64,000 nt of DNA, taken from NCBI GenBank assembly GCA_029961745.1, contig CP124680.1, positions 372,001 to 436,000 on the forward strand, in the 5' to 3' direction. A program made the position numbers and the translations under genes. Position 1 is the stretch's first letter. Every line of letters starts with the position of its first letter. Below the pieces are notes generated by a model. The model worked only from the letters and a program-made list of their open reading frames with translations, was not told the DNA's origin and made no database searches. Origin of the DNA: Nocardioides sp. L-11A. Lineage in GTDB: Bacteria; Actinomycetota; Actinomycetes; Propionibacteriales; Nocardioidaceae. Positions 1 through 64,000 of the stretch are shown in pieces.

Positions 1-2
1 GA

Positions 3-290
3 GCCGACCCGTTCTACCAGATGGCGTCCCTGGCCGGCAGCGGCGCGGGAACGAACTTCAACAACTACGCCAACCCGGCCCTGGACGAGTTGCTGCAGAA
101 GGGCTTCCGCACCCAGGACCAGGCTGACCGCGACGCGGTCTCCGCCGAGGCGCAGGCGCTCCTCGTCGACGAGATGCCGCTGGTGCCGCTCTGGAACCCG
201 AAGTGGACCTACGTCGTGCGTGACGGCGTGCACGGCCTCACCAAGGACAACACCGAGCAGCTCCGCCTGCAGTACCTGACCAAGGACTGA
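3..290 (+). CDS. C-terminal end of a peptide-type ABC transporter solute-binding protein (5' truncated by window edge)
   Basis: Only the last 95 or so residues are present and the reading frame is open to the left edge. The tail has the look of family 5 solute-binding proteins (DppA/OppA type): residues such as FNNYANPALDELLQKG and a late MPLVPLWNPKWTYVV segment match the usual C-terminal lobe, which closes over the bound ligand outside the membrane. Two permease genes and two ATPase genes follow on the same strand, so this is the extracytoplasmic receptor of that importer. The ligand cannot be told from the sequence. The family assignment rests mainly on the tail pattern plus the downstream genes. 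Confidence 0.85.
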   Translation, partial: ADPFYQMASLAGSGAGTNFNNYANPALDELLQKGFRTQDQADRDAVSAEAQALLVDEMPLVPLWNPKWTYVVRDGVHGLTKDNTEQLRLQYLTKD

Positions 291-303
291 CGGCACCCGT
301 CCC

Positions 304-336
304 CCGGGCGGGGTGGTCGGCGACCACCCCGCCCGG
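304..336 (+). promoter_or_regulatory. Stem-loop between binding-protein gene and permease gene
   Basis: A perfect 15-bp GC-rich inverted repeat with a GGC loop (arms 304-318 and 322-336) lies directly after the binding-protein stop codon. No T-run follows. Such hairpins after binding-protein genes often act as partial terminators or mRNA-stabilising structures, so that the receptor is made in excess of the membrane parts; that role is inferred here. Confidence 0.6.
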
Positions 337-387
337 ATCACGTCGATCAACCTCGATCGCGCCCGATCGACCAAAGGAGGTGGAGTC

Positions 388-1410
388 GTGCTCCGCTATG
401 TCTTGCGACGACTGGCGATCTCCGTCGTCACAGTGGTGGGACTGGTGCTCGTCACCTTCATCGTGGTCCGCATCCTGCCGGGCGACGCCGCCGCGGCGCG
501 GCTCGGCCCCGAGGCCAGCCAGGCCGACGTCGACGCCCTGCGCACGCAGCTCGGGCTCGACGACTCGCTGCCCCGGCAGCTCCTCGACTACACGACCGGC
601 CTGCTCAAGGGCGATCTCGGGCCCGCGGTCTCGACCGGCCGCCCGGTCAGCGACGAGCTGTTCGACCGGCTCCCCGCGACCATCGAGCTCGCGTTCGCCG
701 GCCTGGTCATCGCGCTCCTCATCGGCTTCCCCTGGGGTCTGCTGGCCGCGGCCCGGCCCGGCCGGGTCGGTGACGTCTCGGGCCGCCTCTTCGCCGTCCT
801 CGGCTCGTCGATGGCCCCGATCTGGCTCGGCCTGCTGCTGATCTTCGGCTTCTACTCCACCTGGCACCTCTTCCCCGGACCGGTCGGCCGGCTGGCGATC
901 GGCACGCCACCACCACCCGAGGTCACCGGCACCTACGTCTTCGACAGCCTGCTGGCCGGCGACTTCGGCCTGGCCTGGCAGTCGATCCAGTACCTCGCGC
1001 TCCCCGCACTCACCCTGGGCCTCGGCGCCTCCGCCGCGGTGTTCAAGATGGTCCGCTCCGCCGTGCTCCACACCGCCGAGTCCGGCTTCGTCCGCACCGC
1101 CCGCGCGTACGGCGTCCCCGGCCGCGAGGTGCTGCTGCGCGACCAGCTGCGCAACGCGATGCTCCAGGTGCTGACCGCCATCGGGCTGGTCTTCGGCTTC
1201 CTGCTCGGCGGCAACATCATCGTCGAGCGGCTCTTCAACTGGCCCGGCATGGGCCGCGTCGCCTACGACGCCCTCGGCAGCAACGATCTCGGCCTGCTGC
1301 AGGGCTACGCGCTGATCATCGGCACCCTCTACATCCTGCTCAACCTCGCGGTCGACCTCGTCTACGGCGTCATCGACCCCCGCGTCCGTCTGGGAGGGAG
1401 CAACTCATGA
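388..1410 (+). CDS. Peptide-type ABC transporter permease (DppB/OppB family)
   Basis: This 340-residue membrane protein is the first channel subunit of the importer. The N-terminus (LRYVLRRLAISVVTVVGLVLV) is the typical first helix of DppB-type permeases, followed by an extracytoplasmic stretch and five more hydrophobic segments. The cytoplasmic coupling loop that contacts the ATPases is visible as ARAYGVPGREVLLRDQLRNA. I start at GTG 388 because AAAGGAGG at 374-380 lies 7 nt upstream; the frame is open further upstream to 313 without a comparable ribosome site. It overlaps the next permease gene by 4 nt (ATGA). Substrate unknown. Confidence 0.92.
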   Translation: MLRYVLRRLAISVVTVVGLVLVTFIVVRILPGDAAAARLGPEASQADVDALRTQLGLDDSLPRQLLDYTTGLLKGDLGPAVSTGRPVSDELFDRLPATIELAFAGLVIALLIGFPWGLLAAARPGRVGDVSGRLFAVLGSSMAPIWLGLLLIFGFYSTWHLFPGPVGRLAIGTPPPPEVTGTYVFDSLLAGDFGLAWQSIQYLALPALTLGLGASAAVFKMVRSAVLHTAESGFVRTARAYGVPGREVLLRDQLRNAMLQVLTAIGLVFGFLLGGNIIVERLFNWPGMGRVAYDALGSNDLGLLQGYALIIGTLYILLNLAVDLVYGVIDPRVRLGGSNS

Positions 1411-2279
1411 GCACCGCCAACACCAGCGCCAACAGCAGCGCCGACGCCGGCGCCACCGCCGGCTCCGGCACCCGCGGCCGGCCCACCCTGCTGCACCGCC
1501 CCTTCCTGCTCGTCGGCGTCACCATCGTCGGCATCCTGCTCGTGCTCGGCCTGGTCGGGCCGTTCCTCGTGGATGACCCGAGCGCCCGCGTCGCGGAGCC
1601 CTTCCTGGCCCCGTCCGGGTCCCACTGGTTCGGCACCGACAGCTTCGGACGCGACATCTTCGCCCGCTGCGTCAACGCGATCTGGCTGGACCTGGCGATC
1701 GGCGTCAGCGTGGCCGTGCTCGCCATGCTGATCGGCTCCGCGATCGGCGTCATCGCCGGCTACCTGGGCGGTCTGGTCGACGACGTGATCATGCGCTGCG
1801 TCGACATCCTGATGGCCTTCCCCGGCTTCGTGCTCGCGATGATCCTGCTGGTCTCGATCGGGGAGTCGCTGCCCAAGCTGGCGATCGCGCTCGCCATCGC
1901 CCAGGTCGCCCCGTTCGTGCGGCTGGTCCGGGCCAAGGTGCTGAGCGAGCGCGAGCTCGACTACGTGGCGGCCGCCCGGGTCTCCGGCGCACGCTGGCCG
2001 CGGGTCGCCTTCCGGCACCTGCTGCCCAACTCCATCCGGCCCGCCGCCGTGCAGCTCACCCTGGTCTGCGGCTACTCGATCCTCAACGTCTCCGGTCTCG
2101 CCTACCTCGGCGTCGGCATCCACCCGCCGACCGCGGAGTGGGGCGTGATGGTCTCCGAGGGCGCGGCGAACATGCTCACCGGCCAGTGGTGGACGGCCTT
2201 CTTCCCCGGTCTGCTCATCGCGATCACGGTGATGGCGCTGCACTTCATCGGCGACGACCTCGGCGGTGATCGCGCATGA
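1407..2279 (+). CDS. Peptide-type ABC transporter permease (DppC/OppC family)
   Basis: Second membrane subunit, 290 residues. After a low-complexity Ala/Ser/Thr-rich cytoplasmic N-terminus of about 30 residues comes the first transmembrane helix, then the DppC hallmark HWFGTDSFGRDIFARC, which precedes the binding-protein-dependent transport domain with about five further helices. The coupling loop reads AARVSGARWPRVAFRHLLPN. The start overlaps the upstream stop (ATGA), and its own stop overlaps the ATPase start in the same way, so translation of the four importer genes is probably coupled. Confidence 0.92.
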   Translation: MSTANTSANSSADAGATAGSGTRGRPTLLHRPFLLVGVTIVGILLVLGLVGPFLVDDPSARVAEPFLAPSGSHWFGTDSFGRDIFARCVNAIWLDLAIGVSVAVLAMLIGSAIGVIAGYLGGLVDDVIMRCVDILMAFPGFVLAMILLVSIGESLPKLAIALAIAQVAPFVRLVRAKVLSERELDYVAAARVSGARWPRVAFRHLLPNSIRPAAVQLTLVCGYSILNVSGLAYLGVGIHPPTAEWGVMVSEGAANMLTGQWWTAFFPGLLIAITVMALHFIGDDLGGDRA

Positions 2280-3052
2280 GCCGCCTGGTCGTCGAGAACC
2301 TCGGCATCGCCACGGCCGCCGGGACGCGGATCCTGGACGACGTCTCCTTCGACATCGCGCCCGGCGAGATCGTCGGCCTGGTGGGCGAGTCCGGCTCCGG
2401 CAAGTCGATGACGTCGTACGCCGTCATGGGGATCCTGCCGCGCGGCGTGCACCAGACCTCGGGGCGGATCCTCGTCGACGGCCAGGACGTCACCGACGTC
2501 GAGCGCCGCTCGGTCGCCTGTCACTTCGCGATGATCTTCCAGAACCCGCGCGACTCCCTCAACCCGCTGATGCGGGTCGGCGAGCAGGTCGCGCGGATGG
2601 TCGCCCTGCACCAGGGCGTCAGCCGCCGCGACGCCCGCGTCCAGGCGGTCGAGCTCCTCGAGCAGGTCCGGATCGCCCAGCCCGCCGAGGCGGCGCGGAA
2701 GTACCCGCACCAGCTCTCCGGCGGCATGTGCCAGCGGATCATGATCGCGATGGCGCTCGCCTGCCGGCCGCGGCTGCTGCTGGCCGACGAGCCGACCACC
2801 GCCCTCGACGTCACCGTGCAGTCGCAGATCCTCGACCTGATGGTGGAGCTCACCGAGCAGATCCAGTGCGGCGTCCTGCTGGTGACGCACGACCTCGGCG
2901 TGGTCGCCGAGACCTGCGACCGGGTCAACGTGCTCAACCACGGCAACCTCGTCGAGCACGGCCCGGCCATGGACCTGCTGCACGACCCCCAGCACGAGTA
3001 CACCCGCTATCTCCTGGATTCCGCCCGCGAGCTGGAGGTGGACGGTGCTTGA
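2276..3052 (+). CDS. Peptide-type ABC transporter ATPase (DppD/OppD family)
   Basis: Cytoplasmic ATP-hydrolysing subunit of 258 residues. Walker A GESGSGKS lies at about residues 37-44, the Q-loop is in FQNPRDSLNP, the ABC signature is LSGGM near residue 147, Walker B is LLLADEP followed by TTALDVT, and the switch histidine is in LVTHDLG. It is shorter than usual DppD proteins (about 320-330) because it lacks most of the C-terminal oligopeptide-binding extension and Fe-S-type cysteines. It should pair with the next gene as a heterodimer on the two permeases. Confidence 0.92.
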   Translation: MSRLVVENLGIATAAGTRILDDVSFDIAPGEIVGLVGESGSGKSMTSYAVMGILPRGVHQTSGRILVDGQDVTDVERRSVACHFAMIFQNPRDSLNPLMRVGEQVARMVALHQGVSRRDARVQAVELLEQVRIAQPAEAARKYPHQLSGGMCQRIMIAMALACRPRLLLADEPTTALDVTVQSQILDLMVELTEQIQCGVLLVTHDLGVVAETCDRVNVLNHGNLVEHGPAMDLLHDPQHEYTRYLLDSARELEVDGA

Positions 3053-3866
3053 GATCACCGATCTCCGCAAGGAGTACCGCACCGGCTCGGGCGTCCTCGC
3101 CGCGCTGGACGGCGTCAGCGCGACCCTCGAGAAGGGCCGCACCCTGGCGGTGGTCGGCGAGTCGGGCTCCGGCAAGTCCACCCTCGGTGCGATCGTCACC
3201 GGCCTCGAGACCCCGACCTCCGGCACCGTCGCGATCGACGGTACGACGATCGACCGGCGCGCCTTCCGCGGCCCGCTGCGGCGCCGGGTGCAGACCGTCT
3301 TCCAGAGTCCGCTGCAGTCGCTGAACGCCAAGTTCAAGGTGGAGACCACGCTGGCCGAGCCGCTGCGTCTGCTGCTCGGGCTCAGCAAGAGCGAGGCCTC
3401 CGCCCGGGTCGACGAGCTGCTCGACGCGGTGCACCTGCCGCGCGAGCTGCGGTACCGCCGGCCCACCGAGCTCTCGGGCGGGCAGCAGCAGCGCGTCGCG
3501 ATCGCCCGCGCCCTGGCGCCGGAGCCCGACCTCGTCGTCCTCGACGAGCCGACCAGCGGACTCGACCAGTCCATCCGCGGCCGGATCGTCACCCTGCTCC
3601 GCGAGCTGCAGGCCGAGCGCGGCCTCAGCTACGTGTTCATCACCCACGACATCGACGTGGCCCAGGCCATCGCGCACGACGTGATCGTCATGCAGCACGG
3701 CCGCATCGTCGAGCGAGGTGGCCGTGAGGTGCTGCACACCCCCCAGCACGACTACACCCGGCGGCTCCTCGCCGCCGTCCCCAGCCTCGATCCCGCGCGG
3801 CGCCGACGCGCCGCGCACGCGACCAGCCCCACCCCCCTTCCCCATGATGAGGAGACAGCACCGTGA
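3045..3866 (+). CDS. Peptide-type ABC transporter ATPase (DppF/OppF family)
   Basis: Second ATPase of the importer, 273 residues. Walker A GESGSGKS is at about residues 38-45, the Q-loop in VFQSPLQSLN, signature LSGGQQQR near residue 143, Walker B LVVLDEP and the H-loop FITHDID. The GTG start at 3045 lies inside the end of the upstream ATPase gene (8-nt overlap), and its stop overlaps the start of the LLM oxidoreductase gene. The importer and the enzymes are thus one transcription unit, which suggests that the enzymes act on the imported compound. Confidence 0.92.
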   Translation: MLEITDLRKEYRTGSGVLAALDGVSATLEKGRTLAVVGESGSGKSTLGAIVTGLETPTSGTVAIDGTTIDRRAFRGPLRRRVQTVFQSPLQSLNAKFKVETTLAEPLRLLLGLSKSEASARVDELLDAVHLPRELRYRRPTELSGGQQQRVAIARALAPEPDLVVLDEPTSGLDQSIRGRIVTLLRELQAERGLSYVFITHDIDVAQAIAHDVIVMQHGRIVERGGREVLHTPQHDYTRRLLAAVPSLDPARRRRAAHATSPTPLPHDEETAP

Positions 3867-4900
3867 TGCGTTTCGGACTCGGCGTTCCCACCGGAACCGA
3901 AGGCCTGATGTACCCCGTTCCCTACGCGAGCCCCGAGCAGGCCGTGCAGCTGGCGGTGGAGGCCGAGCGCCTCGGCTTCGACGGCGTGTGGGGCAACGAC
4001 CACGTCACCACGCAGCACTACGTGCGCGAGGAGTTCCCGGAGCCCCCGCGCTACTACGACCCCTACCTCTACCTCGCGTACGTCGCCGCGGAGACCACGA
4101 CGCTGCACCTGTGCACCGCGATCACGGTGCTGTCGTTCCGCAACCCGGCGGTGCTGGCCAAGCAGGCGGCCACCCTCGACCAGCTCTCCGGCGGTCGCTT
4201 CAAGATGGGCGTCGGCATCGGTGCCTACCGCGAGGAGGCCGAAGCCATCTGGCCCGGCGCCAAGCTGCACCGCGGCCGGCAGGCCGACGAGTACCTCCAG
4301 GCCCTGGAGGTCATCTTCCGTGACCGCAGCGCCACCTTCGAGGGCGAGTTCGTCAACTTCCGCGACGTGGAGAGCTTCCCGCGCCCCCGCCAGGACGTCC
4401 TGCCGATCCTCTCGGGCGGCAACTCCGACGGCTCCCGCGAGCGTGCCGCCCGCTGGTGCCAGGGCTGGATCCCCGCGGTCCTGACGCCGGACGAGGTGGC
4501 CGCCGGCCTCGCCGAGATCCGCCGGATCGCCGAGAGCCACGGCCGCGAGCTGCCCGCCGACTTCGACGTCGCGCCGCAGTTGTCGGTGTCGCCCGGCAAG
4601 GACACCCAGGACGCGATCACCCGCTTCGAGGGCTCGCAGCTGTACGCCCACATGCGCTCGCTGTCGAAGAGCACGCTGAAGGACCAGGACACCTCCGACT
4701 TCGTGCGGCGCAACCTGATCGGCAACGCCCAGCAGATGATCGAGCAGGTCCACGCCTACGCCGAGGCCGGCGTGACCACGCTGTCCGCGCTGCTCTTCGC
4801 CTGCAACACCGTCGAGGAGACCCTCGACAGCATGGCCTGGTTCTCGGAGAACGTGATCCACCCGTACCGGCGCGAGGCCGGCTCCGGAGAGACGCGATGA
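3863..4900 (+). CDS. Luciferase-like (LLM class) oxidoreductase, probably F420-dependent
   Basis: A 345-residue TIM-barrel protein of the bacterial luciferase-like family. It opens with a beta-strand MRFGLGVPTG, then AERLGFDGVWGNDH, the classic first barrel units, and carries TLDQLSGGRFKMGVGIG, which in this family lies close to the flavin or deazaflavin. F420 rather than FMN is inferred from family trends in actinomycetes and from the F420 synthesis genes about 7 kb downstream. A ribosome site (GGAG at 3851-3854) suits GTG 3863; ATG 3866 is an alternative start. The substrate is unknown, but the importer upstream and the hydrolase downstream (ATGA overlap) suggest it works on an imported compound. 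Confidence 0.85.
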   Translation: MMRFGLGVPTGTEGLMYPVPYASPEQAVQLAVEAERLGFDGVWGNDHVTTQHYVREEFPEPPRYYDPYLYLAYVAAETTTLHLCTAITVLSFRNPAVLAKQAATLDQLSGGRFKMGVGIGAYREEAEAIWPGAKLHRGRQADEYLQALEVIFRDRSATFEGEFVNFRDVESFPRPRQDVLPILSGGNSDGSRERAARWCQGWIPAVLTPDEVAAGLAEIRRIAESHGRELPADFDVAPQLSVSPGKDTQDAITRFEGSQLYAHMRSLSKSTLKDQDTSDFVRRNLIGNAQQMIEQVHAYAEAGVTTLSALLFACNTVEETLDSMAWFSENVIHPYRREAGSGETR

Positions 4901-6090
4901 GCGCTCGCGCCATCGACCCCGCCCTCGTCGCCGCCCGGCGCGACCGGCTGCGCCGGGAGCTCCCCGGTGCGGACGTCGACGCGGTGCTCGCGCTGAGCGC
5001 CGCCAACTTCGACTACGCCACCGGCTACCGGAGCGTGTCGGCGGTCGTGCACGGCATCTCGCCGCTCGCCGCGGTGGTGACCCCCGACGCTCTCCAGGTC
5101 GCCGGCCCGGTCTCCGACAGTGCCCCGGGCTTCGACGCGGGTCTGGTCGAGGAGGACTACGCGGCGTACGGCCGGTTCTTCTACGAGTCCGAGAACGGTA
5201 CGGCGCGACCGACCCAGTTGGTCGAGCAGCACGCCGACTACGCGAACGCGATCGCGGCCGCGATCCGTGCCGCGGGTGTGGCGTCGGGTCGCCTCGGGCT
5301 CGACGAGCGGGCCTGCCCCGAGCCGCTGCGCCGCCAGCTGGAGGAGCTGCTCCCCGATGTCGAGCTGCTCGCCGCCAGCACCTGGTTCTCCCAGGTGCGC
5401 GGCGTGAAGCTGCCCGGCGAGGTCGAGCTGCTGGAGCGTTCCGCGCGCGTGGTGGAGGCGGCCATCCTGGCCGGGATCGACGCGGCCGGCGTCGGTGTCT
5501 CCGAGGCGGAGATCGCCCGCGTGGTCAATCGCGAGCTGGTCGCCGACGACTTCGAACCGCGCTTCGTCGTGGTCACCTCCGGCCCCCGCTCGGCCCTGAG
5601 CGACGCGTCCCCCACCCACCGCAAGCTCGAGCGGGGCGACCTGCTCCGGTTCGACGTGGGCGGCATGCGCGAGGGCTACTGGGCCGACCTCGGTCGGACG
5701 GCGGTCATCGGCGAGCCGAGCGAGCGACAGACCCGGTTCTACGACGCGATCCTCGCCGGCGAGGACGCCCTGTTCGCGATGGCGCGCCCCGGCGTCAGCG
5801 CCAAGGCGCTCTTCGAGCACGCCCTCGACGTGGTCGAGGCCACCGGCGGCCCCCAGCCCTACCGCCGCCAGCACGTCGGGCACGGCATCGGCCTGGAGGT
5901 CTACGAGCCGCCGATCGTGGCGCCGTCGCACGACGTCGCGCTGGAGCAGGGCATGACCTTCTGCTTCGAGACCCCGTACTACGAGCTCGGCTGGGGCGGG
6001 ATGATGGTGGAGGACGCGCTGGTGGTCACCGACGACGGCGTGCGGTTGCTGAGCGACCGGCGCCGGGAGCTGCAGGTCGTACCGGCATGA
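4897..6090 (+). CDS. M24 family metallopeptidase-fold hydrolase (Xaa-Pro peptidase/creatinase-like)
   Basis: 397 residues with the two-domain layout of the M24 family: an N-terminal creatinase-like domain (about 1-155) and a C-terminal pita-bread domain. All five dinuclear metal ligands are visible: D253 (FDVGGM), D264 (ADLGRT), H329 (GHGIGL), E358 (FETPYY) and E372 (VEDALVV). That argues for a true metal-dependent hydrolase rather than a metal-free creatinase. Start ATG 4897 overlaps the upstream stop. It could cleave a peptide or amide bond of the compound brought in by the importer. Whether the substrate is a Pro-containing peptide or another amide cannot be decided from the sequence. Confidence 0.88.
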   Translation: MSARAIDPALVAARRDRLRRELPGADVDAVLALSAANFDYATGYRSVSAVVHGISPLAAVVTPDALQVAGPVSDSAPGFDAGLVEEDYAAYGRFFYESENGTARPTQLVEQHADYANAIAAAIRAAGVASGRLGLDERACPEPLRRQLEELLPDVELLAASTWFSQVRGVKLPGEVELLERSARVVEAAILAGIDAAGVGVSEAEIARVVNRELVADDFEPRFVVVTSGPRSALSDASPTHRKLERGDLLRFDVGGMREGYWADLGRTAVIGEPSERQTRFYDAILAGEDALFAMARPGVSAKALFEHALDVVEATGGPQPYRRQHVGHGIGLEVYEPPIVAPSHDVALEQGMTFCFETPYYELGWGGMMVEDALVVTDDGVRLLSDRRRELQVVPA

Positions 6091-7319
6091 GCAGCTATCT
6101 CGGGCACCTCGTCCATCCCCTCACCGGCGCCACGGTCAGCGAGGAGGACGCCTATCTCCCCGCGGAGGTGGACGGTGGCCACGTGTACGCCGTGCCGGCG
6201 CACGACCTGAGCCGGCTGCGCGGGTTGGAGACCACCGACGACCCCGGCATGTTCCGGTACCGGCCGCTGCTGCCGCTCGGCGACGGCCCGGTCGTCAGCC
6301 TCGGCGAGGGCGACACCCCGCTGGTCGAGGCGACCAACCTGGCCGGTGACCTCGGTCTGGACCACCTCTACGTCAAGGACGAGTCACGCAACCCCACCTG
6401 GTCCTACAAGGACCGGTTGGCCGCGGTGGCGGTGACCAAGGCGGTCCAGCAGGGCCGCGACACCGTCGTGGTGTCGAGCACCGGCAACCATGGCGCCGCG
6501 GTCGCGGCCTATGCTGCCCGGGCCGGCATCCGCTGCGTCGTGCTGACCCTGGCCTCTGTGCCGCTGGCGATGAAGACGATGATGCAGGCCTACGGCGCCG
6601 AGACCGTCGCCGTCGAGAACCCGACGGACCGATGGGTGATCATGAGGCAGGCCGTCGAGGAGCGCGGCTGGGTGCCGATGTCGGGCTTCGTCGGCCCGCC
6701 GTCCGGCTCCAACCCGTTCGGCTGCGAGGGCTACAAGACCATCGCCTACGAGCTGCACGCCCAGCTCGGCGACGTACCCGACGTCGTGGTGACGCCCGTG
6801 GCGTACGGCGACGCGCTGGCCGGCCTGGCCCGCGGCTTCCAGGACCTCGTGGACCTCGGGCTCAGCACCTCGGTGCCGCGCCTGGTCGCCACCGAGCCGT
6901 TCGGGCCCTACGGCGCGGCGCTGGAGAACGGCTACCGGGCCGGCGCGACAGTGCCGGTGGCGTCGTCGGTGTCGTTCTCGATCGCCACGCCGATGGCGAC
7001 CTGGCAGGGCTGGGACGCACTGGTGCGCACCGGAGGAGCGGCGGCGACCGTCGACGACGCGGCCACGCTGGCCGCCCAGCGCCGGCTGGCCAGCAGTGAC
7101 GGGTTGTTCCTCGAGGCGTCCTCGGCCACGACGGTGGCGGCGTTGCCGTCGCTCATCGAGCGCGAGATCGTCGGCGCGTCCGACCGGGTGGTCCTGCTCG
7201 GCACCTCGACCGGTCTGAAGGACATCCCGACGACGGCGGCGGCCCTCCCCGACGTCCCGGTCATCGAGCCGAGCCTCGCCGCGCTGGACGCGGCGCTGGG
7301 GGAGCTGGCGCGGGGATGA
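6087..7319 (+). CDS. Threonine-synthase-like PLP-dependent enzyme (fold type II)
   Basis: 410 residues. The PLP lysine is K108 in NPTWSYKDRL and the phosphate-binding loop partner is SSTGNHGAA, both characteristic of the threonine synthase/threonine dehydratase group. The N-terminus has a short pre-domain before the VSLGEGDTPLV motif found in threonine synthases. Because it lies inside a transport and oxidoreductase operon with no homoserine-pathway genes, I doubt that it is the housekeeping ThrC. It may perform a beta- or gamma-elimination or replacement on an amino-acid-like intermediate. Such reactions release enamines, which would fit the RidA-family gene at 11119. It overlaps its neighbours by ATGA at both ends. 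Confidence 0.82.
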   Translation: MSSYLGHLVHPLTGATVSEEDAYLPAEVDGGHVYAVPAHDLSRLRGLETTDDPGMFRYRPLLPLGDGPVVSLGEGDTPLVEATNLAGDLGLDHLYVKDESRNPTWSYKDRLAAVAVTKAVQQGRDTVVVSSTGNHGAAVAAYAARAGIRCVVLTLASVPLAMKTMMQAYGAETVAVENPTDRWVIMRQAVEERGWVPMSGFVGPPSGSNPFGCEGYKTIAYELHAQLGDVPDVVVTPVAYGDALAGLARGFQDLVDLGLSTSVPRLVATEPFGPYGAALENGYRAGATVPVASSVSFSIATPMATWQGWDALVRTGGAAATVDDAATLAAQRRLASSDGLFLEASSATTVAALPSLIEREIVGASDRVVLLGTSTGLKDIPTTAAALPDVPVIEPSLAALDAALGELARG

Positions 7320-8278
7320 GGCTGGGAGTGGCGCCGTCGGGGCGTCGTACGGCGGCCGACGCGGTGCGGCTGGCTCAGCGCGCCGAGACGGCCGGACTGC
7401 ACGAGGTCTGGGTCAGCGAGGACTACCTGGAGCGCGGCGCTTTCGCGGTGGCCGGGGCCATCGCGGCCGTCACCGAGACGGTCCGCGTCGGTCTCGGGGT
7501 GGTGAACCCCTGGACCCGCCATGTCGCGCTGATGGCGATGGAGGCGCACGCCCTCGACGAGGTGGCCGACGGACGCAGCGTGCTGGGCCTCGGCGCCTCC
7601 AACGCCCGCTGGATGCAGGAGCAGTTGGGCATCGAGTTCGAGCGGCCGATCGGCGTGCTCGCCGAGTACAGCGCCGCGCTGCGGACCCTGTTGCGCGGCG
7701 AGCGCCTCCAGCAGACGCTGCTCGGCAACGAGATCGACTGCGCGCTCGACGCCTCGCCGCCCCGCGACGTCCCGATCGTGTGGGGCGTCAAGGGCCCGCG
7801 GGCACTGGCGACCGGCGCGGAGGGGGCTGACGGCCTGATGCTCTCCGTGCTCTCCTCGGCCGGGTACGCGCGCTGGGTGCGGGAGACCTACCGGCCGCGC
7901 GAGATCACGGCGTACGCGTCGTTCGCGATCGCGCCGAGCACCGCCGAGGCGCGCGAGCAGCTGCGGGCGCACACCGCCCGCTATCTCGGCATGCACGGTG
8001 CCTCGGCGATCACGGCGCAGGCCGGGATCGACCAGGAGCTCGCCGCGGAGCTGCAGCGCCGGCTGCGGTCCGGCGAGCCGGCCGCCGAGCTGGTCGACGA
8101 CGACTGCGTGGGCGCGGTGACGATCTCGGGAACCGTCGAGGACGCCGCCCGCGGCCTGCTGGCCATGCGCGACGCCGGGGTCGACTCGCTCGTGGTGATC
8201 GACGACGGCACCGCGGCGCCCGAGCTGCTGGTCGACTCGCTCGTCGCCGCGGCCGGCGAGGCGGGTCTGCTGGGCTGA
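7316..8278 (+). CDS. LLM class oxidoreductase, Mer-like, probably F420-dependent
   Basis: 320 residues. The segment VNPWTRHVALMAMEAHALDEVADGR resembles the conserved core of the methylene-tetrahydromethanopterin-reductase (Mer) branch of the luciferase-like family, which uses reduced F420. The C-terminal part ends with GVDSLVVIDDG, the last barrel strand. It is the last gene of the operon that starts with the peptide importer and overlaps the upstream stop by 4 nt. It is similar in layout to the Mer-like enzyme at 25299, which also sits directly downstream of a peptide-type importer. Reaction and substrate unknown. Confidence 0.85.
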   Translation: MRLGVAPSGRRTAADAVRLAQRAETAGLHEVWVSEDYLERGAFAVAGAIAAVTETVRVGLGVVNPWTRHVALMAMEAHALDEVADGRSVLGLGASNARWMQEQLGIEFERPIGVLAEYSAALRTLLRGERLQQTLLGNEIDCALDASPPRDVPIVWGVKGPRALATGAEGADGLMLSVLSSAGYARWVRETYRPREITAYASFAIAPSTAEAREQLRAHTARYLGMHGASAITAQAGIDQELAAELQRRLRSGEPAAELVDDDCVGAVTISGTVEDAARGLLAMRDAGVDSLVVIDDGTAAPELLVDSLVAAAGEAGLLG

Positions 8279-8279
8279 G

Positions 8280-8448
8280 AGCCTGCATTCACCGATTTCC
8301 CGCTGCTGCGCGCCACCAGCCAGACGCGCCGGCGGCGTTAGCGACGCTCGATGGTGCAACCAGACCGCCGTCGCGCCGCTGCCTTGCCATCGCACCCGTC
8401 TGATGACGCTCGCGACGCGGCGAATCGGTGAATCGGTGAATACAGGCT
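8280..8448. repeat. 169-bp element bounded by 18-bp inverted repeats
   Basis: AGCCTGCATTCACCGATT at 8280-8297 returns in reverse complement at 8431-8448 with a single mismatch. The right arm is preceded by a short tandem GAATCGGTGAATCGGTGAA (8422-8440). The element fills the space between two converging genes and contains no convincing gene, although its reverse strand stays open in more than one frame. It could be a miniature inverted-repeat element, a dispersed repeat, or simply a long-range terminator hairpin. No target-site duplication is obvious. Confidence 0.6.
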
Positions 8449-8461
8449 GACCGGCCGGCGC

Positions 8462-9775
8462 TCAGGCCCGGGGTTCGGGGTTGGTCAGGGTGTCGCGGTG
8501 CGCGACGCCGGCCGCCTTGGCCGCCCGGTCGGCCTCCGTCGCCAGGACGAGGAGCGCCAGGTCGCGGGTGTTGCGCAGGCTCAGCCCGGTCAGCTCCTCG
8601 ATCCGCCGCAGCCGGTAGACGACCGTGTTCTTGTGGACGTGCAGCGCCTCGGAGGTCGCGCGGACCGACAGGTCGTGGTCGAGATGGGTGGTCAGGGTCA
8701 GCAGCAGCTCGGTGCCCTGCAGGCGGGTGAGATAGCGCTGCACGAGCTGCCGGGCCGTCGCGCCGTCGCGGTGGATCAGCACCTCGAGCAGCGAGTCGCG
8801 GAAGAGGACCACCGGTGCCGGGGTCTCCCGGCCGCTGCGCGACTCGAGGGTGAGCACCGCCTGCCGGCACGACGTCCCGAGACCGGAGAGGCCGGAGAAC
8901 GGCTCGCCCACTGAGGCCCGCAGGTCGGCCGCGGCGTCCTGCTTGAGAGCGGCCGTGACCCGCTGGGCGAGGAGGTCGAGCTCGGCCTCCCAGGGCATGG
9001 CGAGGATCGCCAGCCAGCCGTCCGAGCCGGTCTGCACGGTGCCCGACAGCACCGGGACGGCGAGCAGGTTGCGGAGCCGGCCGACCACGTGGTGCCGGTG
9101 CTGCTCCATGGCGGCCCGATCGGACGGCGTCGACGTACCGAGGGCGACGGTCACGAAGCTCGCGTGCTCGGGATCGTCGATGCCCATCGTGACCGCCAAC
9201 CGCTCGACGTCGGCCCGGTCGACATTGCCACCCGCGGCGAGGCTGCGGAACAGGGCCGGCTCGCTCAGCCGCCGCCCCTCCTCGATCTGGTGCTGGATCT
9301 CCAGGTGCGAGGTGAGCATGGCGTGCTCGAGCTGGTCGAGGCTGGAGATGAGGGTGGCCCGGCCCTTCCTGATGTTGGCCTGCTGGACCTGCATGCGTGA
9401 GCACCAGTCGAAGTACTCGTCGTTGAGGGCCCGCTCCGCCGTCCGGAAGGACTGGATCACCGACGACGGCGAGACCCCCTGAAGGGCTCGCCGCTCCCCG
9501 GTCAGCGACGCGCGGGCCAGCTCGGCCGGCGTGGGCCCGCGGCCCTCGAGCAGGCAGACGATGACGGTGTGGACGTTCTCCCGGATCCGCTCCCGGAGCT
9601 CGCCCTGCTTGAAGACCAGCTCCGCGTAGGCGGGCACCGAGGCCCAGACCTCGTCGACGATGCGCGTCATCAGGTCGTCGAACTCCTTGAGCATCGCGCG
9701 AGCGAGGCGCTGGAGGTCGGGTGGCACGCGCTCGGTCGTCGCAGGAGTCCGCCCGGAGGATCGCCGTCGGTCCAC
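8462..9775 (-). CDS. PucR/CdaR-type transcriptional regulator (first of a tandem pair)
   Basis: 437 residues. The C-terminus carries the PucR-family helix-turn-helix: TSEALHVHKNTVVYRLRRIEELTG, preceded by a GGDEF-like middle region (about residues 180-330) typical of this family. The N-terminal third (LARAMLKEFDDLMTRIVDEVW) is helical and looks like the sensory domain of actinobacterial PucR proteins. GTG start 9775 lies one base after the stop of the next upstream PucR gene, so both are probably co-transcribed. Regulators of this family commonly activate genes for purine, amino acid or sugar acid use. The obvious targets are the importer operon to the left and the RidA/F420 genes to the right. 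Confidence 0.9.
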   Translation of the reverse strand: MDRRRSSGRTPATTERVPPDLQRLARAMLKEFDDLMTRIVDEVWASVPAYAELVFKQGELRERIRENVHTVIVCLLEGRGPTPAELARASLTGERRALQGVSPSSVIQSFRTAERALNDEYFDWCSRMQVQQANIRKGRATLISSLDQLEHAMLTSHLEIQHQIEEGRRLSEPALFRSLAAGGNVDRADVERLAVTMGIDDPEHASFVTVALGTSTPSDRAAMEQHRHHVVGRLRNLLAVPVLSGTVQTGSDGWLAILAMPWEAELDLLAQRVTAALKQDAAADLRASVGEPFSGLSGLGTSCRQAVLTLESRSGRETPAPVVLFRDSLLEVLIHRDGATARQLVQRYLTRLQGTELLLTLTTHLDHDLSVRATSEALHVHKNTVVYRLRRIEELTGLSLRNTRDLALLVLATEADRAAKAAGVAHRDTLTNPEPRA

Positions 9776-9776
9776 G

Positions 9777-11024
9777 TCAGGCCCGCGACACGTCGAGGTC
9801 GTCGTAGAGCTGGCGGGCCCGCAACGCCATCAGGATGTCGACCCGCGTCAGCTCCGCCGAGCCGTCGAGGCCCAGCAGGTCGCAGATGCGGCGGACCCGA
9901 TAGGTCACGGTGTTCTCGTGGACCTGCAGCTCGCCGGCGGTCGCGCGGGTGGAGAGTCCGCACCGCAGGAAGGTGCGCAGCGTCTCCAGCAGGTCGCCCT
10001 TGTCGATCGGGCCGAGCACCGAGGCGGCCATCTGGGCCGCCATGCCGCGGTTCTCGACGATGAGGACCTCAGGGATGACCTGCTCGAAGCGGGTCAGCCG
10101 CTCGCCGAGTCGCCGACCAACCTCCAGCGCGGCGACGGCCTCGCGCAGGGAGCCGGCGGCCTCGTTGAACCGCGCCCGCCGCATGCCCAGCCCGACGGCG
10201 CTGCTGGCGGGGACGCCGGGGTCTGCCAGCGCCCGGTCGAGGACGTCGTCGATCCGCTCGACGTCGGCCGTGACGAGGATCGTGCAGCCCTGGTGGCCAC
10301 CGATCAGGATCGGCCCGTCGACCCGGGACCGGAGGCGGTCGACGAGCGCCTGTCGCGCGCGGGCGACCAGCGGCCCGTCCTGGGGGTCGACGGACAGGGC
10401 GATCACCCGGTGCGGCTGGTGCACGCGGACGCCCGCCGTACTCGCCAGTCGGTCCAGATGGGCGGGATCGAGTGCCTCGGCGCCGGCCAGCCGCGACACC
10501 AGATCGACGCTGAGTCGGCTGAACGGCGGGTGGAGCTCGCCGGCGACCTCGCGGTAGGCGGTGGTCGTGGCGCCGACCATCGCGTCGATCACGACCCCGA
10601 CCCGACGGACGACCTCCTGGATGTCGGACGTCGGCAGCGGGGTCGAGCTGGTCAGCAGCCGGGAGAGCATCATCCGCTCGGAGTTGCGCCACGAGCCGAC
10701 CAGGCTCTCCATCGGCACGCCCTGGATGGCCCGCCGCTCGGCGATCCGGCGCGCCGGCTCCAGCTCGGACTCGTCCGGCAGCCGGTCCTCGGCGATGGCG
10801 AGCAGCATGGACCGGGTGCCCGCCGTGATGGCGCTCGCGACCTCGGTGCGGTCGAGGGCGCCGAGCTCATAGCCCGGCAGCTTCTCCCAGGCCGCATCGG
10901 TCAGGTGCTCGGCGATCTGGAGGTCCTGGGTCAGCAGTTCCTGCGCCCGTTGTGTGATATCCACAGACCCGCTCTCGACATCTTCCCCACGATCCACGTA
11001 TCGCCTCTCGATGCTATCGCCCAT
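9777..11024 (-). CDS. PucR/CdaR-type transcriptional regulator (second of a tandem pair)
   Basis: 415 residues from ATG 11024; the frame is open upstream to 11138 and a GTG near 11000 with GAGAGG ahead of it is another possible start. The C-terminal helix-turn-helix reads TAGELQVHENTVTYRVRRICDLLG, close to that of the downstream paralogue. The middle region has the same weak GGDEF-like pattern and the N-terminal domain is again all-helical (DAAWEKLPGYELG). It is transcribed divergently from the RidA-family gene with a 94-bp gap and so is well placed to control the RidA-Fno-CofC-FbiC run. The effector is unknown. Confidence 0.88.
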   Translation of the reverse strand: MGDSIERRYVDRGEDVESGSVDITQRAQELLTQDLQIAEHLTDAAWEKLPGYELGALDRTEVASAITAGTRSMLLAIAEDRLPDESELEPARRIAERRAIQGVPMESLVGSWRNSERMMLSRLLTSSTPLPTSDIQEVVRRVGVVIDAMVGATTTAYREVAGELHPPFSRLSVDLVSRLAGAEALDPAHLDRLASTAGVRVHQPHRVIALSVDPQDGPLVARARQALVDRLRSRVDGPILIGGHQGCTILVTADVERIDDVLDRALADPGVPASSAVGLGMRRARFNEAAGSLREAVAALEVGRRLGERLTRFEQVIPEVLIVENRGMAAQMAASVLGPIDKGDLLETLRTFLRCGLSTRATAGELQVHENTVTYRVRRICDLLGLDGSAELTRVDILMALRARQLYDDLDVSRA

Positions 11025-11118
11025 GATCGACGTCGGGGCGCCCGGCCATCGCCGGCGCCGGCGGGTCACACCCGACCGAGTCCCCGACCCATCCCCACGA
11101 CCGAGGAAGCCGACCCCC

Positions 11119-11517
11119 ATGCCGACTCCCCAGCCCACCGTCAGCGACGCCGCTCCGGCCGCTGTCGGTCCCTACGTCCACGCCGTCCGCCACGGCGACG
11201 TCCTCTACTGCTCGGGGTCGCTTCCCCTCGACCCCGCCACGGGCGAGCTCGACAACGCGGACCTCGCGGCCGAGACCCGGCGTTCGCTCGCCAACCTCGA
11301 GGCCGTGTGCGCGAGCGCCGGGACCAGCCTGGACCGCGCACTGCGGATGACGATCTACACCACGCGGCTCGACGGCTTCGCGGAGATCAACGAGGCCTAT
11401 GCCGCCGGGTTCCCCGGCAACGTGCCGGCCCGGACGACGGTGGGCGTGGCCGCGCTGCCCAAGGACGCGCGGGTCGAGATCGACGCCATCGTCGCGATCG
11501 GCGCCGGCGATGAGTGA
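11119..11517 (+). CDS. RidA (YjgF/UK114) family protein, probable enamine/imine deaminase
   Basis: 132 residues from ATG 11119, with GAGGAAG 9 nt upstream; the open frame extends further back but without ribosome site. The chorismate-mutase-like trimer fold is indicated by the N-terminal AAPAAVGPYVHAV and the late ARTTVGVAALPKDARVEIDAIV. R105 is the conserved arginine that binds the carboxylate of 2-iminoacids in RidA. RidA members hydrolyse reactive enamines made by PLP enzymes; other members act in pyrimidine or aminophenol breakdown. Its position as first gene of the run with the F420 reductase suggests a catabolic role with F420 chemistry. It overlaps the next gene by 8 nt. Confidence 0.9.
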   Translation: MPTPQPTVSDAAPAAVGPYVHAVRHGDVLYCSGSLPLDPATGELDNADLAAETRRSLANLEAVCASAGTSLDRALRMTIYTTRLDGFAEINEAYAAGFPGNVPARTTVGVAALPKDARVEIDAIVAIGAGDE

Positions 11518-12181
11518 GGTCGTCGCCGTCCTCGGTGGGACCGGCGCGCTGGGCTACGGGCTCGCCGTGCGCCTGGCCGACGCGGGGTTCGCGGTCGCCC
11601 TCGGATCGCGCGACGCCACGCGGGCCGAGGCCGCCGCCGAGCGCCTGACCCAGCAGCTGCCCTCGGCGACGGTGTACGGCGTGGCCAACGAGGAGGCGGT
11701 ACGACGCGCCGACCGGCTGGTCGTGCTCTCCGTCCCCCTTGCCAGCCAGATCGCCACCATCGCGTCGGTCGCCGCCGAGCTGGTGCCCGGCAAGGTCCTG
11801 CTCGACGCCACGGTTCCTCTCGCGCCGGCCATCGGCGGCCGTCCGACCCAGGTGGTCGGTGTCTGGGCGGGCTCGGCGGGCCAGCAGGCGGCTGCCGCCG
11901 CGCCCGCGGGCGTCGACGTGGTCTCCGGCCTGCACACCCTCAGCGCCGTCGTCCTCGAGGACCTCGGGAGCCCGCTCGACCAGGACACGCTGATCTGCGG
12001 TGACACCAAGGCGGCCAAGGAGGTCGTGCGCGAGATCATCGGAGCCATCGACGGCCTGCGGGTCGTCGACGCCGGGAAGCTGGAGGCCAGCCGCCTCGTC
12101 GAGTGCCTGACCCCGCTGCTGATCGGCATCAATATCCGGAACCGGACCCATGCGGGCCTACGGATCATCGGGCTGCCCTGA
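11510..12181 (+). CDS. fno: F420H2:NADP+ oxidoreductase (NADPH-dependent F420 reductase)
   Basis: 223 residues with an N-terminal Rossmann fold: VVAVLGGTGALGYGLA is the dinucleotide loop and GSRD the NADP-phosphate-recognising turn of the Fno/NpdG family. The middle has VVSGLHTLSAVVLED and the C-terminus RLVECLTPLLIGINIR, both family-like. It moves hydride between NADPH and coenzyme F420 and so supplies reduced F420 to the LLM enzymes around it. ATG 11510 lies 8 nt inside the RidA gene. In known nitrophenol degraders (npd loci) an enzyme of this family sits next to F420-dependent reductases; here the neighbours are cofactor synthesis genes instead. Confidence 0.88.
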   Translation: MSEVVAVLGGTGALGYGLAVRLADAGFAVALGSRDATRAEAAAERLTQQLPSATVYGVANEEAVRRADRLVVLSVPLASQIATIASVAAELVPGKVLLDATVPLAPAIGGRPTQVVGVWAGSAGQQAAAAAPAGVDVVSGLHTLSAVVLEDLGSPLDQDTLICGDTKAAKEVVREIIGAIDGLRVVDAGKLEASRLVECLTPLLIGINIRNRTHAGLRIIGLP

Positions 12182-12854
12182 GGTCCAGGTCGAGGTCCAG
12201 GTCCTGGTCCCGGTCAAGGAGCTCGACCGGGCCAAGTCCCGACTCGACGTAACGGAGGAGGCGCGGCGGGAGCTTGCCCTGGGCTTCGTCCTCGACACGA
12301 TCGCGACGGTGCTGCGCTGTGCCGCCGTTGGTGAGGTCGTGGTCGGCACCCGGGACGCGTACGTCGCCGCCCGGGTCGCCGATCTCGGCGCCCGGGTCGT
12401 CGTACCGCCGGCGCCGGGGGACCTGAACGGCGACATCGCCTGGGCCCTCGGCCGCCTGGCGCCCGGACGACCGACGGCGGTGCTGGTGTCGGACCTGCCC
12501 GCGATGTCGGTGGCCGACCTCGACGAGGCCCTCGCCCGCGCTCGGCGGCGGGGCATCCCGCGCCGGGTCGCGGACCTCGACGGCACCGGCACCACCCTGC
12601 TGACCGCCCCCGACCATCGGATCGAGCCGCGGTTCGGCAGCGGCTCGGCCGCCCGGCACCGCGCGGCCGGCATGGAGCCGCTCGGCGACGACCTCGCCGG
12701 GCTGCGCTGCGACGTCGACGACATGCAGTCCCTGCGCCAGGCGGTCCGCCTCGGCGTAGGCCCCCACACGGCCGCGGTGCTCAGCAGCACCGCGCCGGAC
12801 CTGCTCCGTGACGACAGTGTCGTCGGAGCATCGACAGGCACGACAGGAAGGTGA
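12150..12854 (+). CDS. cofC: 2-phospho-L-lactate/phosphoenolpyruvate guanylyltransferase (CofC/FbiD), F420 synthesis
   Basis: 234 residues of the nucleotidyltransferase fold. [14 protein letters not shown] at about residues 19-32 is the nucleotide-binding signature of CofC, followed by VLVSDLPAM (metal-binding Asp) and [26 protein letters not shown], which are nearly diagnostic. The enzyme activates a phosphorylated three-carbon acid with GTP; in actinomycetes this is phosphoenolpyruvate, feeding dehydro-F420. ATG 12150 is the only reasonable start and lies 32 nt inside the reductase gene. The C-terminal 30 residues are a Thr/Ser-rich tail. FbiC follows 7 nt downstream. Confidence 0.9.
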
Positions 12855-12861
12855 GTCACCC

Positions 12862-15450
12862 GTGAGCACGGAGACCCCCGAGACGCCCACTCCCCAGCAG
12901 GTTCGTCGTGCGTTGGCCCGGGCGGAGCGTGGTGCCGCCCTCGATCCCGCGGAGGCGGCGGTGTTGTTGGCCGCGGTCGGTGGTGATCTGGATCGGTTGT
13001 GTGTTGCGGCGGGTCGGGTGCGTGATGCGGGTCTGGTCGCTGCTGGCCGTCCTGGTGCGGTGACGTTCTCGCCGAAGGTGTTCATCCCGATCACCCGGTT
13101 GTGTCGAGATCGGTGTCATTACTGCACGTTCGTGGAGACTCCGACCCAGGGGGTCCGGGAGGGGCGGGCGCCGTACCTGTCGCCGGACGAGATCCTCGCG
13201 ATCGCCCGCCAGGGTGCCGAGCTCGGTTGCCTGGAGGCGTTGTTCACCCTGGGTGACCGGCCCGAGGACCGGTGGCCGCAGGCGCGGGCGTGGTTGGACG
13301 AGCAGGGCTATGACTCCACGATCGCGTATGTGCGGGCGATGGCGATCCGGGTCCTCGAAGAGACCGGTCTGCTGCCGCACCTGAACCCGGGTGTGATGTC
13401 GTGGGAGGAGTTGAATCGGCTCAAGGCGGTGTCGCCGTCGATGGGGATGATGCTGGAGACCACCTCGTCCCGGTTGTACGAGACGAAGGGTCTGGCGCAC
13501 TACGGGTCGCCGGACAAGGACCCGGTGGTGCGGTTGCGGACCCTGGAGGACGCGGGCCGGTTGGGGATCCCGTTCACGACGGGTCTGTTGGTCGGGATCG
13601 GGGAGAGCCTGGCCGAGCGGGCCGAGACGATCTTCGCGCTCAGGAGGGTCTCCCGCGCCTACGGGGCGGTCCAAGAGGTGATCGTGCAGAACTTCCGCGC
13701 GAAGCCCGACACCGCGATGCGTCATGTCGATGATCTGGACCTGAGCGAGTATCGGGCGGCGATCGCGGTGACCCGGATCGTGCTCGGGCCCAAGGCGCGG
13801 ATCCAGGCACCCCCGAACCTGGTCGACCTGAACGAATGCCGTGCGTTGCTGGAGGCCGGGGTTGATGACTGGGGTGGGGTGTCGCCGCTGACGCCGGATC
13901 ATGTGAACCCCGAACGGCCGTGGCCCTCGCTGGAGCGGCTCCGGTCGATCACCGAGCAGTGCGGGTTCGACCTCAAGGCCCGCCTGACGGTGCATCCGGA
14001 GTACGTCACCGGTGCGTTGGGTCGGGGTGAGGCGTGGATCGACCCGCGGCTGCACGCCCACGTCGCCGCGCTCGCGGGCCCGGACGGGCTGGCGGTCCCC
14101 GAGGTCCGCCCGGTCGGGCTGGCGTGGCAGGAGCCCGACGGCGGGTTCGACGCCGACCACGGACGCGGCCGGACCGATCTGCACGAAGCAGTGGACACCG
14201 AAGGCCGGAGCGAGGATCGGCGCTCCGATTTCGCCTCGGTGTACGGCGACTGGGCCACCGTCGGCGAGGCCGCCGCGATCACCAGCCGGCTCGACGGGCT
14301 GAGCGATGGTGCTCCGGCGGTGTTGCACGCCGAGGGTGGTGACGCGCTGCGGGCCGCGGAGGCCGATCCCGGGAACCTGTCCGACGAGCATGCGCTCACC
14401 CTGATGACCGCGGAGGGGGACCTGCTCCGTCAGGTCATCGGGTTGGCCGACGAGCTGCGCAAGGAGGTCGTGGGGGAGGTGGTGACGTATGTGGTGAACC
14501 GGAACATCAACTTCACCAACGTCTGCTACGTCGGGTGCCGGTTCTGTGCGTTCGCGCAACGCCGCACCGACGCCGACGCCTACTCCCTGTCCTACACCGA
14601 GGTCGCTGATCGGGCCCAGGAGGCCTGGGACCTCGGCGCGACCGAGGTGTGCATGCAGGGCGGGATCGACCCCGAACTCCCCGCCACCGCCTACTTCGAC
14701 ATCGCCGCCGCGGTCAAACAACGCGTGCCCGGCATGCATGTCCACGCGTTCTCACCGATGGAGGTCGTCAACGGGACCGCCCGCACCGGCCTGAGTATCG
14801 AGGACTTCCTCATCAAAGCCCGTGAATCAGGGCTCGGCTCCCTGCCAGGTACGGCCGCGGAGATCCTCGACGACGAGGTCCGCTGGGTCCTGACCAAGGG
14901 CAAGCTGCCCACCTCGACCTGGATCGACATCGTCACGACCGCCCACCGCATCGGACTCCCCACCACGTCCACGATGATGTACGGCCACGTCGACAACCCC
15001 CGCCATTGGGTCACCCATCTCAATGTCTTGAAGGGCATCCAAGACACCGCGGTCGCCAACGGCAGCAGTGGGTTCACCGAGTTCGTACCCCTGCCGTTCG
15101 TCCACACCTCCGCACCGATCTACCTCGCCGGCCTCGCCCGACCCGGACCGACCCTGCGCGACAACCTCGCCGTGCACGCGATGGCGCGGATCCTGCTCCA
15201 CGGCCGGATCTCCAACATCCAGACCTCCTGGGTCAAACTCGGCATCGAAGGCACCCGAGCCATGCTCCAAGCCGGCGCCAACGACCTCGGCGGGACCCTC
15301 ATGGAAGAGACCATCTCCCGCATGGCCGGCTCCGAACACGGCTCCGCCAAAACCGTGACCGAGCTCGTCGAGATCGGCGCCGGGATCAACCGACCCGTCC
15401 ACGAACGCACCACCCTCTACACCCCACCACCCCTCCGTCAGACCAGCTGA
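12862..15450 (+). CDS. fbiC: FbiC: bifunctional radical SAM 7,8-didemethyl-8-hydroxy-5-deazariboflavin (FO) synthase
   Basis: 862 residues, the normal length of the actinobacterial CofG-CofH fusion. The first radical SAM domain (about 60-400) has its 4Fe-4S cysteines at C81, C85 and C88 (CRDRCHYC); the second (about 535-850) at C555, C559 and C562 (CYVGCRFC). It joins tyrosine and the ribityl-diaminouracil precursor to make FO, the F420 chromophore. GTG 12862 is preceded by AGGAAGGTGAG. Its codon choice differs from its neighbours: many TTG, GGT, CGT and GAT codons in the first third and CAA, GAA and AAA codons towards the end, which may hint at transfer or at selection for expression level. 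Confidence 0.96.
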
Positions 15451-15454
15451 CGGC

Positions 15455-15520
15455 GATGTCGGCGTTCGCTCACTTCCGTAGATGTCGGCGAACGCCTACA
15501 CTGGGCGATGTCGGCGAACG
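15455..15520 (+). promoter_or_regulatory. Three 26-bp-phased direct repeats upstream of hipB (putative operator)
   Basis: GATGTCGGCG followed by TTCG or AACG occurs at 15455-15468, 15481-15494 and 15507-15520, each start exactly 26 bp apart (about two and a half helical turns). A plausible promoter lies between them: TTCCGT (15474-15479), 17 bp, TACACT (15497-15502). The arrangement suggests autorepression by the HTH protein encoded next; this is inferred. Confidence 0.6.
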
Positions 15521-15547
15521 ATCACGTCCGTTGGTTGGAGGATCGCT

Positions 15548-15907
15548 GTGCATGCTCACACCGTCCGCGATCTCGGTGCGCTCGTGCGCGCGGAGCGACA
15601 CCGCCAGGCTCTCACTCAGGCTGAGCTCGCCGACAGGATCGGGGTCAGTCGCGAATGGGTCGTGCGACTCGAGGCGGGGCACCCTCGGCTGGAGGCTCAG
15701 CGGGTGCTCGATGCACTTGCGGTCCTCGGCCTCGTGCTCCACGTCGTATCCGACGCTGCGGGCGCACGAGCCGCCCCGCGTCCGGTCGGGGACGGCGAGT
15801 CGATCCCCGAGAAGGCTGGAACCACAGCTGAGAAGGTGGCCAAGGCCGTGCCCGGGACGACGGGAGAGGATCCGTTCGAGGCGCTGTTCTCGAAGAGGAG
15901 ACGCTGA
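15548..15907 (+). CDS. hipB: HipB-like antitoxin, XRE-family DNA-binding protein
   Basis: 119 residues from GTG 15548 with GGAGGA 5 nt upstream. The XRE helix-turn-helix is clear: LTQAELADRIGVSREWVVRLEAG, followed by LEAQRVLDALAVLGL, the usual HipB-type ending. The C-terminal 45 residues are polar and probably disordered, ending in KRRR. Its stop codon overlaps the start of the HipA gene by one base (TGATG). In such pairs the HTH protein binds both the operator and the kinase and holds it inactive. The three phased repeats upstream are its likely binding sites. Confidence 0.85.
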   Translation: MHAHTVRDLGALVRAERHRQALTQAELADRIGVSREWVVRLEAGHPRLEAQRVLDALAVLGLVLHVVSDAAGARAAPRPVGDGESIPEKAGTTAEKVAKAVPGTTGEDPFEALFSKRRR

Positions 15908-17226
15908 TGGCAGGGCCCCGGCGACTGCACGTCTTCCTGGATGGCGCGATGATCGGTCACGTCGAGCAGTCCCCGCACGGACAGCTCTCGTTCGTCTACG
16001 ACGAGGAGTATCGACGGGCCGGTGACGCGACTCCTCTGTCGTTGTCCATGCCCCTGGCCAAGGCCAGGCACGGCAACAAGCCGGTGCGCGCCTACCTCGA
16101 CGGACTGCTGCCCGACTCGCCGCCCGCGCGCGAGCGGTGGGCGCGTCAATACGGTGTCTCCGCCACCAACCCCTTCGCGCTTCTCGCTCACGTCGGCCGA
16201 GATGCCGCCGGGGCCGTGCAGATCCTGCCTCCTGACGCAGATTCGTCCGACGCTGCCACGCGCACCGGTGACATCGAATGGCTTGGCGCCGATGACTTCG
16301 CGTCGATGGCGCGCGATCTCGCCGAGCACGGCGCGGACTGGGACCCTGGCCGTTTCGGCGGCCGCTGGAGCCTGGCCGGCGCCCAACCGAAGATGGCTCT
16401 CTTCCGCGACCCGACCACCGGTGCGTGGGGCATCCCGCGCGACTCGACGCCCACCAACTGCATTGTGAAGCCGTCGCTGCGCGAGTTCGAGCGCCATCAC
16501 GTCAACGAGGCCCTGTGTCTCCGGGCTGCGGAGGAGGCGGGGCTCTTGGCGGCCGAGGTGGATCTCGTTGAGATCGCCGACGTTCAGGCCATCGTCTCCT
16601 ACCGCTACGACCGCGCCGAGGAGGCCGCCCCGGACGGCTCCCGTCGTTGGGTTCGCGTTCACCAGGAAGACCTCTGCCAGGCGCTGGCGATCCATCCGAG
16701 CCTCAAGTACCAGTCCGATGGCGGCCCCGGCGTCGCCGACATCGGCGAACTGCTCCAGCGGTTGCCGATCGGCGACCGAACCATCTCGGCCGAGAGGTTC
16801 TTCAAAGGGCTGGCATTCAACGTCCTCATCGCCGGCACCGACGCCCATGCGAAGAACTACTCACTCGTGCTCATGGGGGCGCGAGCGCAGATCGCGCCCC
16901 TGTACGACGTAGCCTCGGCTGCCTGCTACGACCAGTACGAGCGGTTGAGGTCGCCGATGAAAGTCGGTGAGCACTGGAAGCTCCTCGACATCGGCAGCGA
17001 TGACTGGAAGCGAGCCGCCCGGCAGGTGGGTGTCCCGACAGCCCGGGCGACCGGGTGGGTCGAGGAGCTTCGCGGCGAGCTGCCGGCCGCGTTCGAGCGC
17101 GCAGCGTCATCGCTTCCCGCCGAGGTTCGCGACGACGCTCACCGCATGGTCGAGCGCATCGTCGAGCACATTGAGGGCACCTGGCGGCCCGACCTGGGCC
17201 GCGATCCGCGCTACCTGATCGACTAG
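15907..17226 (+). CDS. hipA: HipA-family serine/threonine kinase toxin
   Basis: 439 residues, full length for the family. The N-terminal couple-HipA domain runs to about residue 110 (DGLLPDSPPARERWA), and the kinase part shows S155 in WSLAGAQPKMAL (the ATP-loop serine that becomes autophosphorylated in E. coli HipA), catalytic D312 in GTDAHAKN, and metal-binding D334 in APLYDVAS. All key residues are intact, so the kinase should be active. HipA of E. coli phosphorylates glutamyl-tRNA synthetase and causes dormancy; the target here is unknown. The pair sits between the F420 and kynurenine genes with somewhat lower GC, consistent with insertion. Confidence 0.9.
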   Translation: MAGPRRLHVFLDGAMIGHVEQSPHGQLSFVYDEEYRRAGDATPLSLSMPLAKARHGNKPVRAYLDGLLPDSPPARERWARQYGVSATNPFALLAHVGRDAAGAVQILPPDADSSDAATRTGDIEWLGADDFASMARDLAEHGADWDPGRFGGRWSLAGAQPKMALFRDPTTGAWGIPRDSTPTNCIVKPSLREFERHHVNEALCLRAAEEAGLLAAEVDLVEIADVQAIVSYRYDRAEEAAPDGSRRWVRVHQEDLCQALAIHPSLKYQSDGGPGVADIGELLQRLPIGDRTISAERFFKGLAFNVLIAGTDAHAKNYSLVLMGARAQIAPLYDVASAACYDQYERLRSPMKVGEHWKLLDIGSDDWKRAARQVGVPTARATGWVEELRGELPAAFERAASSLPAEVRDDAHRMVERIVEHIEGTWRPDLGRDPRYLID

Positions 17227-17271
17227 AGCACATCGCAGCACGGGCGGATCTCGGTTCGAAAAACAAAACAG

Positions 17272-17305
17272 TTGACCTTGAAGAACAAATGAGTTTACTC
17301 TCAAG
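17272..17305 (+). promoter_or_regulatory. Putative promoter of the kynureninase operon
   Basis: An AT-rich patch, rare in this window, carries TTGACC (17272-17277) and TTACTC/TACTCT (about 17295-17301) at 17-18 bp spacing. CTTGA (17277-17281) and TCAAG (17301-17305) form a weak inverted repeat across it, which could be an operator. The GTG start of kynU is about 75 bp further on, behind GAGAGAAGGA. Confidence 0.55.
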
Positions 17306-17376
17306 TGTGACGGCGGCCACGCTCCGGATCCGAGCGGATCCACGGAGCCGGCGGCACCGAGAGAGAAGGAACTTGC

Positions 17377-18702
17377 GTGAGGTCAACAGCAGAGGGTGTG
17401 GACGGACTCGGCGGGGCACCGGCCGATGCCGCGACGGCCGCCGAGGGAGAGGTGACCGAGGAGGCCGCGCTCGCGCTCGATCGGGCCGATGCCGGCACGC
17501 ACCGCCGTGATGCCTTCCTGATCCCGCCGGCACTGCACCACCCGAGCGGCGAGGTCGCCTACTTCGCGGGCAACTCCCTGGGCCTGCAGCCGCGCGCCGT
17601 GGCGCAGATCCTCCAGGAGGAGCTGGAGGACTGGGCCCGGTACGCCGTGCGCGGCCACGAGGTCGCCCGCCGTCCCTGGGTCGAGTACGGCGACCTGGCG
17701 CGAGCCTCCTTCGGGCGGCTGGTCGGTGCCGAGCCCGCCGAGGTCGTCGCGATGAACTCGCTGACGGTCAACCTGCACCTGCTGATGATCAGCTTCTACC
17801 GGCCGACGGAGGAGCGCTTCCAGATCCTCATCGAGGACACCGCCTTCCCCTCGGACCTGTACGCCGTGCGCAGCCAGGCCGCGCACCACGGGTTCGACCC
17901 GGACGTCGCGGTGGTCCGGCTGCGGACCGACCAGGTCCTCGACCACCTGGCCCGCGAGGGCGACAAGGTCGCGCTGCTCATGCTCGGCGGGGTCAACTAC
18001 CTGACCGGTGAGCTGCTGGACATCCCCACGATCACCGCCGCCGGTCACGCGGCCGGCGCGGTCGTGGGCTGGGACCTCGCCCACGCGGCGGGCAACGCCC
18101 TCCTCGAGCTGCACGACTGGGACGTCGACTTCGCCGCCTGGTGCACCTACAAGTACCTCAACGCAGGCCCCGGCGCGGTCGCCGGCGCCTTCGTGCACGC
18201 CCGGCACCACGGGCGCGACGACCTCGACCGCTTCCACGGCTGGTGGAGCAACGACGCCGGCACCCGGTTCCGGATGCCGGTCGACCTCGACCCCGCGGTC
18301 GGCGCGGCGGTGTGGCAGATCTCCAATCCGCCGGTGCTGGCCCTCGCTCCGGTCGTGCGCTCCCTCGAGCTCTTCGACGAGGTCGGGATGCCCGCCCTGC
18401 GCGAGCGGTCGGTCCGCCTGGTGGCGCACCTCGAGCAGACCCTGCTGCGCCTGGCCGAGACGCGGCCGCTGGAGATCCTCACGCCGAGCGACCCCGCACG
18501 GCGCGGCAACCAGCTCTCGGTCCGGATCCGCGGTGTCGACTCGGCCGCGCTCGTCGACCGGCTCGTCGAATACGACGTCGTGTGCGACTCGCGCCCGCCC
18601 GACGTCGTCCGCGTCGCCTGCCCCCCGCTCTACAGCAGCCACCACGACGTGTGGCGGCTCGGCCAGGCTCTCGAAGCCGCTCTCGACGAGGAGATCCGAT
18701 GA
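17377..18702 (+). CDS. kynU: Kynureninase
   Basis: 441 residues of PLP fold type I. It cleaves L-kynurenine to anthranilate and alanine in the cytoplasm. The family opening YFAGNSLGLQP is at about residues 65-75, the aspartate that pairs with the cofactor ring is in VVGWDLAHAAGN, and K259 in WCTYKYLNAGPG is the Schiff-base lysine. About 40 extra residues (Gly/Ala/Glu-rich) precede the conserved part, so the true start may lie later than GTG 17377, although GAGAGAAGGA precedes that codon. It overlaps the tryptophan dioxygenase gene by 4 nt. Confidence 0.95.
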   Translation: MRSTAEGVDGLGGAPADAATAAEGEVTEEAALALDRADAGTHRRDAFLIPPALHHPSGEVAYFAGNSLGLQPRAVAQILQEELEDWARYAVRGHEVARRPWVEYGDLARASFGRLVGAEPAEVVAMNSLTVNLHLLMISFYRPTEERFQILIEDTAFPSDLYAVRSQAAHHGFDPDVAVVRLRTDQVLDHLAREGDKVALLMLGGVNYLTGELLDIPTITAAGHAAGAVVGWDLAHAAGNALLELHDWDVDFAAWCTYKYLNAGPGAVAGAFVHARHHGRDDLDRFHGWWSNDAGTRFRMPVDLDPAVGAAVWQISNPPVLALAPVVRSLELFDEVGMPALRERSVRLVAHLEQTLLRLAETRPLEILTPSDPARRGNQLSVRIRGVDSAALVDRLVEYDVVCDSRPPDVVRVACPPLYSSHHDVWRLGQALEAALDEEIR

Positions 18703-19616
18703 GCACCGCCGACCAGGGCGTCTGCCCCGTCCACGTGCCCGAGGGCCGCGACATCGAGGTCGTCGACGCGGACGAGCGCGCCGCGATGGCCGCCTCGACC
18801 GGCGGTCAGCCGCTGCTCGACTTCGAGGGCCGGAGCACGCCGTACGTCGACTACGAGAGCATCGACGTCCTGCTGAACCTGCAGCACCCGCGCAGCGGCA
18901 CCCACGACGAGATGGCCTTCTACATCATGGGCCAGGTCAAGGAGCTGCTCTTCAAGCTCATGCACCACGAGCTGGTCGAGATCCAGCGACTCGTGCGCGC
19001 CGACGACCTGCCCGGCGCCTTCGACGGGTTCCGGCGGGTGGCGCCGATCCAGGACCAGCTCACGTCGGCCTGGAACGTGCTCGCGACGCTGACGCCCAAC
19101 GAGTTCAACGCCTTCCGCGACCACCTCGGCCGCGCCTCGGGCTTCCAGTCCTATATGTACCGCCACCTGGAGTTCATCCTCGGCAACAAGGTCACCTCAC
19201 TGCTGCGCCCGCACCAGGGCGTCACCTCGGTCTACCCCGGGCTGAAGGAGGCCTGCGAGGCGCCGAGCCTGTACGACGACGTGATCGCGCTGCTCGCGCG
19301 CCGCGGCCTGGCCATCGATGCCCGGGCCCTGGACCGCGACTGGAGCGAGCGCTACGTGCCCGACGACTCGGTCGAGGACGCCTGGCTGGAGGTCTACCGC
19401 GACCCGCGCCCCGACAACGACCTCTACGTCCTCGGCGAGCACCTGATGGACGTCGCCGACCGCTACAAGCAGTGGCGCTACCGGCACCTCATCGGCGTCG
19501 AGCGGATCCTCGGCTCCAAGCCGGGGACCGGCGGCACCGATGGCGTCGGCTGGCTGCGCTCCATCGTGCGGCACGAGTTCTTCCCCGAGCTGTGGGCGGT
19601 CCGGACCCGGCTCTGA
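18699..19616 (+). CDS. kynA: Tryptophan 2,3-dioxygenase
   Basis: 305 residues. This haem enzyme opens the indole ring of L-tryptophan to give N-formylkynurenine. Family landmarks: YVDYESIDVLLNLQHPRSGTHDEM-type N-terminus, FQSYMYRHLEFILGNK, and WRYRHLIGVERILGSKPGTGGT with proximal haem ligand H263. The ATG overlaps the kynureninase stop. The pathway step between the two enzymes needs a formamidase; a candidate lies at 29389. No anthranilate-degrading gene is seen in the window. Confidence 0.96.
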   Translation: MSTADQGVCPVHVPEGRDIEVVDADERAAMAASTGGQPLLDFEGRSTPYVDYESIDVLLNLQHPRSGTHDEMAFYIMGQVKELLFKLMHHELVEIQRLVRADDLPGAFDGFRRVAPIQDQLTSAWNVLATLTPNEFNAFRDHLGRASGFQSYMYRHLEFILGNKVTSLLRPHQGVTSVYPGLKEACEAPSLYDDVIALLARRGLAIDARALDRDWSERYVPDDSVEDAWLEVYRDPRPDNDLYVLGEHLMDVADRYKQWRYRHLIGVERILGSKPGTGGTDGVGWLRSIVRHEFFPELWAVRTRL

Positions 19617-19712
19617 GCCGGCGCTGACCGCCCCGTCACCCCTTCCCGCAGCGCCCTTCTCGGAAGCGTTCCACCTCACCGGTTCCATCCGTCTGAAGAG
19701 AGTGAGTCACCC

Positions 19713-21269
19713 ATGCCCAGAATCCGAGCAACCTCGCGGAGCATCGTCGCTGTCGGCGTCGCCGTCGCCGTCGCCGCGCTGTCGACCGCTGCCTGCGGGG
19801 GCGGTTCGAGCTCCGGATCCACGACGTCGGACGACGGCGTCCTCCGCTTCGCGACCTTCACCGTGCCGGACACCTTCGATCCCGTGAAGCGCAACTCCGG
19901 CACGTCCGGGCTGAACTTCCTGTTCCCCGTGTACGACGCGCTGATCCGCACCAACGCCGACGGCTCGCTCGCCCCGGGGCTGGCCACCGAGTGGAAGCTC
20001 CAGCAGGACGGGCTGCTCCTCACCCTGCGCGAGGGCGTGACGTTCAGCGACGGCGAGGCCTTCGACGCTGCCGCGGCGGCGGGCAACATCGAGCGCTGCC
20101 GGGCCGCGGGCGGCGGCTGCGCGGCCACCCTCGACCAGGTCACCGGCACCGAGGTGATCGACCCGCAGACCCTGCTGGTGACGACCGACGGCCCCGCGCC
20201 GTCGCTGCCGTTCGCGCTGACCACCGGCGCCGGCATGATGGTCAGCCCCGCCGCCTTCGACTCGCCGGACCTCGGTCGGCTGCCGGTCGGCGCGGGTGCC
20301 TACGTCCTCGACGAGAAGGCGACCGTCGCCGGCTCCACCTGGGTCTACACGAAGAACCCGGACTACTGGGACCCTGAGGCCCAGACGCTCGACCGGATCG
20401 AGCTGGTCGTCATCGACTCCAGCCAGCAGCGGGTCGCCGCGATGCGCACCGGGCAGGTCGACGCCTCCATGATCGGCGACGCCGAGGAGCGCGACAGCTA
20501 CGAGCAGGCCGGCTTCGACACCACGGTCGCCGAGGGCGGCGACGCCAAGGGCATCCTGGTCGTCGACCCGACCGGACCGTTCGCGGACCAGCGGGTCCGC
20601 CAGGCCGTGGGCTACGCACTCGACCGCGAGGCGCTGACCGGTACGCCGGCCCGCAAGGACATGTCGACGCCGTCGACCCAGCTCTTCGCGCCCGGCAGCG
20701 TCGGCAACGTCGACGCCCCGGCCTTCGCCTACGAGTACGACCCGGAGAAGGCCAAGGCGCTGCTCGCCGAGGCCGGCGTCGGCAAGCCCAAGCTGGTGCT
20801 GCCCGCCAACCCCGGTCCGCTCAACAAGAGTGAGACCGAGGCGGTCGCCGGCATGCTCAACGCCGTCGGCTTCGACGCGTCGGTCACCCAGCCGCCGCCG
20901 CAGAACGTGACCCGCGAGATGTTCTCGGGCACCTACCCGCTGGCGTACACCCCCGTCTTCGTGCCGGACGCGGCCTCGCTGGCCGGCTCGCTCGACCCCG
21001 AGGGCGGCTTCATGAACCCGGGCGGCCACGAGCTGGGCGAGGCGAACAAGCTGGCCGACGAGGCCGCGAACGCCGCCGTCGACGACCCGGAGCGGTCGGC
21101 CGAGCTCTTCGGCGACATGATGGCGACGCTCGCCGAGGACGGCTACGTCATCCCGGTCTACTGGAGCCCGACCGGCGTCGCGTTCAACGACGACGTGCAC
21201 GGACTCGTGCCGTGGGCCGGCGCCTTCATGGGCCCGCCGTTCTACGGCGTCACGGTGGGCGGCAAGTAG
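19713..21269 (+). CDS. Peptide-type ABC transporter solute-binding lipoprotein (family 5)
   Basis: 518 residues. A lipoprotein signal peptide is visible: basic start, hydrophobic VAVGVAVAVAAL core, and a lipobox ending at C28 (STAAC), then a GGGSSSGS linker. The mature part follows the family 5 pattern: LRFATFTVPDTFDP at its start, a Ser/Gly-rich lobe interface and an acidic end. It would be anchored outside the membrane and deliver ligand to the permeases encoded next. It starts 96 bp after the dioxygenase gene. The ligand may be peptide-like or another small N-compound; sequence alone does not say. Confidence 0.92.
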   Translation: MPRIRATSRSIVAVGVAVAVAALSTAACGGGSSSGSTTSDDGVLRFATFTVPDTFDPVKRNSGTSGLNFLFPVYDALIRTNADGSLAPGLATEWKLQQDGLLLTLREGVTFSDGEAFDAAAAAGNIERCRAAGGGCAATLDQVTGTEVIDPQTLLVTTDGPAPSLPFALTTGAGMMVSPAAFDSPDLGRLPVGAGAYVLDEKATVAGSTWVYTKNPDYWDPEAQTLDRIELVVIDSSQQRVAAMRTGQVDASMIGDAEERDSYEQAGFDTTVAEGGDAKGILVVDPTGPFADQRVRQAVGYALDREALTGTPARKDMSTPSTQLFAPGSVGNVDAPAFAYEYDPEKAKALLAEAGVGKPKLVLPANPGPLNKSETEAVAGMLNAVGFDASVTQPPPQNVTREMFSGTYPLAYTPVFVPDAASLAGSLDPEGGFMNPGGHELGEANKLADEAANAAVDDPERSAELFGDMMATLAEDGYVIPVYWSPTGVAFNDDVHGLVPWAGAFMGPPFYGVTVGGK

Positions 21270-21272
21270 GTC

Positions 21273-22217
21273 ATGCGCTCAGCGATCCTCGCGCGGCTCG
21301 CCGCGCTGCCCCTCGTGGTCCTGGCCCTGTCCGCGCTGGTCTTCTTCCTGGTCGCCCTGGTGCCGGGGGACGTGGCGACGACGTTCGCCGGCCCCCAGGC
21401 CACGGCGGATCAGGTCGAGCAGCTCCGGCGCGACCTCGGCCTGGACCAGCCCGTGCTCGGACAGTACGTCGCCTGGCTGACCGACGCCGTACGCGGTGAC
21501 CTCGGTCGCTCGCTGGCCAACGGCACACCGGTCGGCGAGATGCTGGCGGCCCGTCTGCCGGTGACCCTGTCACTGACGATCGCGGGCACGGTGGCGGCAG
21601 TGCTGATCGGCGTGCCCGCGGGGATCGCGGCCGGACTGAGGCCCGGCGGCCTGCTCGACCGGCTGGTCACCGGCCTGTCGGCGATCGGCGTCGCGTTCCC
21701 GTCCTTCTGGCTGGGACTCCTGCTGGTCGGCCTGTTCGCCCTGCGCATCCCGGTGTTCCCGGCGACGGGCTATGTGTCCTTCGCCGAGAGCCCGACGCAG
21801 TGGCTGGCCCGGATCGTGCTCCCGGCGGTGGCGCTGGGCGTCACCCCGGCGGCCGTCCTGGCCCGGCAGATGCGCAGCTCCCTGGTGGAGGTGATGGGCA
21901 GCGCCTACGTCCGCACCGCGCGGGCCAAGGGCGTCCCGGCCGGCGCGATCGTGCGCCGACATGCGCTGCGCAACGCCGCCGGCCCGATGGTCACCCAGCT
22001 CGGCTTCTGGGTCACGATCATGCTCGGCACGTCGCTGATCGTGGAGCAGGTCTTCTCGCTGCCGGGCATCGGCGGCGCCATGGCCCACGCCATCATGCAG
22101 GGCGACACGCCCGTGCTGCTCGGCCTGGCCGTGGTCCTCGTCGTCCTGGTCGTCGCGATCAACCTCGTCGTCGACCTCGTCCTGATGTGGCTGAACCCGA
22201 AGGCGAGGACGGCATGA
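21273..22217 (+). CDS. Peptide-type ABC transporter permease (DppB/OppB family)
   Basis: 314 residues, beginning right after the binding-protein stop. The first helix (ALPLVVLALSALVFFLVALVPGD) and the following GPQATADQVEQLRRDLGLDQPVLGQYVAWL segment are standard for DppB-type permeases; TARAKGVPAGAIVRRHALRNA is the ATPase-coupling loop. About six transmembrane segments. No separate promoter is evident. The end overlaps the permease-ATPase fusion gene by 4 nt. Confidence 0.92.
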   Translation: MRSAILARLAALPLVVLALSALVFFLVALVPGDVATTFAGPQATADQVEQLRRDLGLDQPVLGQYVAWLTDAVRGDLGRSLANGTPVGEMLAARLPVTLSLTIAGTVAAVLIGVPAGIAAGLRPGGLLDRLVTGLSAIGVAFPSFWLGLLLVGLFALRIPVFPATGYVSFAESPTQWLARIVLPAVALGVTPAAVLARQMRSSLVEVMGSAYVRTARAKGVPAGAIVRRHALRNAAGPMVTQLGFWVTIMLGTSLIVEQVFSLPGIGGAMAHAIMQGDTPVLLGLAVVLVVLVVAINLVVDLVLMWLNPKARTA

Positions 22218-24226
22218 GCACGACCGGCACGACGGGCTCCACCACCGGCTCCACCACCGCGACCACCGGCGCGTCGCCCACCGGCCCGGGAGCCGGACGC
22301 CCCGGCTGGGGCCGGGTGCCCTCCGCGGTCGCCGTGGCCGCGTCGCGGGGCCGGGTCTGGCGCCGCTACCGGGCCGACCGGACCGCGATGATCGCGTCCC
22401 TCTTCCTGCTGGCGATCGTGGTCGTCGGGGTGCTGGCACCCTGGCTGGCACCGCACGACCCGACCCAGCAGGACCTGGTCAACGCGTACGCCGGCCCGAG
22501 CGGGCAGCACTGGCTGGGCACCGACGAGCTCGGTCGCGACGAGCTGAGCCGGATGATCGACGCCACCCGGACCTCGCTGCTGGCGATCGGCGAGGCGATC
22601 GCCATCGCGTCCGCCCTCGGCATCCCGATCGGGCTGGCCGCCGGCTTCCTCGGCGGCTGGGTCGACCGGATCGTGATGCGGCTGACCGACCTGCTCTTCG
22701 CGCTGCCCGCGCTGGTGCTGGTGATGCTGGTCATCGCCATCTTCGGCACCGGTCTGGTGACCTCGATGGCCGCCCTCGGCGTCGTCTTCGCCACCGGCTT
22801 CGTCCGGGTCACCCGCAATGCGGTGCTCGCCGTGCGCTCGGCGACCTATGTCGAGGCAGCGCAGGTGATCGGGCTCTCCACCCCGACGATCATCGTGCGC
22901 CACGTCCTGCCCAACGCGCTCGGCCCGATCGTGGTCCAGGTGGTCACCCAGGCCGGTGTCGTGGTGACGGTCGAGGCGTCGTTGAGCTTCATCGGCCTCG
23001 GTGTCCAGCCGCCGCAGGCCAGCTGGGGAACCCTGCTCGCGACGGCGGCGACCAGCATCCACGCGGCCACCTCGCTGCTCATCGTCTGGCCCGGAGTCGC
23101 GATCGCGGTGACCGTCCTCGCCCTCAACCTGGTCGGCGACGGCCTGCTGTCGGCGATCCAGCCGGGCCGCGAGCGAGCCCGGCCGCGCCGTACCCGCCGA
23201 GCGGCCGTCGTCGCCACGCCCGCCCTCCCCGCCGGCGTGGTCACGCCACCGCCCGGCGACGGAGACGCGCTGTTGCACGTCGACCGGCTCACCGTCGGCG
23301 TGGGGACCGACGGACCGACCCTGGTCTCCGACGTGTCCTTCGCGATCCGGCCCGGCGAGGTCGTCGGCCTGGTCGGAGAGTCGGGCTGCGGGAAGTCGAC
23401 CATCGCGCTGGCCCTGATGGGCCTGCTCGACGACCAGCGCCTGGTGACCGGCGGCTCGATCCGGCTCGGCGAACGCGAGCTGGTCGGCCTGCCCGAGCGG
23501 GAGTGGCAGGGGATCCGTGGCAGCGAGATCGCCATGGTCTTCCAGAATCCGCTCGCCAGTCTGAACCCGACGATGACCATCGGGGACCAGGTCGCCGAGC
23601 CCCTGCGGTTGGCGGGCACGAGCGCCAGAGCCGCGCGGGAGCAGGCGATCGCGCTGCTCGACCAGGTCGGCGTGACCGATCCGGCCCGGCGAGCGGGCCA
23701 GTACCCCCACATGCTGTCGGGCGGCATGGCCCAGCGCGCCATGATCGCGATGGCCGTCGCGGGTCGCCCGAAGCTGCTGATCGCGGACGAGCCGGTCACC
23801 GCGCTCGACGTACGGGTCCGCGAGCAGGTCCTCGACCTGCTCCTCGACCTGCGCGACGAGCTGGACCTGGCGGTCCTGCTGGTGACCCACGACCTCGGGG
23901 TCGTGGCGGACGCCTGCGACCGGACGGTCGTCGCGTACGCCGGCCAGGTGGTCGAGCAGGCGCCGGTCGAGGATCTCTTCGACCGCCCACTGCACCCGTA
24001 CACGCACGGTCTGCTCGGGGCCCGGCCCACCCGGCTCGCCGTCGAGCGGCTGACGACGATCCCGGGCGCGGTGCCGCTGCCGGGCCGGTGGCCCGCGGGC
24101 TGCCGCTTCCAGCCCCGGTGCGCGCACGCCCACGACGCCTGCGCGCAGGGCCCGGTCGACCTCGCCCTCGTCACCGCCGAGCACGCGGCACGCTGCGTGA
24201 TCTCCCAGGAGGCACCGTGGAACTGA
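22214..24226 (+). CDS. Fused peptide-type ABC transporter permease and ATPase (DppC-DppD)
   Basis: 670 residues in one uninterrupted frame. The first 50 residues are Thr/Gly/Ala-rich. Residues about 50-325 are a DppC-type permease, with HWLGTDELGRDELSRM and the coupling loop EAAQVIGLSTPTIIVRHVLPNA. After an Arg/Pro-rich linker (about 325-350) comes a complete ATPase: Walker A GESGCGKS at 388-395, FQNPLASLNP, LSGGMAQR, LLIADEP and LVTHDLG, and the C-terminal DppD-type extension with CRFQPRCAHAHDAC. This fixes one permease to one ATPase in a single chain. Such fusions occur in some actinomycetes; region A has the two parts as separate genes. Confidence 0.93.
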   Translation: MSTTGTTGSTTGSTTATTGASPTGPGAGRPGWGRVPSAVAVAASRGRVWRRYRADRTAMIASLFLLAIVVVGVLAPWLAPHDPTQQDLVNAYAGPSGQHWLGTDELGRDELSRMIDATRTSLLAIGEAIAIASALGIPIGLAAGFLGGWVDRIVMRLTDLLFALPALVLVMLVIAIFGTGLVTSMAALGVVFATGFVRVTRNAVLAVRSATYVEAAQVIGLSTPTIIVRHVLPNALGPIVVQVVTQAGVVVTVEASLSFIGLGVQPPQASWGTLLATAATSIHAATSLLIVWPGVAIAVTVLALNLVGDGLLSAIQPGRERARPRRTRRAAVVATPALPAGVVTPPPGDGDALLHVDRLTVGVGTDGPTLVSDVSFAIRPGEVVGLVGESGCGKSTIALALMGLLDDQRLVTGGSIRLGERELVGLPEREWQGIRGSEIAMVFQNPLASLNPTMTIGDQVAEPLRLAGTSARAAREQAIALLDQVGVTDPARRAGQYPHMLSGGMAQRAMIAMAVAGRPKLLIADEPVTALDVRVREQVLDLLLDLRDELDLAVLLVTHDLGVVADACDRTVVAYAGQVVEQAPVEDLFDRPLHPYTHGLLGARPTRLAVERLTTIPGAVPLPGRWPAGCRFQPRCAHAHDACAQGPVDLALVTAEHAARCVISQEAPWN

Positions 24227-25302
24227 ACACCCCCGCGGCCGCCGTGCCGCTCGTCGACGTCCGCGACCTCGCCGTCGAGTTCAGCACCAGCGGCATCCCG
24301 CTGATCCGCCCCGCCTGGTCGGTGCGCGCGGTCCAGGACGTCAGCTTCACCATCGGCGCGGGCGAGACCGTCGGCATGGTCGGCGAGTCCGGCTCGGGCA
24401 AGTCGACCATCGGCCGGATCCTGCTCGGGCTCACCGCCCCCACCCGGGGTCGGGTCAGCTTCGACGGCCACGCGTACGCCGCCGGCGGGCGGCTGCCGCG
24501 CGAGCTCCGCAGCCAGATCCAGGCGGTCTTCCAGGACCCCGGCGGGTCGCTCAACCCGGTCCGCACGGTCGGCGACGCGATCGGCGAGCCGGTGCGGCTG
24601 CACCAGGGCCTGCGCGGCGCGGAGCGCGATCGCAAGGTCGCCGAGCTCCTGGAGCTGGTCGGCCTCGGCGGGAGCGACGCGCACCGCTACCCCGACGAGT
24701 TCTCGGGCGGGCAGCAGCAGCGGATCGCCATCGCCCGGGCCCTGGCCAGCCGGGCCCGGCTGATCGTGTGCGACGAGCCGGTCGCGGCCCTCGACGTGTC
24801 CACGCAGGCGCAGGTGATCAACCTGTTCGCCGACATCCAGGCCGAGCTCGGGGTCTCCTACCTGTTCATCGGTCACGACCTGGACGTGGTGGCGCACATC
24901 AGCGACCGGCTGGTCGTGCTCTACCGCGGCCGGATCGTCGAGGAGGGCCCCACCGAGCGGGTCTTCGGCCAGCCGGCGCATCCCTACACCCGGATGCTGC
25001 TCGACGCCACCCCGGTCGCCGACGCGCGACGCCAGCGGGCCCGGCGGGCCGCGCGGCGTGCGGCGGAGGCGGCCGCGGCGGACAGCGCGGTCACCGGGAC
25101 CGACGGTGCCGCGGACGATCCGGCCGCGACGGCCGACCCGGGCTGCGCCTTCCGGGCCCGCTGCCCGGTCGCGATCGACATCTGCCGGACCGTGACCCCG
25201 CCGCTGGTCCCCGTTCCCGACGGCGGCGCGGCCGCCTGCCATCTCGTCCCCTCCGGCGCCACCGTGCCGGTGCTGACCACCACGAAGGGAACCTCGTCAT
25301 GA
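24217..25302 (+). CDS. Peptide-type ABC transporter ATPase (DppF/OppF family)
   Basis: 361 residues from GTG 24217, with AGGAGG at 24207-24212. Walker A GESGSGKS is at 56-63, Q-loop FQDPGGSLNP, signature FSGGQQQR, Walker B LIVCDEP, H-loop FIGHDLD. The C-terminus carries an Ala/Arg-rich stretch and then the oligopeptide-type extension CAFRARCPVAIDICRT. It completes the importer encoded from 19713. It overlaps the LLM gene by 4 nt, so enzyme and importer are translationally linked. Confidence 0.93.
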   Translation: MELNTPAAAVPLVDVRDLAVEFSTSGIPLIRPAWSVRAVQDVSFTIGAGETVGMVGESGSGKSTIGRILLGLTAPTRGRVSFDGHAYAAGGRLPRELRSQIQAVFQDPGGSLNPVRTVGDAIGEPVRLHQGLRGAERDRKVAELLELVGLGGSDAHRYPDEFSGGQQQRIAIARALASRARLIVCDEPVAALDVSTQAQVINLFADIQAELGVSYLFIGHDLDVVAHISDRLVVLYRGRIVEEGPTERVFGQPAHPYTRMLLDATPVADARRQRARRAARRAAEAAAADSAVTGTDGAADDPAATADPGCAFRARCPVAIDICRTVTPPLVPVPDGGAAACHLVPSGATVPVLTTTKGTSS

Positions 25303-26234
25303 CCACCTCGGCCGCGACCGCCGTACCGACCGGAGCCGGATCGGCGCTGACGGGCGTGATGCTCGCCGACGCCCCCGGCGAGGTCGCGCTGGCCCGGGCC
25401 CGCGCCGCCGACCGGGCCGGGCTGGAGAGCTTCCACCTGGCCGACATCGGCATGGACGGCGACGACCAGTGGCCGCTGCTGGGTGCGCTCGCCTGCATCA
25501 CCGAGCGGATCCGGCTCGGGCTGGTGACCAACCCCTACACGCGGCGGCCGGCCGTCACCGCGAACGCCGTGCGCACCCTGCACGAGCTCAGCGGAGGCCG
25601 GGCGTTCGTCTGCTTCGCCCGGGGTGGCGACCGGATCCTGGCCAGCCAGGGCGCGACCGCCGAGCGCCCGCTCACCGCGATCCGCGAGGCGATCGAGCTG
25701 ACCCGCCGGATCTGTCCCGGCGCGACGACGTGGATCGCCACCAAGGGCCCGCAGACCATGGAGCTCGCGGCCCGGGTCGCCGACGGCGTCGTCCTGTCCG
25801 GCATCCCGCACGGCCTGCTGCCCGAGATCGTCGCCGGCCTGCGGCGCACGGCCGAGCGCCCGCTGCGGATCTCGCTGAGCATCCCGTACGGCGGCGGCGA
25901 GGAGGTCGCCGACGGCGGCCGGGCCCGGGTCGCCCTGGAGCTGGGCAACATGCGCCCGGAGTACCGCGAGGCCGCGGGCGTGCCCCTGGACCTGATCGAG
26001 CGGGTCAGCGCCGTGCTCTTCGGCGGCGGCACCCTCGACGAGGCAGCCCGGCTCGTCCCCGACGACGTCGTCCGGCGCTTCGCCCTGGTGGCGCCGCCGG
26101 ACCAGGTGGCGGCCCGGCTCGCGCACCTGCGGACGTCCGCCGGTCTCGACGTCGTCGAGATCTCATCCTCCGCGCTGTTCACCGAGGACGGTACGGCGCG
26201 GATCCCCGAACTGATCAGCATGGAGGCACTGTGA
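25299..26234 (+). CDS. LLM class oxidoreductase, Mer-like, probably F420-dependent
   Basis: 311 residues. After a variable 20-residue N-terminus come ADAPGEVALARARAADRAGLESFHLADIG and LGLVTNPYTRRPAVTANAVRTLHELSGGRAFVCFARGG, the hallmark of the Mer-like F420 branch of the luciferase family. A helix ATKGPQTMELAARVADGVVLSG matches IWGVKGPRALATGAEGADGLMLS of the enzyme at 7316, so the two are likely relatives. It lies directly behind a peptide-type importer, as its relative does. Substrate unknown; reduced F420 could be provided by Fno (11510). Confidence 0.85.
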   Translation: MTTSAATAVPTGAGSALTGVMLADAPGEVALARARAADRAGLESFHLADIGMDGDDQWPLLGALACITERIRLGLVTNPYTRRPAVTANAVRTLHELSGGRAFVCFARGGDRILASQGATAERPLTAIREAIELTRRICPGATTWIATKGPQTMELAARVADGVVLSGIPHGLLPEIVAGLRRTAERPLRISLSIPYGGGEEVADGGRARVALELGNMRPEYREAAGVPLDLIERVSAVLFGGGTLDEAARLVPDDVVRRFALVAPPDQVAARLAHLRTSAGLDVVEISSSALFTEDGTARIPELISMEAL

Positions 26235-27349
26235 GCACCACGAAGAAGATCCGGGTCGGCTGGATCCACCGCGCGACCCACGCGGAGTCGTCGAACGGCT
26301 GGCTGCGCGGCCACGAGCTCGGCCGCGCGGCCCTGGAGGCCGCTCTCGGCGACCGGGTGGACACCGAGGTCGTGGTCGGCGCCGGCCGGGGCGAGGGATT
26401 CGTCGCCGCGGCCCGCGACTTCGGCGAGCGCGGCTTCGACCTGGTCTTCGCCTGCGACAGCCGCGGCGGGCTCGAGGTGCTGCCGGTCGCCGCCGAGTAC
26501 CCCGCGACCCGGTACATGCACAACCAGGGCGTGGACCTGGCCCCGAACTTCGGCACCTTCCGCGACGCGCGCGACGAGCACGCCTACGTCTCCGGCCTGC
26601 TCTGCGGCGGGATGAGCCGCTCCGGTCAGCTCGGCTGCATCGGCGGCGCCCCCGGCCCGACGGACCTGCAGATCGCCAATGCCTGGGCGCTCGGCGTGCG
26701 CGCCGCCAACCCCGACGCCGTCATCCACGACCGCTGGGTGGGCAGCTACTTCGCGGACGACCAGGTCGAGCGGGAGCGTGCGGCGGTGCTGGACCTGGTC
26801 GACCTCGGCGTCGACACCTTCGGCGGCACGCTGGTCGAGATGCCGACCATCACGGCGCTGGCCTCGGAGCTGGGTCTGTGGTCGATGGGCCGTGACCCCC
26901 GCTCGATCGACCAGCCGTCGGTCCTCGACGTCGCCTACGTCGACTGGGCCCCGTTCTACATCGCCGAGGCGCAGGCTGTGCTCGACGGGCGGTGGCGCGC
27001 CCGGCACGTCTACCTGCGGGCGCGCGACGGCGTCGTACGCAACTCGCCGCCGTCGTCGGTGGTGCCCGCGGAGGTGGCGGCGCGAGCGCTGGACGCCGCG
27101 GAGCGGCTGCGGGCGGGCACCCTCGACATCTGGCGCGGACCGATCAAGGACCACACCGGCCGGGTCCGGGTCCCCGCCGGCCAGACCCTCGCCGACGTGT
27201 ACGACGGCCCGGCTCCCGAGCCCGACCTGCCGGCCGACGCGGCGTACCTCACCTCGGTGCAGGCGGCCTGGCTGGTCGAGGGCTTCGTCGGGACCGTCGA
27301 TCCCGAGCAGGAGTGGCTCGCGGTGGCCGCGGAGACCCGTGCTCTCTGA
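26231..27349 (+). CDS. BMP/PnrA-like ligand-binding protein without signal peptide
   Basis: 372 residues related to the basic membrane protein (BMP) family of nucleoside- or purine-binding receptors. The periplasmic-binding fold is suggested by IRVGWIHRATHAESSNGWLRGHELG, GFDLVFACDSRGG, YVSGLLCGGMSRSGQLGCIGG and VRAANPDAVIHDRWVGSYFAD, which parallel the family segments for binding-cleft and hinge. Usual members are lipoproteins, but this chain starts with VSTTKKIRVGW and has neither hydrophobic leader nor lipobox, so it should be cytoplasmic, as is the Med regulator of Bacillus. GTG 26231 overlaps the LLM stop. A sensor, chaperone or enzyme role is possible. Confidence 0.75.
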   Translation: MSTTKKIRVGWIHRATHAESSNGWLRGHELGRAALEAALGDRVDTEVVVGAGRGEGFVAAARDFGERGFDLVFACDSRGGLEVLPVAAEYPATRYMHNQGVDLAPNFGTFRDARDEHAYVSGLLCGGMSRSGQLGCIGGAPGPTDLQIANAWALGVRAANPDAVIHDRWVGSYFADDQVERERAAVLDLVDLGVDTFGGTLVEMPTITALASELGLWSMGRDPRSIDQPSVLDVAYVDWAPFYIAEAQAVLDGRWRARHVYLRARDGVVRNSPPSSVVPAEVAARALDAAERLRAGTLDIWRGPIKDHTGRVRVPAGQTLADVYDGPAPEPDLPADAAYLTSVQAAWLVEGFVGTVDPEQEWLAVAAETRAL

Positions 27350-27356
27350 CCTGCCC

Positions 27357-27389
27357 GTGCCGTCGGGGTACGGCACTAATCTTCTGGCC
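27357..27389 (+). promoter_or_regulatory. Putative promoter/operator of the GntR gene
   Basis: GTGCCGT (27357-27363) and ACGGCAC (27370-27376) form a perfect 7-bp inverted repeat with a 6-base spacer, directly followed by TAATCT (27377-27382), a fair -10 box. The ATG at 27390 is only 7 bp further on and no ribosome site is seen, so the transcript may be leaderless. The repeat may be the autoregulatory site of the GntR protein. Confidence 0.45.
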
Positions 27390-28154
27390 ATGGCAGCCAC
27401 CCCCGGTCCCGAGTCGGTGCGTTCGGCGCGGGCCTTCGAGCTCGCGGTCGAGAGCGTGATCGACTACATCGAGCGCTCCCGGGTCTCCGTCGGCTCCCGG
27501 CTGCCGGGGGTGGCCGAGCTCGCCGAGGCGCTCGACGTCTCGAAGCCGACCGTGCGCCAGGCCCTGGCCGCCCTCCAGGAGAGCGGGATGCTGGCGGTCC
27601 GCCGCGGCGGCGGCGCCGGGGTCTACCTCATCTCGGAGCTGGCCCCGGTCTTCGTGATCTCCAGCGACGTGCTGCACGAGGAGCAGATCGTGGAGGCGCT
27701 GACCGCCCGCCGGGTGATCGAGGGGGCCGTCACACTGCACGCGCTGCAGGTCGCGACCGACCAGGACCTCGCCGAGATCGACCGCTCCGTGGCGCTGATG
27801 GTCGAGCACGTCGACGACCCGGTGCTCGGCGCGCGGGCGCACGCCAAGTTCCACCGCGCGGTCGCCCGCGCCAGCCAGAGCCGGCAGCTCGTCGACGCCA
27901 CCCACGCGATCAACCGGTTGCTGGCGCCGGTGCGGGCGACGTACCCGCCCGCCGGCAAGGACGACCGCACCACCCTCGTGGTGCACCGCCGGCAGGCCGA
28001 GGTGATGCGCGACCGCGACGCCGAGGCGCTCGGCGTCGTGATGGACGAGCACTTCCGCCAGCTGGAGGACGTCGTGGCCGCGCGGCGCGGTGTGTCCTGG
28101 GCGGACCTGTGGGGTCCGGCCGGCCCGCCGACCGGGCTGCGGCTCGCGCTGTGA
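27390..28154 (+). CDS. GntR-family transcriptional regulator (FadR/FCD subfamily)
   Basis: 254 residues. The winged helix spans about residues 15-80: SRLPGVAELAEALDVSKPTVRQALAALQESGMLAVRRGGGAGVYL is the textbook GntR recognition unit. The rest is an all-helical FCD domain with acidic and histidine residues that could hold a metal (HAKFHRAVARAS, and MDEHFRQLEDVV). FCD regulators sense carboxylic acids or amino-acid derivatives. It is followed with a GTGA overlap by the amidohydrolase gene and probably controls itself, the hydrolases and the exporter, and perhaps the importer upstream. Confidence 0.92.
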   Translation: MAATPGPESVRSARAFELAVESVIDYIERSRVSVGSRLPGVAELAEALDVSKPTVRQALAALQESGMLAVRRGGGAGVYLISELAPVFVISSDVLHEEQIVEALTARRVIEGAVTLHALQVATDQDLAEIDRSVALMVEHVDDPVLGARAHAKFHRAVARASQSRQLVDATHAINRLLAPVRATYPPAGKDDRTTLVVHRRQAEVMRDRDAEALGVVMDEHFRQLEDVVAARRGVSWADLWGPAGPPTGLRLAL

Positions 28155-29392
28155 GGGTCCTGCTGAGCCGGGCCCGGCTGGCCGGCGGTCGGCCGACCGA
28201 CTCCCTCGCCGACGTTCTCGTCGAGGACGGGCGCGTGGTGGCGACCGAGGCCGCCGGGACGCTCGACGGGGTCGACGGGGTCGACGGGGTCGACCACATC
28301 GACCTCGACGGACGGCTGCTGCTCGGCGCCTTCGCCGAGCCGCACGCGCACCTCGACAAGGCCGGGACGGTCGACGACGTCGCCAACCCGGCCGGCGACC
28401 TGTCCGGAGCCGTGGCGGCCTGGCGCGCCCACCGCTCGACCCTGTCGGTCGAGGACATCGCCCGGCGGGCCCGGTCCGCCGCCCTGGACGCGCTGCGGCG
28501 CGGCACCACCGCGATCCGCACCCACGTGGACGTCGGTCCCGGCGTCGAGCTGCGCGGCGTCGATGCGCTGGTGGCGGTCCGCGCCGAGCTGCGCGACCTG
28601 GTCGACGTCCAGATCGTCGTGATGTCCTACCCGCTGTCCGGCGACCCCGACGCCGCCGCGGCGGCCCGCCGCCGTCTCGAGGAGGCGCTGGAGCGCGGCG
28701 CGGACCTGGTCGGGGGTACGCCGCACGGCGAGCCCGATCCGGCGGCGGCGATGAGCGTCGCGCTGGACGTGGCCGACCGGTTCGGCCGGGGTGTCGACCT
28801 GCACATGGACGAGCACCTGCGTCCCTCGCTCGACGTCGTGGAGCTCGCCCGGCTCAAGCGCGCCGGGTTCGCGCACCCGGTCGCGGCGAGCCACCTGTCC
28901 AGTCTCGCGATGCGCACGGAGGCCGAGCAGCACGACGTCGCCCGGGTGCTGGCGGAGGCGGGCGTCGATGTGATCGCGTGCCCGGCGACCAACCTCTACC
29001 TCCAGGCCCGGGACCGGCCGAGTGCGCCGCCACGGGGGCTCACCGCCGTCCGTGCGCTGCTGGCCGGGGGCGTGCGCGTCGCCGGCGGCGGCGACAACGT
29101 CCAGGACCCGTTCAACCCGCTGGGCAGCGGCGATCCGTTGGACAGCGCGCAGTTGCTGGTGCTCGCCGGCCACGTCCCACCCGACCAGGCGGTGACCATG
29201 GTCGGAGACGGGGCCCGAGCGGTCCTCGGCCTGCCCGCGGCCGGAGTCACCGTGGGCGCGCTCGCCGACCTGGTCGCCGTACGGGCGGGCTCGGTGCGCG
29301 AGGTCGTCGCCGAACGCTCGGCGGACCGGATCGTGCTGCGCCGCGGGCGGGTCGTCGCGCGCACCACGCAGACCGCCGAGGTGGCGTGGTGA
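28151..29392 (+). CDS. Cytosine-deaminase-like amidohydrolase
   Basis: 413 residues from GTG 28151 (overlapping the GntR stop). The metal motif H65-x-H67 lies in EPHAHLDKAG, followed by TAIRTHVDVG, the catalytic-site VDLHMDEH, ASHLSSLA, and near the end GGDNVQDPFNPLGSGD, which matches the D-x-x-x-DP-x-x-PLG motif of cytosine deaminase. Relatives deaminate or dechlorinate pyrimidines and triazines or hydrolyse cyclic amides. The exact substrate is open. A tandem GACGGGGTC (three copies near 28266-28292) adds a GVDGVDGVD insert near the N-terminus. A second member is encoded at 47596. Confidence 0.85.
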   Translation: MRVLLSRARLAGGRPTDSLADVLVEDGRVVATEAAGTLDGVDGVDGVDHIDLDGRLLLGAFAEPHAHLDKAGTVDDVANPAGDLSGAVAAWRAHRSTLSVEDIARRARSAALDALRRGTTAIRTHVDVGPGVELRGVDALVAVRAELRDLVDVQIVVMSYPLSGDPDAAAAARRRLEEALERGADLVGGTPHGEPDPAAAMSVALDVADRFGRGVDLHMDEHLRPSLDVVELARLKRAGFAHPVAASHLSSLAMRTEAEQHDVARVLAEAGVDVIACPATNLYLQARDRPSAPPRGLTAVRALLAGGVRVAGGGDNVQDPFNPLGSGDPLDSAQLLVLAGHVPPDQAVTMVGDGARAVLGLPAAGVTVGALADLVAVRAGSVREVVAERSADRIVLRRGRVVARTTQTAEVAW

Positions 29393-30255
29393 CACCGACC
29401 GACGAGGCATGGCGGGCCCTGTCGCCGGCCGACCTGGCGCGGGAGTACTCGCCGAGCTCGATGGTCGCCTCCATCGACGCCGAGCTCGACGTCTACGCCG
29501 CGGCCAGCGATGCCGCCCGGAGCCGACACCCGCACACCGAGCATGCCTACGGTCCGGGCGCGCGTCAGCGACTCGACCTGTTCCATCCCGGTGGCATTAC
29601 GCCGGTGCCGGTCCTCGTCTTCGTGCACGGCGGCTACTGGCAGGCCGAGTCCAAGGAGCGCGCCTGCGGTGCGGCACCGGACGTCCTGGCCGCGGGTGCG
29701 GCGTACGTCGCGGTCGAGTACACCCTCGCTCCGGCGGCCTCCCTGGCGCAGATCGTGGCGGAGTGCCGCGCAGCACTCTCCTGGTTGATCGGGCACGCCG
29801 CGGAGCTGGGCATCGACCCGGCGCGGATCCACCTCGCGGGCAGCTCGGCGGGCGCCCACCTGGCGGCGCTGCTGGCCCTCGACGACCCCGCGGCGCTCGG
29901 ACCCGGCGCCGAGATCCGGACCGCGTCGCTGCTCAGCGGCGTCTACGACCTGCGCCCGCTGGTCGGCACCTACGTCAACGACCCACTCGGCCTCGACGAG
30001 CCGACCGCGTGGGAGCTCAGCCCGCTGTCCCGCGTCCACGCGTCCGACGTTGCGCTGGTCGTCACCTGGGCCGAGCACGAGACGGCGGAGTTCAAGCGCC
30101 AGAGCCGGGCGTTCGCCGCGGCCTGGCAGGCGTTCGGCAACCGGGTCGATGTCATCCCGGACGCGCCGCGGTGCAACCACTTCGACCTGCCTCTCGACCT
30201 GGCCGCTCCCGCGACCGCGCTGGGGCGGACGGTCCGCGGGCTGCTGCATGGTTGA
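29389..30255 (+). CDS. Alpha/beta hydrolase, kynurenine formamidase-like
   Basis: 288 residues from GTG 29389. HGGYWQ starting at H80 is the oxyanion-hole motif of the animal-type arylformamidases, and GSSAGAHLAALL supplies nucleophile S153; H264 in CNHFDLP is the catalytic histidine. These match the kynurenine formamidase type of the esterase/lipase superfamily, which hydrolyses N-formylkynurenine. With tryptophan dioxygenase and kynureninase 10 kb upstream on the same strand it would complete the path to anthranilate. The HGGYW motif also occurs in other carboxylesterases, so the substrate is a prediction. Overlaps its neighbours at both ends (GTGA; 8 nt). Confidence 0.72.
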   Translation: MTPTDEAWRALSPADLAREYSPSSMVASIDAELDVYAAASDAARSRHPHTEHAYGPGARQRLDLFHPGGITPVPVLVFVHGGYWQAESKERACGAAPDVLAAGAAYVAVEYTLAPAASLAQIVAECRAALSWLIGHAAELGIDPARIHLAGSSAGAHLAALLALDDPAALGPGAEIRTASLLSGVYDLRPLVGTYVNDPLGLDEPTAWELSPLSRVHASDVALVVTWAEHETAEFKRQSRAFAAAWQAFGNRVDVIPDAPRCNHFDLPLDLAAPATALGRTVRGLLHG

Positions 30256-31477
30256 GCTCCGCCCCGTGACCCCCGCCACGCGCCGGGGGAGCCGATGGGG
30301 GCCGCGCGCGCTGCTGCTGGTCGTCGGCGTGGCGGTGCTCGCCTTCAACCTGCGTCCCGCACTGGTGGCCGTCGGGCCGCTGACCGGGCAGCTGCGCGCC
30401 GACACCGGACTCACCGCCGCCGCGACGAGCATGCTGACCACGCTGCCGCTGCTGTTCTTCGCCGTGCTGTCGCCCCTCGCCCCCGGGCTGGCGCGCCGGA
30501 TCGGCCTGGAGCGGGCACTGGTCGCCTCGGTGCTCGTGCTGCTGGCCGGCTGCGCCGTCCGACTGGTGCCCTCGATCCCCGCCCTGTACCTGGGCTCCGC
30601 AGTGATCGGGATCGGCATCGCGGCGGCCAACGTCCTGGTCCCGGTGGTCATCAAGCGCGACCTCGCCGACCACCTCGGCGCCGCCATGGCGCTGTACTCC
30701 GTGACCCTCAGCCTCGGGGCGGCCGGTGCCGCCGGGGCCGCGGTGCCGCTCGGGCACGCGTTGGGGCTCGACTGGCGTGGCGCCCTCGGGCTGTGGGGGA
30801 TCCCGGCCGTGCTCGCCGGCGGGCTGTGGCTGGCCATCCAGCGGCGGGCGGGCTCGCGTCCGCAGGTGACCCCCGTCGACGTACCGTCGGCGACGGTGCG
30901 GGTCTGGCGGTCGCCGACCGCGTGGGCGGTCGCGGCCTACTTCGGCCTGCAGTCGGCGGTGTTCTACACGCTGACGGCCTGGCTGCCCGAGGTGCTGCAC
31001 GATGCCGGCCTGGACGAGACGGCGGCCGGCGTGATGACGGGTGTGCTGAGTGCCAGCGGCGTCGCCGGCGCCCTCGTCCTCCCGCTGTTGGCCGTCCGCG
31101 CGCGGTCCCAACGGCTCCTGGCCGCCCTCTGCGCGGCGGTCATCGGGACCGGCATCGCCGGCCTGGCGCTCGCTCCGGGGTCGGGAGTGGTGGGGTGGAC
31201 CGTGCTGCTCGGGCTGGGCTGCGGCGGCGCGGTCGGGCTCGCGCTGACCCTCTTCGCCCTCCGCGCCCGACGGCCCGCCGGAGCCGCCGCCCTGTCCGGC
31301 ATGGCGCAGTCGATGGGCTACGCCCTGGCGGCGCTGGGGCCGCTGCTGATCGGCGTCCTCCACGACCGGACCGGCGGGTGGGGCGCCCCCCTGGCGGCGC
31401 TGATCCTCGCGTCGGCGCTGCTGGCCGGGGTCGGCGTGCTGGCCGGGGCCGACCGGTACGTCGACGACCCGGCGTGA
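30248..31477 (+). CDS. MFS transporter, CynX/NimT family
   Basis: 409 residues with about 12 hydrophobic segments. FNLRPALVAVGPLTGQL in the first helix is the signature of the CynX/NimT (cyanate/nitroimidazole) branch of the major facilitator superfamily. An inner-membrane exporter or importer of a small anionic or heterocyclic compound is likely. ATG 30248 lies 8 nt inside the hydrolase gene, so it is part of the operon that begins with the GntR gene and may export an end product such as cyanate, anthranilate or a ring-cleavage product. This is the last gene before the hairpin at 31500. Confidence 0.87.
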   Translation: MVELRPVTPATRRGSRWGPRALLLVVGVAVLAFNLRPALVAVGPLTGQLRADTGLTAAATSMLTTLPLLFFAVLSPLAPGLARRIGLERALVASVLVLLAGCAVRLVPSIPALYLGSAVIGIGIAAANVLVPVVIKRDLADHLGAAMALYSVTLSLGAAGAAGAAVPLGHALGLDWRGALGLWGIPAVLAGGLWLAIQRRAGSRPQVTPVDVPSATVRVWRSPTAWAVAAYFGLQSAVFYTLTAWLPEVLHDAGLDETAAGVMTGVLSASGVAGALVLPLLAVRARSQRLLAALCAAVIGTGIAGLALAPGSGVVGWTVLLGLGCGGAVGLALTLFALRARRPAGAAALSGMAQSMGYALAALGPLLIGVLHDRTGGWGAPLAALILASALLAGVGVLAGADRYVDDPA

Positions 31478-31499
31478 CCTGCCCCGGGATCTGACCGCC

Positions 31500-31554
31500 G
31501 TACCCGGCATCTCGGTCGTGATCCGAGCCGATCCACGACCGAGATGCCGGGTAC
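31500..31554. repeat. Perfect 21-bp inverted repeat; member 1 of a hairpin family, possible terminator
   Basis: Arms at 31500-31520 and 31534-31554 are perfectly complementary (starting GTACCCGGCATCTCGG) around a 13-base loop with GATC. It lies 22 bp after the MFS stop. No T-run follows. Two more copies with clear sequence similarity lie at 42943-43007 and 46774-46834, both also at gene ends. Confidence 0.75.
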
Positions 31555-31582
31555 GAGGGGGGTTCACCCGGATCGCCCGTCG

Positions 31583-31637
31583 GATGTCCCCACGACGGGG
31601 GACATCTGGTCACCCTCCCCGCTGAGGCCGCATGCGG
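31583..31637. promoter_or_regulatory. Small hairpin and palindrome upstream of the surface-protein gene
   Basis: GATGTCCCC (31583-31591) pairs with GGGGACATC (31598-31606), and CCGCATGCGG (31628-31637) is a palindrome. Both lie in the 176-bp stretch between the large hairpin and the GTG of the surface protein gene. Their role is unknown; leader structure or regulator site are both possible. I see no clear -10/-35 pair here. Confidence 0.4.
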
Positions 31638-31730
31638 AGCCTCGCTCGGATCGTGCATCGTGCTCGCGCTGGACGGCAGGTCCGCCGGTGAGCGCGCGGG
31701 GCGCGATGACGTGGAGAAGGGGACTGATCA

Positions 31731-33938
31731 GTGAGAACGACGACACAGAAGCAGCGGACGCGCCGGACATGGCCGGCCGCGGTCGCCGCGGTGGCCGGTG
31801 CCCTGGTGGCAGGGGCCCTGGCGGTGCCGGTGCCGGCAGCGACCGCGGAGCCCGGACCGGGTGACCAGGTCTATGTCGGGCCGAGCATGCAGGGCTACTC
31901 GGGTACGGCGATCCACGGCGTGTACGCCGAGCCGCCGGCCGATCCCGGCAACCTGGGCACGCCGGACTACTGGGCCTACTGCATCGAGCACGACATCTCG
32001 GCCGGGTCGCACATCACGGGCGGGCTGGGCGAGGCCGCGGACTTCCTCGGCAACAACCACTTCACCGACCCGGCCATCCAGGGCAAGGTCCTGTGGGTGC
32101 TCGCCCACAGCTACCCGGCGCTGAGCCTGGCGGACTTCGGTGCTGCCGCCGGCGTGCCGGGCATCTCCGCCGACGACGCGATCGAGGCGACCCAGTACGC
32201 GATCTGGCGCTACACCGACCTCACCTTCGACGCCCCCTGGGTCTGGGAGACGCAGGACTCGCAGGACGCCTACTGGTATCTCGTCAACGGGGCGAACGCC
32301 AGCGGCGGCCTGACCCCGGCAGACCTTCGCGCCACCGCGGAGATCGCTGGTCCCGCGGCCGTGCAGCAGGCCGACTCGCTGGTCGGCCCGTTCACCGTGA
32401 GCACCAGCCAGCCGACCGCCCAGGTCTCGGTCGCGCCCGCGTTGACCGTGACCGACGCGAGCGGGACGCCGGTCGACACCGCCGCCGTGGTCGACGGCCA
32501 GCAGCTCTACCTCGACCTGCGCGGCACGCTGAGCGCCGGCTCGGCCACCGTCACGGTGACCGCGACCGGCTCGGGCGCCAACGGCAGCATCATCTCGGTG
32601 CCCAAGCAGCCGGGAGGCACCGCGACGCCCGGCGATCACGCGCAGTCCATGATCCTGATCGCGCCGAGCACGGCCACCGTCACCGACTCCGCCGCCGTCG
32701 CCTGGGTGGCGCCGTCGATCGGCACCAGCCTGGTCGACGCCGCCGACGGCGACCGGGTGCTGCCGGCCGCGGGTGGCACGGTGATCGACGCGGTCGCCTA
32801 CCAGAACCTGACGCCGGGCACGTCGTACACGATCACCGGTGAGCTGGTCCGCAAGTCCGACGGCTCCGCGACCGGCATCACCGGCTCGGTCACCTTCACC
32901 CCGACTGCGGCACAGGGCAGCATCGACGTCCACTTCACCGTCCCGGCCGGGTACGCCGGGCAGCAGCTGGTGGCCTTCGAGGAACTGGCCGTGACCGGGT
33001 CCGCGACCGTCCTGGCCGAGCACAAGGACATCGACGACGCGGCTCAGACGGTCAGTGTGACCGCCGACAGCACACCCGGCCCGGCTGCGGTGTCCCTGAC
33101 GACGGAGACCTCGAAGGCGACGGTCAAGCCCGGCGCCGAGGTGTTCGACACCGTCACCATCAGCGGGTTCGTCCCCGGGCACGGCGCGACCGGCTCCGCC
33201 ACGCTCTACGGGCCGTTCGCGACGCGCGATGAGATGGCCTGCACGCCCCAACACGCGGTCGGCACGGTGTCCTTCGCCCCGGCGAACGGCGTGATCCGGA
33301 CTCCCTCGGTGAAGGTGGCCCGCACCGGCTACTACACCTGGGTGGCCGCGACGACGGCCGACAGCCGCAATGCGGCGGCCACGCACGCGTGCGGTCTGGC
33401 CTCGGAGACGACGCTGGTGCGCAAGCCGTCGTACCGTGCGCCCGTCGTGGCGACCGGGTTCAGCTCCCCGGGCGCCGACGTCGCCGGCCGGCGCAAGGCG
33501 ACCCGGCTCAGCATCCCGTCCCTGGGCGTCAACGCCCGCACCACGATGGTCGGGATCAAGAAGGGCGCCGTGCAGGTCCCGGGCCAGGTCGCCCGCACCG
33601 GCCAGCTGCGGAAGTCGGCCGCGGCCGGCGACCTGATCGGCACCACGGTCATCGCCGGGCACGTCTCGGACCGGCACGACCGCCCCGGCGCCTTCTGGAA
33701 GCTGACCCGGGTCCGTCCCGGCCAGGTGGTCACGGTCCGCGAGGGCAACCGGACGGTTCGCTACCAGGTCGACTCCGTCGAGCGCTTCTCGCGCGCGAAG
33801 CGGCTGCCCCAGCGGTTCTTCTCGACCGTGGGCGAGCACCGGCTGGTGCTGATCAGCTGTGCCGGCCGGGTGACCACGGCCGGCGGTGGCTTCCACTACC
33901 GCCAGAACGTGGTGGTCACGGCGACCCCGCTGGACTGA
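31731..33938 (+). CDS. Secreted thioester-domain (TQXA) / VaFE-type adhesin fused to a C-terminal sortase domain
   Basis: 735 residues. Signal peptide 1-40 (RTRRTW, then AAVAAVAGALVAGALAV, cleavage near ATA-E). Residues 45-165 form a TQXA thioester domain: C84 in YCIEHD and Q155 in ATQYAIW are the residues that form the internal Cys-Gln thioester in Gram-positive adhesins. Residues about 330-450 resemble a VaFE/T-Q ester repeat (Q-QLVAFEEL at 410-419). A further Ig-like domain follows (about 455-565). The last 150 residues are a class F/D-like sortase: LSIPSLGVNA, TVIAGHVSDRH with catalytic H644, LVLISCAGR with C710, and R724 in HYRQNVVV. No LPxTG motif or C-terminal membrane helix is visible, so attachment is unexplained. 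Adhesin and sortase domains normally sit in separate proteins. Confidence 0.85.
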   Translation: MRTTTQKQRTRRTWPAAVAAVAGALVAGALAVPVPAATAEPGPGDQVYVGPSMQGYSGTAIHGVYAEPPADPGNLGTPDYWAYCIEHDISAGSHITGGLGEAADFLGNNHFTDPAIQGKVLWVLAHSYPALSLADFGAAAGVPGISADDAIEATQYAIWRYTDLTFDAPWVWETQDSQDAYWYLVNGANASGGLTPADLRATAEIAGPAAVQQADSLVGPFTVSTSQPTAQVSVAPALTVTDASGTPVDTAAVVDGQQLYLDLRGTLSAGSATVTVTATGSGANGSIISVPKQPGGTATPGDHAQSMILIAPSTATVTDSAAVAWVAPSIGTSLVDAADGDRVLPAAGGTVIDAVAYQNLTPGTSYTITGELVRKSDGSATGITGSVTFTPTAAQGSIDVHFTVPAGYAGQQLVAFEELAVTGSATVLAEHKDIDDAAQTVSVTADSTPGPAAVSLTTETSKATVKPGAEVFDTVTISGFVPGHGATGSATLYGPFATRDEMACTPQHAVGTVSFAPANGVIRTPSVKVARTGYYTWVAATTADSRNAAATHACGLASETTLVRKPSYRAPVVATGFSSPGADVAGRRKATRLSIPSLGVNARTTMVGIKKGAVQVPGQVARTGQLRKSAAAGDLIGTTVIAGHVSDRHDRPGAFWKLTRVRPGQVVTVREGNRTVRYQVDSVERFSRAKRLPQRFFSTVGEHRLVLISCAGRVTTAGGGFHYRQNVVVTATPLD

Positions 33939-33941
33939 CCG

Positions 33942-34526
33942 TCAGGCCAGACCCAGCAGCCGCGCGGCCAGCCGACCCACGAGGTCGGCTGCGTCCGCGG
34001 GGACCGGCTCGGGCGCCCGGAGGTACTGACCGACCACGGCCAGCGGGAGCCCGAGCAGGGCGAAGGAGACCTCGTCGGCCGGTACGCCGGTCGCGCCCGC
34101 GACCGAGCCGACCGCGGCGCCCAGCGCGGCGTCGCGGCGGTCGCGGGCCGCCGCGTGCTCGGCGATCCGCGCGGCCGGCCAGGTGTCGGGATCGAAAGCG
34201 CGCGGACCGGCGTGGAGGACGGCGGCGCGTGCCGGCTCGGCCCGGCACCACGTGACGATCCAGGCGGCCGCGCCGACCGCGGTCTCCGGCGTCGGCGCCG
34301 CGCCGAGCCGGTCGTGGTAGTCGGTCTCGAACCGGTCCGCGGTGCGCTGCCACAGGTCCGCGAGCAGCGTGCCGCGGTCGGGGAACCGGTGGTAGACCGA
34401 GCCGCTGGGGGCACCGGCCGTCCGGGCGACGGCACTCATCGTGACCGCCCGGGCGCCGCCCGCGGCGAACAGCTCCGCGGCGGCGTCGAGCAGGGCGTCG
34501 CGGGTGTGGAGGACGGATCGACCCAT
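33942..34526 (-). CDS. TetR-family transcriptional repressor
   Basis: 194 residues. The N-terminal helix-turn-helix is clear: LLDAAAELFAAGGARAVTMSAVARTAGAPSGSVYHRFPDRGTLLADLW. The ligand-binding C-terminal domain is Ala-rich and of standard length. It is divergent from the PPOX-family gene; two identical 16-bp palindromes fill the short gap between them and must be its operators. The stop lies 3 bp from the end of the sortase-fusion gene, tail to tail. It should repress itself and the PPOX gene. Confidence 0.93.
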   Translation of the reverse strand: MGRSVLHTRDALLDAAAELFAAGGARAVTMSAVARTAGAPSGSVYHRFPDRGTLLADLWQRTADRFETDYHDRLGAAPTPETAVGAAAWIVTWCRAEPARAAVLHAGPRAFDPDTWPAARIAEHAAARDRRDAALGAAVGSVAGATGVPADEVSFALLGLPLAVVGQYLRAPEPVPADAADLVGRLAARLLGLA

Positions 34527-34530
34527 GGTC

Positions 34531-34575
34531 GTAGAGACTAGTCTCTAGATTTTAGTAGAGACTAGTCTCTAGATT
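34531..34575. promoter_or_regulatory. Two identical TetR palindromes (operators)
   Basis: TAGAGACTAGTCTCTA occurs twice, at 34532-34547 and 34556-34571, starts 24 bp apart, within a 21-bp direct repeat that also includes the flanks. Both lie in the 55-bp gap between the divergent TetR gene (ATG 34526) and PPOX gene (ATG 34582). Any promoter for either gene must overlap them. Confidence 0.85.
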
Positions 34576-34581
34576 GGCTCC

Positions 34582-35103
34582 ATGGACCTCCCGCCGAACC
34601 TTCGCCCGACCACTCCCGACGACGCCGACTGGCTGCTCGCCCGCCGGGTCGTCCGCCGGGCGGTGGCCACCTCGCTGCACTGCAGCGTGGCGTCGACCAA
34701 CGCCGACGGGTCGGCCCACGTCACCCCGATCGGCTCGGTCCAGCTCACCGCGCCCGGGACCGGTTTCTACTTCGACGTCTTCAACCGCCGGCTCGCCGAG
34801 AACGTCGCCCGCGATCCGCGGGTCACCATCGCCGCCGTCGACAGTGGTGCCGTGATGTGGGGCCGCTCGCTCCTGCGCGGGCGCTTCGTCCGGCCGCCGG
34901 GCGTGCTCCTGGTCGGCACCGTCGGGCCGGCCCGCGCCAGCACCCCGGCGGAGGTGACCCGCTTCCACCGCGTGCTGGGCCCCCTGCTGCGCACCCCCGG
35001 AGGGCGGGCGCTGTGGGGCACCCTGCCCCGGGTGCGCGACCTCTCCGTCGAGAGCGTCCACCCGGTGCGGCTCGGCACGATGACCGGCCCGGCCTCCCGC
35101 TGA
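34582..35103 (+). CDS. Pyridoxamine 5'-phosphate oxidase-family (split beta-barrel flavin) protein
   Basis: 173 residues with the split-barrel pattern of the PPOX/FDOR superfamily: HCSVASTNADGSAHVTPIGSV, then FYFDVFNRRLAENVARDPRVTIAAVD. Members bind FMN, F420 or haem; the cofactor cannot be told from this sequence, but the F420 genes in the window make F420 possible. It is controlled by the divergent TetR repressor through the twin palindromes upstream. A role in detoxifying or reducing a small compound is likely, but not proven. The stop codon lies inside a tandem repeat. Confidence 0.82.
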   Translation: MDLPPNLRPTTPDDADWLLARRVVRRAVATSLHCSVASTNADGSAHVTPIGSVQLTAPGTGFYFDVFNRRLAENVARDPRVTIAAVDSGAVMWGRSLLRGRFVRPPGVLLVGTVGPARASTPAEVTRFHRVLGPLLRTPGGRALWGTLPRVRDLSVESVHPVRLGTMTGPASR

Positions 35104-35157
35104 CCCGCGCCGACCCGCGCTGACCCGCGCCGGCCCGCGCCGGCCCGCGCCGGCCCG
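35101..35157. repeat. Six tandem 10-bp repeats
   Basis: The units TGACCCGCGC, CGACCCGCGC, TGACCCGCGC and CGGCCCGCGC (twice), with a partial sixth, lie head to tail from the stop codon of the PPOX gene to just before the end of the converging KTSC gene. Probably replication slippage in a noncoding gap. No function is evident. Confidence 0.85.
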
Positions 35158-35159
35158 GC

Positions 35160-35384
35160 TCAGGTCTCGACCCGCTCGACCTCGTGCTCCAGGATCCGCT
35201 CGCGCCACTCGGTCCACGGGTGGGCCGAGGCGCGCAGCCCCTCGACGACCTCCGGCTCGACGCCGAGGTAGTCGTAGGTGCCGCCGTGGCGGAACCGGAC
35301 CCGCAGCCGCGCGGTGGCGGCGTCGTACCCGACCGCCTCCAGCGCGCGGGACCGCCGCATCCGCGTCAGCTCCATCTCCTCCAC
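35160..35384 (-). CDS. KTSC domain protein
   Basis: 74 residues. The pattern SRALEAVGYDAATARLRVRFRHGGTYDYLGVEPEVVEGLRAS fits the KTSC domain, a small beta-rich module found alone or next to lysyl-tRNA synthetase-like or RNA-linked proteins. Its function is unknown. GTG 35384 is taken as start; ATG 35375 is an alternative but has no proper spacing to a ribosome site. Confidence 0.75.
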   Translation of the reverse strand: MEEMELTRMRRSRALEAVGYDAATARLRVRFRHGGTYDYLGVEPEVVEGLRASAHPWTEWRERILEHEVERVET

Positions 35385-35454
35385 GTCTCCGTCCTACCGC
35401 GGGCGGGCGGGGACGTCCAGGCCGGTGGCGATCCGATCGATCCGGTCGATCCGG

Positions 35455-35913
35455 TCAGGGGACGACGAGCACCGGCCAGCGGCGCAGGCGCATCAGCTGC
35501 ACCGGGAGCGGGCCGCCCGGCCGGAGGTAGGCGTGCTGGCGCGACGAGCCCAGCACGATGAGGCCGGCGGACAGCTCCTCGGCGACCGCCGCGAGCACCC
35601 GGGCCGGTGGCCCGACCCGGACGAAGAGCTCGACGTCGACCGGCCAGACCGTGCTGGCGATGGCGTCGCGCAGCTCCCGCTCGACCTGGTCCTGACCCTC
35701 CAGTGCGGCGCGGACCGCGCCCTCGTTGCCGAGCGACGCCTCGGCGGTGACGTCGCGGGCGAGCACCAGCGCCAGCCGGCTGTGCTGCCGGCGGGCCAGG
35801 CCGGCGGCGTACGATCCGGCCCGGGTCGACGTGACGCTCCCGTCGACGCCGGCCACGATCCAGGCGGCGCCGTCACGTCCGAGCTCGAAGGCTGTGTCCT
35901 GCTGACCTGCCAC
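35455..35913 (-). CDS. Universal stress protein (UspA) family
   Basis: 152 residues from GTG 35913. The fold is indicated by WIVAGVDGSVTSTRAGSYAAGLARR at the start and by LIVLGSSRQHAYLRPGGPLPVQLMRLRRWPVLVVP at the end. The usual ATP motif (G-2x-G-9x-G-S/T) is only partly kept (the first glycine pair and the later serine are altered), so nucleotide binding is uncertain. It is the only gene on the - strand between KTSC and the divergent ProC gene (47-bp gap). Confidence 0.8.
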   Translation of the reverse strand: MAGQQDTAFELGRDGAAWIVAGVDGSVTSTRAGSYAAGLARRQHSRLALVLARDVTAEASLGNEGAVRAALEGQDQVERELRDAIASTVWPVDVELFVRVGPPARVLAAVAEELSAGLIVLGSSRQHAYLRPGGPLPVQLMRLRRWPVLVVP

Positions 35914-35960
35914 AGGGGCAGGCTACGCGGAGCCGCGTCCGGGCTTGGCAGGATGCGGGG

Positions 35961-36809
35961 GTGGGTACGACGATCGCCTTCCTCGGCTGCGGCGCGATGA
36001 ACGAGGCCATCCTGGCGGGACTCCTGGACTCCGGGGTGCCCGCGGACCAGGTCGTGGCGACCGTCCGGACGGTCGAGCGCGCCGCCCGGCTCGCCGACCG
36101 GTACGGCGTCCGGGTGGCCGCGACGGCCGACGACGCCGCCGCGGGGTCGGCCCCCACCTCCAACGCGCGGGCGGCGGCCGAGGCCGCGGTGGTGGTGCTG
36201 GGGGTCAAGCCGGCGCAGGTGCCCGCGCTGGCCGCGGAGATCGCGGCCGGACTCGCTCCCGACACCGTCGTGGTGAGCGTCGCCGGCGCCGTACCGCTGG
36301 CGAGCATCGAGCGGGTGCTGCGGCCCGGCCAACCGGTCGTGCGGGCCATGCCGAACACGCCGACCCGGGTCGGGCACGGCGTCACCGCGCTCGCCCCGGG
36401 CGCCCATGCGTCCGCCGAGCACCTGCGTCGGGCCCATGCGCTGTTCGACACCGTGGGCCTGGTCGTCGAGGTGGCCGAGGACCGGCTCGACGCCGTGGGC
36501 GCGGTGAGCGGGTCCGGTCCCGCCTACGTCTTCTACCTGACCGAGGCGCTGGCGGAGGCCGGCGCGCGGCTGGGCCTGCCTGCGGAGCTCGCCCGCCTGC
36601 TCGCCGCCCGGACCGTCGCCGGTGCCGGCCGGATGCTCGACGGCGACAGCGCGGACCCCGCCGACCTGCGCCGTGCGGTGACCAGTCCCCACGGCTCGAC
36701 CGAGCGTGCGATCGCGACCTTCGAACAGCGCGATCTCCGCGCGATCGTCGCCGCCGGGGCGGCGGCCGCGGCGGCCCGCAGCCGGGAGATCGCCCGCGAG
36801 CTGGAATAG
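35961..36809 (+). CDS. proC: Pyrroline-5-carboxylate reductase
   Basis: 282 residues from GTG 35961. Reduces 1-pyrroline-5-carboxylate to L-proline with NAD(P)H, the last step of proline synthesis. The N-terminal Rossmann loop is IAFLGCGAMNEAIL; VRAMPNTPTRVGHGVTAL and SGSGPAYVFYLTEAL are the ProC family signatures, and the C-terminal helical dimer domain has AVTSPHGSTERAI. Complete and of normal length. Stands alone; the drug-exporter gene follows after 72 bp. Confidence 0.94.
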   Translation: MGTTIAFLGCGAMNEAILAGLLDSGVPADQVVATVRTVERAARLADRYGVRVAATADDAAAGSAPTSNARAAAEAAVVVLGVKPAQVPALAAEIAAGLAPDTVVVSVAGAVPLASIERVLRPGQPVVRAMPNTPTRVGHGVTALAPGAHASAEHLRRAHALFDTVGLVVEVAEDRLDAVGAVSGSGPAYVFYLTEALAEAGARLGLPAELARLLAARTVAGAGRMLDGDSADPADLRRAVTSPHGSTERAIATFEQRDLRAIVAAGAAAAAARSREIARELE

Positions 36810-36881
36810 ATCGGCGACCGAGGGGGGTTGGGCGAAGCGGCGTACTCTCCGATCGTCGCGCCCCAGCCCCAGGAGGATCCC

Positions 36882-38357
36882 TTGTCCGCGTCCGCAACAC
36901 CCACCGGCGAGCCCCTCGGCGGAGCCGACGACGACCGGATCACCCCGGACATCCTCAAGGTCGCCGGTGTCGTGGTCCTCGGCTCGATCATGGCGATCCT
37001 CGACACGACCGTCGTCAACGTCGCGTTGCCGACCTTCATGGGGGAGTTCCGGGTCGACTCCTACTCCACCGTGGCCTGGACGATCACCGGCTACACCCTG
37101 GCACTCGCCGCCGTCATCCCGGCGACCGGCTGGGCGGCCGACCGGTTCGGCACGAAGCGGCTCTACATCGCGGCGCTCGCGCTGTTCACCCTCGGCTCGG
37201 TGCTGTGCGCGACGGCGTGGAGCATCGAGACGCTGATCCTCTTCCGGGTCCTGCAGGGTCTCGGCGGCGGCATGCTGATGCCGCTCGGCATGACGATCAT
37301 GACCAAGGCCGCCGGTCCGCACCGGATCGGTCGGCTGATGGCGATCCTCGGCATCCCGATGCTGCTCGGCCCGATCCTCGGCCCGATCGTCGGCGGCTGG
37401 CTGATCGACTCGGCGTCCTGGCACTGGATCTTCCTGATCAACCTGCCGCTCGGCATCGCCGCGATCGTCTACGCCCTGGCCGCCCTCCCGGCGGACGCCC
37501 CGGAGCCCAGCGAGTCGTTCGACCTCGTCGGCATGGCCCTGATGTCCCCCGGCCTCGCCCTGTTCCTGTACGGCGTCTCGTCGATCCCCGGCGAGGGGAC
37601 CGTCGCCGCGACGAAGGTCCTCGCTCCGGGCATCGTGGGACTCGCCCTGATGGTCGGCTTCGTGTTCTGGGCCTTCCGGCCCGAGCACCCGCTGCTCGAC
37701 CTGCGGCTGTTCCGCGACCGCAACCTCACGGTCGCCACGGTCGTCATGTTCCTGTTCGCGGGCTCCTTCTTCGGCGCCCTGCTGCTGGTGCCGACCTACT
37801 TCCAGGAGATCCGCGGCGAGAGCGTGCTGAAGGCCGGGCTGCTCGTCGCCCCCCAGGGCCTCGGCGCCATGCTGACCATGCCCCTCGCCGGCGCGCTGGC
37901 CGACAAGATCCCGGTCGGCCGGATCGTCCCGTTCGGCTTCATCGGCATCATCGTCGGGGTCGGCGGACTCGCGTTCAGCACCGATCCGGACACGTCGTAC
38001 GCGCAGATCATCGCGTTCCTGTTCATCATGGGCCTCGGCATGGGCGGCACGATGATGCCCGTCTTCACCTCGGCGCTGAAGACGCTGCGCGAGCACCAGG
38101 TCGCCCGCGGCTCGACCCTGATCAACGTGCTCCAGCAGGTCGCGAGCTCGGTCGGCGTCGCCGTGATGTCGGTCGTGCTCACCAACCAGCAGAAGAGCGT
38201 CGCCGACCCGTCCGAGGCCTTCCGGGCGCCGTACCTCGTGGCGACCGTCGCGCTCATCGTGACCCTGATCCCGGTCGCGCTCCTGCCGCGCCGGCGCGAG
38301 GAGTCGCACCTGCTCGACGACGAGGGCCAGGGCGGCCGACCGGTCATCCTGCACTGA
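36882..38357 (+). CDS. DHA2-family (EmrB/QacA) MFS drug exporter
   Basis: 491 residues from TTG 36882. That start is chosen because AGGAGG (36871-36876) lies 5 nt upstream, while the longer frame to 36828 has no ribosome site. Motif D1 LDTTVVNVALPTF in the first helix, motif A GWAADRFGTKRLY, and motif C GIPMLLGPILGPIVGGWLI place it in the 14-helix DHA2 group of proton-driven exporters. Substrates are typically lipophilic drugs or dyes. There is no adjacent TetR-type regulator. The 198 bp after it up to 38555 contains no gene I can support. Confidence 0.93.
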   Translation: MSASATPTGEPLGGADDDRITPDILKVAGVVVLGSIMAILDTTVVNVALPTFMGEFRVDSYSTVAWTITGYTLALAAVIPATGWAADRFGTKRLYIAALALFTLGSVLCATAWSIETLILFRVLQGLGGGMLMPLGMTIMTKAAGPHRIGRLMAILGIPMLLGPILGPIVGGWLIDSASWHWIFLINLPLGIAAIVYALAALPADAPEPSESFDLVGMALMSPGLALFLYGVSSIPGEGTVAATKVLAPGIVGLALMVGFVFWAFRPEHPLLDLRLFRDRNLTVATVVMFLFAGSFFGALLLVPTYFQEIRGESVLKAGLLVAPQGLGAMLTMPLAGALADKIPVGRIVPFGFIGIIVGVGGLAFSTDPDTSYAQIIAFLFIMGLGMGGTMMPVFTSALKTLREHQVARGSTLINVLQQVASSVGVAVMSVVLTNQQKSVADPSEAFRAPYLVATVALIVTLIPVALLPRRREESHLLDDEGQGGRPVILH

Positions 38358-38555
38358 TCGCGACGCGGGCCCACGCGCAGCGGTGCCCGGCGTGGAGGCG
38401 ATGGAGGTGACCGCCGAGACGGCCGGCGACACCGGCGGCGAGTGCGGCGAGCAGCGGGACGCCCGTCTGGACGGGCGTGGCCATCGCCGTGGGAGCAAGC
38501 GAGGTGTTCCTGGCCTCCGGTACCCGGCGACGCCCGGGCGCAGACGCGAGGGGGC

Positions 38556-39581
38556 TCAGCCGATCGTGACGACGCCGACGAGCGACACGGTGGTGACGAC
38601 CAGGGTCGAGGCCAGGCCGAGCGCCAGGGCCCGGCCACCGCTGTGCAGCAGCCTGCCGACGTGCACGCCGGTCCCCAGGGCGAACAGGGCGGCCGCCAGC
38701 GCCGCCGTCTGCAGGGTGCCGGCGACGTCGAGCACGACCGCCGGCACCAGCCCGGTGGTCCGCAGCAGCACGCAGCCGAGGAAGCCCAGGACGAAGGCGG
38801 GGACCAGCGGCGGCCGGGGCGTCGACGCGACGGGTCCGCGGCGGGCCCGGCGGGCCGTGCTCACGGCGGCGACGACCGGGGCCAGCAACAGGACCCGGGT
38901 CAGCTTGACCACGACGGCCAGGGCGACGGCGGTCGTCCCGGCGGGCCCGGCGGCGGCGACCACCTGGCCGACCTCGTGGATGCTCGCTCCGGCCCAGATG
39001 CCGAGCTGACGGTCGGAGAGGCCGAGCGGAGCCTGCAGCAGGGGCAGGGCGATCATCGCGGCGGTGCCGTAGAGCGTGACCATGGTGATCGCGGTCGCGA
39101 CGTCGTCCTCGTCGGCGTCGGCCGTGCGCTCCATGCCGGCGACGGCCGACGCGCCGCAGATCGCGAACCCGGTGGCGATCAACAGGCTGCGGGCCGGGCC
39201 GACCCCGAGCCGCAGGCCGAGCCACCAGGTGAGCGCCAGCGTGCTCACCAGGGTCAGCACCACCAGCACGATGATCGGTACGCCGAGCGCGGCGATCGCG
39301 GTCAGCGACAGCGAGAGCCCCAGCAGGACGACCCCGATGCGCAGCAGCCGCTGGACGGCGAGGCGCAGGCCGGGGCGCGCGGCGAGGGGGACCAGGTCGA
39401 GGTTCGCGACCACGGCGCCGAGCAGCACGGCCCAGGTCAGCACGCCGATCGACGGCACGAGGCGGTGGCCCAGCACCGCGAGGGCGACACCCGCCGCGGT
39501 CAGGCCGAGGCCCGGCAGGACGGAGGGACGCAGGGCGTCGCGTCGCGTCGTCGTACGGTCGGTCGTGGTGGTCGGGGCCAT
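38556..39581 (-). CDS. yeiH: YeiH-family (UPF0324) membrane protein, putative sulfate/sulfite exporter
   Basis: 341 residues with about 10 hydrophobic segments. Family marks are GVVLLGLSLS, GFAICGASAVAG and ASIHEVGQVVAA (conserved charged residues within membrane helices). Function is not firmly known; homologues have been proposed to move sulfonates, sulfite or small anions. It is divergent from a LysR gene, as is yeiH from yeiE in enterobacteria, which supports the family call. ATG 39581 lies 71 bp from the LysR start. Confidence 0.88.
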   Translation of the reverse strand: MAPTTTTDRTTTRRDALRPSVLPGLGLTAAGVALAVLGHRLVPSIGVLTWAVLLGAVVANLDLVPLAARPGLRLAVQRLLRIGVVLLGLSLSLTAIAALGVPIIVLVVLTLVSTLALTWWLGLRLGVGPARSLLIATGFAICGASAVAGMERTADADEDDVATAITMVTLYGTAAMIALPLLQAPLGLSDRQLGIWAGASIHEVGQVVAAAGPAGTTAVALAVVVKLTRVLLLAPVVAAVSTARRARRGPVASTPRPPLVPAFVLGFLGCVLLRTTGLVPAVVLDVAGTLQTAALAAALFALGTGVHVGRLLHSGGRALALGLASTLVVTTVSLVGVVTIG

Positions 39582-39617
39582 GTCCTCCAGACTGGGTCCG
39601 TCCCGCGGGTCTCGGTA

Positions 39618-39636
39618 GTGAGCACCTGCACATCAC
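39618..39636. promoter_or_regulatory. LysR-type box (GTGA-N11-TCAC) between yeiH and its LysR regulator
   Basis: GTGA at 39618-39621 and TCAC at 39633-39636 frame 11 bases in the 71-bp divergent gap. This fits the T-N11-A symmetry of LysR-type binding sites. Likely autoregulation and control of yeiH, inferred. Confidence 0.55.
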
Positions 39637-39652
39637 GTCATACGGAGAACGC

Positions 39653-40549
39653 ATGAGCACCCGACGGCCGGACCTCGACGACCTCGAGGTGCTCGCGCTG
39701 GTCGCCCGGACGGAGAGCATCGGTCAGGCCGCACAGGAGCTGCGCCTCTCCCAGCCGAGCGTGTCGCGGCGGATGCTCGCGCTGGAACGACGGCTCGGGG
39801 TCACCCTGCTGCACCGGACCACGCAGGGGACGACCCTGACGGCGCACGGCCGCCTCGTGGTCGACTGGGCCGGCGAGCTGCTCGGTGCCGCCGACCGGTT
39901 CACCCGCTCGGTCGCGACCCTGCGCGCGGAGGGCGACCGCGTCGTCCGGGCCGCGGTGTCGATGACCATCGCGGAGCACTACGCGCCCGCCTGGCTCGCC
40001 CGGTTGCACGCGGCGGCGCCGCAGTTGGAGGTGTCGTTGGTCGTCGCCAACTCGGCCGAGGTCGAGCGGCTGGTCCGCAGCGGCGCGGCCGAGCTCGGCT
40101 TCGTCGAGGTGCCCTCCGCGCCGGACGGACTCCGTCGGGAGCGGGTCGGTGAGGATCGGCTGGTGGTCGCCGTGGCGCCTCGCCACCCCTGGGCCGCACG
40201 CACCGAGCCGGTCACTGCCGCGGAGCTCGCCGCGGGTGGCGTCCTCGTCCGGGAGGCCGGATCGGGCACCCGGGTGACCCTCGAGGAGGCACTTCGCGGC
40301 GAGGGGCACGAGCTGGAGCCGGGCCTGGTCATGGCGTCGAACAGCGGACTGACCCACGCCGCGATGGCGGGGATGGGTCCGGTCGCTCTGTCGGAGCGGG
40401 CGCTCGAGGTCCACCTGCGCCTCGACGAGCTGCGCGCCGTACCACTCGACGAGATCGCGCTCGTCCGCCCGCTGACCGCCATCTGGCGCAGCGACACCCC
40501 GCTCCCGGACGCCGCCGCGCGGCTGCTCGCGGCGGCCGTCGCCGGCTGA
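39653..40549 (+). CDS. LysR-family transcriptional regulator (YeiE-like)
   Basis: 298 residues. The N-terminal winged helix LEVLALVARTESIGQAAQELRLSQPSVSRRMLALERRLGVTLLHRTTQG is typical, followed by a coinducer-binding domain (AAPQLEVSLVVANSAEVERLVRSGAAELGFVE) of normal length. It stands divergent to yeiH, as in other bacteria, so its target is probably that gene. The effector could be sulfite or another oxyanion by analogy; not shown by the sequence. The stop is 3 bp from the end of the converging SulP gene. Confidence 0.92.
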   Translation: MSTRRPDLDDLEVLALVARTESIGQAAQELRLSQPSVSRRMLALERRLGVTLLHRTTQGTTLTAHGRLVVDWAGELLGAADRFTRSVATLRAEGDRVVRAAVSMTIAEHYAPAWLARLHAAAPQLEVSLVVANSAEVERLVRSGAAELGFVEVPSAPDGLRRERVGEDRLVVAVAPRHPWAARTEPVTAAELAAGGVLVREAGSGTRVTLEEALRGEGHELEPGLVMASNSGLTHAAMAGMGPVALSERALEVHLRLDELRAVPLDEIALVRPLTAIWRSDTPLPDAAARLLAAAVAG

Positions 40550-40552
40550 GGA

Positions 40553-42232
40553 TCAGCGGGTCGAGGCGTCCGCGTCGTGCGCCACCCGTGCGGAGTGCAG
40601 GCGGGCGTGCGCGATCGCCTCGGGGGTGGTCGCGAAGACGTGGCGCTCGTGGGCGAGCCGGCTGGGGACGCCCAGCCGCTCCAGCACCGTGAGGTGGGCG
40701 GGACGGATGCCGGAGAGCAGCACCGTCACGCCGCGCCGCTCCAGCCGTTCGATCGTGTCGGCCAGCACGTGGGCGCCGGTGGCGTCGATGGTGGTGAGGC
40801 GCGACATGCGCAGCACGACGACGCGGACCTGCCGGACCTCGGCGAGGTCGAGCAGGAAGTCGTGGGCGGCGGCGAAGAACAGCGGCCCGTCGAGGCGGTA
40901 GGCGACGATGTGCTCGTCGAGCAGGCGCCGCTCCTCGTCGAGGTGGTCGCCGTCGTCGAGAGGGACCTCCTCCAACCGGGCGGTGGTGGCGGTCTGGCGC
41001 AGCGCGAAGAACCCGGCCGCCGCCAGGCCGATGATCACCGCGAGGACCAGGTCCAGGGCGACGGTGGCGACGGCGGTGACCAGCAGCGTGGCGGCGTCGC
41101 CGCGGGTGGCGCGCAGCAGCGGGGCGAGGCTGGAGACCCGGACCATCTGCACGGCCGTCGCGATCAGCACGCCGGCCAGTGCGGCGAGCGGGATGTGACC
41201 GACCCAGCGGGCGGCGGCGAGGACCACGATCAGCAGCAGGAGGGCGTGGCTGAGGGCCGCCAGCCGGGAGCCGGCGCCGGAGCGGATGTTGACGGCGGTG
41301 CGCGCGATGGCGGCGGTGGCGGGGATGCCGCCGAAGAGCGGGCTGGCGACATTGGCGAGCCCCTGCCCGAGCAGCTCACGGTCCGGGTCGTGACGCTGGC
41401 CCACGCTCATCGCGTCGGCCACGGTCGCGGAGAGCAGGCTCTCCAGGGCGCCGAGCGCGGCGACCGCCACCGCGGCGAGCAGCAGGGTGTCGAGGTCGCC
41501 CCAGGGCACCGACGGCAGCCGGGGCGCGGGCAGGCCGGACGGGATCGCGCCGATGGTCTCCAGGGGCCGCTCGCCGCCGCGACCGAGCAGCGCGTTCGCC
41601 CCGGTCGCCAGGGCGACCAGGACCAGCGCCGCCGGGAACCCGGCGCGGACCCGGGCGAGCGCGACGATGACCGCCGCGACGGCCAGCGCGGTCACCGGCG
41701 CGGCCGGGTCGGGCGCGGCGACCCAGGCGCGCACCGCGTCGCCGGTGAGCACCAGGATCCGTTCGGCGTGCACGTCGACGCCGAGGGCCGCGGGCAGCTG
41801 CTGGAGCGCGATGATCACGGCGATGCCGGCGGTGAAGCCCTCGATGACGGGGACCGGCACGTAGCGGATCGCGCGGCCCGCGCCGGTCACCGCCAACGCG
41901 AGCAGCATCAGTCCGGCGAGCAGCCCGACGACCAGGACGCCGTCGGCACCGTGCGCCGCGACGATGGGGATGAGGACGACCGTCATCGCGCCGGTGGGGC
42001 CGCTGACCTGGACATGACTGCCTCCGAAGACAGCCGCGACGGCGCCGGCGACGATCGCCGTGACGATGCCGGCTCCCGCGCCGACCCCGGAGCTCACCCC
42101 GAAGCCGAGGGCGAGGGGCAGCGCGACCAGTGCGACCATGACGCCGGCCGTGAGGTCGCGGCGCGGACGGGCCGGGGACCAGTCCTCCCGCCGCGGCGCG
42201 AGCTGCCGGACCCGCGCCGTGAGGGCGCTCAT
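40553..42232 (-). CDS. SulP-family anion transporter with STAS domain
   Basis: 559 residues from ATG 42232 (the longer open frame upstream overlaps the ArsR gene). The membrane part (about 25-400) has ALGFGVSSGVGAGAGIVTAIVAG and VFGGSHVQVSGPTGAMTV, the SulP signature, and MSVGQRHDPDRELLGQGLANVASPLFGGIPATAAIART. The STAS domain (about 435-545) has VVVLRMSRLTTIDATGAHVLADTIERLERRGV. It transports sulfate, bicarbonate or another anion through the inner membrane. ATGA overlap with the upstream ArsR gene means it is in that repressor's operon. Confidence 0.93.
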   Translation of the reverse strand: MSALTARVRQLAPRREDWSPARPRRDLTAGVMVALVALPLALGFGVSSGVGAGAGIVTAIVAGAVAAVFGGSHVQVSGPTGAMTVVLIPIVAAHGADGVLVVGLLAGLMLLALAVTGAGRAIRYVPVPVIEGFTAGIAVIIALQQLPAALGVDVHAERILVLTGDAVRAWVAAPDPAAPVTALAVAAVIVALARVRAGFPAALVLVALATGANALLGRGGERPLETIGAIPSGLPAPRLPSVPWGDLDTLLLAAVAVAALGALESLLSATVADAMSVGQRHDPDRELLGQGLANVASPLFGGIPATAAIARTAVNIRSGAGSRLAALSHALLLLIVVLAAARWVGHIPLAALAGVLIATAVQMVRVSSLAPLLRATRGDAATLLVTAVATVALDLVLAVIIGLAAAGFFALRQTATTARLEEVPLDDGDHLDEERRLLDEHIVAYRLDGPLFFAAAHDFLLDLAEVRQVRVVVLRMSRLTTIDATGAHVLADTIERLERRGVTVLLSGIRPAHLTVLERLGVPSRLAHERHVFATTPEAIAHARLHSARVAHDADASTR

Positions 42233-42564
42233 CGGTGGTCGGGGACCATCAGCTCGTCCTCGAAGTCGGACCGCGTCTCGGCGAGTCCGACCAGGATCCG
42301 ACGGGCCGAGAGCAGGAGGTCGCGGACCTCGGGAACGCTGATGGAGTACACGACCGCGGTGCCCTCGCGCCGCGAGACCACCAGCGACGTACGGCGGAGC
42401 ACGGCGAGCTGCTGCGAGAGGTTGCTGGGCTCGATGGCGATCTGCTCGAGCAGCTCGTGGACCGCGTGGTCGCGCTCGGCGAGCAGCTCGAGGATCCGGA
42501 TCCGGGCGGGGTGGCCCAGGGTCCGGAAGAACTCGGCCTTGGTCTGGTAGAGCGGAACGCCCAT
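42229..42564 (-). CDS. ArsR-family winged-helix repressor
   Basis: 111 residues. HPARIRILELLAERDHAVHELLEQIAIEPSNLSQQLAVLRRTSLVVSRREGTAVVYSI is the ArsR fold with recognition helix. It lacks the CVC metal motif in helix 3, so it probably senses something other than arsenite, zinc or cadmium. First gene of a two-gene operon with the SulP transporter. Similar ArsR-SulP pairs suggest control of anion uptake. Its likely operator is at 42609-42633. Confidence 0.92.
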   Translation of the reverse strand: MGVPLYQTKAEFFRTLGHPARIRILELLAERDHAVHELLEQIAIEPSNLSQQLAVLRRTSLVVSRREGTAVVYSISVPEVRDLLLSARRILVGLAETRSDFEDELMVPDHR

Positions 42565-42608
42565 CGCAGGCTCCTCCCTCTCGCGTGCCCACGGACGCCC
42601 GCTAGACT

Positions 42609-42633
42609 ACATGAGTTGAAGAAGTTTTCATGT
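42609..42633. promoter_or_regulatory. Putative ArsR operator (ACATGA-N13-TCATGT)
   Basis: ACATGA (42609-42614) and TCATGT (42628-42633) form a 6-bp inverted repeat across an AT-rich patch (GTTGAAGAAGTTT) 45 bp ahead of the ArsR start. It lies between the divergent arsR and the small hypothetical gene and may control both. Confidence 0.6.
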
Positions 42634-42678
42634 CGTGGTTCCGCGGGGAATCGGACGCGAAGGGAGCCGGCAGGACGC

Positions 42679-42936
42679 ATGGACGACTGCACCGCCGAGA
42701 CCGTCACCGCCGCACTGCTCGAGCCCGGCGACATCGTCACGCTGCCCGGCGTGGCCGGCCGCTGCCGGGTCCAGGTCGCCCGCGCCGCCGTCCCCGGCGT
42801 GGTGTGGCTCTACGTCGTCGACGCGGCCACCGGCGTACGACGGCGGGGCCATGTCGCGCTCCCGCTGCACCGCACGGTCACCCGGCATGCCGCCGGCCCG
42901 GTCGCGACGACCGGGCCCGGGCCCGAGAGCACCTGA
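42679..42936 (+). CDS. Small hypothetical protein
   Basis: 85 residues; I do not recognise a family. The sequence runs MDDCTAETVTAALLEPGDIVTLPGVAG, then two beta-rich stretches (RCRVQVARAAVPGVVWLYVVDAATGV), suggesting a small beta-barrel, and ends in a polar tail. GAAGGGAG about 10 nt upstream gives a plausible ribosome site. It stands divergent to arsR and may share its operator. Coding status is likely but not proven. Confidence 0.5.
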   Translation: MDDCTAETVTAALLEPGDIVTLPGVAGRCRVQVARAAVPGVVWLYVVDAATGVRRRGHVALPLHRTVTRHAAGPVATTGPGPEST

Positions 42937-42942
42937 CGGCTC

Positions 42943-43007
42943 TCGTCGTACCGGACGGATCGGTCGCTGATCGGGCGGATCCACGACCGTTTCGTCCGGT
43001 ACGACGA
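42943..43007. repeat. Imperfect long inverted repeat; member 2 of the hairpin family, possible bidirectional terminator
   Basis: The arms at 42943-42966 and 42984-43007 pair with two internal mismatches, opening with CGTCGTACCGGACGGATCGG. The inner part, with GGTCG, GATC and GATCCACGACCG, matches the 31500 copy. It sits between two converging genes (stops at 42936 and 43010). Confidence 0.7.
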
Positions 43008-43009
43008 CC

Positions 43010-43873
43010 TCAGTCGATCAGCTCGACGTCGACCTGCTGGCTGGTGCGGACGACGCCGAGCAGGCTCGTCTGCACGTAGACCGTGACGGTGTCGCCCGCC
43101 GCGACCTGCACCAGGAAGTCGTGGGCGATCCGCTCGGGGGCGAGGAGCGAGGTGCTGACCGTCCGGCTGATCCGGCTGCCGGGCACGACCGGATCGGTCG
43201 GCAGGCCGTCGGCGCCCTTGGTGGCGAAGGCGGACAGGGTGGTGAGGGCGAGCGGCGGCAGGAGGTCGACGCCGTAGCTGATCCGGTACGTGCCCGCCCG
43301 GGTGAACGTCAGCCCGGTCGGGCCGAGGAAGTCGGGCCCGGTGCCGAGCTTGGTGAAGGCCATGCCGCTGACGTTCTGCGGGGTGTTCGGCACCAGGATG
43401 GGGATCGCGATGCTGTCCGGGGCACTGTGGTCGTAGTACGTGTAGGCGCCGCCCGGGGCGCTCTCGCCCGGCACTCCCTGGGGTCCGGGCGGGCCGGCGG
43501 GTCCGGCCGGGCCGGCCGGTCCGGCGGGGCCCTGCTCGCCCTCGGCCCCCGGCGCGCCGGCCTGGCCCGGGCCGCCGTCCGCCCCGGCAGCGCCCGGGGC
43601 CCCTGCCGCGCCCGGTGCGCCCGGCGTGCCGGCGGGCAGCTCTCCGGCGCGGAAGTCGAGGGCGCGCAGACTGCCGTCGCGCACCTTGCCCGAGCCGACC
43701 GCGCCCTGGTCGATCTTCGATCGGGTGACGGCATGGTGCTGCAGGGCGGCCGTGTTCACCGAGTTCTTGTGGGCTACCACCGCGGCGTACGAGCTGCCGG
43801 ACACGGCGACGAGGAGGGCGAGGAGGGCGAGGACGAGTGCGGCCGGACCGCTGCCCTTGACGGGGATGCGCAT
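43010..43873 (-). CDS. Secreted/surface collagen-like protein
   Basis: 287 residues from ATG 43873 (GAGAGG about 8 nt upstream; an 11-residue longer frame exists). Residues 1-35 are a signal peptide or anchor (ALVLALLALLVAVSGSSYA). Then a linker (VNTAALQHHAVTRSKIDQGAVGSGKVRDGSL) common in actinobacterial collagen-like proteins, 19 Gly-X-Y triplets (about 85-140) rich in GPAGPA and GAPGAA, and a C-terminal beta-rich globular domain resembling BclA/C1q heads (FTRAGTYRISYGVDL). Probably a trimeric surface stalk with unknown partner. No LPxTG is seen. Confidence 0.82.
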   Translation of the reverse strand: MRIPVKGSGPAALVLALLALLVAVSGSSYAAVVAHKNSVNTAALQHHAVTRSKIDQGAVGSGKVRDGSLRALDFRAGELPAGTPGAPGAAGAPGAAGADGGPGQAGAPGAEGEQGPAGPAGPAGPAGPPGPQGVPGESAPGGAYTYYDHSAPDSIAIPILVPNTPQNVSGMAFTKLGTGPDFLGPTGLTFTRAGTYRISYGVDLLPPLALTTLSAFATKGADGLPTDPVVPGSRISRTVSTSLLAPERIAHDFLVQVAAGDTVTVYVQTSLLGVVRTSQQVDVELID

Positions 43874-43993
43874 GGAGCTGACCTCTCGGGTCGGGTGGGG
43901 AGCCACCGGGGTCGGACCGTGTCACGGTAGGGCGCCGCCCGCGCCCGGAGACGGTCGCTCGGCAAAGGTCACCCGCCGGATCGCCCGCCGGGG

Positions 43994-44902
43994 TCAGCTG
44001 TCCCGGCTGAGCAGGTCCGCCACGAGGTCGACCTGGCGCGGGTCGTCGCCGGTGGGGATCAACTGGACCTCGTCGGCGCCGATCGCTGCGAACCGGTCCA
44101 GGACGCCGCGCAGCTCGTCGAGCGTGCCCGCGAAGCCCGCGGTCGGAGCGAGGGCGTCGACGAGACCCGTGGGCAGCCAGTTCATGTAGTGGCGCAGGTG
44201 CCGGTGGATCTGGGCTCGCGGGTCGGGCGAGGTCTCGGTGAGCGCGAACCAGAAGGACGTCGTCAGGCGCGGCGCCGGCCGCCCGGCCCGCGCCCAGGCA
44301 TCCCGGGCGACGTCGAAGAGCGCGGCGGTCGCGTCGACGTCCAGGTCGAGGGTCATGCCGGCCAGGCCGTCGGCCCACCGCGCCGCGTGCCGGACGGTGC
44401 GGTGGCCGAGGGTGCCGACGAGGAGCTCGGGTCCGCCGGGCCGCACCGGTCGAGGTCCGACCGGGCGGGTGGCCCCGGTGAGGTTCTCGCCGGCCCACAC
44501 CCGACGTAGGGTCGCGGCCCGGTCGGCCATGGCGGCCATGGTCCGGCTGCTCCAGTCGGCCGACACGGCCGCGTAGTCCTCCTCGCGCCCGCCGACGCCG
44601 AGGCCCACGCTGAGCCGGCCGCCGCTGAGCCGGTCGCCGGTGGCGAGGGCCTTGGCGAGGTGGACGGGGTCGTGCAGCTGGGGGACGACGACCGTCGTAC
44701 CGATCCGCACCCGACGGGTCCAGGCCGCGACCGCGCCGAGCAGGGTCAGCGCGTCGGGGTTGTCGAAGGCGATCCGCTCGCCGAAGCACAGCGAGCTGAA
44801 CGGACCGGCGTCGATCCGCTCCGACCAGTCGCGCAGGACCTCAGGGGCGATGTCGGGCTCCATGACCGGCAGGGTCATGCCGACGTCGAGTGGGTGGCTC
44901 AT
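43994..44902 (-). CDS. LLM class oxidoreductase, probably F420-dependent
   Basis: 302 residues from ATG 44902; the much longer open frame overlaps the TetR gene in another reading and is not used. Luciferase-like barrel with LDVGMTLPVMEPD at the start, AAWTRRVRIGTTVVVPQLHDPVHLAKALATGDRLSGGRLSVGLGVG, the family cofactor-site region, and a C-terminal GFAGTLDELRGVLDRFAAIGADEVQLIP. It differs in type from the Mer-like enzymes at 7316 and 25299. Downstream of a TetR gene by 5 bp, so both are co-transcribed. Substrate unknown. Confidence 0.85.
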   Translation of the reverse strand: MSHPLDVGMTLPVMEPDIAPEVLRDWSERIDAGPFSSLCFGERIAFDNPDALTLLGAVAAWTRRVRIGTTVVVPQLHDPVHLAKALATGDRLSGGRLSVGLGVGGREEDYAAVSADWSSRTMAAMADRAATLRRVWAGENLTGATRPVGPRPVRPGGPELLVGTLGHRTVRHAARWADGLAGMTLDLDVDATAALFDVARDAWARAGRPAPRLTTSFWFALTETSPDPRAQIHRHLRHYMNWLPTGLVDALAPTAGFAGTLDELRGVLDRFAAIGADEVQLIPTGDDPRQVDLVADLLSRDS

Positions 44903-44907
44903 GGGGA

Positions 44908-45501
44908 TCAGCCTCGCGCCCGCAGTCCGGTCGACACCAGGTCGACCAGGGCCTGGTACGCCTGGGCGTCGTCGAGCCCGGTGGCGGCGCCGATCCGGCC
45001 GTCGCCGATCGCGTCCATCACCTCCGCGACCGCCGCGCCGACGAAGGTCGCGTCGACCCGGCGCAGCGCGCCGGCCTCGACGCCCTCGGTGACGAGCTGC
45101 TGGACGCGCTTCGCCGCGTGGGCGGTGTTGGCCCGGTAGACCTCGGCGCCGGGCGGGAAGCCGGCGAGGTCGGCGTAGAACCGCGGCGAGGCGGGGGCGA
45201 GCTCGTCCGCGACCGCGGTGAGGTACGTCGCGAGGCGGTCCGCCGGCTCCGCGACTGCGTCCACGCGCGCCCCGATCCGCTCCGCCGCCCGCTTGAAGAA
45301 GTACCGGACGGCGGCGGTGATGAGCTGCTCCTTGCTCGGCGCGACGAGGTAGAGCGTGCTGCGGGAGCAGGACAGCCGCTGGGCCAGCTCGCCGATCCCG
45401 AAGTCCGCGAAGCCCTCGGCCAAGAAGACCTCGACGAGCTCGTCGAGCAGGGCGTCCCGTCGCCGGCGGGGGCGCGCGGGCGGCGTCGAGGAGGGCGGCA
45501 C
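44908..45501 (-). CDS. TetR-family transcriptional regulator
   Basis: 197 residues from GTG 45501. Helix-turn-helix: ALLDELVEVFLAEGFADFGIGELAQRLSCSRSTLYLVAPSKEQL. The C-terminal ligand domain is of usual length. It stands divergent to the acyl-CoA dehydrogenase gene and upstream of the LLM gene, so both are probable targets. A palindrome in the gap (45525-45542) is its likely operator. Confidence 0.92.
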   Translation of the reverse strand: MPPSSTPPARPRRRRDALLDELVEVFLAEGFADFGIGELAQRLSCSRSTLYLVAPSKEQLITAAVRYFFKRAAERIGARVDAVAEPADRLATYLTAVADELAPASPRFYADLAGFPPGAEVYRANTAHAAKRVQQLVTEGVEAGALRRVDATFVGAAVAEVMDAIGDGRIGAATGLDDAQAYQALVDLVSTGLRARG

Positions 45502-45524
45502 GGTCGCAGGCTAGCAACCAAGAG

Positions 45525-45542
45525 GGTACTTTGGTCCGTACC
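45525..45542. promoter_or_regulatory. Putative TetR operator (GGTAC-N8-GTACC)
   Basis: GGTAC (45525-45529) and GTACC (45538-45542) flank TTTGGTCC in the 74-bp gap between the divergent TetR and acyl-CoA dehydrogenase genes. Confidence 0.55.
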
Positions 45543-45575
45543 AGAATCACCGTTCCAGTACTCATCGGAGGAACC

Positions 45576-46745
45576 ATGCCCGCTCGTCGCCTGATGGCGT
45601 CCGAGGAGACCGCCGACCTGCTCCGCCTCGCCCGTCAGCTCGCCACCGACGAGCTGCTCCCGCGCGCCGCCGAGGCGGAGGCGACGGGCACCTTCCCGCG
45701 CGAGGTGTTCCGGCTGCTCGGCCGCTCCGGCTTCCTCGGCCTGCCTTATCCCGAGGAGCTCGGCGGCGCTGGGCTGCCGTACGAGGTCTACCTCCAGGTG
45801 CTCGAGGAGATCGGCTCGGTCTGGTCGAGTGTCGGCGTCGGCGTCTCGGTCCACGCGCTGAGCTGCTTCGGTCTGGCCACCTTCGGCACGGACGAGCAGC
45901 GCGCGGCCTGGCTCCCCGAGATGCTGGGCGGCGAGCTGCTCGGCGCCTACTGCCTCTCCGAGGCCCATGCCGGGTCCGACCCGGCGGCGATGCGCACCCG
46001 CGCCCGGCTCGACGGCGATGCCTACGTGATCGACGGCGCCAAGGCCTGGGTCACCCACGGCGGGCAGGCCGACTTCTATAAGGTCATGGCGCGCACCGGC
46101 GACGGGCGCGGCGACATCTCCTGCTTCCTCGTCCGCGCCGGCACGCCCGGCCTGAGCGCCGACGCGCCCGAGGACAAGATGGGCCTGATGGGCTCGACCA
46201 CCGCGACCATGCGCTTCGAGGGGGTCCGGGTGCCGGTCGAGCAGCGCCTCGGCGACGAGGGGCAGGGCCTGCGGATCGCGCTGGCCGGCCTCGACGCCGG
46301 CCGGCTCGGGATCGCGGCCGTCGCGACCGGTCTGGCCCAGGGCGCCGTCGACCGCGCTGTGGGCTACGCCCAGCAGCGCGAGGCATTCGGGCAGCGGATC
46401 ATCGACCACCAGGGCCTGGCCTTCGTCCTCGCCGACATGGAGGCCGCCGTCCAGTCCGCCCGCGCGACCATGCTGCACGCCGCCCGGCTCAAGGATCTCG
46501 GCCTGCCGTTCTCCCGCGAGGCCTCGATCGCCAAGCTGGTCGCGACCGACGCCGCGATGAAGGTGACCACCGACGCGGTCCAGGTCCTCGGCGGCGCGGG
46601 CTACACGAAGGACTTCCCGGTCGAGCGCTACATGCGCGAGGCCAAGGTGATGCAGATCTTCGAGGGCACCAACCAGATCCAGCGGATGGTCATCGGCCGC
46701 TCGCTCGACCGCGAGGCCGGCGCCGGCGCGATCGTCAGCGCCTGA
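45576..46745 (+). CDS. Acyl-CoA dehydrogenase
   Basis: 389 residues from ATG 45576 (GGAGGA at 45567-45572). FAD-dependent alpha,beta-dehydrogenation of an acyl-CoA. Visible marks: YCLSEAHAGSDPAAMRT and WVTHGG of the middle domain, QQREAFGQRIIDHQGLAF, and YTKDFPVERYMREAKVMQIFEGTNQIQ with the catalytic base E363 in FEGT. The chain length of its substrate cannot be told. It is controlled by the divergent TetR, and not by the operator of the 52-59 kb group, as far as I can see. Confidence 0.95.
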   Translation: MPARRLMASEETADLLRLARQLATDELLPRAAEAEATGTFPREVFRLLGRSGFLGLPYPEELGGAGLPYEVYLQVLEEIGSVWSSVGVGVSVHALSCFGLATFGTDEQRAAWLPEMLGGELLGAYCLSEAHAGSDPAAMRTRARLDGDAYVIDGAKAWVTHGGQADFYKVMARTGDGRGDISCFLVRAGTPGLSADAPEDKMGLMGSTTATMRFEGVRVPVEQRLGDEGQGLRIALAGLDAGRLGIAAVATGLAQGAVDRAVGYAQQREAFGQRIIDHQGLAFVLADMEAAVQSARATMLHAARLKDLGLPFSREASIAKLVATDAAMKVTTDAVQVLGGAGYTKDFPVERYMREAKVMQIFEGTNQIQRMVIGRSLDREAGAGAIVSA

Positions 46746-46773
46746 CGGGGGGATCAGGCGTGGCCCGCGCGGC

Positions 46774-46834
46774 GTCGTACCCGGCGATCGGGTCGCGGTC
46801 TCGCCGGTCCGACGACCTGGATGCCGGGTACGAC
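46774..46834. repeat. Inverted repeat; member 3 of the hairpin family
   Basis: GTCGTACCCGGC at 46774-46785 pairs perfectly with GCCGGGTACGAC at 46823-46834; inside, pairing continues imperfectly (ATC, GGTCG). The outer arm is that of the 31500 copy. It lies 29 bp after the dehydrogenase stop and 37 bp before the GntR gene. Confidence 0.7.
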
Positions 46835-46870
46835 GTCCCGGTGGTGCAGGGCACGCCCTAGGGTGGCGCC

Positions 46871-47590
46871 GTGAGCGATGCGGAGCTGCCCGAGCCGGTG
46901 GAGCGCCGGCTGCAGCGGCTGTGGGCCGAGGCGGCCGAGCGCGGGGGGCCGATGCCCAGCGAGATCGCGCTCGCGTCGTCGCTGGAGATCAGCCGGCCCG
47001 CCGTACGCGAGGCCCTGGTGCGGCTGGAGGAGCGCGGCTTCATCCACCGCCGCAAGGGTGCGGACACCGCGGTGAACAGCTCGCTGCTGGGGATCCCCGC
47101 GCGCTTCGAGCAGCGGCTCGAGAGCGCGGAGCTGATCTCCGCGATGGGCCGGACGCCGTCGGTGCGTGTCGTGTCGGCCGCGATCGGCGAGGTCACCCTC
47201 GACGAGGCGCGCGAGCACGACGTCTCGCCGCGCCAGTCCGTGCTCCGCACGACCAAGGTCTGGTCGGCCGACGACGAGCCGGTGCTGGTGGCCCGCGATG
47301 TGGTGCCGGTGCTGGCCCGGACCGACCCGGCCGGCCTCGACCCCGCGACGCCGATGCCCGAGCTGGCCCGGGCGCTGGTCGGCGAGCAGGTCGGCTGGGA
47401 GTTGGTGTGGCCCGGCGCCGACGGATTGTCCGAGGAGGAGGCCGGGCTGACCGGCCGCCCGGTGGGCGAGCCGGCCATGACCCTCGACGCCACGGGGATC
47501 AGCCGGTCCGGCACGGTCTGCTACTGGACGCGCGAGGTGCACCTGCGCGGTGCCTTCCGCTACGCGCTGGTGCGCCGGGCCGACTGGTAG
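46871..47590 (+). CDS. GntR-family transcriptional regulator (UTRA/HutC subfamily)
   Basis: 239 residues from GTG 46871. N-terminal winged helix: PMPSEIALASSLEISRPAVREALVRLEERGFIHRRKGADT. The C-terminal domain has the UTRA beta-sheet layout (VRVVSAAIGEVTLDEAREHDVSPRQSVLRTTKVWSADDEPVLVARDVVP), a ligand pocket related to chorismate lyase. It is convergent (5-bp gap) with the deaminase-OsmC operon, whose promoter has two TGTCxGACA sites typical of UTRA regulators, so it probably represses that operon. Confidence 0.9.
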   Translation: MSDAELPEPVERRLQRLWAEAAERGGPMPSEIALASSLEISRPAVREALVRLEERGFIHRRKGADTAVNSSLLGIPARFEQRLESAELISAMGRTPSVRVVSAAIGEVTLDEAREHDVSPRQSVLRTTKVWSADDEPVLVARDVVPVLARTDPAGLDPATPMPELARALVGEQVGWELVWPGADGLSEEEAGLTGRPVGEPAMTLDATGISRSGTVCYWTREVHLRGAFRYALVRRADW

Positions 47591-47595
47591 CGCGC

Positions 47596-48834
47596 CTACC
47601 GCTGCAGCCGGGTCGTCGTCTCGGACTCCGCGACCACCCGGCCCTCCCGGATCACCCAGCGTGGCCGGGCGTGCTCGGTGAAGACGTCGCGCAGCCGTCC
47701 GTCGGGGTGGACGCAGAGGTTGGCCGGGTTGCCCTCGGCGATCGCGTGGTCCGGTACGCCGAGCACGTCGGCCGCGCGCGTCGTGATCAGGTCGAGCAGC
47801 AGCCGCTGGTCGGCGCCGGTGAGGAAGCGCAGCGTGTGGGCGGCGAGGAAGGCCACCTCCAGCATGCTGTGCCGCCCGAACGGGTAGTACGCGTCCTCGA
47901 TGTCGTCCTGGCCGAGCGCGACCGGGATGCCGTCCTCGAGGAACTCCCGCACCGGCAGGTGCAGCGGACCGGTGTGCGGGTCGGACACGAAGCCCAGGCC
48001 GGCCGCGTGGGCGAGGTCCATCAGCCGCTGCAGCGTGGGCTGCGGGTAGGTCGCCAGCGCCCGTGCGTGGCAGGCGACCCCGCGGCCCTCCAGGCCGTGC
48101 TCGATCATCGCCTCGGCCAGCATCTGGGTGGTGCGCAGTCCCGGGTCGCCGGCGTCGTCGACCAGCATCGCCACGCGCCGGCCCTGCTCGGCGGCGAGCC
48201 GGCAGGCCCAGGCCACGTGCGCCTGCGCCTCGGCGTCGGTCATCTCGATCCAGGGGATCCCGCCCACGACGTCGGCGCCCATCCGCAGCGCCTCCTCGCA
48301 CAGCTCGGCGGCACCGGGGTCGCGGAGCAGTCCGTCCTGGGGGAAGGCCACGACCTGGAGGTCGAGCAGGTCGCGGTACTCCTCGCGCACGGCCAGCACC
48401 GCCTCCATCCCGACCAGCCGGGCGGTGGTGTCGACGTCGACGAACGCCTGGATGTGCAGCACCCCGTGCGCGACGGCGGCGTCGAGCGCGCGCCGGATGT
48501 TGGGCTCGAGCCACGCCCGGTCGTACTGCCGCTTCACCTGGCTCGCCTCGCGCACGATCGAGCGCAGCGCGGCACCCATGTTGCCGGACGTGTACGCCGC
48601 CAGCGCGCCGTCGCCCGCGCGGTCCAGCGTGTGCACCTTCTCCAGGTGCATGTGCCCGTTGGCGAAGGACTCGGTGACCAGTCCGCCGCCGGCGTCGATG
48701 GTCCGCGCGGCGCTCGCCCCCTTCGGAGCCGTGGTCCCGACGTGGGCGTAGCGGCCGTCGCGGATCCCCAGCGCGACGGGGGAGCCGTCGGCGAGACGCG
48801 CGTCGGTGACCAGCAGGTCGTACGCCGCGCTCAT
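47596..48834 (-). CDS. Cytosine-deaminase-like amidohydrolase
   Basis: 412 residues. Metal motif in ESFANGHMHLEKVHTL, then HIQAFVDVDTTAR, and near the end PVALGQDDIEDAYYPFGRHSMLEV, the cytosine deaminase-type motif, though H-x-H-L-E replaces the H-x-H-L-D of the enzyme at 28151. It probably deaminates or opens a small N-heterocycle; substrate unknown. ATG overlaps the OsmC stop (ATGA), so both are expressed from the promoter at 49321-49360. A relative is encoded at 28151. Confidence 0.85.
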   Translation of the reverse strand: MSAAYDLLVTDARLADGSPVALGIRDGRYAHVGTTAPKGASAARTIDAGGGLVTESFANGHMHLEKVHTLDRAGDGALAAYTSGNMGAALRSIVREASQVKRQYDRAWLEPNIRRALDAAVAHGVLHIQAFVDVDTTARLVGMEAVLAVREEYRDLLDLQVVAFPQDGLLRDPGAAELCEEALRMGADVVGGIPWIEMTDAEAQAHVAWACRLAAEQGRRVAMLVDDAGDPGLRTTQMLAEAMIEHGLEGRGVACHARALATYPQPTLQRLMDLAHAAGLGFVSDPHTGPLHLPVREFLEDGIPVALGQDDIEDAYYPFGRHSMLEVAFLAAHTLRFLTGADQRLLLDLITTRAADVLGVPDHAIAEGNPANLCVHPDGRLRDVFTEHARPRWVIREGRVVAESETTTRLQR

Positions 48835-49298
48835 GCCGCGGCCTCGAACGCGATGGACTCCTGCAGGGTGAGGCCGCGGCGCAGCGTATTGCCGACCGGG
48901 CAGGTCTCGATGCCGTGCCGCAGGGCGTCCTGCTGGTCGGCAGTGAGGTCGCCGTGGACGGTCACCTCCGCGATGATGCGCGAGATCCGCAGCTCCCGCT
49001 CACCGGGGTCGAGCGGGCCCGACGTCGGCCGGTTGATCCGCAGCGAGAGCCGGATCTCCGCCCGGTCGTAGTCGAAGCCCTGCTGGCGCGCGACGCCGCG
49101 CAGGGTGCCGGCCATGCAGCCGCCGAGGGCCGACAGCACGAGGCCGAACGGGTTCGGCGCCGTACCCCCGCCCTCGAACTCGCGCGGCTCGTCGATGACG
49201 ACGGTGTGCTCGCCGCCGACGACGGCGAGCGAGGCGAAGTCGGCCAGGCTGTGCACGACGACGTCGCGGTTGGCCGACGCGTGGGTCGGTACGGTCAC
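48831..49298 (-). CDS. OsmC-family protein
   Basis: 155 residues from GTG 49298 with GGAGG just upstream. Fold marks: EFEGGGTAPNPFGLVLSALGGCMAGTLRGVARQQG around the first cysteine, and HGIETCPVGNTLRRG around the second; these two cysteines form the peroxidatic pair of OsmC/Ohr proteins. Thiol-dependent reduction of organic hydroperoxides is the known family activity; other members have unknown roles. It heads an operon with a deaminase-like amidohydrolase, an unusual partner that suggests work on a reactive intermediate. Confidence 0.9.
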   Translation of the reverse strand: MTVPTHASANRDVVVHSLADFASLAVVGGEHTVVIDEPREFEGGGTAPNPFGLVLSALGGCMAGTLRGVARQQGFDYDRAEIRLSLRINRPTSGPLDPGERELRISRIIAEVTVHGDLTADQQDALRHGIETCPVGNTLRRGLTLQESIAFEAAA

Positions 49299-49320
49299 GG
49301 TTCCTCCCGGATGCTCGATC

Positions 49321-49360
49321 TGTCTGACAAGACAGTCGCCACCTGTCAGACAGGTGTCAA
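49321..49360 (-). promoter_or_regulatory. Promoter of the OsmC-deaminase operon with two GntR-type palindromes
   Basis: On the - strand TTGACA (49360-49355) is 17 bp from GACTGT (49337-49332). The palindrome ACCTGTCAGACAGGT (core 49344-49352) lies in the spacer, and a second core TGTCTGACA (49321-49329) lies just downstream of the -10, 23 bp away. Such cores are typical of UTRA-type GntR repressors. Confidence 0.7.
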
Positions 49361-49442
49361 GAGGTCGGGAGGGGTCCGGCCACCGGCTCGTCAGGTGTCG
49401 ACGAGACGGGACAGGCGTTCGGGTCAGGACTTGCCGTCGAGG

Positions 49443-49907
49443 TCACTCGTCCAGGCGTGCCAGGACCTCGGAGCAGTGCTGTCGGAGGGCAGGCAGGGTG
49501 CGCTCGGCCACCTGCGGAGTGCCTGGCGCATCGGCGATCTCCGCCAGCGCGGTCTCGAATGCCCCGGGGAAGGTCTCGGCCATCGTTGCGGCGCGCTGGG
49601 TGAGGAGGTCGGCGTCGAGCTTGAGGATCCCGGCGGCCTTCCGCCACTGCTTCTCCCGGATCCTGCTGAAGATCCGTTCGCCGCCGATCGAGAGAGCGAC
49701 GGTGCGCTCGACGGCTTCGGGGTCGTAGGTCAGCCCCGTCGCGAGGTCGTAGAGCGGGGCGATCGAGCGATCGCCGTCGGGAGCGAGGATGAGCGAGATG
49801 TTCTTGGCATGGCCGTCCGGGGCGCCGGCGACCAGGTTGACGGCGCTGACGCCGGTCGCGGCGGCGGCGCGCATGGTGACGTGCTCGACGAGGGCCTGGT
49901 GGTGCAA
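49443..49907 (-). pseudogene. 5'-truncated hipA-like kinase gene (remnant)
   Basis: The 154-residue frame contains only the kinase C-lobe of a HipA protein: catalytic GAPDGHAKNISLIL and metal-binding IAPLYDLATGLTYD, followed by a normal C-terminal tail. The N-terminal couple-HipA domain and the ATP-loop SLAGAQ motif are missing, and there is no HipB gene nearby. The frame stays open upstream through three phased repeats to about 50004, adding VLVRGHVTSALVRGHATP-like repeats rather than HipA sequence. TTG 49907 is only a nominal start. It is most likely a decayed locus, different in sequence from the intact hipA at 15907. Confidence 0.75.
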
Positions 49908-49929
49908 GACCTTGATGCCGGGGCAACGG

Positions 49930-49997
49930 CCTCGTACGAGGACAGGCGTGGCATGTCCTCGTACGAGGGCAGAGGTGACATGTCCTCGTACGAGGAC
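49930..49997. repeat. Three palindromes phased at 27 bp (CCTCGTACGAGG)
   Basis: CCTCGTACGAGG at 49930-49941, 49957-49968 and 49984-49995, each start exactly 27 bp after the previous one; flanks are also similar (CAG..GTG.CATGT), so the unit is a 27-bp direct repeat. The third copy extends to GTCCTCGTACGAGGAC (49982-49997). It lies directly 5' of the hipA remnant, as the 26-bp-phased repeats do at the intact hipBA locus. Confidence 0.85.
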
Positions 49998-50008
49998 GGA
50001 AAAAAAGG

Positions 50009-50545
50009 TCAGGACCTGCCGTCGACCGGTACGACGCCCGCGCGGTGCCGCTGCGCGAGGTCGGCGTAGTAGGGCGCATTGGTCTCGATCCAGAACTGGG
50101 CGCCGGTGCCCTCGATCGGGCGCTTCGCCTCGGCGGGGGCACCGGCGGCGAGGACGCCCTCGGGGATCGCGGTGCCGGGCGTGATGACCGCACCGGCGGC
50201 GACGAGCGAGCCTGCGCCGATGGTGGCGCCGTCGAGGATGGTGCTCGCGTTGCCGAGCAGCGACTTCTCGCCCATGGCGTCGCCGTGGAAGACGCAGCCG
50301 TGGGCGACGGTGGCGTTCGGGCCGATGTCGACGACCACGTCGGGGGCGCCGTGGACGACCGAGTTGTCCTGGATGTTCGAGCCCTCGCGCACGATGATCG
50401 TGCAGATGTCGGCGCGGAGCACGGCGCCGTACCAGACGCTGGCGCCCTTCTCGACGCGCACGTCGCCGATCAGGGTCGCGGTCGGCGCGACGAACGCCTC
50501 GGGGTGGACCTGGGGCCGCCGGCCCTCGAACTCGTAGAGGAACAC
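50009..50545 (-). CDS. Gamma-carbonic-anhydrase-like (PaaY/YrdA type) left-handed beta-helix protein
   Basis: 178 residues. Hexapeptide-repeat pattern: FVAPTATLIGDVRVEKGASVWYGAVLRAD, SNIQDNSVVHG, VAHGCVFHGDAMGEKSLLGNASTILDGATIGAGSLVAAGAVI. The three zinc-binding histidines of the family are in VVHG and VAHG-CVFHG. PaaY-type members are found next to phenylacetate genes and act as thioesterases or carbonic anhydrases; here the upstream gene is a PaaK-like ligase (82 bp gap), which favours that type. Either activity remains possible. Confidence 0.88.
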   Translation of the reverse strand: MFLYEFEGRRPQVHPEAFVAPTATLIGDVRVEKGASVWYGAVLRADICTIIVREGSNIQDNSVVHGAPDVVVDIGPNATVAHGCVFHGDAMGEKSLLGNASTILDGATIGAGSLVAAGAVITPGTAIPEGVLAAGAPAEAKRPIEGTGAQFWIETNAPYYADLAQRHRAGVVPVDGRS

Positions 50546-50627
50546 GGCCCCACGGTAGGGGCCGGGCGGGGGCGGCCCGCAGGCGGTGCCGCCCCGGCCC
50601 GATCTCGTCGGGCGGGTCGGGGACGGC

Positions 50628-52043
50628 TCAGGGCCGCAGGTCGAGGAGGCGCTTGACCTTGCCCTCGCCGCCGAGCCCGGTGAACTCCGCGAGGGTGCCG
50701 GCCGGGACCAGCTCGACGCCGACCCGGGTGCCGAAGGCGGCCTTGATGCCGTTCTCCATGTCCTTCTGCAGGCCGGGATCGCTGCCCGGGACCCGCTGCT
50801 CGACGCGGACCGTCATCACCTCGCGGGAGCCGAGGCCCTCGCCCTCGACGCCGACGACGCAGAGGAACTCGCCGGTGGTGCGCTCGTCGCCCATGACGAC
50901 GTCCTGGGCCGCGCGCGGGAAGACGTTGTTGGCGCGGAACTTCACCATCTCGTCACTGCGTCCCAGGAAGCCGGAGAACTTCGCCGTGCGGATGCCGCAC
51001 GAGCACAGCGCGCGCGCCCGGGTCTGGATCAGGTCCTTGAGGTCGTAGCGGATGATCGGCGGCACCGAGCGGTGCAGGCTGGTCACCACCAGGTTGCCGG
51101 TCTGGCCGTGCCCGAGGACCTCGTCGGTCTGCGGGTCGAGGATCTGGACCACCGCGGTGTCCTCGTTCATGTGCATGCCGTCCTGCGCGGCGCACTCGAA
51201 CCCGATCAGGCCGACCTCGTGGGTGCCGTAGTTGTCGTAGACCGGCACGCCCCAGGTGTCCTCGAGGAGCCGGCGCAGGTGGCCGGCGGTGTCGACGCCG
51301 AGGTAGGAGTGGATGAACCGGGTGGCGAGGTCGCGCCGCAGGTCGATGCCCGCCTCGTCGGCGGTCTGGGCCAGGATCTTGAGGTACTCGCCGAACGCGA
51401 CCCAGCCGGTGGTGCCCCACTCCCGGGCGAGCTCGAGCTGACGCAGGCTGCTGGTGACCAGGCCGGAGCCGGTGGTCATCGAGATCGCGCCCAGCCAGTT
51501 GAAGGCAGCGGTGTGCGCGCACCAGGCGATATTCGCGAGGCTGTTGGTCAGCGTGATCTGGAGCAGCTCGTGGGGGCGGGCGCCCTGGGCCCACAGGGCC
51601 CGCGCGTACTGGACCGCCTGGACCTCCCAGGCGACCGGGTCGAACAGCGTCGGGCGCGGCAGGCCGGTCGTGCCGCCGCTGGTCTGCAGCTTCAGGGGCA
51701 GGCCCGGGTCGGCCAGGGCGAAGGCCTGGTGGCTGCCGAACGGAGGCGCGGACTCGATGCTCTCGCGCAGGTCGTCGCTCGTGAACGCCGGGATCGCGGC
51801 GAGGTCGTCGAGGCCGCGTACGTCGCCCGGCTCGAGTCCGGCGGCGGACCAGCGGTCGCGGTAGAAGGGGATCTGCCAGGCCTCGGTCATCCGGGCGAGG
51901 AATCGGGTCTCCTGCAGGGCGTGCAGCGCGTCGTCGCTCATCGCCGCGGTGTGCTCGGCGTAGTGGGGCGGCGGCGGGAAGTCCGCCATGAACGCCGGCC
52001 AGTCCACCGACGACCAGTAGTACGGGATCGACGTGCTCGTCAT
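50628..52043 (-). CDS. Phenylacetate-CoA ligase-like AMP-forming ligase
   Basis: 471 residues of the PaaK group of adenylate-forming enzymes. LQTSGGTTGLPR is the phosphate-binding loop (usually SSGTTG), DNYGTHEVGLIGFEC the aryl-substrate/adenine region (YG-TE usually; here YGTHE), and IRYDLKDL the ribose-binding Asp. The C-terminal lobe has GKVKR with the adenylation lysine. It would activate an aromatic or other carboxylic acid with CoA. The promoter carries the CGAC-N6-GTCG-type operator shared with the importer and thiolase promoters. Confidence 0.88.
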   Translation of the reverse strand: MTSTSIPYYWSSVDWPAFMADFPPPPHYAEHTAAMSDDALHALQETRFLARMTEAWQIPFYRDRWSAAGLEPGDVRGLDDLAAIPAFTSDDLRESIESAPPFGSHQAFALADPGLPLKLQTSGGTTGLPRPTLFDPVAWEVQAVQYARALWAQGARPHELLQITLTNSLANIAWCAHTAAFNWLGAISMTTGSGLVTSSLRQLELAREWGTTGWVAFGEYLKILAQTADEAGIDLRRDLATRFIHSYLGVDTAGHLRRLLEDTWGVPVYDNYGTHEVGLIGFECAAQDGMHMNEDTAVVQILDPQTDEVLGHGQTGNLVVTSLHRSVPPIIRYDLKDLIQTRARALCSCGIRTAKFSGFLGRSDEMVKFRANNVFPRAAQDVVMGDERTTGEFLCVVGVEGEGLGSREVMTVRVEQRVPGSDPGLQKDMENGIKAAFGTRVGVELVPAGTLAEFTGLGGEGKVKRLLDLRP

Positions 52044-52088
52044 GCCTCGGACCTGCCTTCTACGTACTCGACTCTGTGGTCAGTTTTT

Positions 52089-52128
52089 CGACTAGTTGGA
52101 CGGTAATGTGAGCCCGCTCTCGCGTCAA
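52089..52128 (-). promoter_or_regulatory. Promoter of the CoA-ligase operon with CGAC-N6-GTCG-type operator (one mismatch)
   Basis: On the - strand TTGACG (52128-52123), 17 bp, TACCGT (52105-52100), then the operator CGTC-CAACTA-GTCG followed by AAAAA (52102-52084). The second half-site GTCGAAAAA is identical to that of the divergent importer promoter. Confidence 0.7.
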
Positions 52129-52155
52129 GAAGACGATCTCGTCGGCGCGCTGCGG

Positions 52156-52201
52156 TTGACAACTGTGCCGCGCGTCACTCAAAGTATCGACGACTTGGTC
52201 G
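52156..52201 (+). promoter_or_regulatory. Promoter of the LIV-type importer operon with CGAC-N6-GTCG operator
   Basis: TTGACA (52156-52161) is followed after 18 bp by CAAAGT (52180-52185), and then CGAC-GACTTG-GTCG (52188-52201) with trailing AAAAA. The binding-protein start lies 62 bp further on (ATG 52263). Confidence 0.7.
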
Positions 52202-52262
52202 AAAAAGCGACCGACGGGTTGGATTCGGGGGTGGCCCGGTGACTACGCCGAGAGGGATCGAG

Positions 52263-53486
52263 ATGAGGAAGACATGGCGCAGCGGCCTGCTGGCGGCGGG
52301 TCTGCTGGCGTCCGCCGGACTGACGGCGGCGTGTGGCGACAGTGGTGCGGACAGCGGTGACGACGCGTTCGTCATCGGGGTGATCGAGGACAAGTCGGGC
52401 GGCTCGACGTTCTACTCGCAGACCTCGGTCGGCGCGCTGAAGGTGTTCGTCGACGCGCTCAACAAGGGGGAGACCGGCTACGGGACCGACCTGGTCGGCT
52501 CCGAGAAGGGCATCCTCGGCCAGGACGTGAAGCTGATCTTCGAGGACGACCAGAACAACCCCAACAACACCACGCTCAAGGTGCGCTCGCTGCTCGACCG
52601 CGGCGCCGACGTCATCTACTTCACCTCCGGCTCCAGCTCCACGCTGCAGGGTCGCTCGGTGTGCACGCAGGAGAAGATCTTCTGCTTCGCGCCGACCAAT
52701 GTGAACGCGGCCATCGTCGAGGCGCCCAACAACGAGTTCGTCTTCACCGCGGCGCCCCCGTCGAGCCTGTCGGCGCAGGTCTACGTCGACGCCTGGAAGG
52801 ACGCCGGCTACCGGACGATCGCCTTCTTTGACGAGGAGACGGCCACGTCGGTCGCCGTCGCGGACGCCTACAAGGCCGTCGCCGAGAAGGCCGGGCTCGA
52901 GGTGGTCGCCGAGGAGACCCTCGCCGCCGGTGGTCGCGATGTCACCGCGCCGGTCGCGCGTGTCCTGGAGAAGGACCCGGACGTCGTGTTCGACGCCACC
53001 CAGCAGGCCGCCGAGGCCGGCGCGCTCTTCAAGGGCCTGCGCCAGGCCGGCTCGACCGCGCCGATCTGGTCCCAGAACTCCCTCACCGCGCAGCCGCGCG
53101 CCTGGGAGATCGCGGGCCCGGCCATCGACGGTGTCCTGGTCGTCGACCCGCTCTCGCCCACCAACCCGCGTGCGGTCGAGGTCGGCCAGCTGCTGGTCGA
53201 CGGCGGCAACGACGAGCACCTGACCTTCATCCAGACCTCGGTCTGGGACGCCCTGCTGCTGACCAAGAAGGCGTTCGAGGACGCCGGCGAGCTCGACGGC
53301 GCGAAGGCCGTGGCGGCGCTGGAGGAGATCACCGACTTCCCGGGTGCGACCGGCCAGGAGAGCTTCCGCTACTCCTTCGCCGCCGACCGGCACAACGGCT
53401 CCCGCGCCGACCAGAACGTGGTCGTCGAGTTCGCCGACGGCAAGCCCGGCAAGCTGCCGGCCGAGCTGCAGCCGGCGGCCGAGTAG
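52263..53486 (+). CDS. LIV-type ABC transporter solute-binding lipoprotein
   Basis: 407 residues from ATG 52263 (GAGAGGGA upstream; GTG 52239 is an alternative). The lipoprotein signal has basic MRKTWR, a hydrophobic LLAAGLLASAGL core and C24 in LTAAC. The mature part is a two-lobe type I periplasmic-binding fold (FVIGVIEDKSGG, DVKLIFEDDQNNPNNTTLKVRSLLDRGADVIYFTSGS). Family members bind branched-chain amino acids, amides or aromatic and other acids. With the ligase and beta-oxidation genes nearby, an organic acid is likelier here than an amino acid. Confidence 0.92.
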   Translation: MRKTWRSGLLAAGLLASAGLTAACGDSGADSGDDAFVIGVIEDKSGGSTFYSQTSVGALKVFVDALNKGETGYGTDLVGSEKGILGQDVKLIFEDDQNNPNNTTLKVRSLLDRGADVIYFTSGSSSTLQGRSVCTQEKIFCFAPTNVNAAIVEAPNNEFVFTAAPPSSLSAQVYVDAWKDAGYRTIAFFDEETATSVAVADAYKAVAEKAGLEVVAEETLAAGGRDVTAPVARVLEKDPDVVFDATQQAAEAGALFKGLRQAGSTAPIWSQNSLTAQPRAWEIAGPAIDGVLVVDPLSPTNPRAVEVGQLLVDGGNDEHLTFIQTSVWDALLLTKKAFEDAGELDGAKAVAALEEITDFPGATGQESFRYSFAADRHNGSRADQNVVVEFADGKPGKLPAELQPAAE

Positions 53487-53490
53487 TCCC

Positions 53491-54354
53491 ATGGATCTGC
53501 AGGTTCTCGTGTCGGGCGCGCTGGCGAGCTGTCTCTACGCCACGCTGGCGCTCAGCTACTTCCTCATCGTGCGGGCGACCCGGCTGGTCAACTTCGCGGT
53601 GGGCGGCTACGGCGTGTTCGCCGGCATCGGGATCGCCTACCTCGTGGCACGGGGCTGGCCGACTCCCGGGGCGGTCGTCGCGGGCCTGCTCGCGGCGGTG
53701 GTCCTCGCCGTCGCCACCGAGCTGGTCGTCGTCCGCGTGATGGAACGACGACAGTCCGGTCTGGCGACGATCGAGATCGCCATCGTCGCGGTCCTCTTCG
53801 TGATCGAGCAGGGGGCGGGGCTGCTGTTCGGGCGACAGCCCACCCTCGTGCTCACCTGGCTGGAGGGCGACGTGCGGATCGGGGACACCCGGGTGCCGCA
53901 CCAGGCCCTGGTGACCCTGGCGCTCACGGTCGCCGTCTTCGGCGCGGTCGCCTGGTGGCTGTCCCGGGCCCGGTTCGGCCGGATGCTGCGGGCGGTCGGC
54001 GACAACCCCGGCGCCGCCGAGGTGCTCGGCCTGCCCGTCGCCCGGGTCCGTGCCATGGGCATGGTGGTCGCCGGGCTGGCGGCCGGGGTGGCGGGCGTGC
54101 TCGCCACGACGCAGTCGGCCCTGACGGTCGAGGCCGGGACGTCCTTCACCCTGCTCGGGTTCATCGCCCTGGTGCTGGGCGGCACCGCCCACGTCTGGGC
54201 GCCCCTCGCCGGTGGTGCCCTCCTCGGCTTCCTCGAGGCCCTCAGCGCCCGGGTGCTCGGCAACGACGTGCGCGACTACATGCTGCTCGCGCTGGTCCTC
54301 GTCGTCTTCACCTTCCGACCCAAGGGTCTCTTCGCCGTGAAGGAGCGGACATGA
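53491..54354 (+). CDS. LIV-type ABC transporter permease (LivH family)
   Basis: 287 residues with about eight hydrophobic segments. Typical are LALSYFLIVRATRLVNFAVGGYGVFAGIGIAYL at the N-terminus and ARFGRMLRAVGDNPGAAEVLGLPVARVRAMGMVVAGLAAGVAGVLA, the ATPase-coupling region. ATG 53491 starts four bases after the binding-protein stop. Overlaps the next permease gene by 4 nt. Confidence 0.92.
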   Translation: MDLQVLVSGALASCLYATLALSYFLIVRATRLVNFAVGGYGVFAGIGIAYLVARGWPTPGAVVAGLLAAVVLAVATELVVVRVMERRQSGLATIEIAIVAVLFVIEQGAGLLFGRQPTLVLTWLEGDVRIGDTRVPHQALVTLALTVAVFGAVAWWLSRARFGRMLRAVGDNPGAAEVLGLPVARVRAMGMVVAGLAAGVAGVLATTQSALTVEAGTSFTLLGFIALVLGGTAHVWAPLAGGALLGFLEALSARVLGNDVRDYMLLALVLVVFTFRPKGLFAVKERT

Positions 54355-55383
54355 TCGACCGCCTGCGACGGACTGCCTTCAGCGGTTCCTCGATCGCGCT
54401 GGTGCTGGTGGTGCTCGGCCTCCTGTACGCCGGCAGCAGCGCCTACCGCCAGGAGCTGGCGATCCTCGCGCTCACCTATGCCTTCCTCGCCGTGGGCATG
54501 TACCTGCCGCTCGCGCTGACCGGGCAGCTGTCCCTCGCCTACAACGCCTACTTCGCCATCGGCGCCTACGCGGTGGTGATCTGGTCCAACGAGACGACCT
54601 CCGCCAGCCTGTACGCCGTACCGGTCGCGGTGGCGATCTCGATGGCCGCCGCGCTGGCGCTCGGGCTGGCGACGGTGCGCCTCACCGGCTTCCACCTGGC
54701 CGTGTCCACGCTGCTGTTCGGCATCGCGGTGCGGCAGTGGATCCTGTCCGAGGATGAGCTGACCGGCGGCGTGCTCGGTCTCGGCGGGGTCCGCCCGCCG
54801 GAGCTGTTCGGCTGGGCGCCGGACCGGGACGCGATGGTGGTCCTCGGCGCGCTCGCGCTGTGGACGATCTGCGTCGCGGTGGGCCGGGTCCGGCGTACCT
54901 CGGTCGGCGTGGCGCTGCGCGCCCAGCAGGACGCACCGGCGGCTGCGGCCGCCGCGGGCTTCGGCGCGGGTGTCGTCGCTGCTCACGCTGACCGTGGGCG
55001 CCGCCGTCGCCACCCTCGGCGGCTGCTTCTTCGCCTATCTCAACGGCTTCGTGCTGCCCGACTCGTTCACCGTCTCGGTCGCCTTCCTGGTGCTGTTCAT
55101 GCCGGTGCTCGGCGGGCTGCGCACGCCGTGGGGCGCGTTCCTGGGCGCGGTCCTGGTCATCTGCTTCACCGAGGCCTTCACCTTCCTCAAGGGCCCGGGG
55201 GCATTGACCTTCGGTGCCCTCACCCTGCTGGCGCTGGCCCTGGCGCCGGCCGGCCTGCTCGGCCTCCTCGCCGCCGGCTCGGACCGGGTCGGCGACCTGC
55301 TGCGGCGGCGCCGGGGCGGGGGCCCCGCTCCGCGGCAGGACGAGAGTGACGAGAGCGACGAGAGGAAGGCGGTGTCGGCATGA
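54351..55383 (+). pseudogene. LIV-type ABC transporter permease (LivM family), split by a frameshift near 54960
   Basis: The first frame from ATG 54351 codes a good LivM half: LPLALTGQLSLAYNAYFAIGAYAVVIW, VALRAQQDAPAAAAAAGFGA. From about 54960 that frame turns into Arg/His-rich nonsense, while the next frame (+1) carries the rest without a gap: VSSLLTLTVGAAVATLGGCFFAYLNGF, VLGGLRTPWGAFLGAVLVI, to the stop at 55383. One extra base, probably a G in GGCGCGGG, explains it. Since all other genes of the operon are intact, a sequence error or a very recent mutation is likely. If real, the importer would lack a permease. The joined product would be about 343 residues. Confidence 0.88.
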
Positions 55384-56144
55384 GCGCCCTGCTGGAGGTC
55401 CGCGGCATCACCAAGAGCTACGGCGGCGTCGAGGTGCTGCGCGGTGTCGACCTCGCCGTCGCGGAGGGGGAGATCCACGGCCTGATCGGTGCCAACGGCG
55501 CCGGCAAGTCCACGCTGATCGACATCCTGTGCGGCCAGAACCGTCAGGACGCGGGGGAGATCGTGCTGCGGGGACGGTCGCTGGCCGGGAGTCCCGGCCG
55601 CCGGAGCCGCAGCGGCCTGGCCCGCACGTTCCAGCAGCCGCAGGTCTCCGCGGCCCTGACGGTCGCCGAGAACATCTCGCTCGGCCTCGCCGGGCAGGAG
55701 CTGGCCGGCCTGCCGCGGATCCTCGGCCGGGTCGCCCGCGACATCCTCACCCCGCACCGGTCGGTCGACCCGCGGGTCCTCGCCGCCGCGCAGGCGGTGG
55801 GCCTGGACCGGCTCGACCGGCTGGTCGGGTCGCTGTCCTTCGGCGAGATGCGGCTGGTCGAGGTCGCCCGGGCGCTGGTCGCCTCACCCTCGCTGATGCT
55901 GCTGGACGAGCCCTTCCCCGGGGTCGGTGACCGCGGCCTGGACGCGACCCTCGCGGCCCTGCGCCGGCTGCGCGCCGCGGAGCACAGCGTGCTCCTCGTC
56001 GACCACAACGTCGACGTGATGCTGGGGCTCGTGGATCGGGTCAGCCTGCTCGTCAAGGGCGTGATCGCGTTCGTGGGCACGCCGGCCGAGTGCCAGCGCA
56101 GTGAGGTCTTCCGCAGCGTCTACCTGGGAGAGCGAGTCCGATGA
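55380..56144 (+). CDS. LIV-type ABC transporter ATPase (LivG family)
   Basis: 254 residues. Walker A GANGAGKS, Q-loop FQQPQVS, signature LSFGEMRL (F in place of the usual G or Y), Walker B LMLLDEPFPGV and H-loop LVDHNVDVM, the LivG-type late motif. Energises the importer from the cytoplasm. The start overlaps the LivM stop and the end overlaps the LivF start (both ATGA). An intact gene after the frameshifted permease suggests that the operon is still under selection. Confidence 0.92.
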   Translation: MSALLEVRGITKSYGGVEVLRGVDLAVAEGEIHGLIGANGAGKSTLIDILCGQNRQDAGEIVLRGRSLAGSPGRRSRSGLARTFQQPQVSAALTVAENISLGLAGQELAGLPRILGRVARDILTPHRSVDPRVLAAAQAVGLDRLDRLVGSLSFGEMRLVEVARALVASPSLMLLDEPFPGVGDRGLDATLAALRRLRAAEHSVLLVDHNVDVMLGLVDRVSLLVKGVIAFVGTPAECQRSEVFRSVYLGERVR

Positions 56145-56845
56145 GCCAGCCACTCCTGTCCGCCGAGGGCATCGGCGTCACCTACGGCAAGGCCCGCGCG
56201 GTCGACGACGCCGGCCTGTCCTGCCCGGCGTCCGCGGTCACGGCGCTGCTCGGGCCCAACGGCGCCGGCAAGTCGAGCCTGCTGCACGCGCTCATCGGCG
56301 GCGTGCGCGGGGTCAGCGGCTCGGTGCGCCTCGCCGGCGAGAGTCTCGACGGGCTCAGCCCCAACGCCCGGACCGCCCGCGGCGTCAGCCTCGTCCCGCA
56401 GGGCCGCCACGTGTTCCGGTCGCTGTCGGTCGAGGAGAACCTCGCCGTCATCGCCGACTCGCTCAGGCTCCCGCGGGAGACCATCGGCGCGGCCCTGGAC
56501 CGATTCCCGATCCTGCGCACCCGGCGCAAGGTGCTGGCCGGTCTTCTCAGCGGCGGCGAGCAGCAGATGCTCGCCATCGCGCGGGCGCTGATGTCCGGAC
56601 CCCGCGTCCTGCTGCTCGACGAGCCCGCTCTGGGTCTGGCGCCCAGCATCGTCGACGAGCTGATGGCGACCGTGCGCGAGGTGGCGGCCGACGGCGCCGC
56701 CGTCCTCATCGCCGAGCCTTCCCTGGCGACCCTGCGCATCGACGCCGACCACGGCCTGGTCATGCAGCGCGGCCGGGTGGTCGCGCGGTGCGCCGGCGCC
56801 GACCTCGACCGGACCTACCACGACGTCCTGGGCGTGAGCGTGTGA
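56141..56845 (+). CDS. LIV-type ABC transporter ATPase (LivF family)
   Basis: 234 residues. Walker A GPNGAGKS, VPQGRHVFRSLSVEENL (LivF hallmark), signature LSGGEQQML, Walker B VLLLDEPALGLAP, and the H-loop replaced by LIAEPSLATL, where E or P takes the place of the normally present histidine or glutamine. Second ATPase of the importer. The late switch position looks altered (AEPSL), which is unusual, though LivF proteins vary here. Confidence 0.9.
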   Translation: MSQPLLSAEGIGVTYGKARAVDDAGLSCPASAVTALLGPNGAGKSSLLHALIGGVRGVSGSVRLAGESLDGLSPNARTARGVSLVPQGRHVFRSLSVEENLAVIADSLRLPRETIGAALDRFPILRTRRKVLAGLLSGGEQQMLAIARALMSGPRVLLLDEPALGLAPSIVDELMATVREVAADGAAVLIAEPSLATLRIDADHGLVMQRGRVVARCAGADLDRTYHDVLGVSV

Positions 56846-56877
56846 GCGCTGCCCTTCCCTGTCCCCACCGCACCAAC

Positions 56878-56913
56878 CAACCGACCCAGCAACCGACCCA
56901 GCAACCGACACCA
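56878..56913. repeat. Three tandem 12-bp repeats (CAACCGACCCAG)
   Basis: CAACCGACCCAG at 56878-56889 and 56890-56901, and CAACCGACACCA at 56902-56913, in the gap between the ATPase and the VOC gene; the AGGAGA ribosome site follows directly. Probably replication slippage in an untranslated leader. Confidence 0.75.
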
Positions 56914-56928
56914 GGAGAACAACCCGGC

Positions 56929-57333
56929 ATGAGCGTTTCAGTCAACGGCATCAACATCGCGGTCCGCGACCTGCCCGCCGCGACGGACCGTTACGAGCGG
57001 CTCTTCGGGGTGAAGGGCGAGCACGTCGGTCCGGAGGGCTTCGCCTTCCCCGGCCTCGAGGGCACGAAGATCGACATCGACGGCTTCATCCTCAACCTGA
57101 TCACCTCGACCGAGGAGGGCACCTCGGTGGCCCGCTTCCTCGAGCGCAACGGAGAGGGTGTGTTCCTCTTCTCGGCCAAGGTCGACGACATCGACGAGAC
57201 GGTCGAGCAGTTGCGCGCGAGCGGGATGCCTCCGCTGCTCGCCGAGACCATGCGCGGCGACTACGGCGCGGTCAACTTCATCCACCCGCGCGAGCTCAAC
57301 GGCGTCCAGCTGGAGCTCATCGAGCACCCCTGA
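56929..57333 (+). CDS. VOC-superfamily (glyoxalase/epimerase-like) protein
   Basis: 134 residues, two beta-alpha-beta-beta-beta units: VSVNGINIAVRDLPAATDRYERLFGV and FLFSAKVDDIDETVEQLRASGMPPLLAE, ending in LNGVQLELIEHP with the family metal-binding glutamate. The first metal-ligand position, usually His, is an Asn (NGINIAV). The family holds methylmalonyl-CoA epimerase, glyoxalase and ring-cleaving dioxygenases. Its place between importer and beta-oxidation genes suggests epimerisation of a CoA ester, but this is a guess. AGGAGA 56913-56918 sets the start. Confidence 0.82.
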   Translation: MSVSVNGINIAVRDLPAATDRYERLFGVKGEHVGPEGFAFPGLEGTKIDIDGFILNLITSTEEGTSVARFLERNGEGVFLFSAKVDDIDETVEQLRASGMPPLLAETMRGDYGAVNFIHPRELNGVQLELIEHP

Positions 57334-57393
57334 GCCGCCGAGCAGCGCGATCCACCGCGCGCCCGACCAGCGCTACGTCTATCTTCTGGAGTT

Positions 57394-58128
57394 GTGACTG
57401 ATGTTCCTGACCCGACCGGAGAGGACACGGCCGTGTCGGTGCGCAATGCGGTGATGCGCGAGCGCATCACCGGTGCCGCCGCCCGGCTGTTCCAGACGCG
57501 CGGCATCGGTGGTGTCACGATGCAGGAGGTCGCGGCGGAGGTCGGCCTGTCGAAGGCCGCGCTCTACCACTACTACCAGAGCCGTGAGGACCTGCTGCGG
57601 CACATCTTCGGCGACTGGGCGCGCGACGAGCTCGAGCGCGCGCGGGCGATCGCGGAGTCCGGCGACGACCCGGCGACCAAGCTGGCGTCCTTCGTCCGGC
57701 TGCACCTGAACTCGATCGTCGAGAACCTCGACCTCTACTCGCTCTCCTTCCGCGAGGAGGCGCAGCTGCCCGAGGACGTGCGTGAGGAGTTCCGGGCGCT
57801 GAAGCGGGAGAACGACGTCCTGGTCCGTCAGATCATCCGCGAGGGGGTCGAGTCGGGGGCGTTCGAGCCGGTCGACGAGACCCTCGCGGTGTTCGGGATC
57901 GTCGGCATGTGCAACTGGCTGTGGAAGTGGTACCGGCCGGGCGTCGGCAAGAACGCCGACGAGATCGCCGAGACCTTCTCCCACCTGGTGCTCCACGGTC
58001 TCGTGCTCGACACCCCCGACGGTCAGGACGCCGAGGAGTCCGCGCCGGGCGCGGGGGCGCTGGCCTACCACGCACGCGCGATCCGTCATCACACCCGCCA
58101 GCTGGAGCTGCTCCTGCCCGGTCAGTGA
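57394..58128 (+). CDS. TetR-family regulator, likely controller of the 52-60 kb CoA-catabolism genes
   Basis: 244 residues from GTG 57394. Helix-turn-helix: ITGAAARLFQTRGIGGVTMQEVAAEVGLSKAALYHYYQSREDLLRHIF. The C-terminal domain (FRALKRENDVLVRQIIREGVESGAF and GMCNWLWKWYRPG) resembles acyl-CoA-responsive regulators such as KstR2. It is the only TetR between the ligase and the thiolase genes. I infer that it binds the shared CGAC-N6-GTCG sites; ligand likely a CoA thioester. It overlaps the end of the converging MaoC gene by 7 bp. Confidence 0.9.
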   Translation: MTDVPDPTGEDTAVSVRNAVMRERITGAAARLFQTRGIGGVTMQEVAAEVGLSKAALYHYYQSREDLLRHIFGDWARDELERARAIAESGDDPATKLASFVRLHLNSIVENLDLYSLSFREEAQLPEDVREEFRALKRENDVLVRQIIREGVESGAFEPVDETLAVFGIVGMCNWLWKWYRPGVGKNADEIAETFSHLVLHGLVLDTPDGQDAEESAPGAGALAYHARAIRHHTRQLELLLPGQ

Positions 58129-58613
58129 GGCGACGGCACCCGCCGGGCGACGTACGTCTCCGCGATGACGGTGAGGAACGGCTCGCCGGGTGCGGAGGTC
58201 AGTGTGCAACCCAGCCGGACCAGGCCCATGGCCGGCCGGTCCAGGGTGACCGCCTCGACCCGGGCCACGCCGGTCAGCTCGGTGTCCGCCCGGACCGGGC
58301 GCAGGAAGGCCACCTCGGTCAGGGCCCGGCCGGCGACCACCTGCCAGTCCGCGTAGACGGCGTCGACGCACAGCCGCTGCAGGACCGCGAGTGACTGGAT
58401 CCCGCTGGCGATCACGCCGGTGAAGCGCGGGTGCGCCCGCTGGGCGGGGTCGACATGGAAGGGCTGCGGGTCCCACTGCGTCGCGAAGCCGACGATGTCG
58501 TCCTCGGTCAGGGTGAGCCGCCCGAGGCGGTACTCCGTCCCGGGTGCCAGGTCCTCGGCGTACGCGCGCGCCGCTGCCGCGGGGCCGGTCGGGCCGCTCG
58601 GTCCGGTGGTCAT
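58122..58613 (-). CDS. MaoC-like (R)-specific enoyl-CoA hydratase family protein
   Basis: 163 residues from ATG 58613 with AGGAGG upstream (the longer frame to 58682 lacks it). Hot-dog fold: EDDIVGFATQWDPQPFHVDPAQ carries the D and H pair of the hydratase site, FTGVIASGIQSLAVLQR the long hot-dog helix, RPVRADTELTGVARVEAV the rest. It adds water to an enoyl-CoA, or acts in a related step. Divergent from the thiolase gene with shared operators. Confidence 0.88.
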   Translation of the reverse strand: MTTGPSGPTGPAAAARAYAEDLAPGTEYRLGRLTLTEDDIVGFATQWDPQPFHVDPAQRAHPRFTGVIASGIQSLAVLQRLCVDAVYADWQVVAGRALTEVAFLRPVRADTELTGVARVEAVTLDRPAMGLVRLGCTLTSAPGEPFLTVIAETYVARRVPSPH

Positions 58614-58653
58614 CGCCCCTCCTCGTCGGGGTGGTCGGGTTCCTCCGCGCGCC

Positions 58654-58724
58654 TTGACGGGAGGGATCGCCCGTGCTGACAATACGTGAGCGACCGCTTA
58701 GTCGAAAATACGACCCAGTGGTCG
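58654..58724 (+). promoter_or_regulatory. Divergent MaoC-thiolase promoter region with two CGAC-N6-GTCG operators
   Basis: For the thiolase gene TTGACG (58654-58659) and GACAAT (58678-58683) are 18 bp apart. CGAC-CGCTTA-GTCG (58691-58704) and CGAC-CCAGTG-GTCG (58711-58724) follow, 20 bp apart (two helical turns). The half-site GTCGAA matches those at 52.1 and 52.2 kb. Confidence 0.75.
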
Positions 58725-58755
58725 AATTCTGAACCGCGACCCGGAGGACCCCGCC

Positions 58756-59976
58756 ATGCCCGAAGCCGTCATCGTCTCCACCGCCCGCTCCCCGATCGGC
58801 CGCGCGGGCAAGGGCTCACTGCGCGACCTGCGCCCCGACGACCTGGCCGCGCAGATGGTCCGCGCCGCACTGGCGAAGGTCCCGGCGCTCGACCCGCGCG
58901 ACGTCGACGACCTGATGCTCGGCACCGCCCAGCCGGCGGGCGAGGGCGGCTACAACCTGGGCCGCGCCGTCGGCATCCTGGCCGGGATGGATCACCTGCC
59001 GGGCGTCACCGTCAACCGGTACTGCTCCTCGAGCCTGCAGACCACCCGGATGGCGCTGCACGCCATCCGGTCCGGGGAGGGACACGTGTTCATCTCCGCC
59101 GGCGTCGAGACCGTGAGCCGGTTCGGCCACGGCATGGCCGATGAGAACCCCGGGACCCACAACCCCTTCTTCGCCGAGGCCGAGGCCCGCACCGCCGCCC
59201 GGAGCGCCGAGGGGGCCGAGCGCTGGACCGACCCGCGCGACACCGGTGCGCTGCCGGACCTCTACATCACGATGGGCCAGACCGCCGAGAACGTCGCCCA
59301 GCTCGCGGGTGTCACCCGCCGGGAGCAGGACGAGTTCGGCGTCCGCAGCCACCAGCGCGCCGAGGCCGCCATCGCCGACGGCTTCTTCGAGCGCGAGATC
59401 ACCCCGGTGACCCTGCCCGACGGCCAGGTCGTCCGCACCGACGACGGCCCCCGCCCCGGTACGACGATCGAGGGGGTCGAGCAGCTCAAGCCGGTCTTCC
59501 GCCCCGACGGCACCGTCACCGCCGCCAACTGCTGCCCCCTCAACGACGGCGCCGCGGCGCTGGTCGTCATGAGTGACACCAAGGCCGCGGAGCTGGGCCT
59601 GACCCCGCTCGCCCGCATCGTGGCGACCGGCGTCTCCGGGCTGTCGCCGGAGATCATGGGCCTCGGGCCGGTCGAGGCGAGCCGCCGGGCGCTGGCCCTG
59701 GCCGGCATGAGCATCGGCGACATCGACCTCGTCGAGATCAACGAGGCCTTTGCCGCGCAGGTCATCCCGTCGGCGCGGGAGCTGGGCATCGACGAGGACC
59801 GCCTCAACGTCCACGGCGGCGCGATCGCGCTGGGCCACCCCTTCGGGATGACCGGTGCGCGGATCACGTCGACCCTGATCAACGGCCTGCAGTCCCGCGA
59901 CCAGCAGTTCGGTCTCGAGACGATGTGCGTCGGCGGCGGCCAGGGCATGGCGATGATCCTGGAGCGGCTGTCGTGA
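58756..59976 (+). CDS. Thiolase (acetyl-CoA C-acyltransferase)
   Basis: 406 residues. Catalytic C90 in VNRYCSSSLQT, NEAFAAQ, GGAIALGHPFGMTGAR with the active histidine, and CVGGGQGMA with the second cysteine. It cleaves a 3-ketoacyl-CoA with CoA in the last step of beta-oxidation. First gene of a pair with an SDR (GTGA overlap); both are likely controlled by the twin CGAC-N6-GTCG operators upstream. The ribosome site CCGGAGGA precedes ATG 58756. Confidence 0.95.
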   Translation: MPEAVIVSTARSPIGRAGKGSLRDLRPDDLAAQMVRAALAKVPALDPRDVDDLMLGTAQPAGEGGYNLGRAVGILAGMDHLPGVTVNRYCSSSLQTTRMALHAIRSGEGHVFISAGVETVSRFGHGMADENPGTHNPFFAEAEARTAARSAEGAERWTDPRDTGALPDLYITMGQTAENVAQLAGVTRREQDEFGVRSHQRAEAAIADGFFEREITPVTLPDGQVVRTDDGPRPGTTIEGVEQLKPVFRPDGTVTAANCCPLNDGAAALVVMSDTKAAELGLTPLARIVATGVSGLSPEIMGLGPVEASRRALALAGMSIGDIDLVEINEAFAAQVIPSARELGIDEDRLNVHGGAIALGHPFGMTGARITSTLINGLQSRDQQFGLETMCVGGGQGMAMILERLS

Positions 59977-60743
59977 CCGCCGCCCGCCACGGTCGGAGGT
60001 ACGACGGCCGCACCGTCCTGGTGACCGGCGCCAGCCGCGGCATCGGGCTGGCGATCGCCCACCGCCTGGTCGAGGAGGGTGCCCACGTCTGCATCACCGC
60101 CCGCAAGGAGGGCCCGCTCGCCGAGGCCGTCGACGCCCTCGGCGGGCCGGAGGTCGCGCTCGCCGTGGCCGGCTCCGCCGACGACCCCGAGCACCAGCAG
60201 CGCGCGTTCGAGGAGACCGCGCGGCGCTGGGGGCCGGTCGACGTGCTGGTCAACAACACCGGCGTGAACCCGGTCTACGGGCCGCTCCTCGAGGTCGACG
60301 AGCGCGCCGCGCGCCGGATCCTCGACGTCAACCTCTGGGGTGCGCTGGGCTGGGCCCGCCAGGCCTGGGAGACCAGCTTCGCCGAGCGCTGCGGCGCGGT
60401 CGTCAACGTCGCCTCGGTGGCGGGCGTGCGTCCGGCCGAGGGGATCGGCTTCTACGGCGCCAGCAAGGCCGCGCTGCTGCACCTCACCCAGCAGCTCGCC
60501 GCCGAGCTCGGGCCGCGGGTCCGGGTCAACGCGGTCGCGCCCGCCGTCGTCCGGACCCGGTTCGCCACGCCGCTCTACGACGGGCGCGAGGAGGACGTGG
60601 CGGCGGCGTACCCGCTGGGGCGCATCGGTGAGCCGGAGGACATCGCGGCCGCCGTCGCCTATCTCGGCTCCGACGACGCCGGCTGGGTCACCGGCCAGGC
60701 GCTGGTCGTCGACGGCGGCCTGACCCTCGGCGGCGGTGTGTGA
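59973..60743 (+). CDS. Short-chain dehydrogenase/reductase, probable 3-hydroxyacyl-CoA dehydrogenase
   Basis: 256 residues from GTG 59973, overlapping the thiolase stop. TGASRGIG cofactor loop, VNNTGVN, active Y161 and K165 in YGASK, and a C-terminal GWVTGQALVVDGG typical of classical SDRs. The adjacency to thiolase and MaoC fits oxidation of a 3-hydroxyacyl-CoA. It makes the hydratase-dehydrogenase-thiolase series complete. The specific substrate is not known. Confidence 0.9.
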   Translation: MTAARHGRRYDGRTVLVTGASRGIGLAIAHRLVEEGAHVCITARKEGPLAEAVDALGGPEVALAVAGSADDPEHQQRAFEETARRWGPVDVLVNNTGVNPVYGPLLEVDERAARRILDVNLWGALGWARQAWETSFAERCGAVVNVASVAGVRPAEGIGFYGASKAALLHLTQQLAAELGPRVRVNAVAPAVVRTRFATPLYDGREEDVAAAYPLGRIGEPEDIAAAVAYLGSDDAGWVTGQALVVDGGLTLGGGV

Positions 60744-60746
60744 GGC

Positions 60747-61235
60747 TCACGCGCCGGCGCCGCGCAGCCGGTGCTCGGCCCCGCGCCAGGGCTTGACCCA
60801 GGTCATGTCCTCGGGCGCCAGGTGCTCCCCGCAGGCGCTGCAGGTCTCGGCCCGGGTCGTCTCCTGGCCGCAGGGCTCGTGGCGCAGGGTCATGTGGCCG
60901 CCGCCGTCCGGCTCGCGGGTGTGCTTCTCGCCCCAGATCGCGAGCTGGTGGAGCAGGGGGAGCAGGTCGGCGGCGGCCTCGGTGGCGACGTATCGCTGCC
61001 GGGTGCGGCCGTCGCGGACGTAGTCGACGGTGTCGAGCAGGCCGGCCTCGCGCATCGCCCGGAGCCGGCGGCTGAGCACCGCCTCGGAGATGCCGAGGTT
61101 GTCGCGCAGCTGCTCGAACCGGCCGCTGCCGTGCAGCACGTCGCGCACGATCAGCAGCAGCCACGGGTCGCCGAGCACGTCGAGGGAGCGGCGGACGGGG
61201 CAGTAGTCGGCCGACCAGTCGGAGCGCAGGGCCAT
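60747..61235 (-). CDS. HxlR-family transcriptional regulator
   Basis: 162 residues from ATG 61235. CPVRRSLDVLGDPWLLLIVRDVLHGSGRFEQLRDNLGISEAVLSRRLRAMREAGLLDTVDYVRDGRTRQRYV is the HxlR winged helix. The C-terminal extension has two CxxC-like pairs (PCGQETTRAETCSACGE), which might hold zinc or sense redox changes; this is less common in the family. It stands divergent to the MFS gene with 45 bp between and probably controls it. Confidence 0.9.
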   Translation of the reverse strand: MALRSDWSADYCPVRRSLDVLGDPWLLLIVRDVLHGSGRFEQLRDNLGISEAVLSRRLRAMREAGLLDTVDYVRDGRTRQRYVATEAAADLLPLLHQLAIWGEKHTREPDGGGHMTLRHEPCGQETTRAETCSACGEHLAPEDMTWVKPWRGAEHRLRGAGA

Positions 61236-61280
61236 GCGTGCTAGCGTACCGGTCTGACTTCGCTCAAGAAAGCCTGCTCG

Positions 61281-62570
61281 ATGACGTCGACGACCGCCCG
61301 ACCCACCACGCGTCGCGGCCTGCACCCCGCGTGGGCCGTGGCCGCGGTGGCCTTCCTCGCCCTCATCGGCGCCGCCGGCTTCCGGGCCGCGCCGGGCGCG
61401 CTGATGGTGCCGCTGCACGACGAGTTCGGCTGGTCGACGAGCGTGATGTCGCTGGCGGTGAGCATCAACCTGGTCCTGTTCGGGCTCACCGCGCCGTTCG
61501 CGGCCGCGCTGATGGACCGGTTCGGCATCCGGCGCGTGGTCGCCGCGGCGCTCACCCTGGTCGCGCTCGGCGCGGGCAGCAGCGTGCTGATGACGGCGTC
61601 CTGGCAGCTGCTCGTCAGCTGGGGCGTGCTGATCGGCCTCGGCACCGGCTCGATGGCGCTCGTCTTCGCCGCGACGATCGCCCAGCGGTGGTTCGAGCAG
61701 CGCCGCGGACTGGTGATGGGCGTGCTGACCGCGGGCTCCGCGACCGGCCAGTTGATCTTCCTGCCGATCGTCGCGGCGCTGGCCGACGGCGCGGGCTGGC
61801 GCCCGGCATCGCTCGTCATCGCGGCGGCGGCACTGGCCGTCGTACCGGTGGTGTGGGTGGTGCTGCGCGATCACCCCGCCGAGCGCGGCGTCCTGCCGTA
61901 CGGCGCGGACGCGTCCTGGACGCCGCCGCCTCCCGTCACCGGCAGTGCCACCCGCCGCGCGCTCGAGGGTCTGGGGTACGCCGCGCGGACCCGCGCGTTC
62001 TGGGCGCTCGCCGGGGCCTTCGCGATCTGCGGGGCCACGACGAACGGCCTGATCGGCATCCACTTCATCCCCTCGGCCCACGACCACGGGATGTCGGCCA
62101 CGACGGCCGCCGGCCTGCTCGCCGTGGTCGGTGTCTTCGACATCGTCGGCACCGTCGCGTCCGGCTGGCTCACCGACCGCTTCGACCCGCGCGCGCTGCT
62201 CGTCGCCTACTACCTCTTCCGCGGCCTCGGCCTGCTTCTGCTGCCCAGTCTGCTCGCGGACGCCGTCCACCCGAGCATGGTGCTGTTCATCGTGATCTAC
62301 GGCCTCGACTGGGTGGCCACCGTGCCGCCCACGGTCGCGCTGTGCCGCGAGGCGTTCGGCGAGCGCGGGACCATCGTCTTCGGCTGGGTCTTCGCCTCCC
62401 ACCAGCTCGGCGCGGCCGTCGCCGCGTTCGGCGCGGGCGTCATCCGCGACACCCTCGGGGCCTACACGTGGGCCTGGTGGGGCGGCGCGGCCCTGTGCGC
62501 CGTCGCCGCCGTGCTGTCCCTGATGCCCGCGCGGCCCGGCCCCCGAATTGCACCGACCCGTCGCGTTTGA
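61281..62570 (+). CDS. MFS transporter (monocarboxylate/oxalate-type)
   Basis: 429 residues, 12 hydrophobic segments. MVPLHDEFGWSTSVMSLAVSINLVLFGLTAPFAAALMDRFGIRRV (motif A-like) and the absence of a large insert fit the MCT/OxlT-like branch. Probably moves organic acids; direction unknown. The divergent HxlR regulator is the likely controller. The stop codon lies in the loop of a strong hairpin. It ends the catabolic block. Confidence 0.88.
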   Translation: MTSTTARPTTRRGLHPAWAVAAVAFLALIGAAGFRAAPGALMVPLHDEFGWSTSVMSLAVSINLVLFGLTAPFAAALMDRFGIRRVVAAALTLVALGAGSSVLMTASWQLLVSWGVLIGLGTGSMALVFAATIAQRWFEQRRGLVMGVLTAGSATGQLIFLPIVAALADGAGWRPASLVIAAAALAVVPVVWVVLRDHPAERGVLPYGADASWTPPPPVTGSATRRALEGLGYAARTRAFWALAGAFAICGATTNGLIGIHFIPSAHDHGMSATTAAGLLAVVGVFDIVGTVASGWLTDRFDPRALLVAYYLFRGLGLLLLPSLLADAVHPSMVLFIVIYGLDWVATVPPTVALCREAFGERGTIVFGWVFASHQLGAAVAAFGAGVIRDTLGAYTWAWWGGAALCAVAAVLSLMPARPGPRIAPTRRV

Positions 62571-62587
62571 ACGCGACGGGTCGGTGC
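62550..62587. terminator. Strong hairpin between converging genes (bidirectional terminator)
   Basis: GCACCGACCCGTCGCGTT (62550-62567) pairs perfectly with 62570-62587 around a two-base loop. It spans the MFS stop codon and ends 26 bp from the end of the converging carboxylase gene. T-runs are poor (TTCT). Confidence 0.75.
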
Positions 62588-62612
62588 TTCTCAGGCGTTC
62601 AGATGCGCCGGG

Positions 62613-64000
62613 TCAGTCCTTGAGCTCGCAGACGACCTCGCCGTTGCCGATGGTGGCACCGACCTCGGCGGAGAGGCCGGTGACGGTGCCGGCCTTGTGG
62701 GCCTTGAGCGGCTGCTCCATCTTCATCGCCTCGAGGACGATGATGACGTCGCCCTCCTCGACGGCCTGGCACTCCTCGACGGCGACCTTGACGATCGTGC
62801 CCTGCATCGGCGAGGTGACCGAGTCGCCGGACGCCGCGGCGCCGGCCTTCTTGCCGGCCGCCCGCTTGGGCTTCTTGGCGCCACCGCCACCGCCGACGGA
62901 GAGCCCACCGAGACCGGCCGGGAGGACGACCTCGATCCGCTTGCCGCCGACCTCGACGACGACCTTCTGCTTCTCACCGGCTTCCTCGGCCTCACCGGCC
63001 GCGCCGCCGTACGGCGTGATCTGGTTGTCGAAGTCGGTCTCGATCCACGTCGTGTAGACGTCGAACGAGCCCTCGCCCGACGGGTTGGACGCGCCGACCC
63101 AGGCCGGGTCGTCGACGATCACCTCGTGGAAGGTGATCGCGGTCGGCATGCCGTCGACCTCGAACTCCGACAGCGCCCGACGCGAGCGCTCGATCGCCTG
63201 CGTGCGGCTGGACCCGGTGATGATCAGCTTGGCGATCAGCGAGTCGAAGGCGCCGGGGACGGTCTCGCCGACCTCGTAGCCGCCGTCGACGCGGACGCCG
63301 GGGCCCTGCGGCGGGTTCCACGCGGTGAGGGTGCCGGGGGCGGGCATGAAGTTGTTGCCGCCGTCCTCGGCGTTGATGCGGTACTCGATCGAGTGGCCGC
63401 GGATCTCCGGGTCGTCGTACCCGAGCTCCTCGCCCGCGGCGATCCGGAACATCTCGCGGACCAGGTCGATGCCGGTGACCTCCTCGGACACACAGTGCTC
63501 CACCTGGAGGCGCGTGTTGACCTCGAGGAAGGAGATGGTGCCGTCGGCGGCCACGAGGAACTCGCAGGTGCCGGCGCCGACATAGCCCGCCTCGCGCAGG
63601 ATCGCCTTCGACGACTCGTAGAGGCGGGTGTTCTGCTCGTCGGTGAGGAACGGCGCGGGCGCCTCCTCGACCAGCTTCTGATGGCGGCGCTGCAGGGAGC
63701 AGTCGCGGGTGGAGACGACCACGACGTTGCCGTGGGAGTCGGCCAGGCACTGGGTCTCGACGTGGCGCGGCTTGTCGAGGAACTTCTCGACCAGGCACTC
63801 GCCGCGGCCGAAGGCGCTGATCGCCTCCCGGGTGGCGGACTCGTAGAGCTCGGGGATCTCCTCGAGGGTGCGCGCGACCTTGAGCCCGCGGCCGCCGCCG
63901 CCGAAGACCGCCTTGATGGCGACCGGGAGGCCGTGCTCCTTCGCGAACGCGGTGATCTCGTCGGCCGACTCGACCGGGTCCTTGAGGCCGGGGGCCAGCG
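62613..64000 (-). CDS. Acetyl/propionyl-CoA carboxylase alpha subunit (biotin carboxylase plus biotin carrier), 5' end beyond window
   Basis: At least 462 residues of the C-terminal part; the frame is open to the right window edge. ATP-grasp [37 protein letters not shown] of the biotin carboxylase site, [19 protein letters not shown], then an Ala/Lys/Gly-rich linker and a biotin carrier domain with the biotinyl lysine in EAMKME. It carboxylates biotin with bicarbonate and ATP and serves acyl-CoA carboxylases, giving malonyl- or methylmalonyl-CoA. The linker with [22 protein letters not shown] joins the catalytic and carrier parts. Confidence 0.95.

Follow-up and report, generated by a model that had tools for sequence, protein, structure and literature searches.

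What does a sortase do when it forms the C-terminal end of an adhesin? The question is raised by a gene of Nocardioides sp. L-11A that lies on the forward strand at positions 31731–33938 of the 64,000-nucleotide stretch of contig CP124680.1 analyzed here (the window), and that encodes a thioester adhesin fused to a class F-type sortase. A first-pass annotation had recognized a thioester domain, a VaFE-type domain, an Ig-like domain and a sortase in one chain and knew of no described function for such a layout. Our literature search, which covered few subscription papers, likewise found no description of an adhesin–sortase fusion, and no class F motif besides LPXTG. What class F sortases do physiologically is called unknown in the accessible part of a study of Actinoplanes missouriensis, where deleting all four class F sortases altered no phenotype examined, and where two proteins encoded beside these enzymes have a helix and a basic tail with no recognized pentapeptide (PMC13251363).

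Results

The open reading frame runs from a GTG codon to its stop without interruption (735 residues by ORF translation). A likely ribosome-binding site, GGAGAAGGGG (31713–31722, forward strand), was read by eye 8 nt upstream of the start. GC3 is 0.92–0.96 in every quarter of the gene. The neighboring genes are unrelated, with an MFS transporter upstream and a TetR regulator downstream, followed by PNPOx, Usp, P5CR and a second MFS gene. A perfect 21-bp inverted repeat with a 13-nt loop, seen by eye at window positions 31500–31554, directly after the upstream MFS gene, is probably a terminator.

Domain searches bear out the order of domains that had been proposed, all on the forward strand, and the TED, TQ and sortase matches all exceed their Pfam cut-offs. 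A probable signal peptide, judged from sequence and hydropathy, occupies residues 1–39 (31731–31847) and is likely cut between ATA and EP. The thioester domain (TED) follows at residues 81–189 (31971–32297; PF08341, E 3e-15, 56.8 bits against a cut-off of 22), with C84 (31980–31982) and Q155 (32193–32195) kept in 11 of 11 aligned rows. Next comes a TQ ester-bond or VaFE domain at residues 328–443 (32712–33059; PF18202, E 2e-29, 103.3 bits against 23.8), which also matches VaFE_rpt and has relatives among solved structures; T332, E417 and Q439, which we take to be the bond-forming residues of the PF18202/NF033903 domain, are candidates for its ester bond and are again kept in 11 of 11 rows. The full-length alignment (A3) was used solely for these residue counts; conventional anchors had landed beside sortase columns in it. 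The terminal Ig-like domain at residues 451–568 (33081–33434) was delimited by alignment A1 and is mostly beta in the predicted model, and a Pfam profile search returned no family for it at E≤1. Domains of this type recur as repeats within several of these adhesins. The chain ends in the class F-type sortase domain, residues 590–735 (33498–33935), with H644 at 33660–33662 and C710 at 33858–33860 (PF04203 over residues 593–733, E 5e-13, 49.4 bits against 26.6). These residues, like C84, Q155 and R724, are found where the first reading had placed them.

That reading had also held that LPxTG and a terminal membrane helix are absent, and here too we agree. LPxTG was not seen by eye in the 735 residues, and the LPXTG-anchor models TIGR01167 and PF00746 gave no match in the protein and none at the corresponding place in the genome. 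By hydropathy, the sole strongly hydrophobic 19-mer is residues 16–34, in the signal peptide (mean 2.23; next best 1.30), so that neither a C-terminal membrane helix nor, after the signal peptide, a membrane anchor beside the sortase was found. An N-terminal membrane anchor of its own, next to the sortase, is usual for class F sortases.

Class F is the best-scoring sortase class for the terminal domain (NF033748, residues 586–732, E 2e-22, 79.7 bits, which is below the curated cut-off of 166), class E scoring 23.0 bits. For residue counts, ORFs identical over their C-terminal 200 residues were represented by a single sequence, in the fused and the non-fused set alike (150 residues gave the same numbers), leaving 47 distinct fusions, which form 20 clusters at 60% identity, and 37 non-fused rows, among them seven sortase partners of split adhesins and two sequences from Corynebacterium. 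H644 and C710 are kept in 46/47 fused sortases and in 37/37 non-fused rows, and the position of R688 (33792–33794) is basic in 47/47 and 36/37. R724 (33900–33902) is arginine in 14/47 fusions (threonine in 22) and in 9/37 non-fused rows. It directly follows the conserved Y723 near the start of the last strand and, by our own comparison with the accessible part of the SrtE1 paper (PMC5148588), appears to take the place of SrtE1 Arg329, behind a conserved Tyr. A His-Cys-Arg set is said to be common to all sortases in the portion of PMC13257024 at hand. The first-pass annotation had named H644, C710 and R724 together; the first two stand, and because R724 is not conserved we reject it as an established catalytic residue and do not regard an H-C-R triad as established. 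One fusion (L096, from genome G114) has lost both the catalytic His and Cys and retains the junction core VTTG.

Non-fused class F sortases are thus nearest by profile and share the His, the Cys, Y723, the basic residue at 688 and the sortase fold. They are, however, encoded as separate genes, whereas the fused enzyme lacks a membrane anchor of its own, forms the C terminus of its putative substrate and scores below the NF033748 cut-off.

A structure model was predicted for the last 285 residues (Ig-like domain, linker and sortase; profile length 287), which we call the module. A first model, from eight sequences, was set aside (pLDDT 49). The alignment used thereafter took in 27 of the 39 viral class F sortases found, the more divergent ones being left out, and gave a pLDDT of 89.2 and a pTM of 0.83, with lower values in the linker (64 for module residues 121–130, 61 for 131–140). 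A fold search confirmed a sortase beta-barrel in the C-terminal part of this model, as the first reading had expected, and residues 572–577 form a predicted strand. The fold lists are headed by pilin-specific class C sortases, and some alignments begin before the sortase core. The alignment to the class E sortase SrtE1 (5cuw) starts from residue 122 of the model (V572) and residue 168 of the chain, and SrtE1 residues 168–170 belong to that enzyme's linker peptide, which is bound next to Cys320 and Arg329 according to the part of the paper available (PMC5148588). The start of the junction motif is thereby predicted to lie in the sortase groove. Class F-like sortases were seen at 42 viral contig loci in IMG/VR (L184–L225), several of them on contigs that another scan had also found. 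The fusion module itself had no relative in a scan of viral contigs, and viral models yielded no fold match at E ≤ 0.001.

The fusion is real, and it is not the single strange protein first described. In this genome of 5.68 Mb, assembled as one contig, a profile search found seven complete modules, each ending a different protein (C1:405084, the present gene, and 447800, 492612, 599663, 613710, 872806 and 878357, the last two on the minus strand). Their stalks comprise TED and TQ domains in two (405084 and 599663), DUF7507/DUF11 in one, SdrD_B repeats in two and Big_9/cadherin/NHL in two. Quite different stalks carry the sortase module, which is thus a general, anchor-like C terminus. All seven lie within about 475 kb (C1:405084–879235), with 872806 and 878357 side by side. 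The seven strong class F matches of the genome are these seven fusions, and three weaker matches are other sortase-like ORFs. A membrane sortase of the genome, which we read as class E, adjoins a protein that ends in LPNTG, a helix and RRR; a second anchor match, at C1:4664380, gave no clear C terminus.

Nor is the module a unique oddity of one genome, a possibility that we rejected on its recurrence in related genomes, where the first-pass annotation had proposed to look. Whole modules, meaning one-frame matches from profile position ≤6 to ≥283 of 287, occur in at least 22 of 198 family genomes and at least 6 of 396 phylum genomes, the present genome included in each; these counts, with at most 12 and at most 6 candidates scored per genome respectively, are lower bounds. 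The other five phylum genomes are listed in the same phylum and not in the same class. Four more family genomes (G072, G076, G129 and G176) have the Ig-like domain and the sortase as separate matches of one frame.

Relatives of the adhesin part reveal what the module replaces. Outside Nocardioides and Pimelobacter the closest come mostly from Microbacterium, and also from Leucobacter and Arthrobacter, and all eight examined (L011, L014–L017, L019, L023 and L026; hydropathy was scored for seven) end in LAxTG, a membrane helix and a basic tail. The relatives from Nocardioides and Pimelobacter (L009, L010, L012, L013 and L018) end in the Ig-like domain, the motif and the sortase. The module stands where relatives carry a conventional anchor, and has replaced it. 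The fused protein shares with thioester-isopeptide-ester (TIE) adhesins (PF08341 with PF18202/VaFE) the signal peptide, the Cys/Gln thioester domain and the ester-bond stalk; TIE relatives end in LAxTG, helix and basic tail, whereas the fused adhesin ends in the Ig-like domain, a V-x-T-G motif and a sortase.

Seven family loci (L111–L117) are split, with an Ig-ended adhesin and a sortase in neighboring or overlapping frames, the sortase having, by eye, a hydrophobic N terminus of its own. The split adhesins end 20–64 residues past their last Ig domain, with VPEIPSGP in six and YVPAGG in one; the L116 adhesin continues past its motif into a helix and a basic tail.

Directly before the sortase, the alignment, its controls and the predicted strand point to a conserved, non-LPxTG, sorting-signal-like motif, P571-V-V573-A-T575-G576-F577 (33441–33461, forward strand), with a predicted cut between T575 and G576. 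The absence of any sorting signal, as first noted, therefore holds for LPxTG and not for this conserved motif, V573-A-T575-G576-F577. Across the 47 fusions G576 is invariant; position 573 holds V or I in all but one, which has F; position 575 holds T (29), G (15), S (two) or A (one); residue 571 is P in 36; and residue 577 is F in 29, R in six, Y in five, P in three, G in two and V and S in one each, aromatic in 34/47. The loose core [VIF]x[TSGA]G is present in 47/47 fusions, in the C termini of 7/7 split adhesins, in 3/36 internal Ig repeats and in 6/37 of the 40-residue linkers ahead of non-fused class F sortases. The strict form [VIF]xTG is found in 29/47 fusions, 0/7 split adhesins, 0/36 internal Ig repeats and 0/37 non-fused linkers. 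Because the pattern was picked after viewing the data and the search profile contained the junction, the evidence lies in the contrast between these groups and not in the pattern itself.

The fusions from outside the class (L146–L150) read IQTGR, ISTGR, INTGR, IATGR and ILTGR at the junction. In a tree of 84 class F-like sortase rows (148 columns, no other sortase classes), these five form their own clade (100/95), set off by a branch (99/93) from a clade (99/96) comprising the other 42 fusions together with the seven split partners. As they are separate from the other fusions, either the fusion arose more than once or it was split repeatedly.

A similar core is found beside non-fused class F sortases. 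It was noticed in 12 tailed ORFs of a first set of loci, and we then surveyed 40 hand-picked non-fused class F loci, mostly on long contigs, 20 from the phylum and 20 from the family matches. In 29/40 a same-strand ORF with a C-terminal helix and basic tail ends near the sortase start, some genomes appearing twice among the loci, so that the 29 ORFs are not all independent and some are close in sequence; a tailed upstream ORF was not found in the remaining 11/40. Within the 35 residues before the helix, [VIMF]x[TSGA]G occurs in 28/29 and [VI]x[TSA]G in 25/29 (for example VDAGSAGL, VATGAGG, VPTGTAGL and VDTGQGG), and the core lies 8–18 residues before the helix in 26 of the 28 (12 residues in ten). 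Omission of the five loci that gave the lead (L241, L242, L244, L246 and L249) leaves 23/24 and 20/24. Shuffled tails contain the loose core at 31% and [VI]x[TSA]G at 18%, and control ORFs with a helix and basic tail contain them in 6/24 and 3/24, 14 of these 24 being LPxTG- or LAxTG-like. Four of the loci (L261, L262, L274 and L278) have GHPxTG. On these comparisons, [VI]-x-[T/A/S/G]-G followed by a helix and basic tail may be a class F sorting signal.

Discussion

We suggest, with moderate confidence, that the protein is a self-sorting surface adhesin in which substrate and class F sortase share one chain. The chain would lose its signal peptide on export; the thioester domain at its N terminus could then bind a target covalently, and the ester-bond domain would stiffen the stalk. 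At the C terminus the putative class F motif V573-x-T575-G576 would be followed directly by the class F-type sortase, in place of a signal, helix and basic tail. The motif would enter the groove of this sortase, in cis, or of the one in a neighboring copy; C710 would attack the T575–G576 bond so that the adhesin becomes acyl-linked to C710, and the adhesin would be handed to an amino group, most likely that of a peptidoglycan cross-bridge. The cleavage, the acyl intermediate, the action in cis or in trans and the nucleophile are what we infer here. It had first been suggested that the protein might attach other surface proteins; with a conserved motif directly ahead of the sortase, action on its own kind of chain is favored over the attachment of unrelated proteins. 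Class E SrtE1 differs in acting on separate LAXTG proteins, whereas the fused sortase has its putative substrate in the same chain.

Several findings count against self-sorting. The main biochemical objection is the non-conservation of R724, which is likewise missing from most non-fused class F rows. Glycine at 575 in 15/47 fusions is an unusual residue before a sortase cut, the strict [VIF]xTG is absent from all seven split adhesins, and the four-residue core is degenerate, being present in about a third of shuffled tails. L096 keeps its motif after losing both His and Cys. After removal of the signal peptide, nothing visible holds the protein at the membrane until sorting. The class F enzyme of Cutibacterium acnes, for which Di Girolamo 2019 is reportedly the primary paper, must also be considered. 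In the accessible text of PMC13257024 it is the sole class F enzyme with a reported motif, and that motif reads LPXTG.

A linker lying in a sortase groove can also be a regulatory lid, and model confidence there is modest. Class C sortases have a lid over the active site, and are separate enzymes with another motif, not fused to a substrate. By analogy the motif could be a lid or pseudo-substrate that keeps the enzyme off until it is displaced, whereupon the enzyme acts in trans, the adhesin serving to place it. In the part of the SrtE1 paper available, the linker peptide AQA sits in the enzyme's own active site and is suggested to have a lid role, as in class C sortases, where a lid covers the active site; many SrtE1 enzymes have this peptide, which SrtE2 and the rest of class E lack, and the available text does not describe it as a sorting signal (PMC5148588). 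The place of class C sortases at the head of the fold lists, with some alignments starting ahead of the sortase core, fits as well. We nevertheless consider a lid unlikely: it does not account for the presence of this core at the ends of split adhesins, whose sortase is a separate gene, or ahead of the membrane helix in proteins encoded next to non-fused class F sortases, and only 6/37 linkers of the non-fused enzymes contain it.

Less probable still is that the fused sortases link adhesins to each other or to other fusions in a polymer or network, with a lysine or N-terminal amine rather than the wall as nucleophile. Seven fusions with one module and one type of motif in one genome would suit such a network, and the best fold matches include pilin-specific class C sortases, but fold likeness across sortase classes shows no function. 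That the domain is a retired sortase, kept without catalysis to bind or cap the wall or a protein, is in our view improbable. The variable R724 and the loss of His and Cys in L096 would agree with retirement; against it, His and Cys persist in 46/47 fusions spanning the 20 clusters at 60% identity, and the junction motif is conserved along with them.

Finally, an artefact of sequencing or gene calling that joins two genes has virtually no standing: two-gene split forms do occur in relatives, but the one-contig genome has seven intact copies, which rule out an artefactual join, and independent assemblies have many intact frames. The fusion is thus no assembly artefact, since independent genomes show it in one frame, and the one polypeptide originally proposed, with neither stop nor frameshift between its domains, holds.

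Returning to the self-sorting adhesin, the domains and their chemistry are known; what would be new is an arrangement that amounts to a self-sorting protein. A large survey of adhesins searched for a list of LPxTG-like motifs and anchor domains, detected them in 846 of 1,666 training proteins and suggested that anchors of unknown kinds exist, in the part of that paper accessible to us (PMC9210967), and the module of Ig-like domain, linker and sortase could be one of these. More broadly, we hold the chances to be about even that Gram-positive bacteria have a self-contained display route, in which proteins bearing motif and sortase together attach themselves by an interchangeable C-terminal anchor cassette on unrelated stalks, and with it a signal for actinobacterial class F sortases that differs from LPxTG, [VI]-x-[T/A/S/G]-G, some 8–18 residues ahead of a helix and basic tail.

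These fusions work like a Rosetta stone, in that a class F-type sortase is tied physically to one putative substrate and one motif. As a similar motif is found in the neighbors of non-fused class F enzymes, the specificity of class F becomes directly testable. If true, a system of substrate and enzyme in one chain would be useful for studies of sortase chemistry and for surface display.
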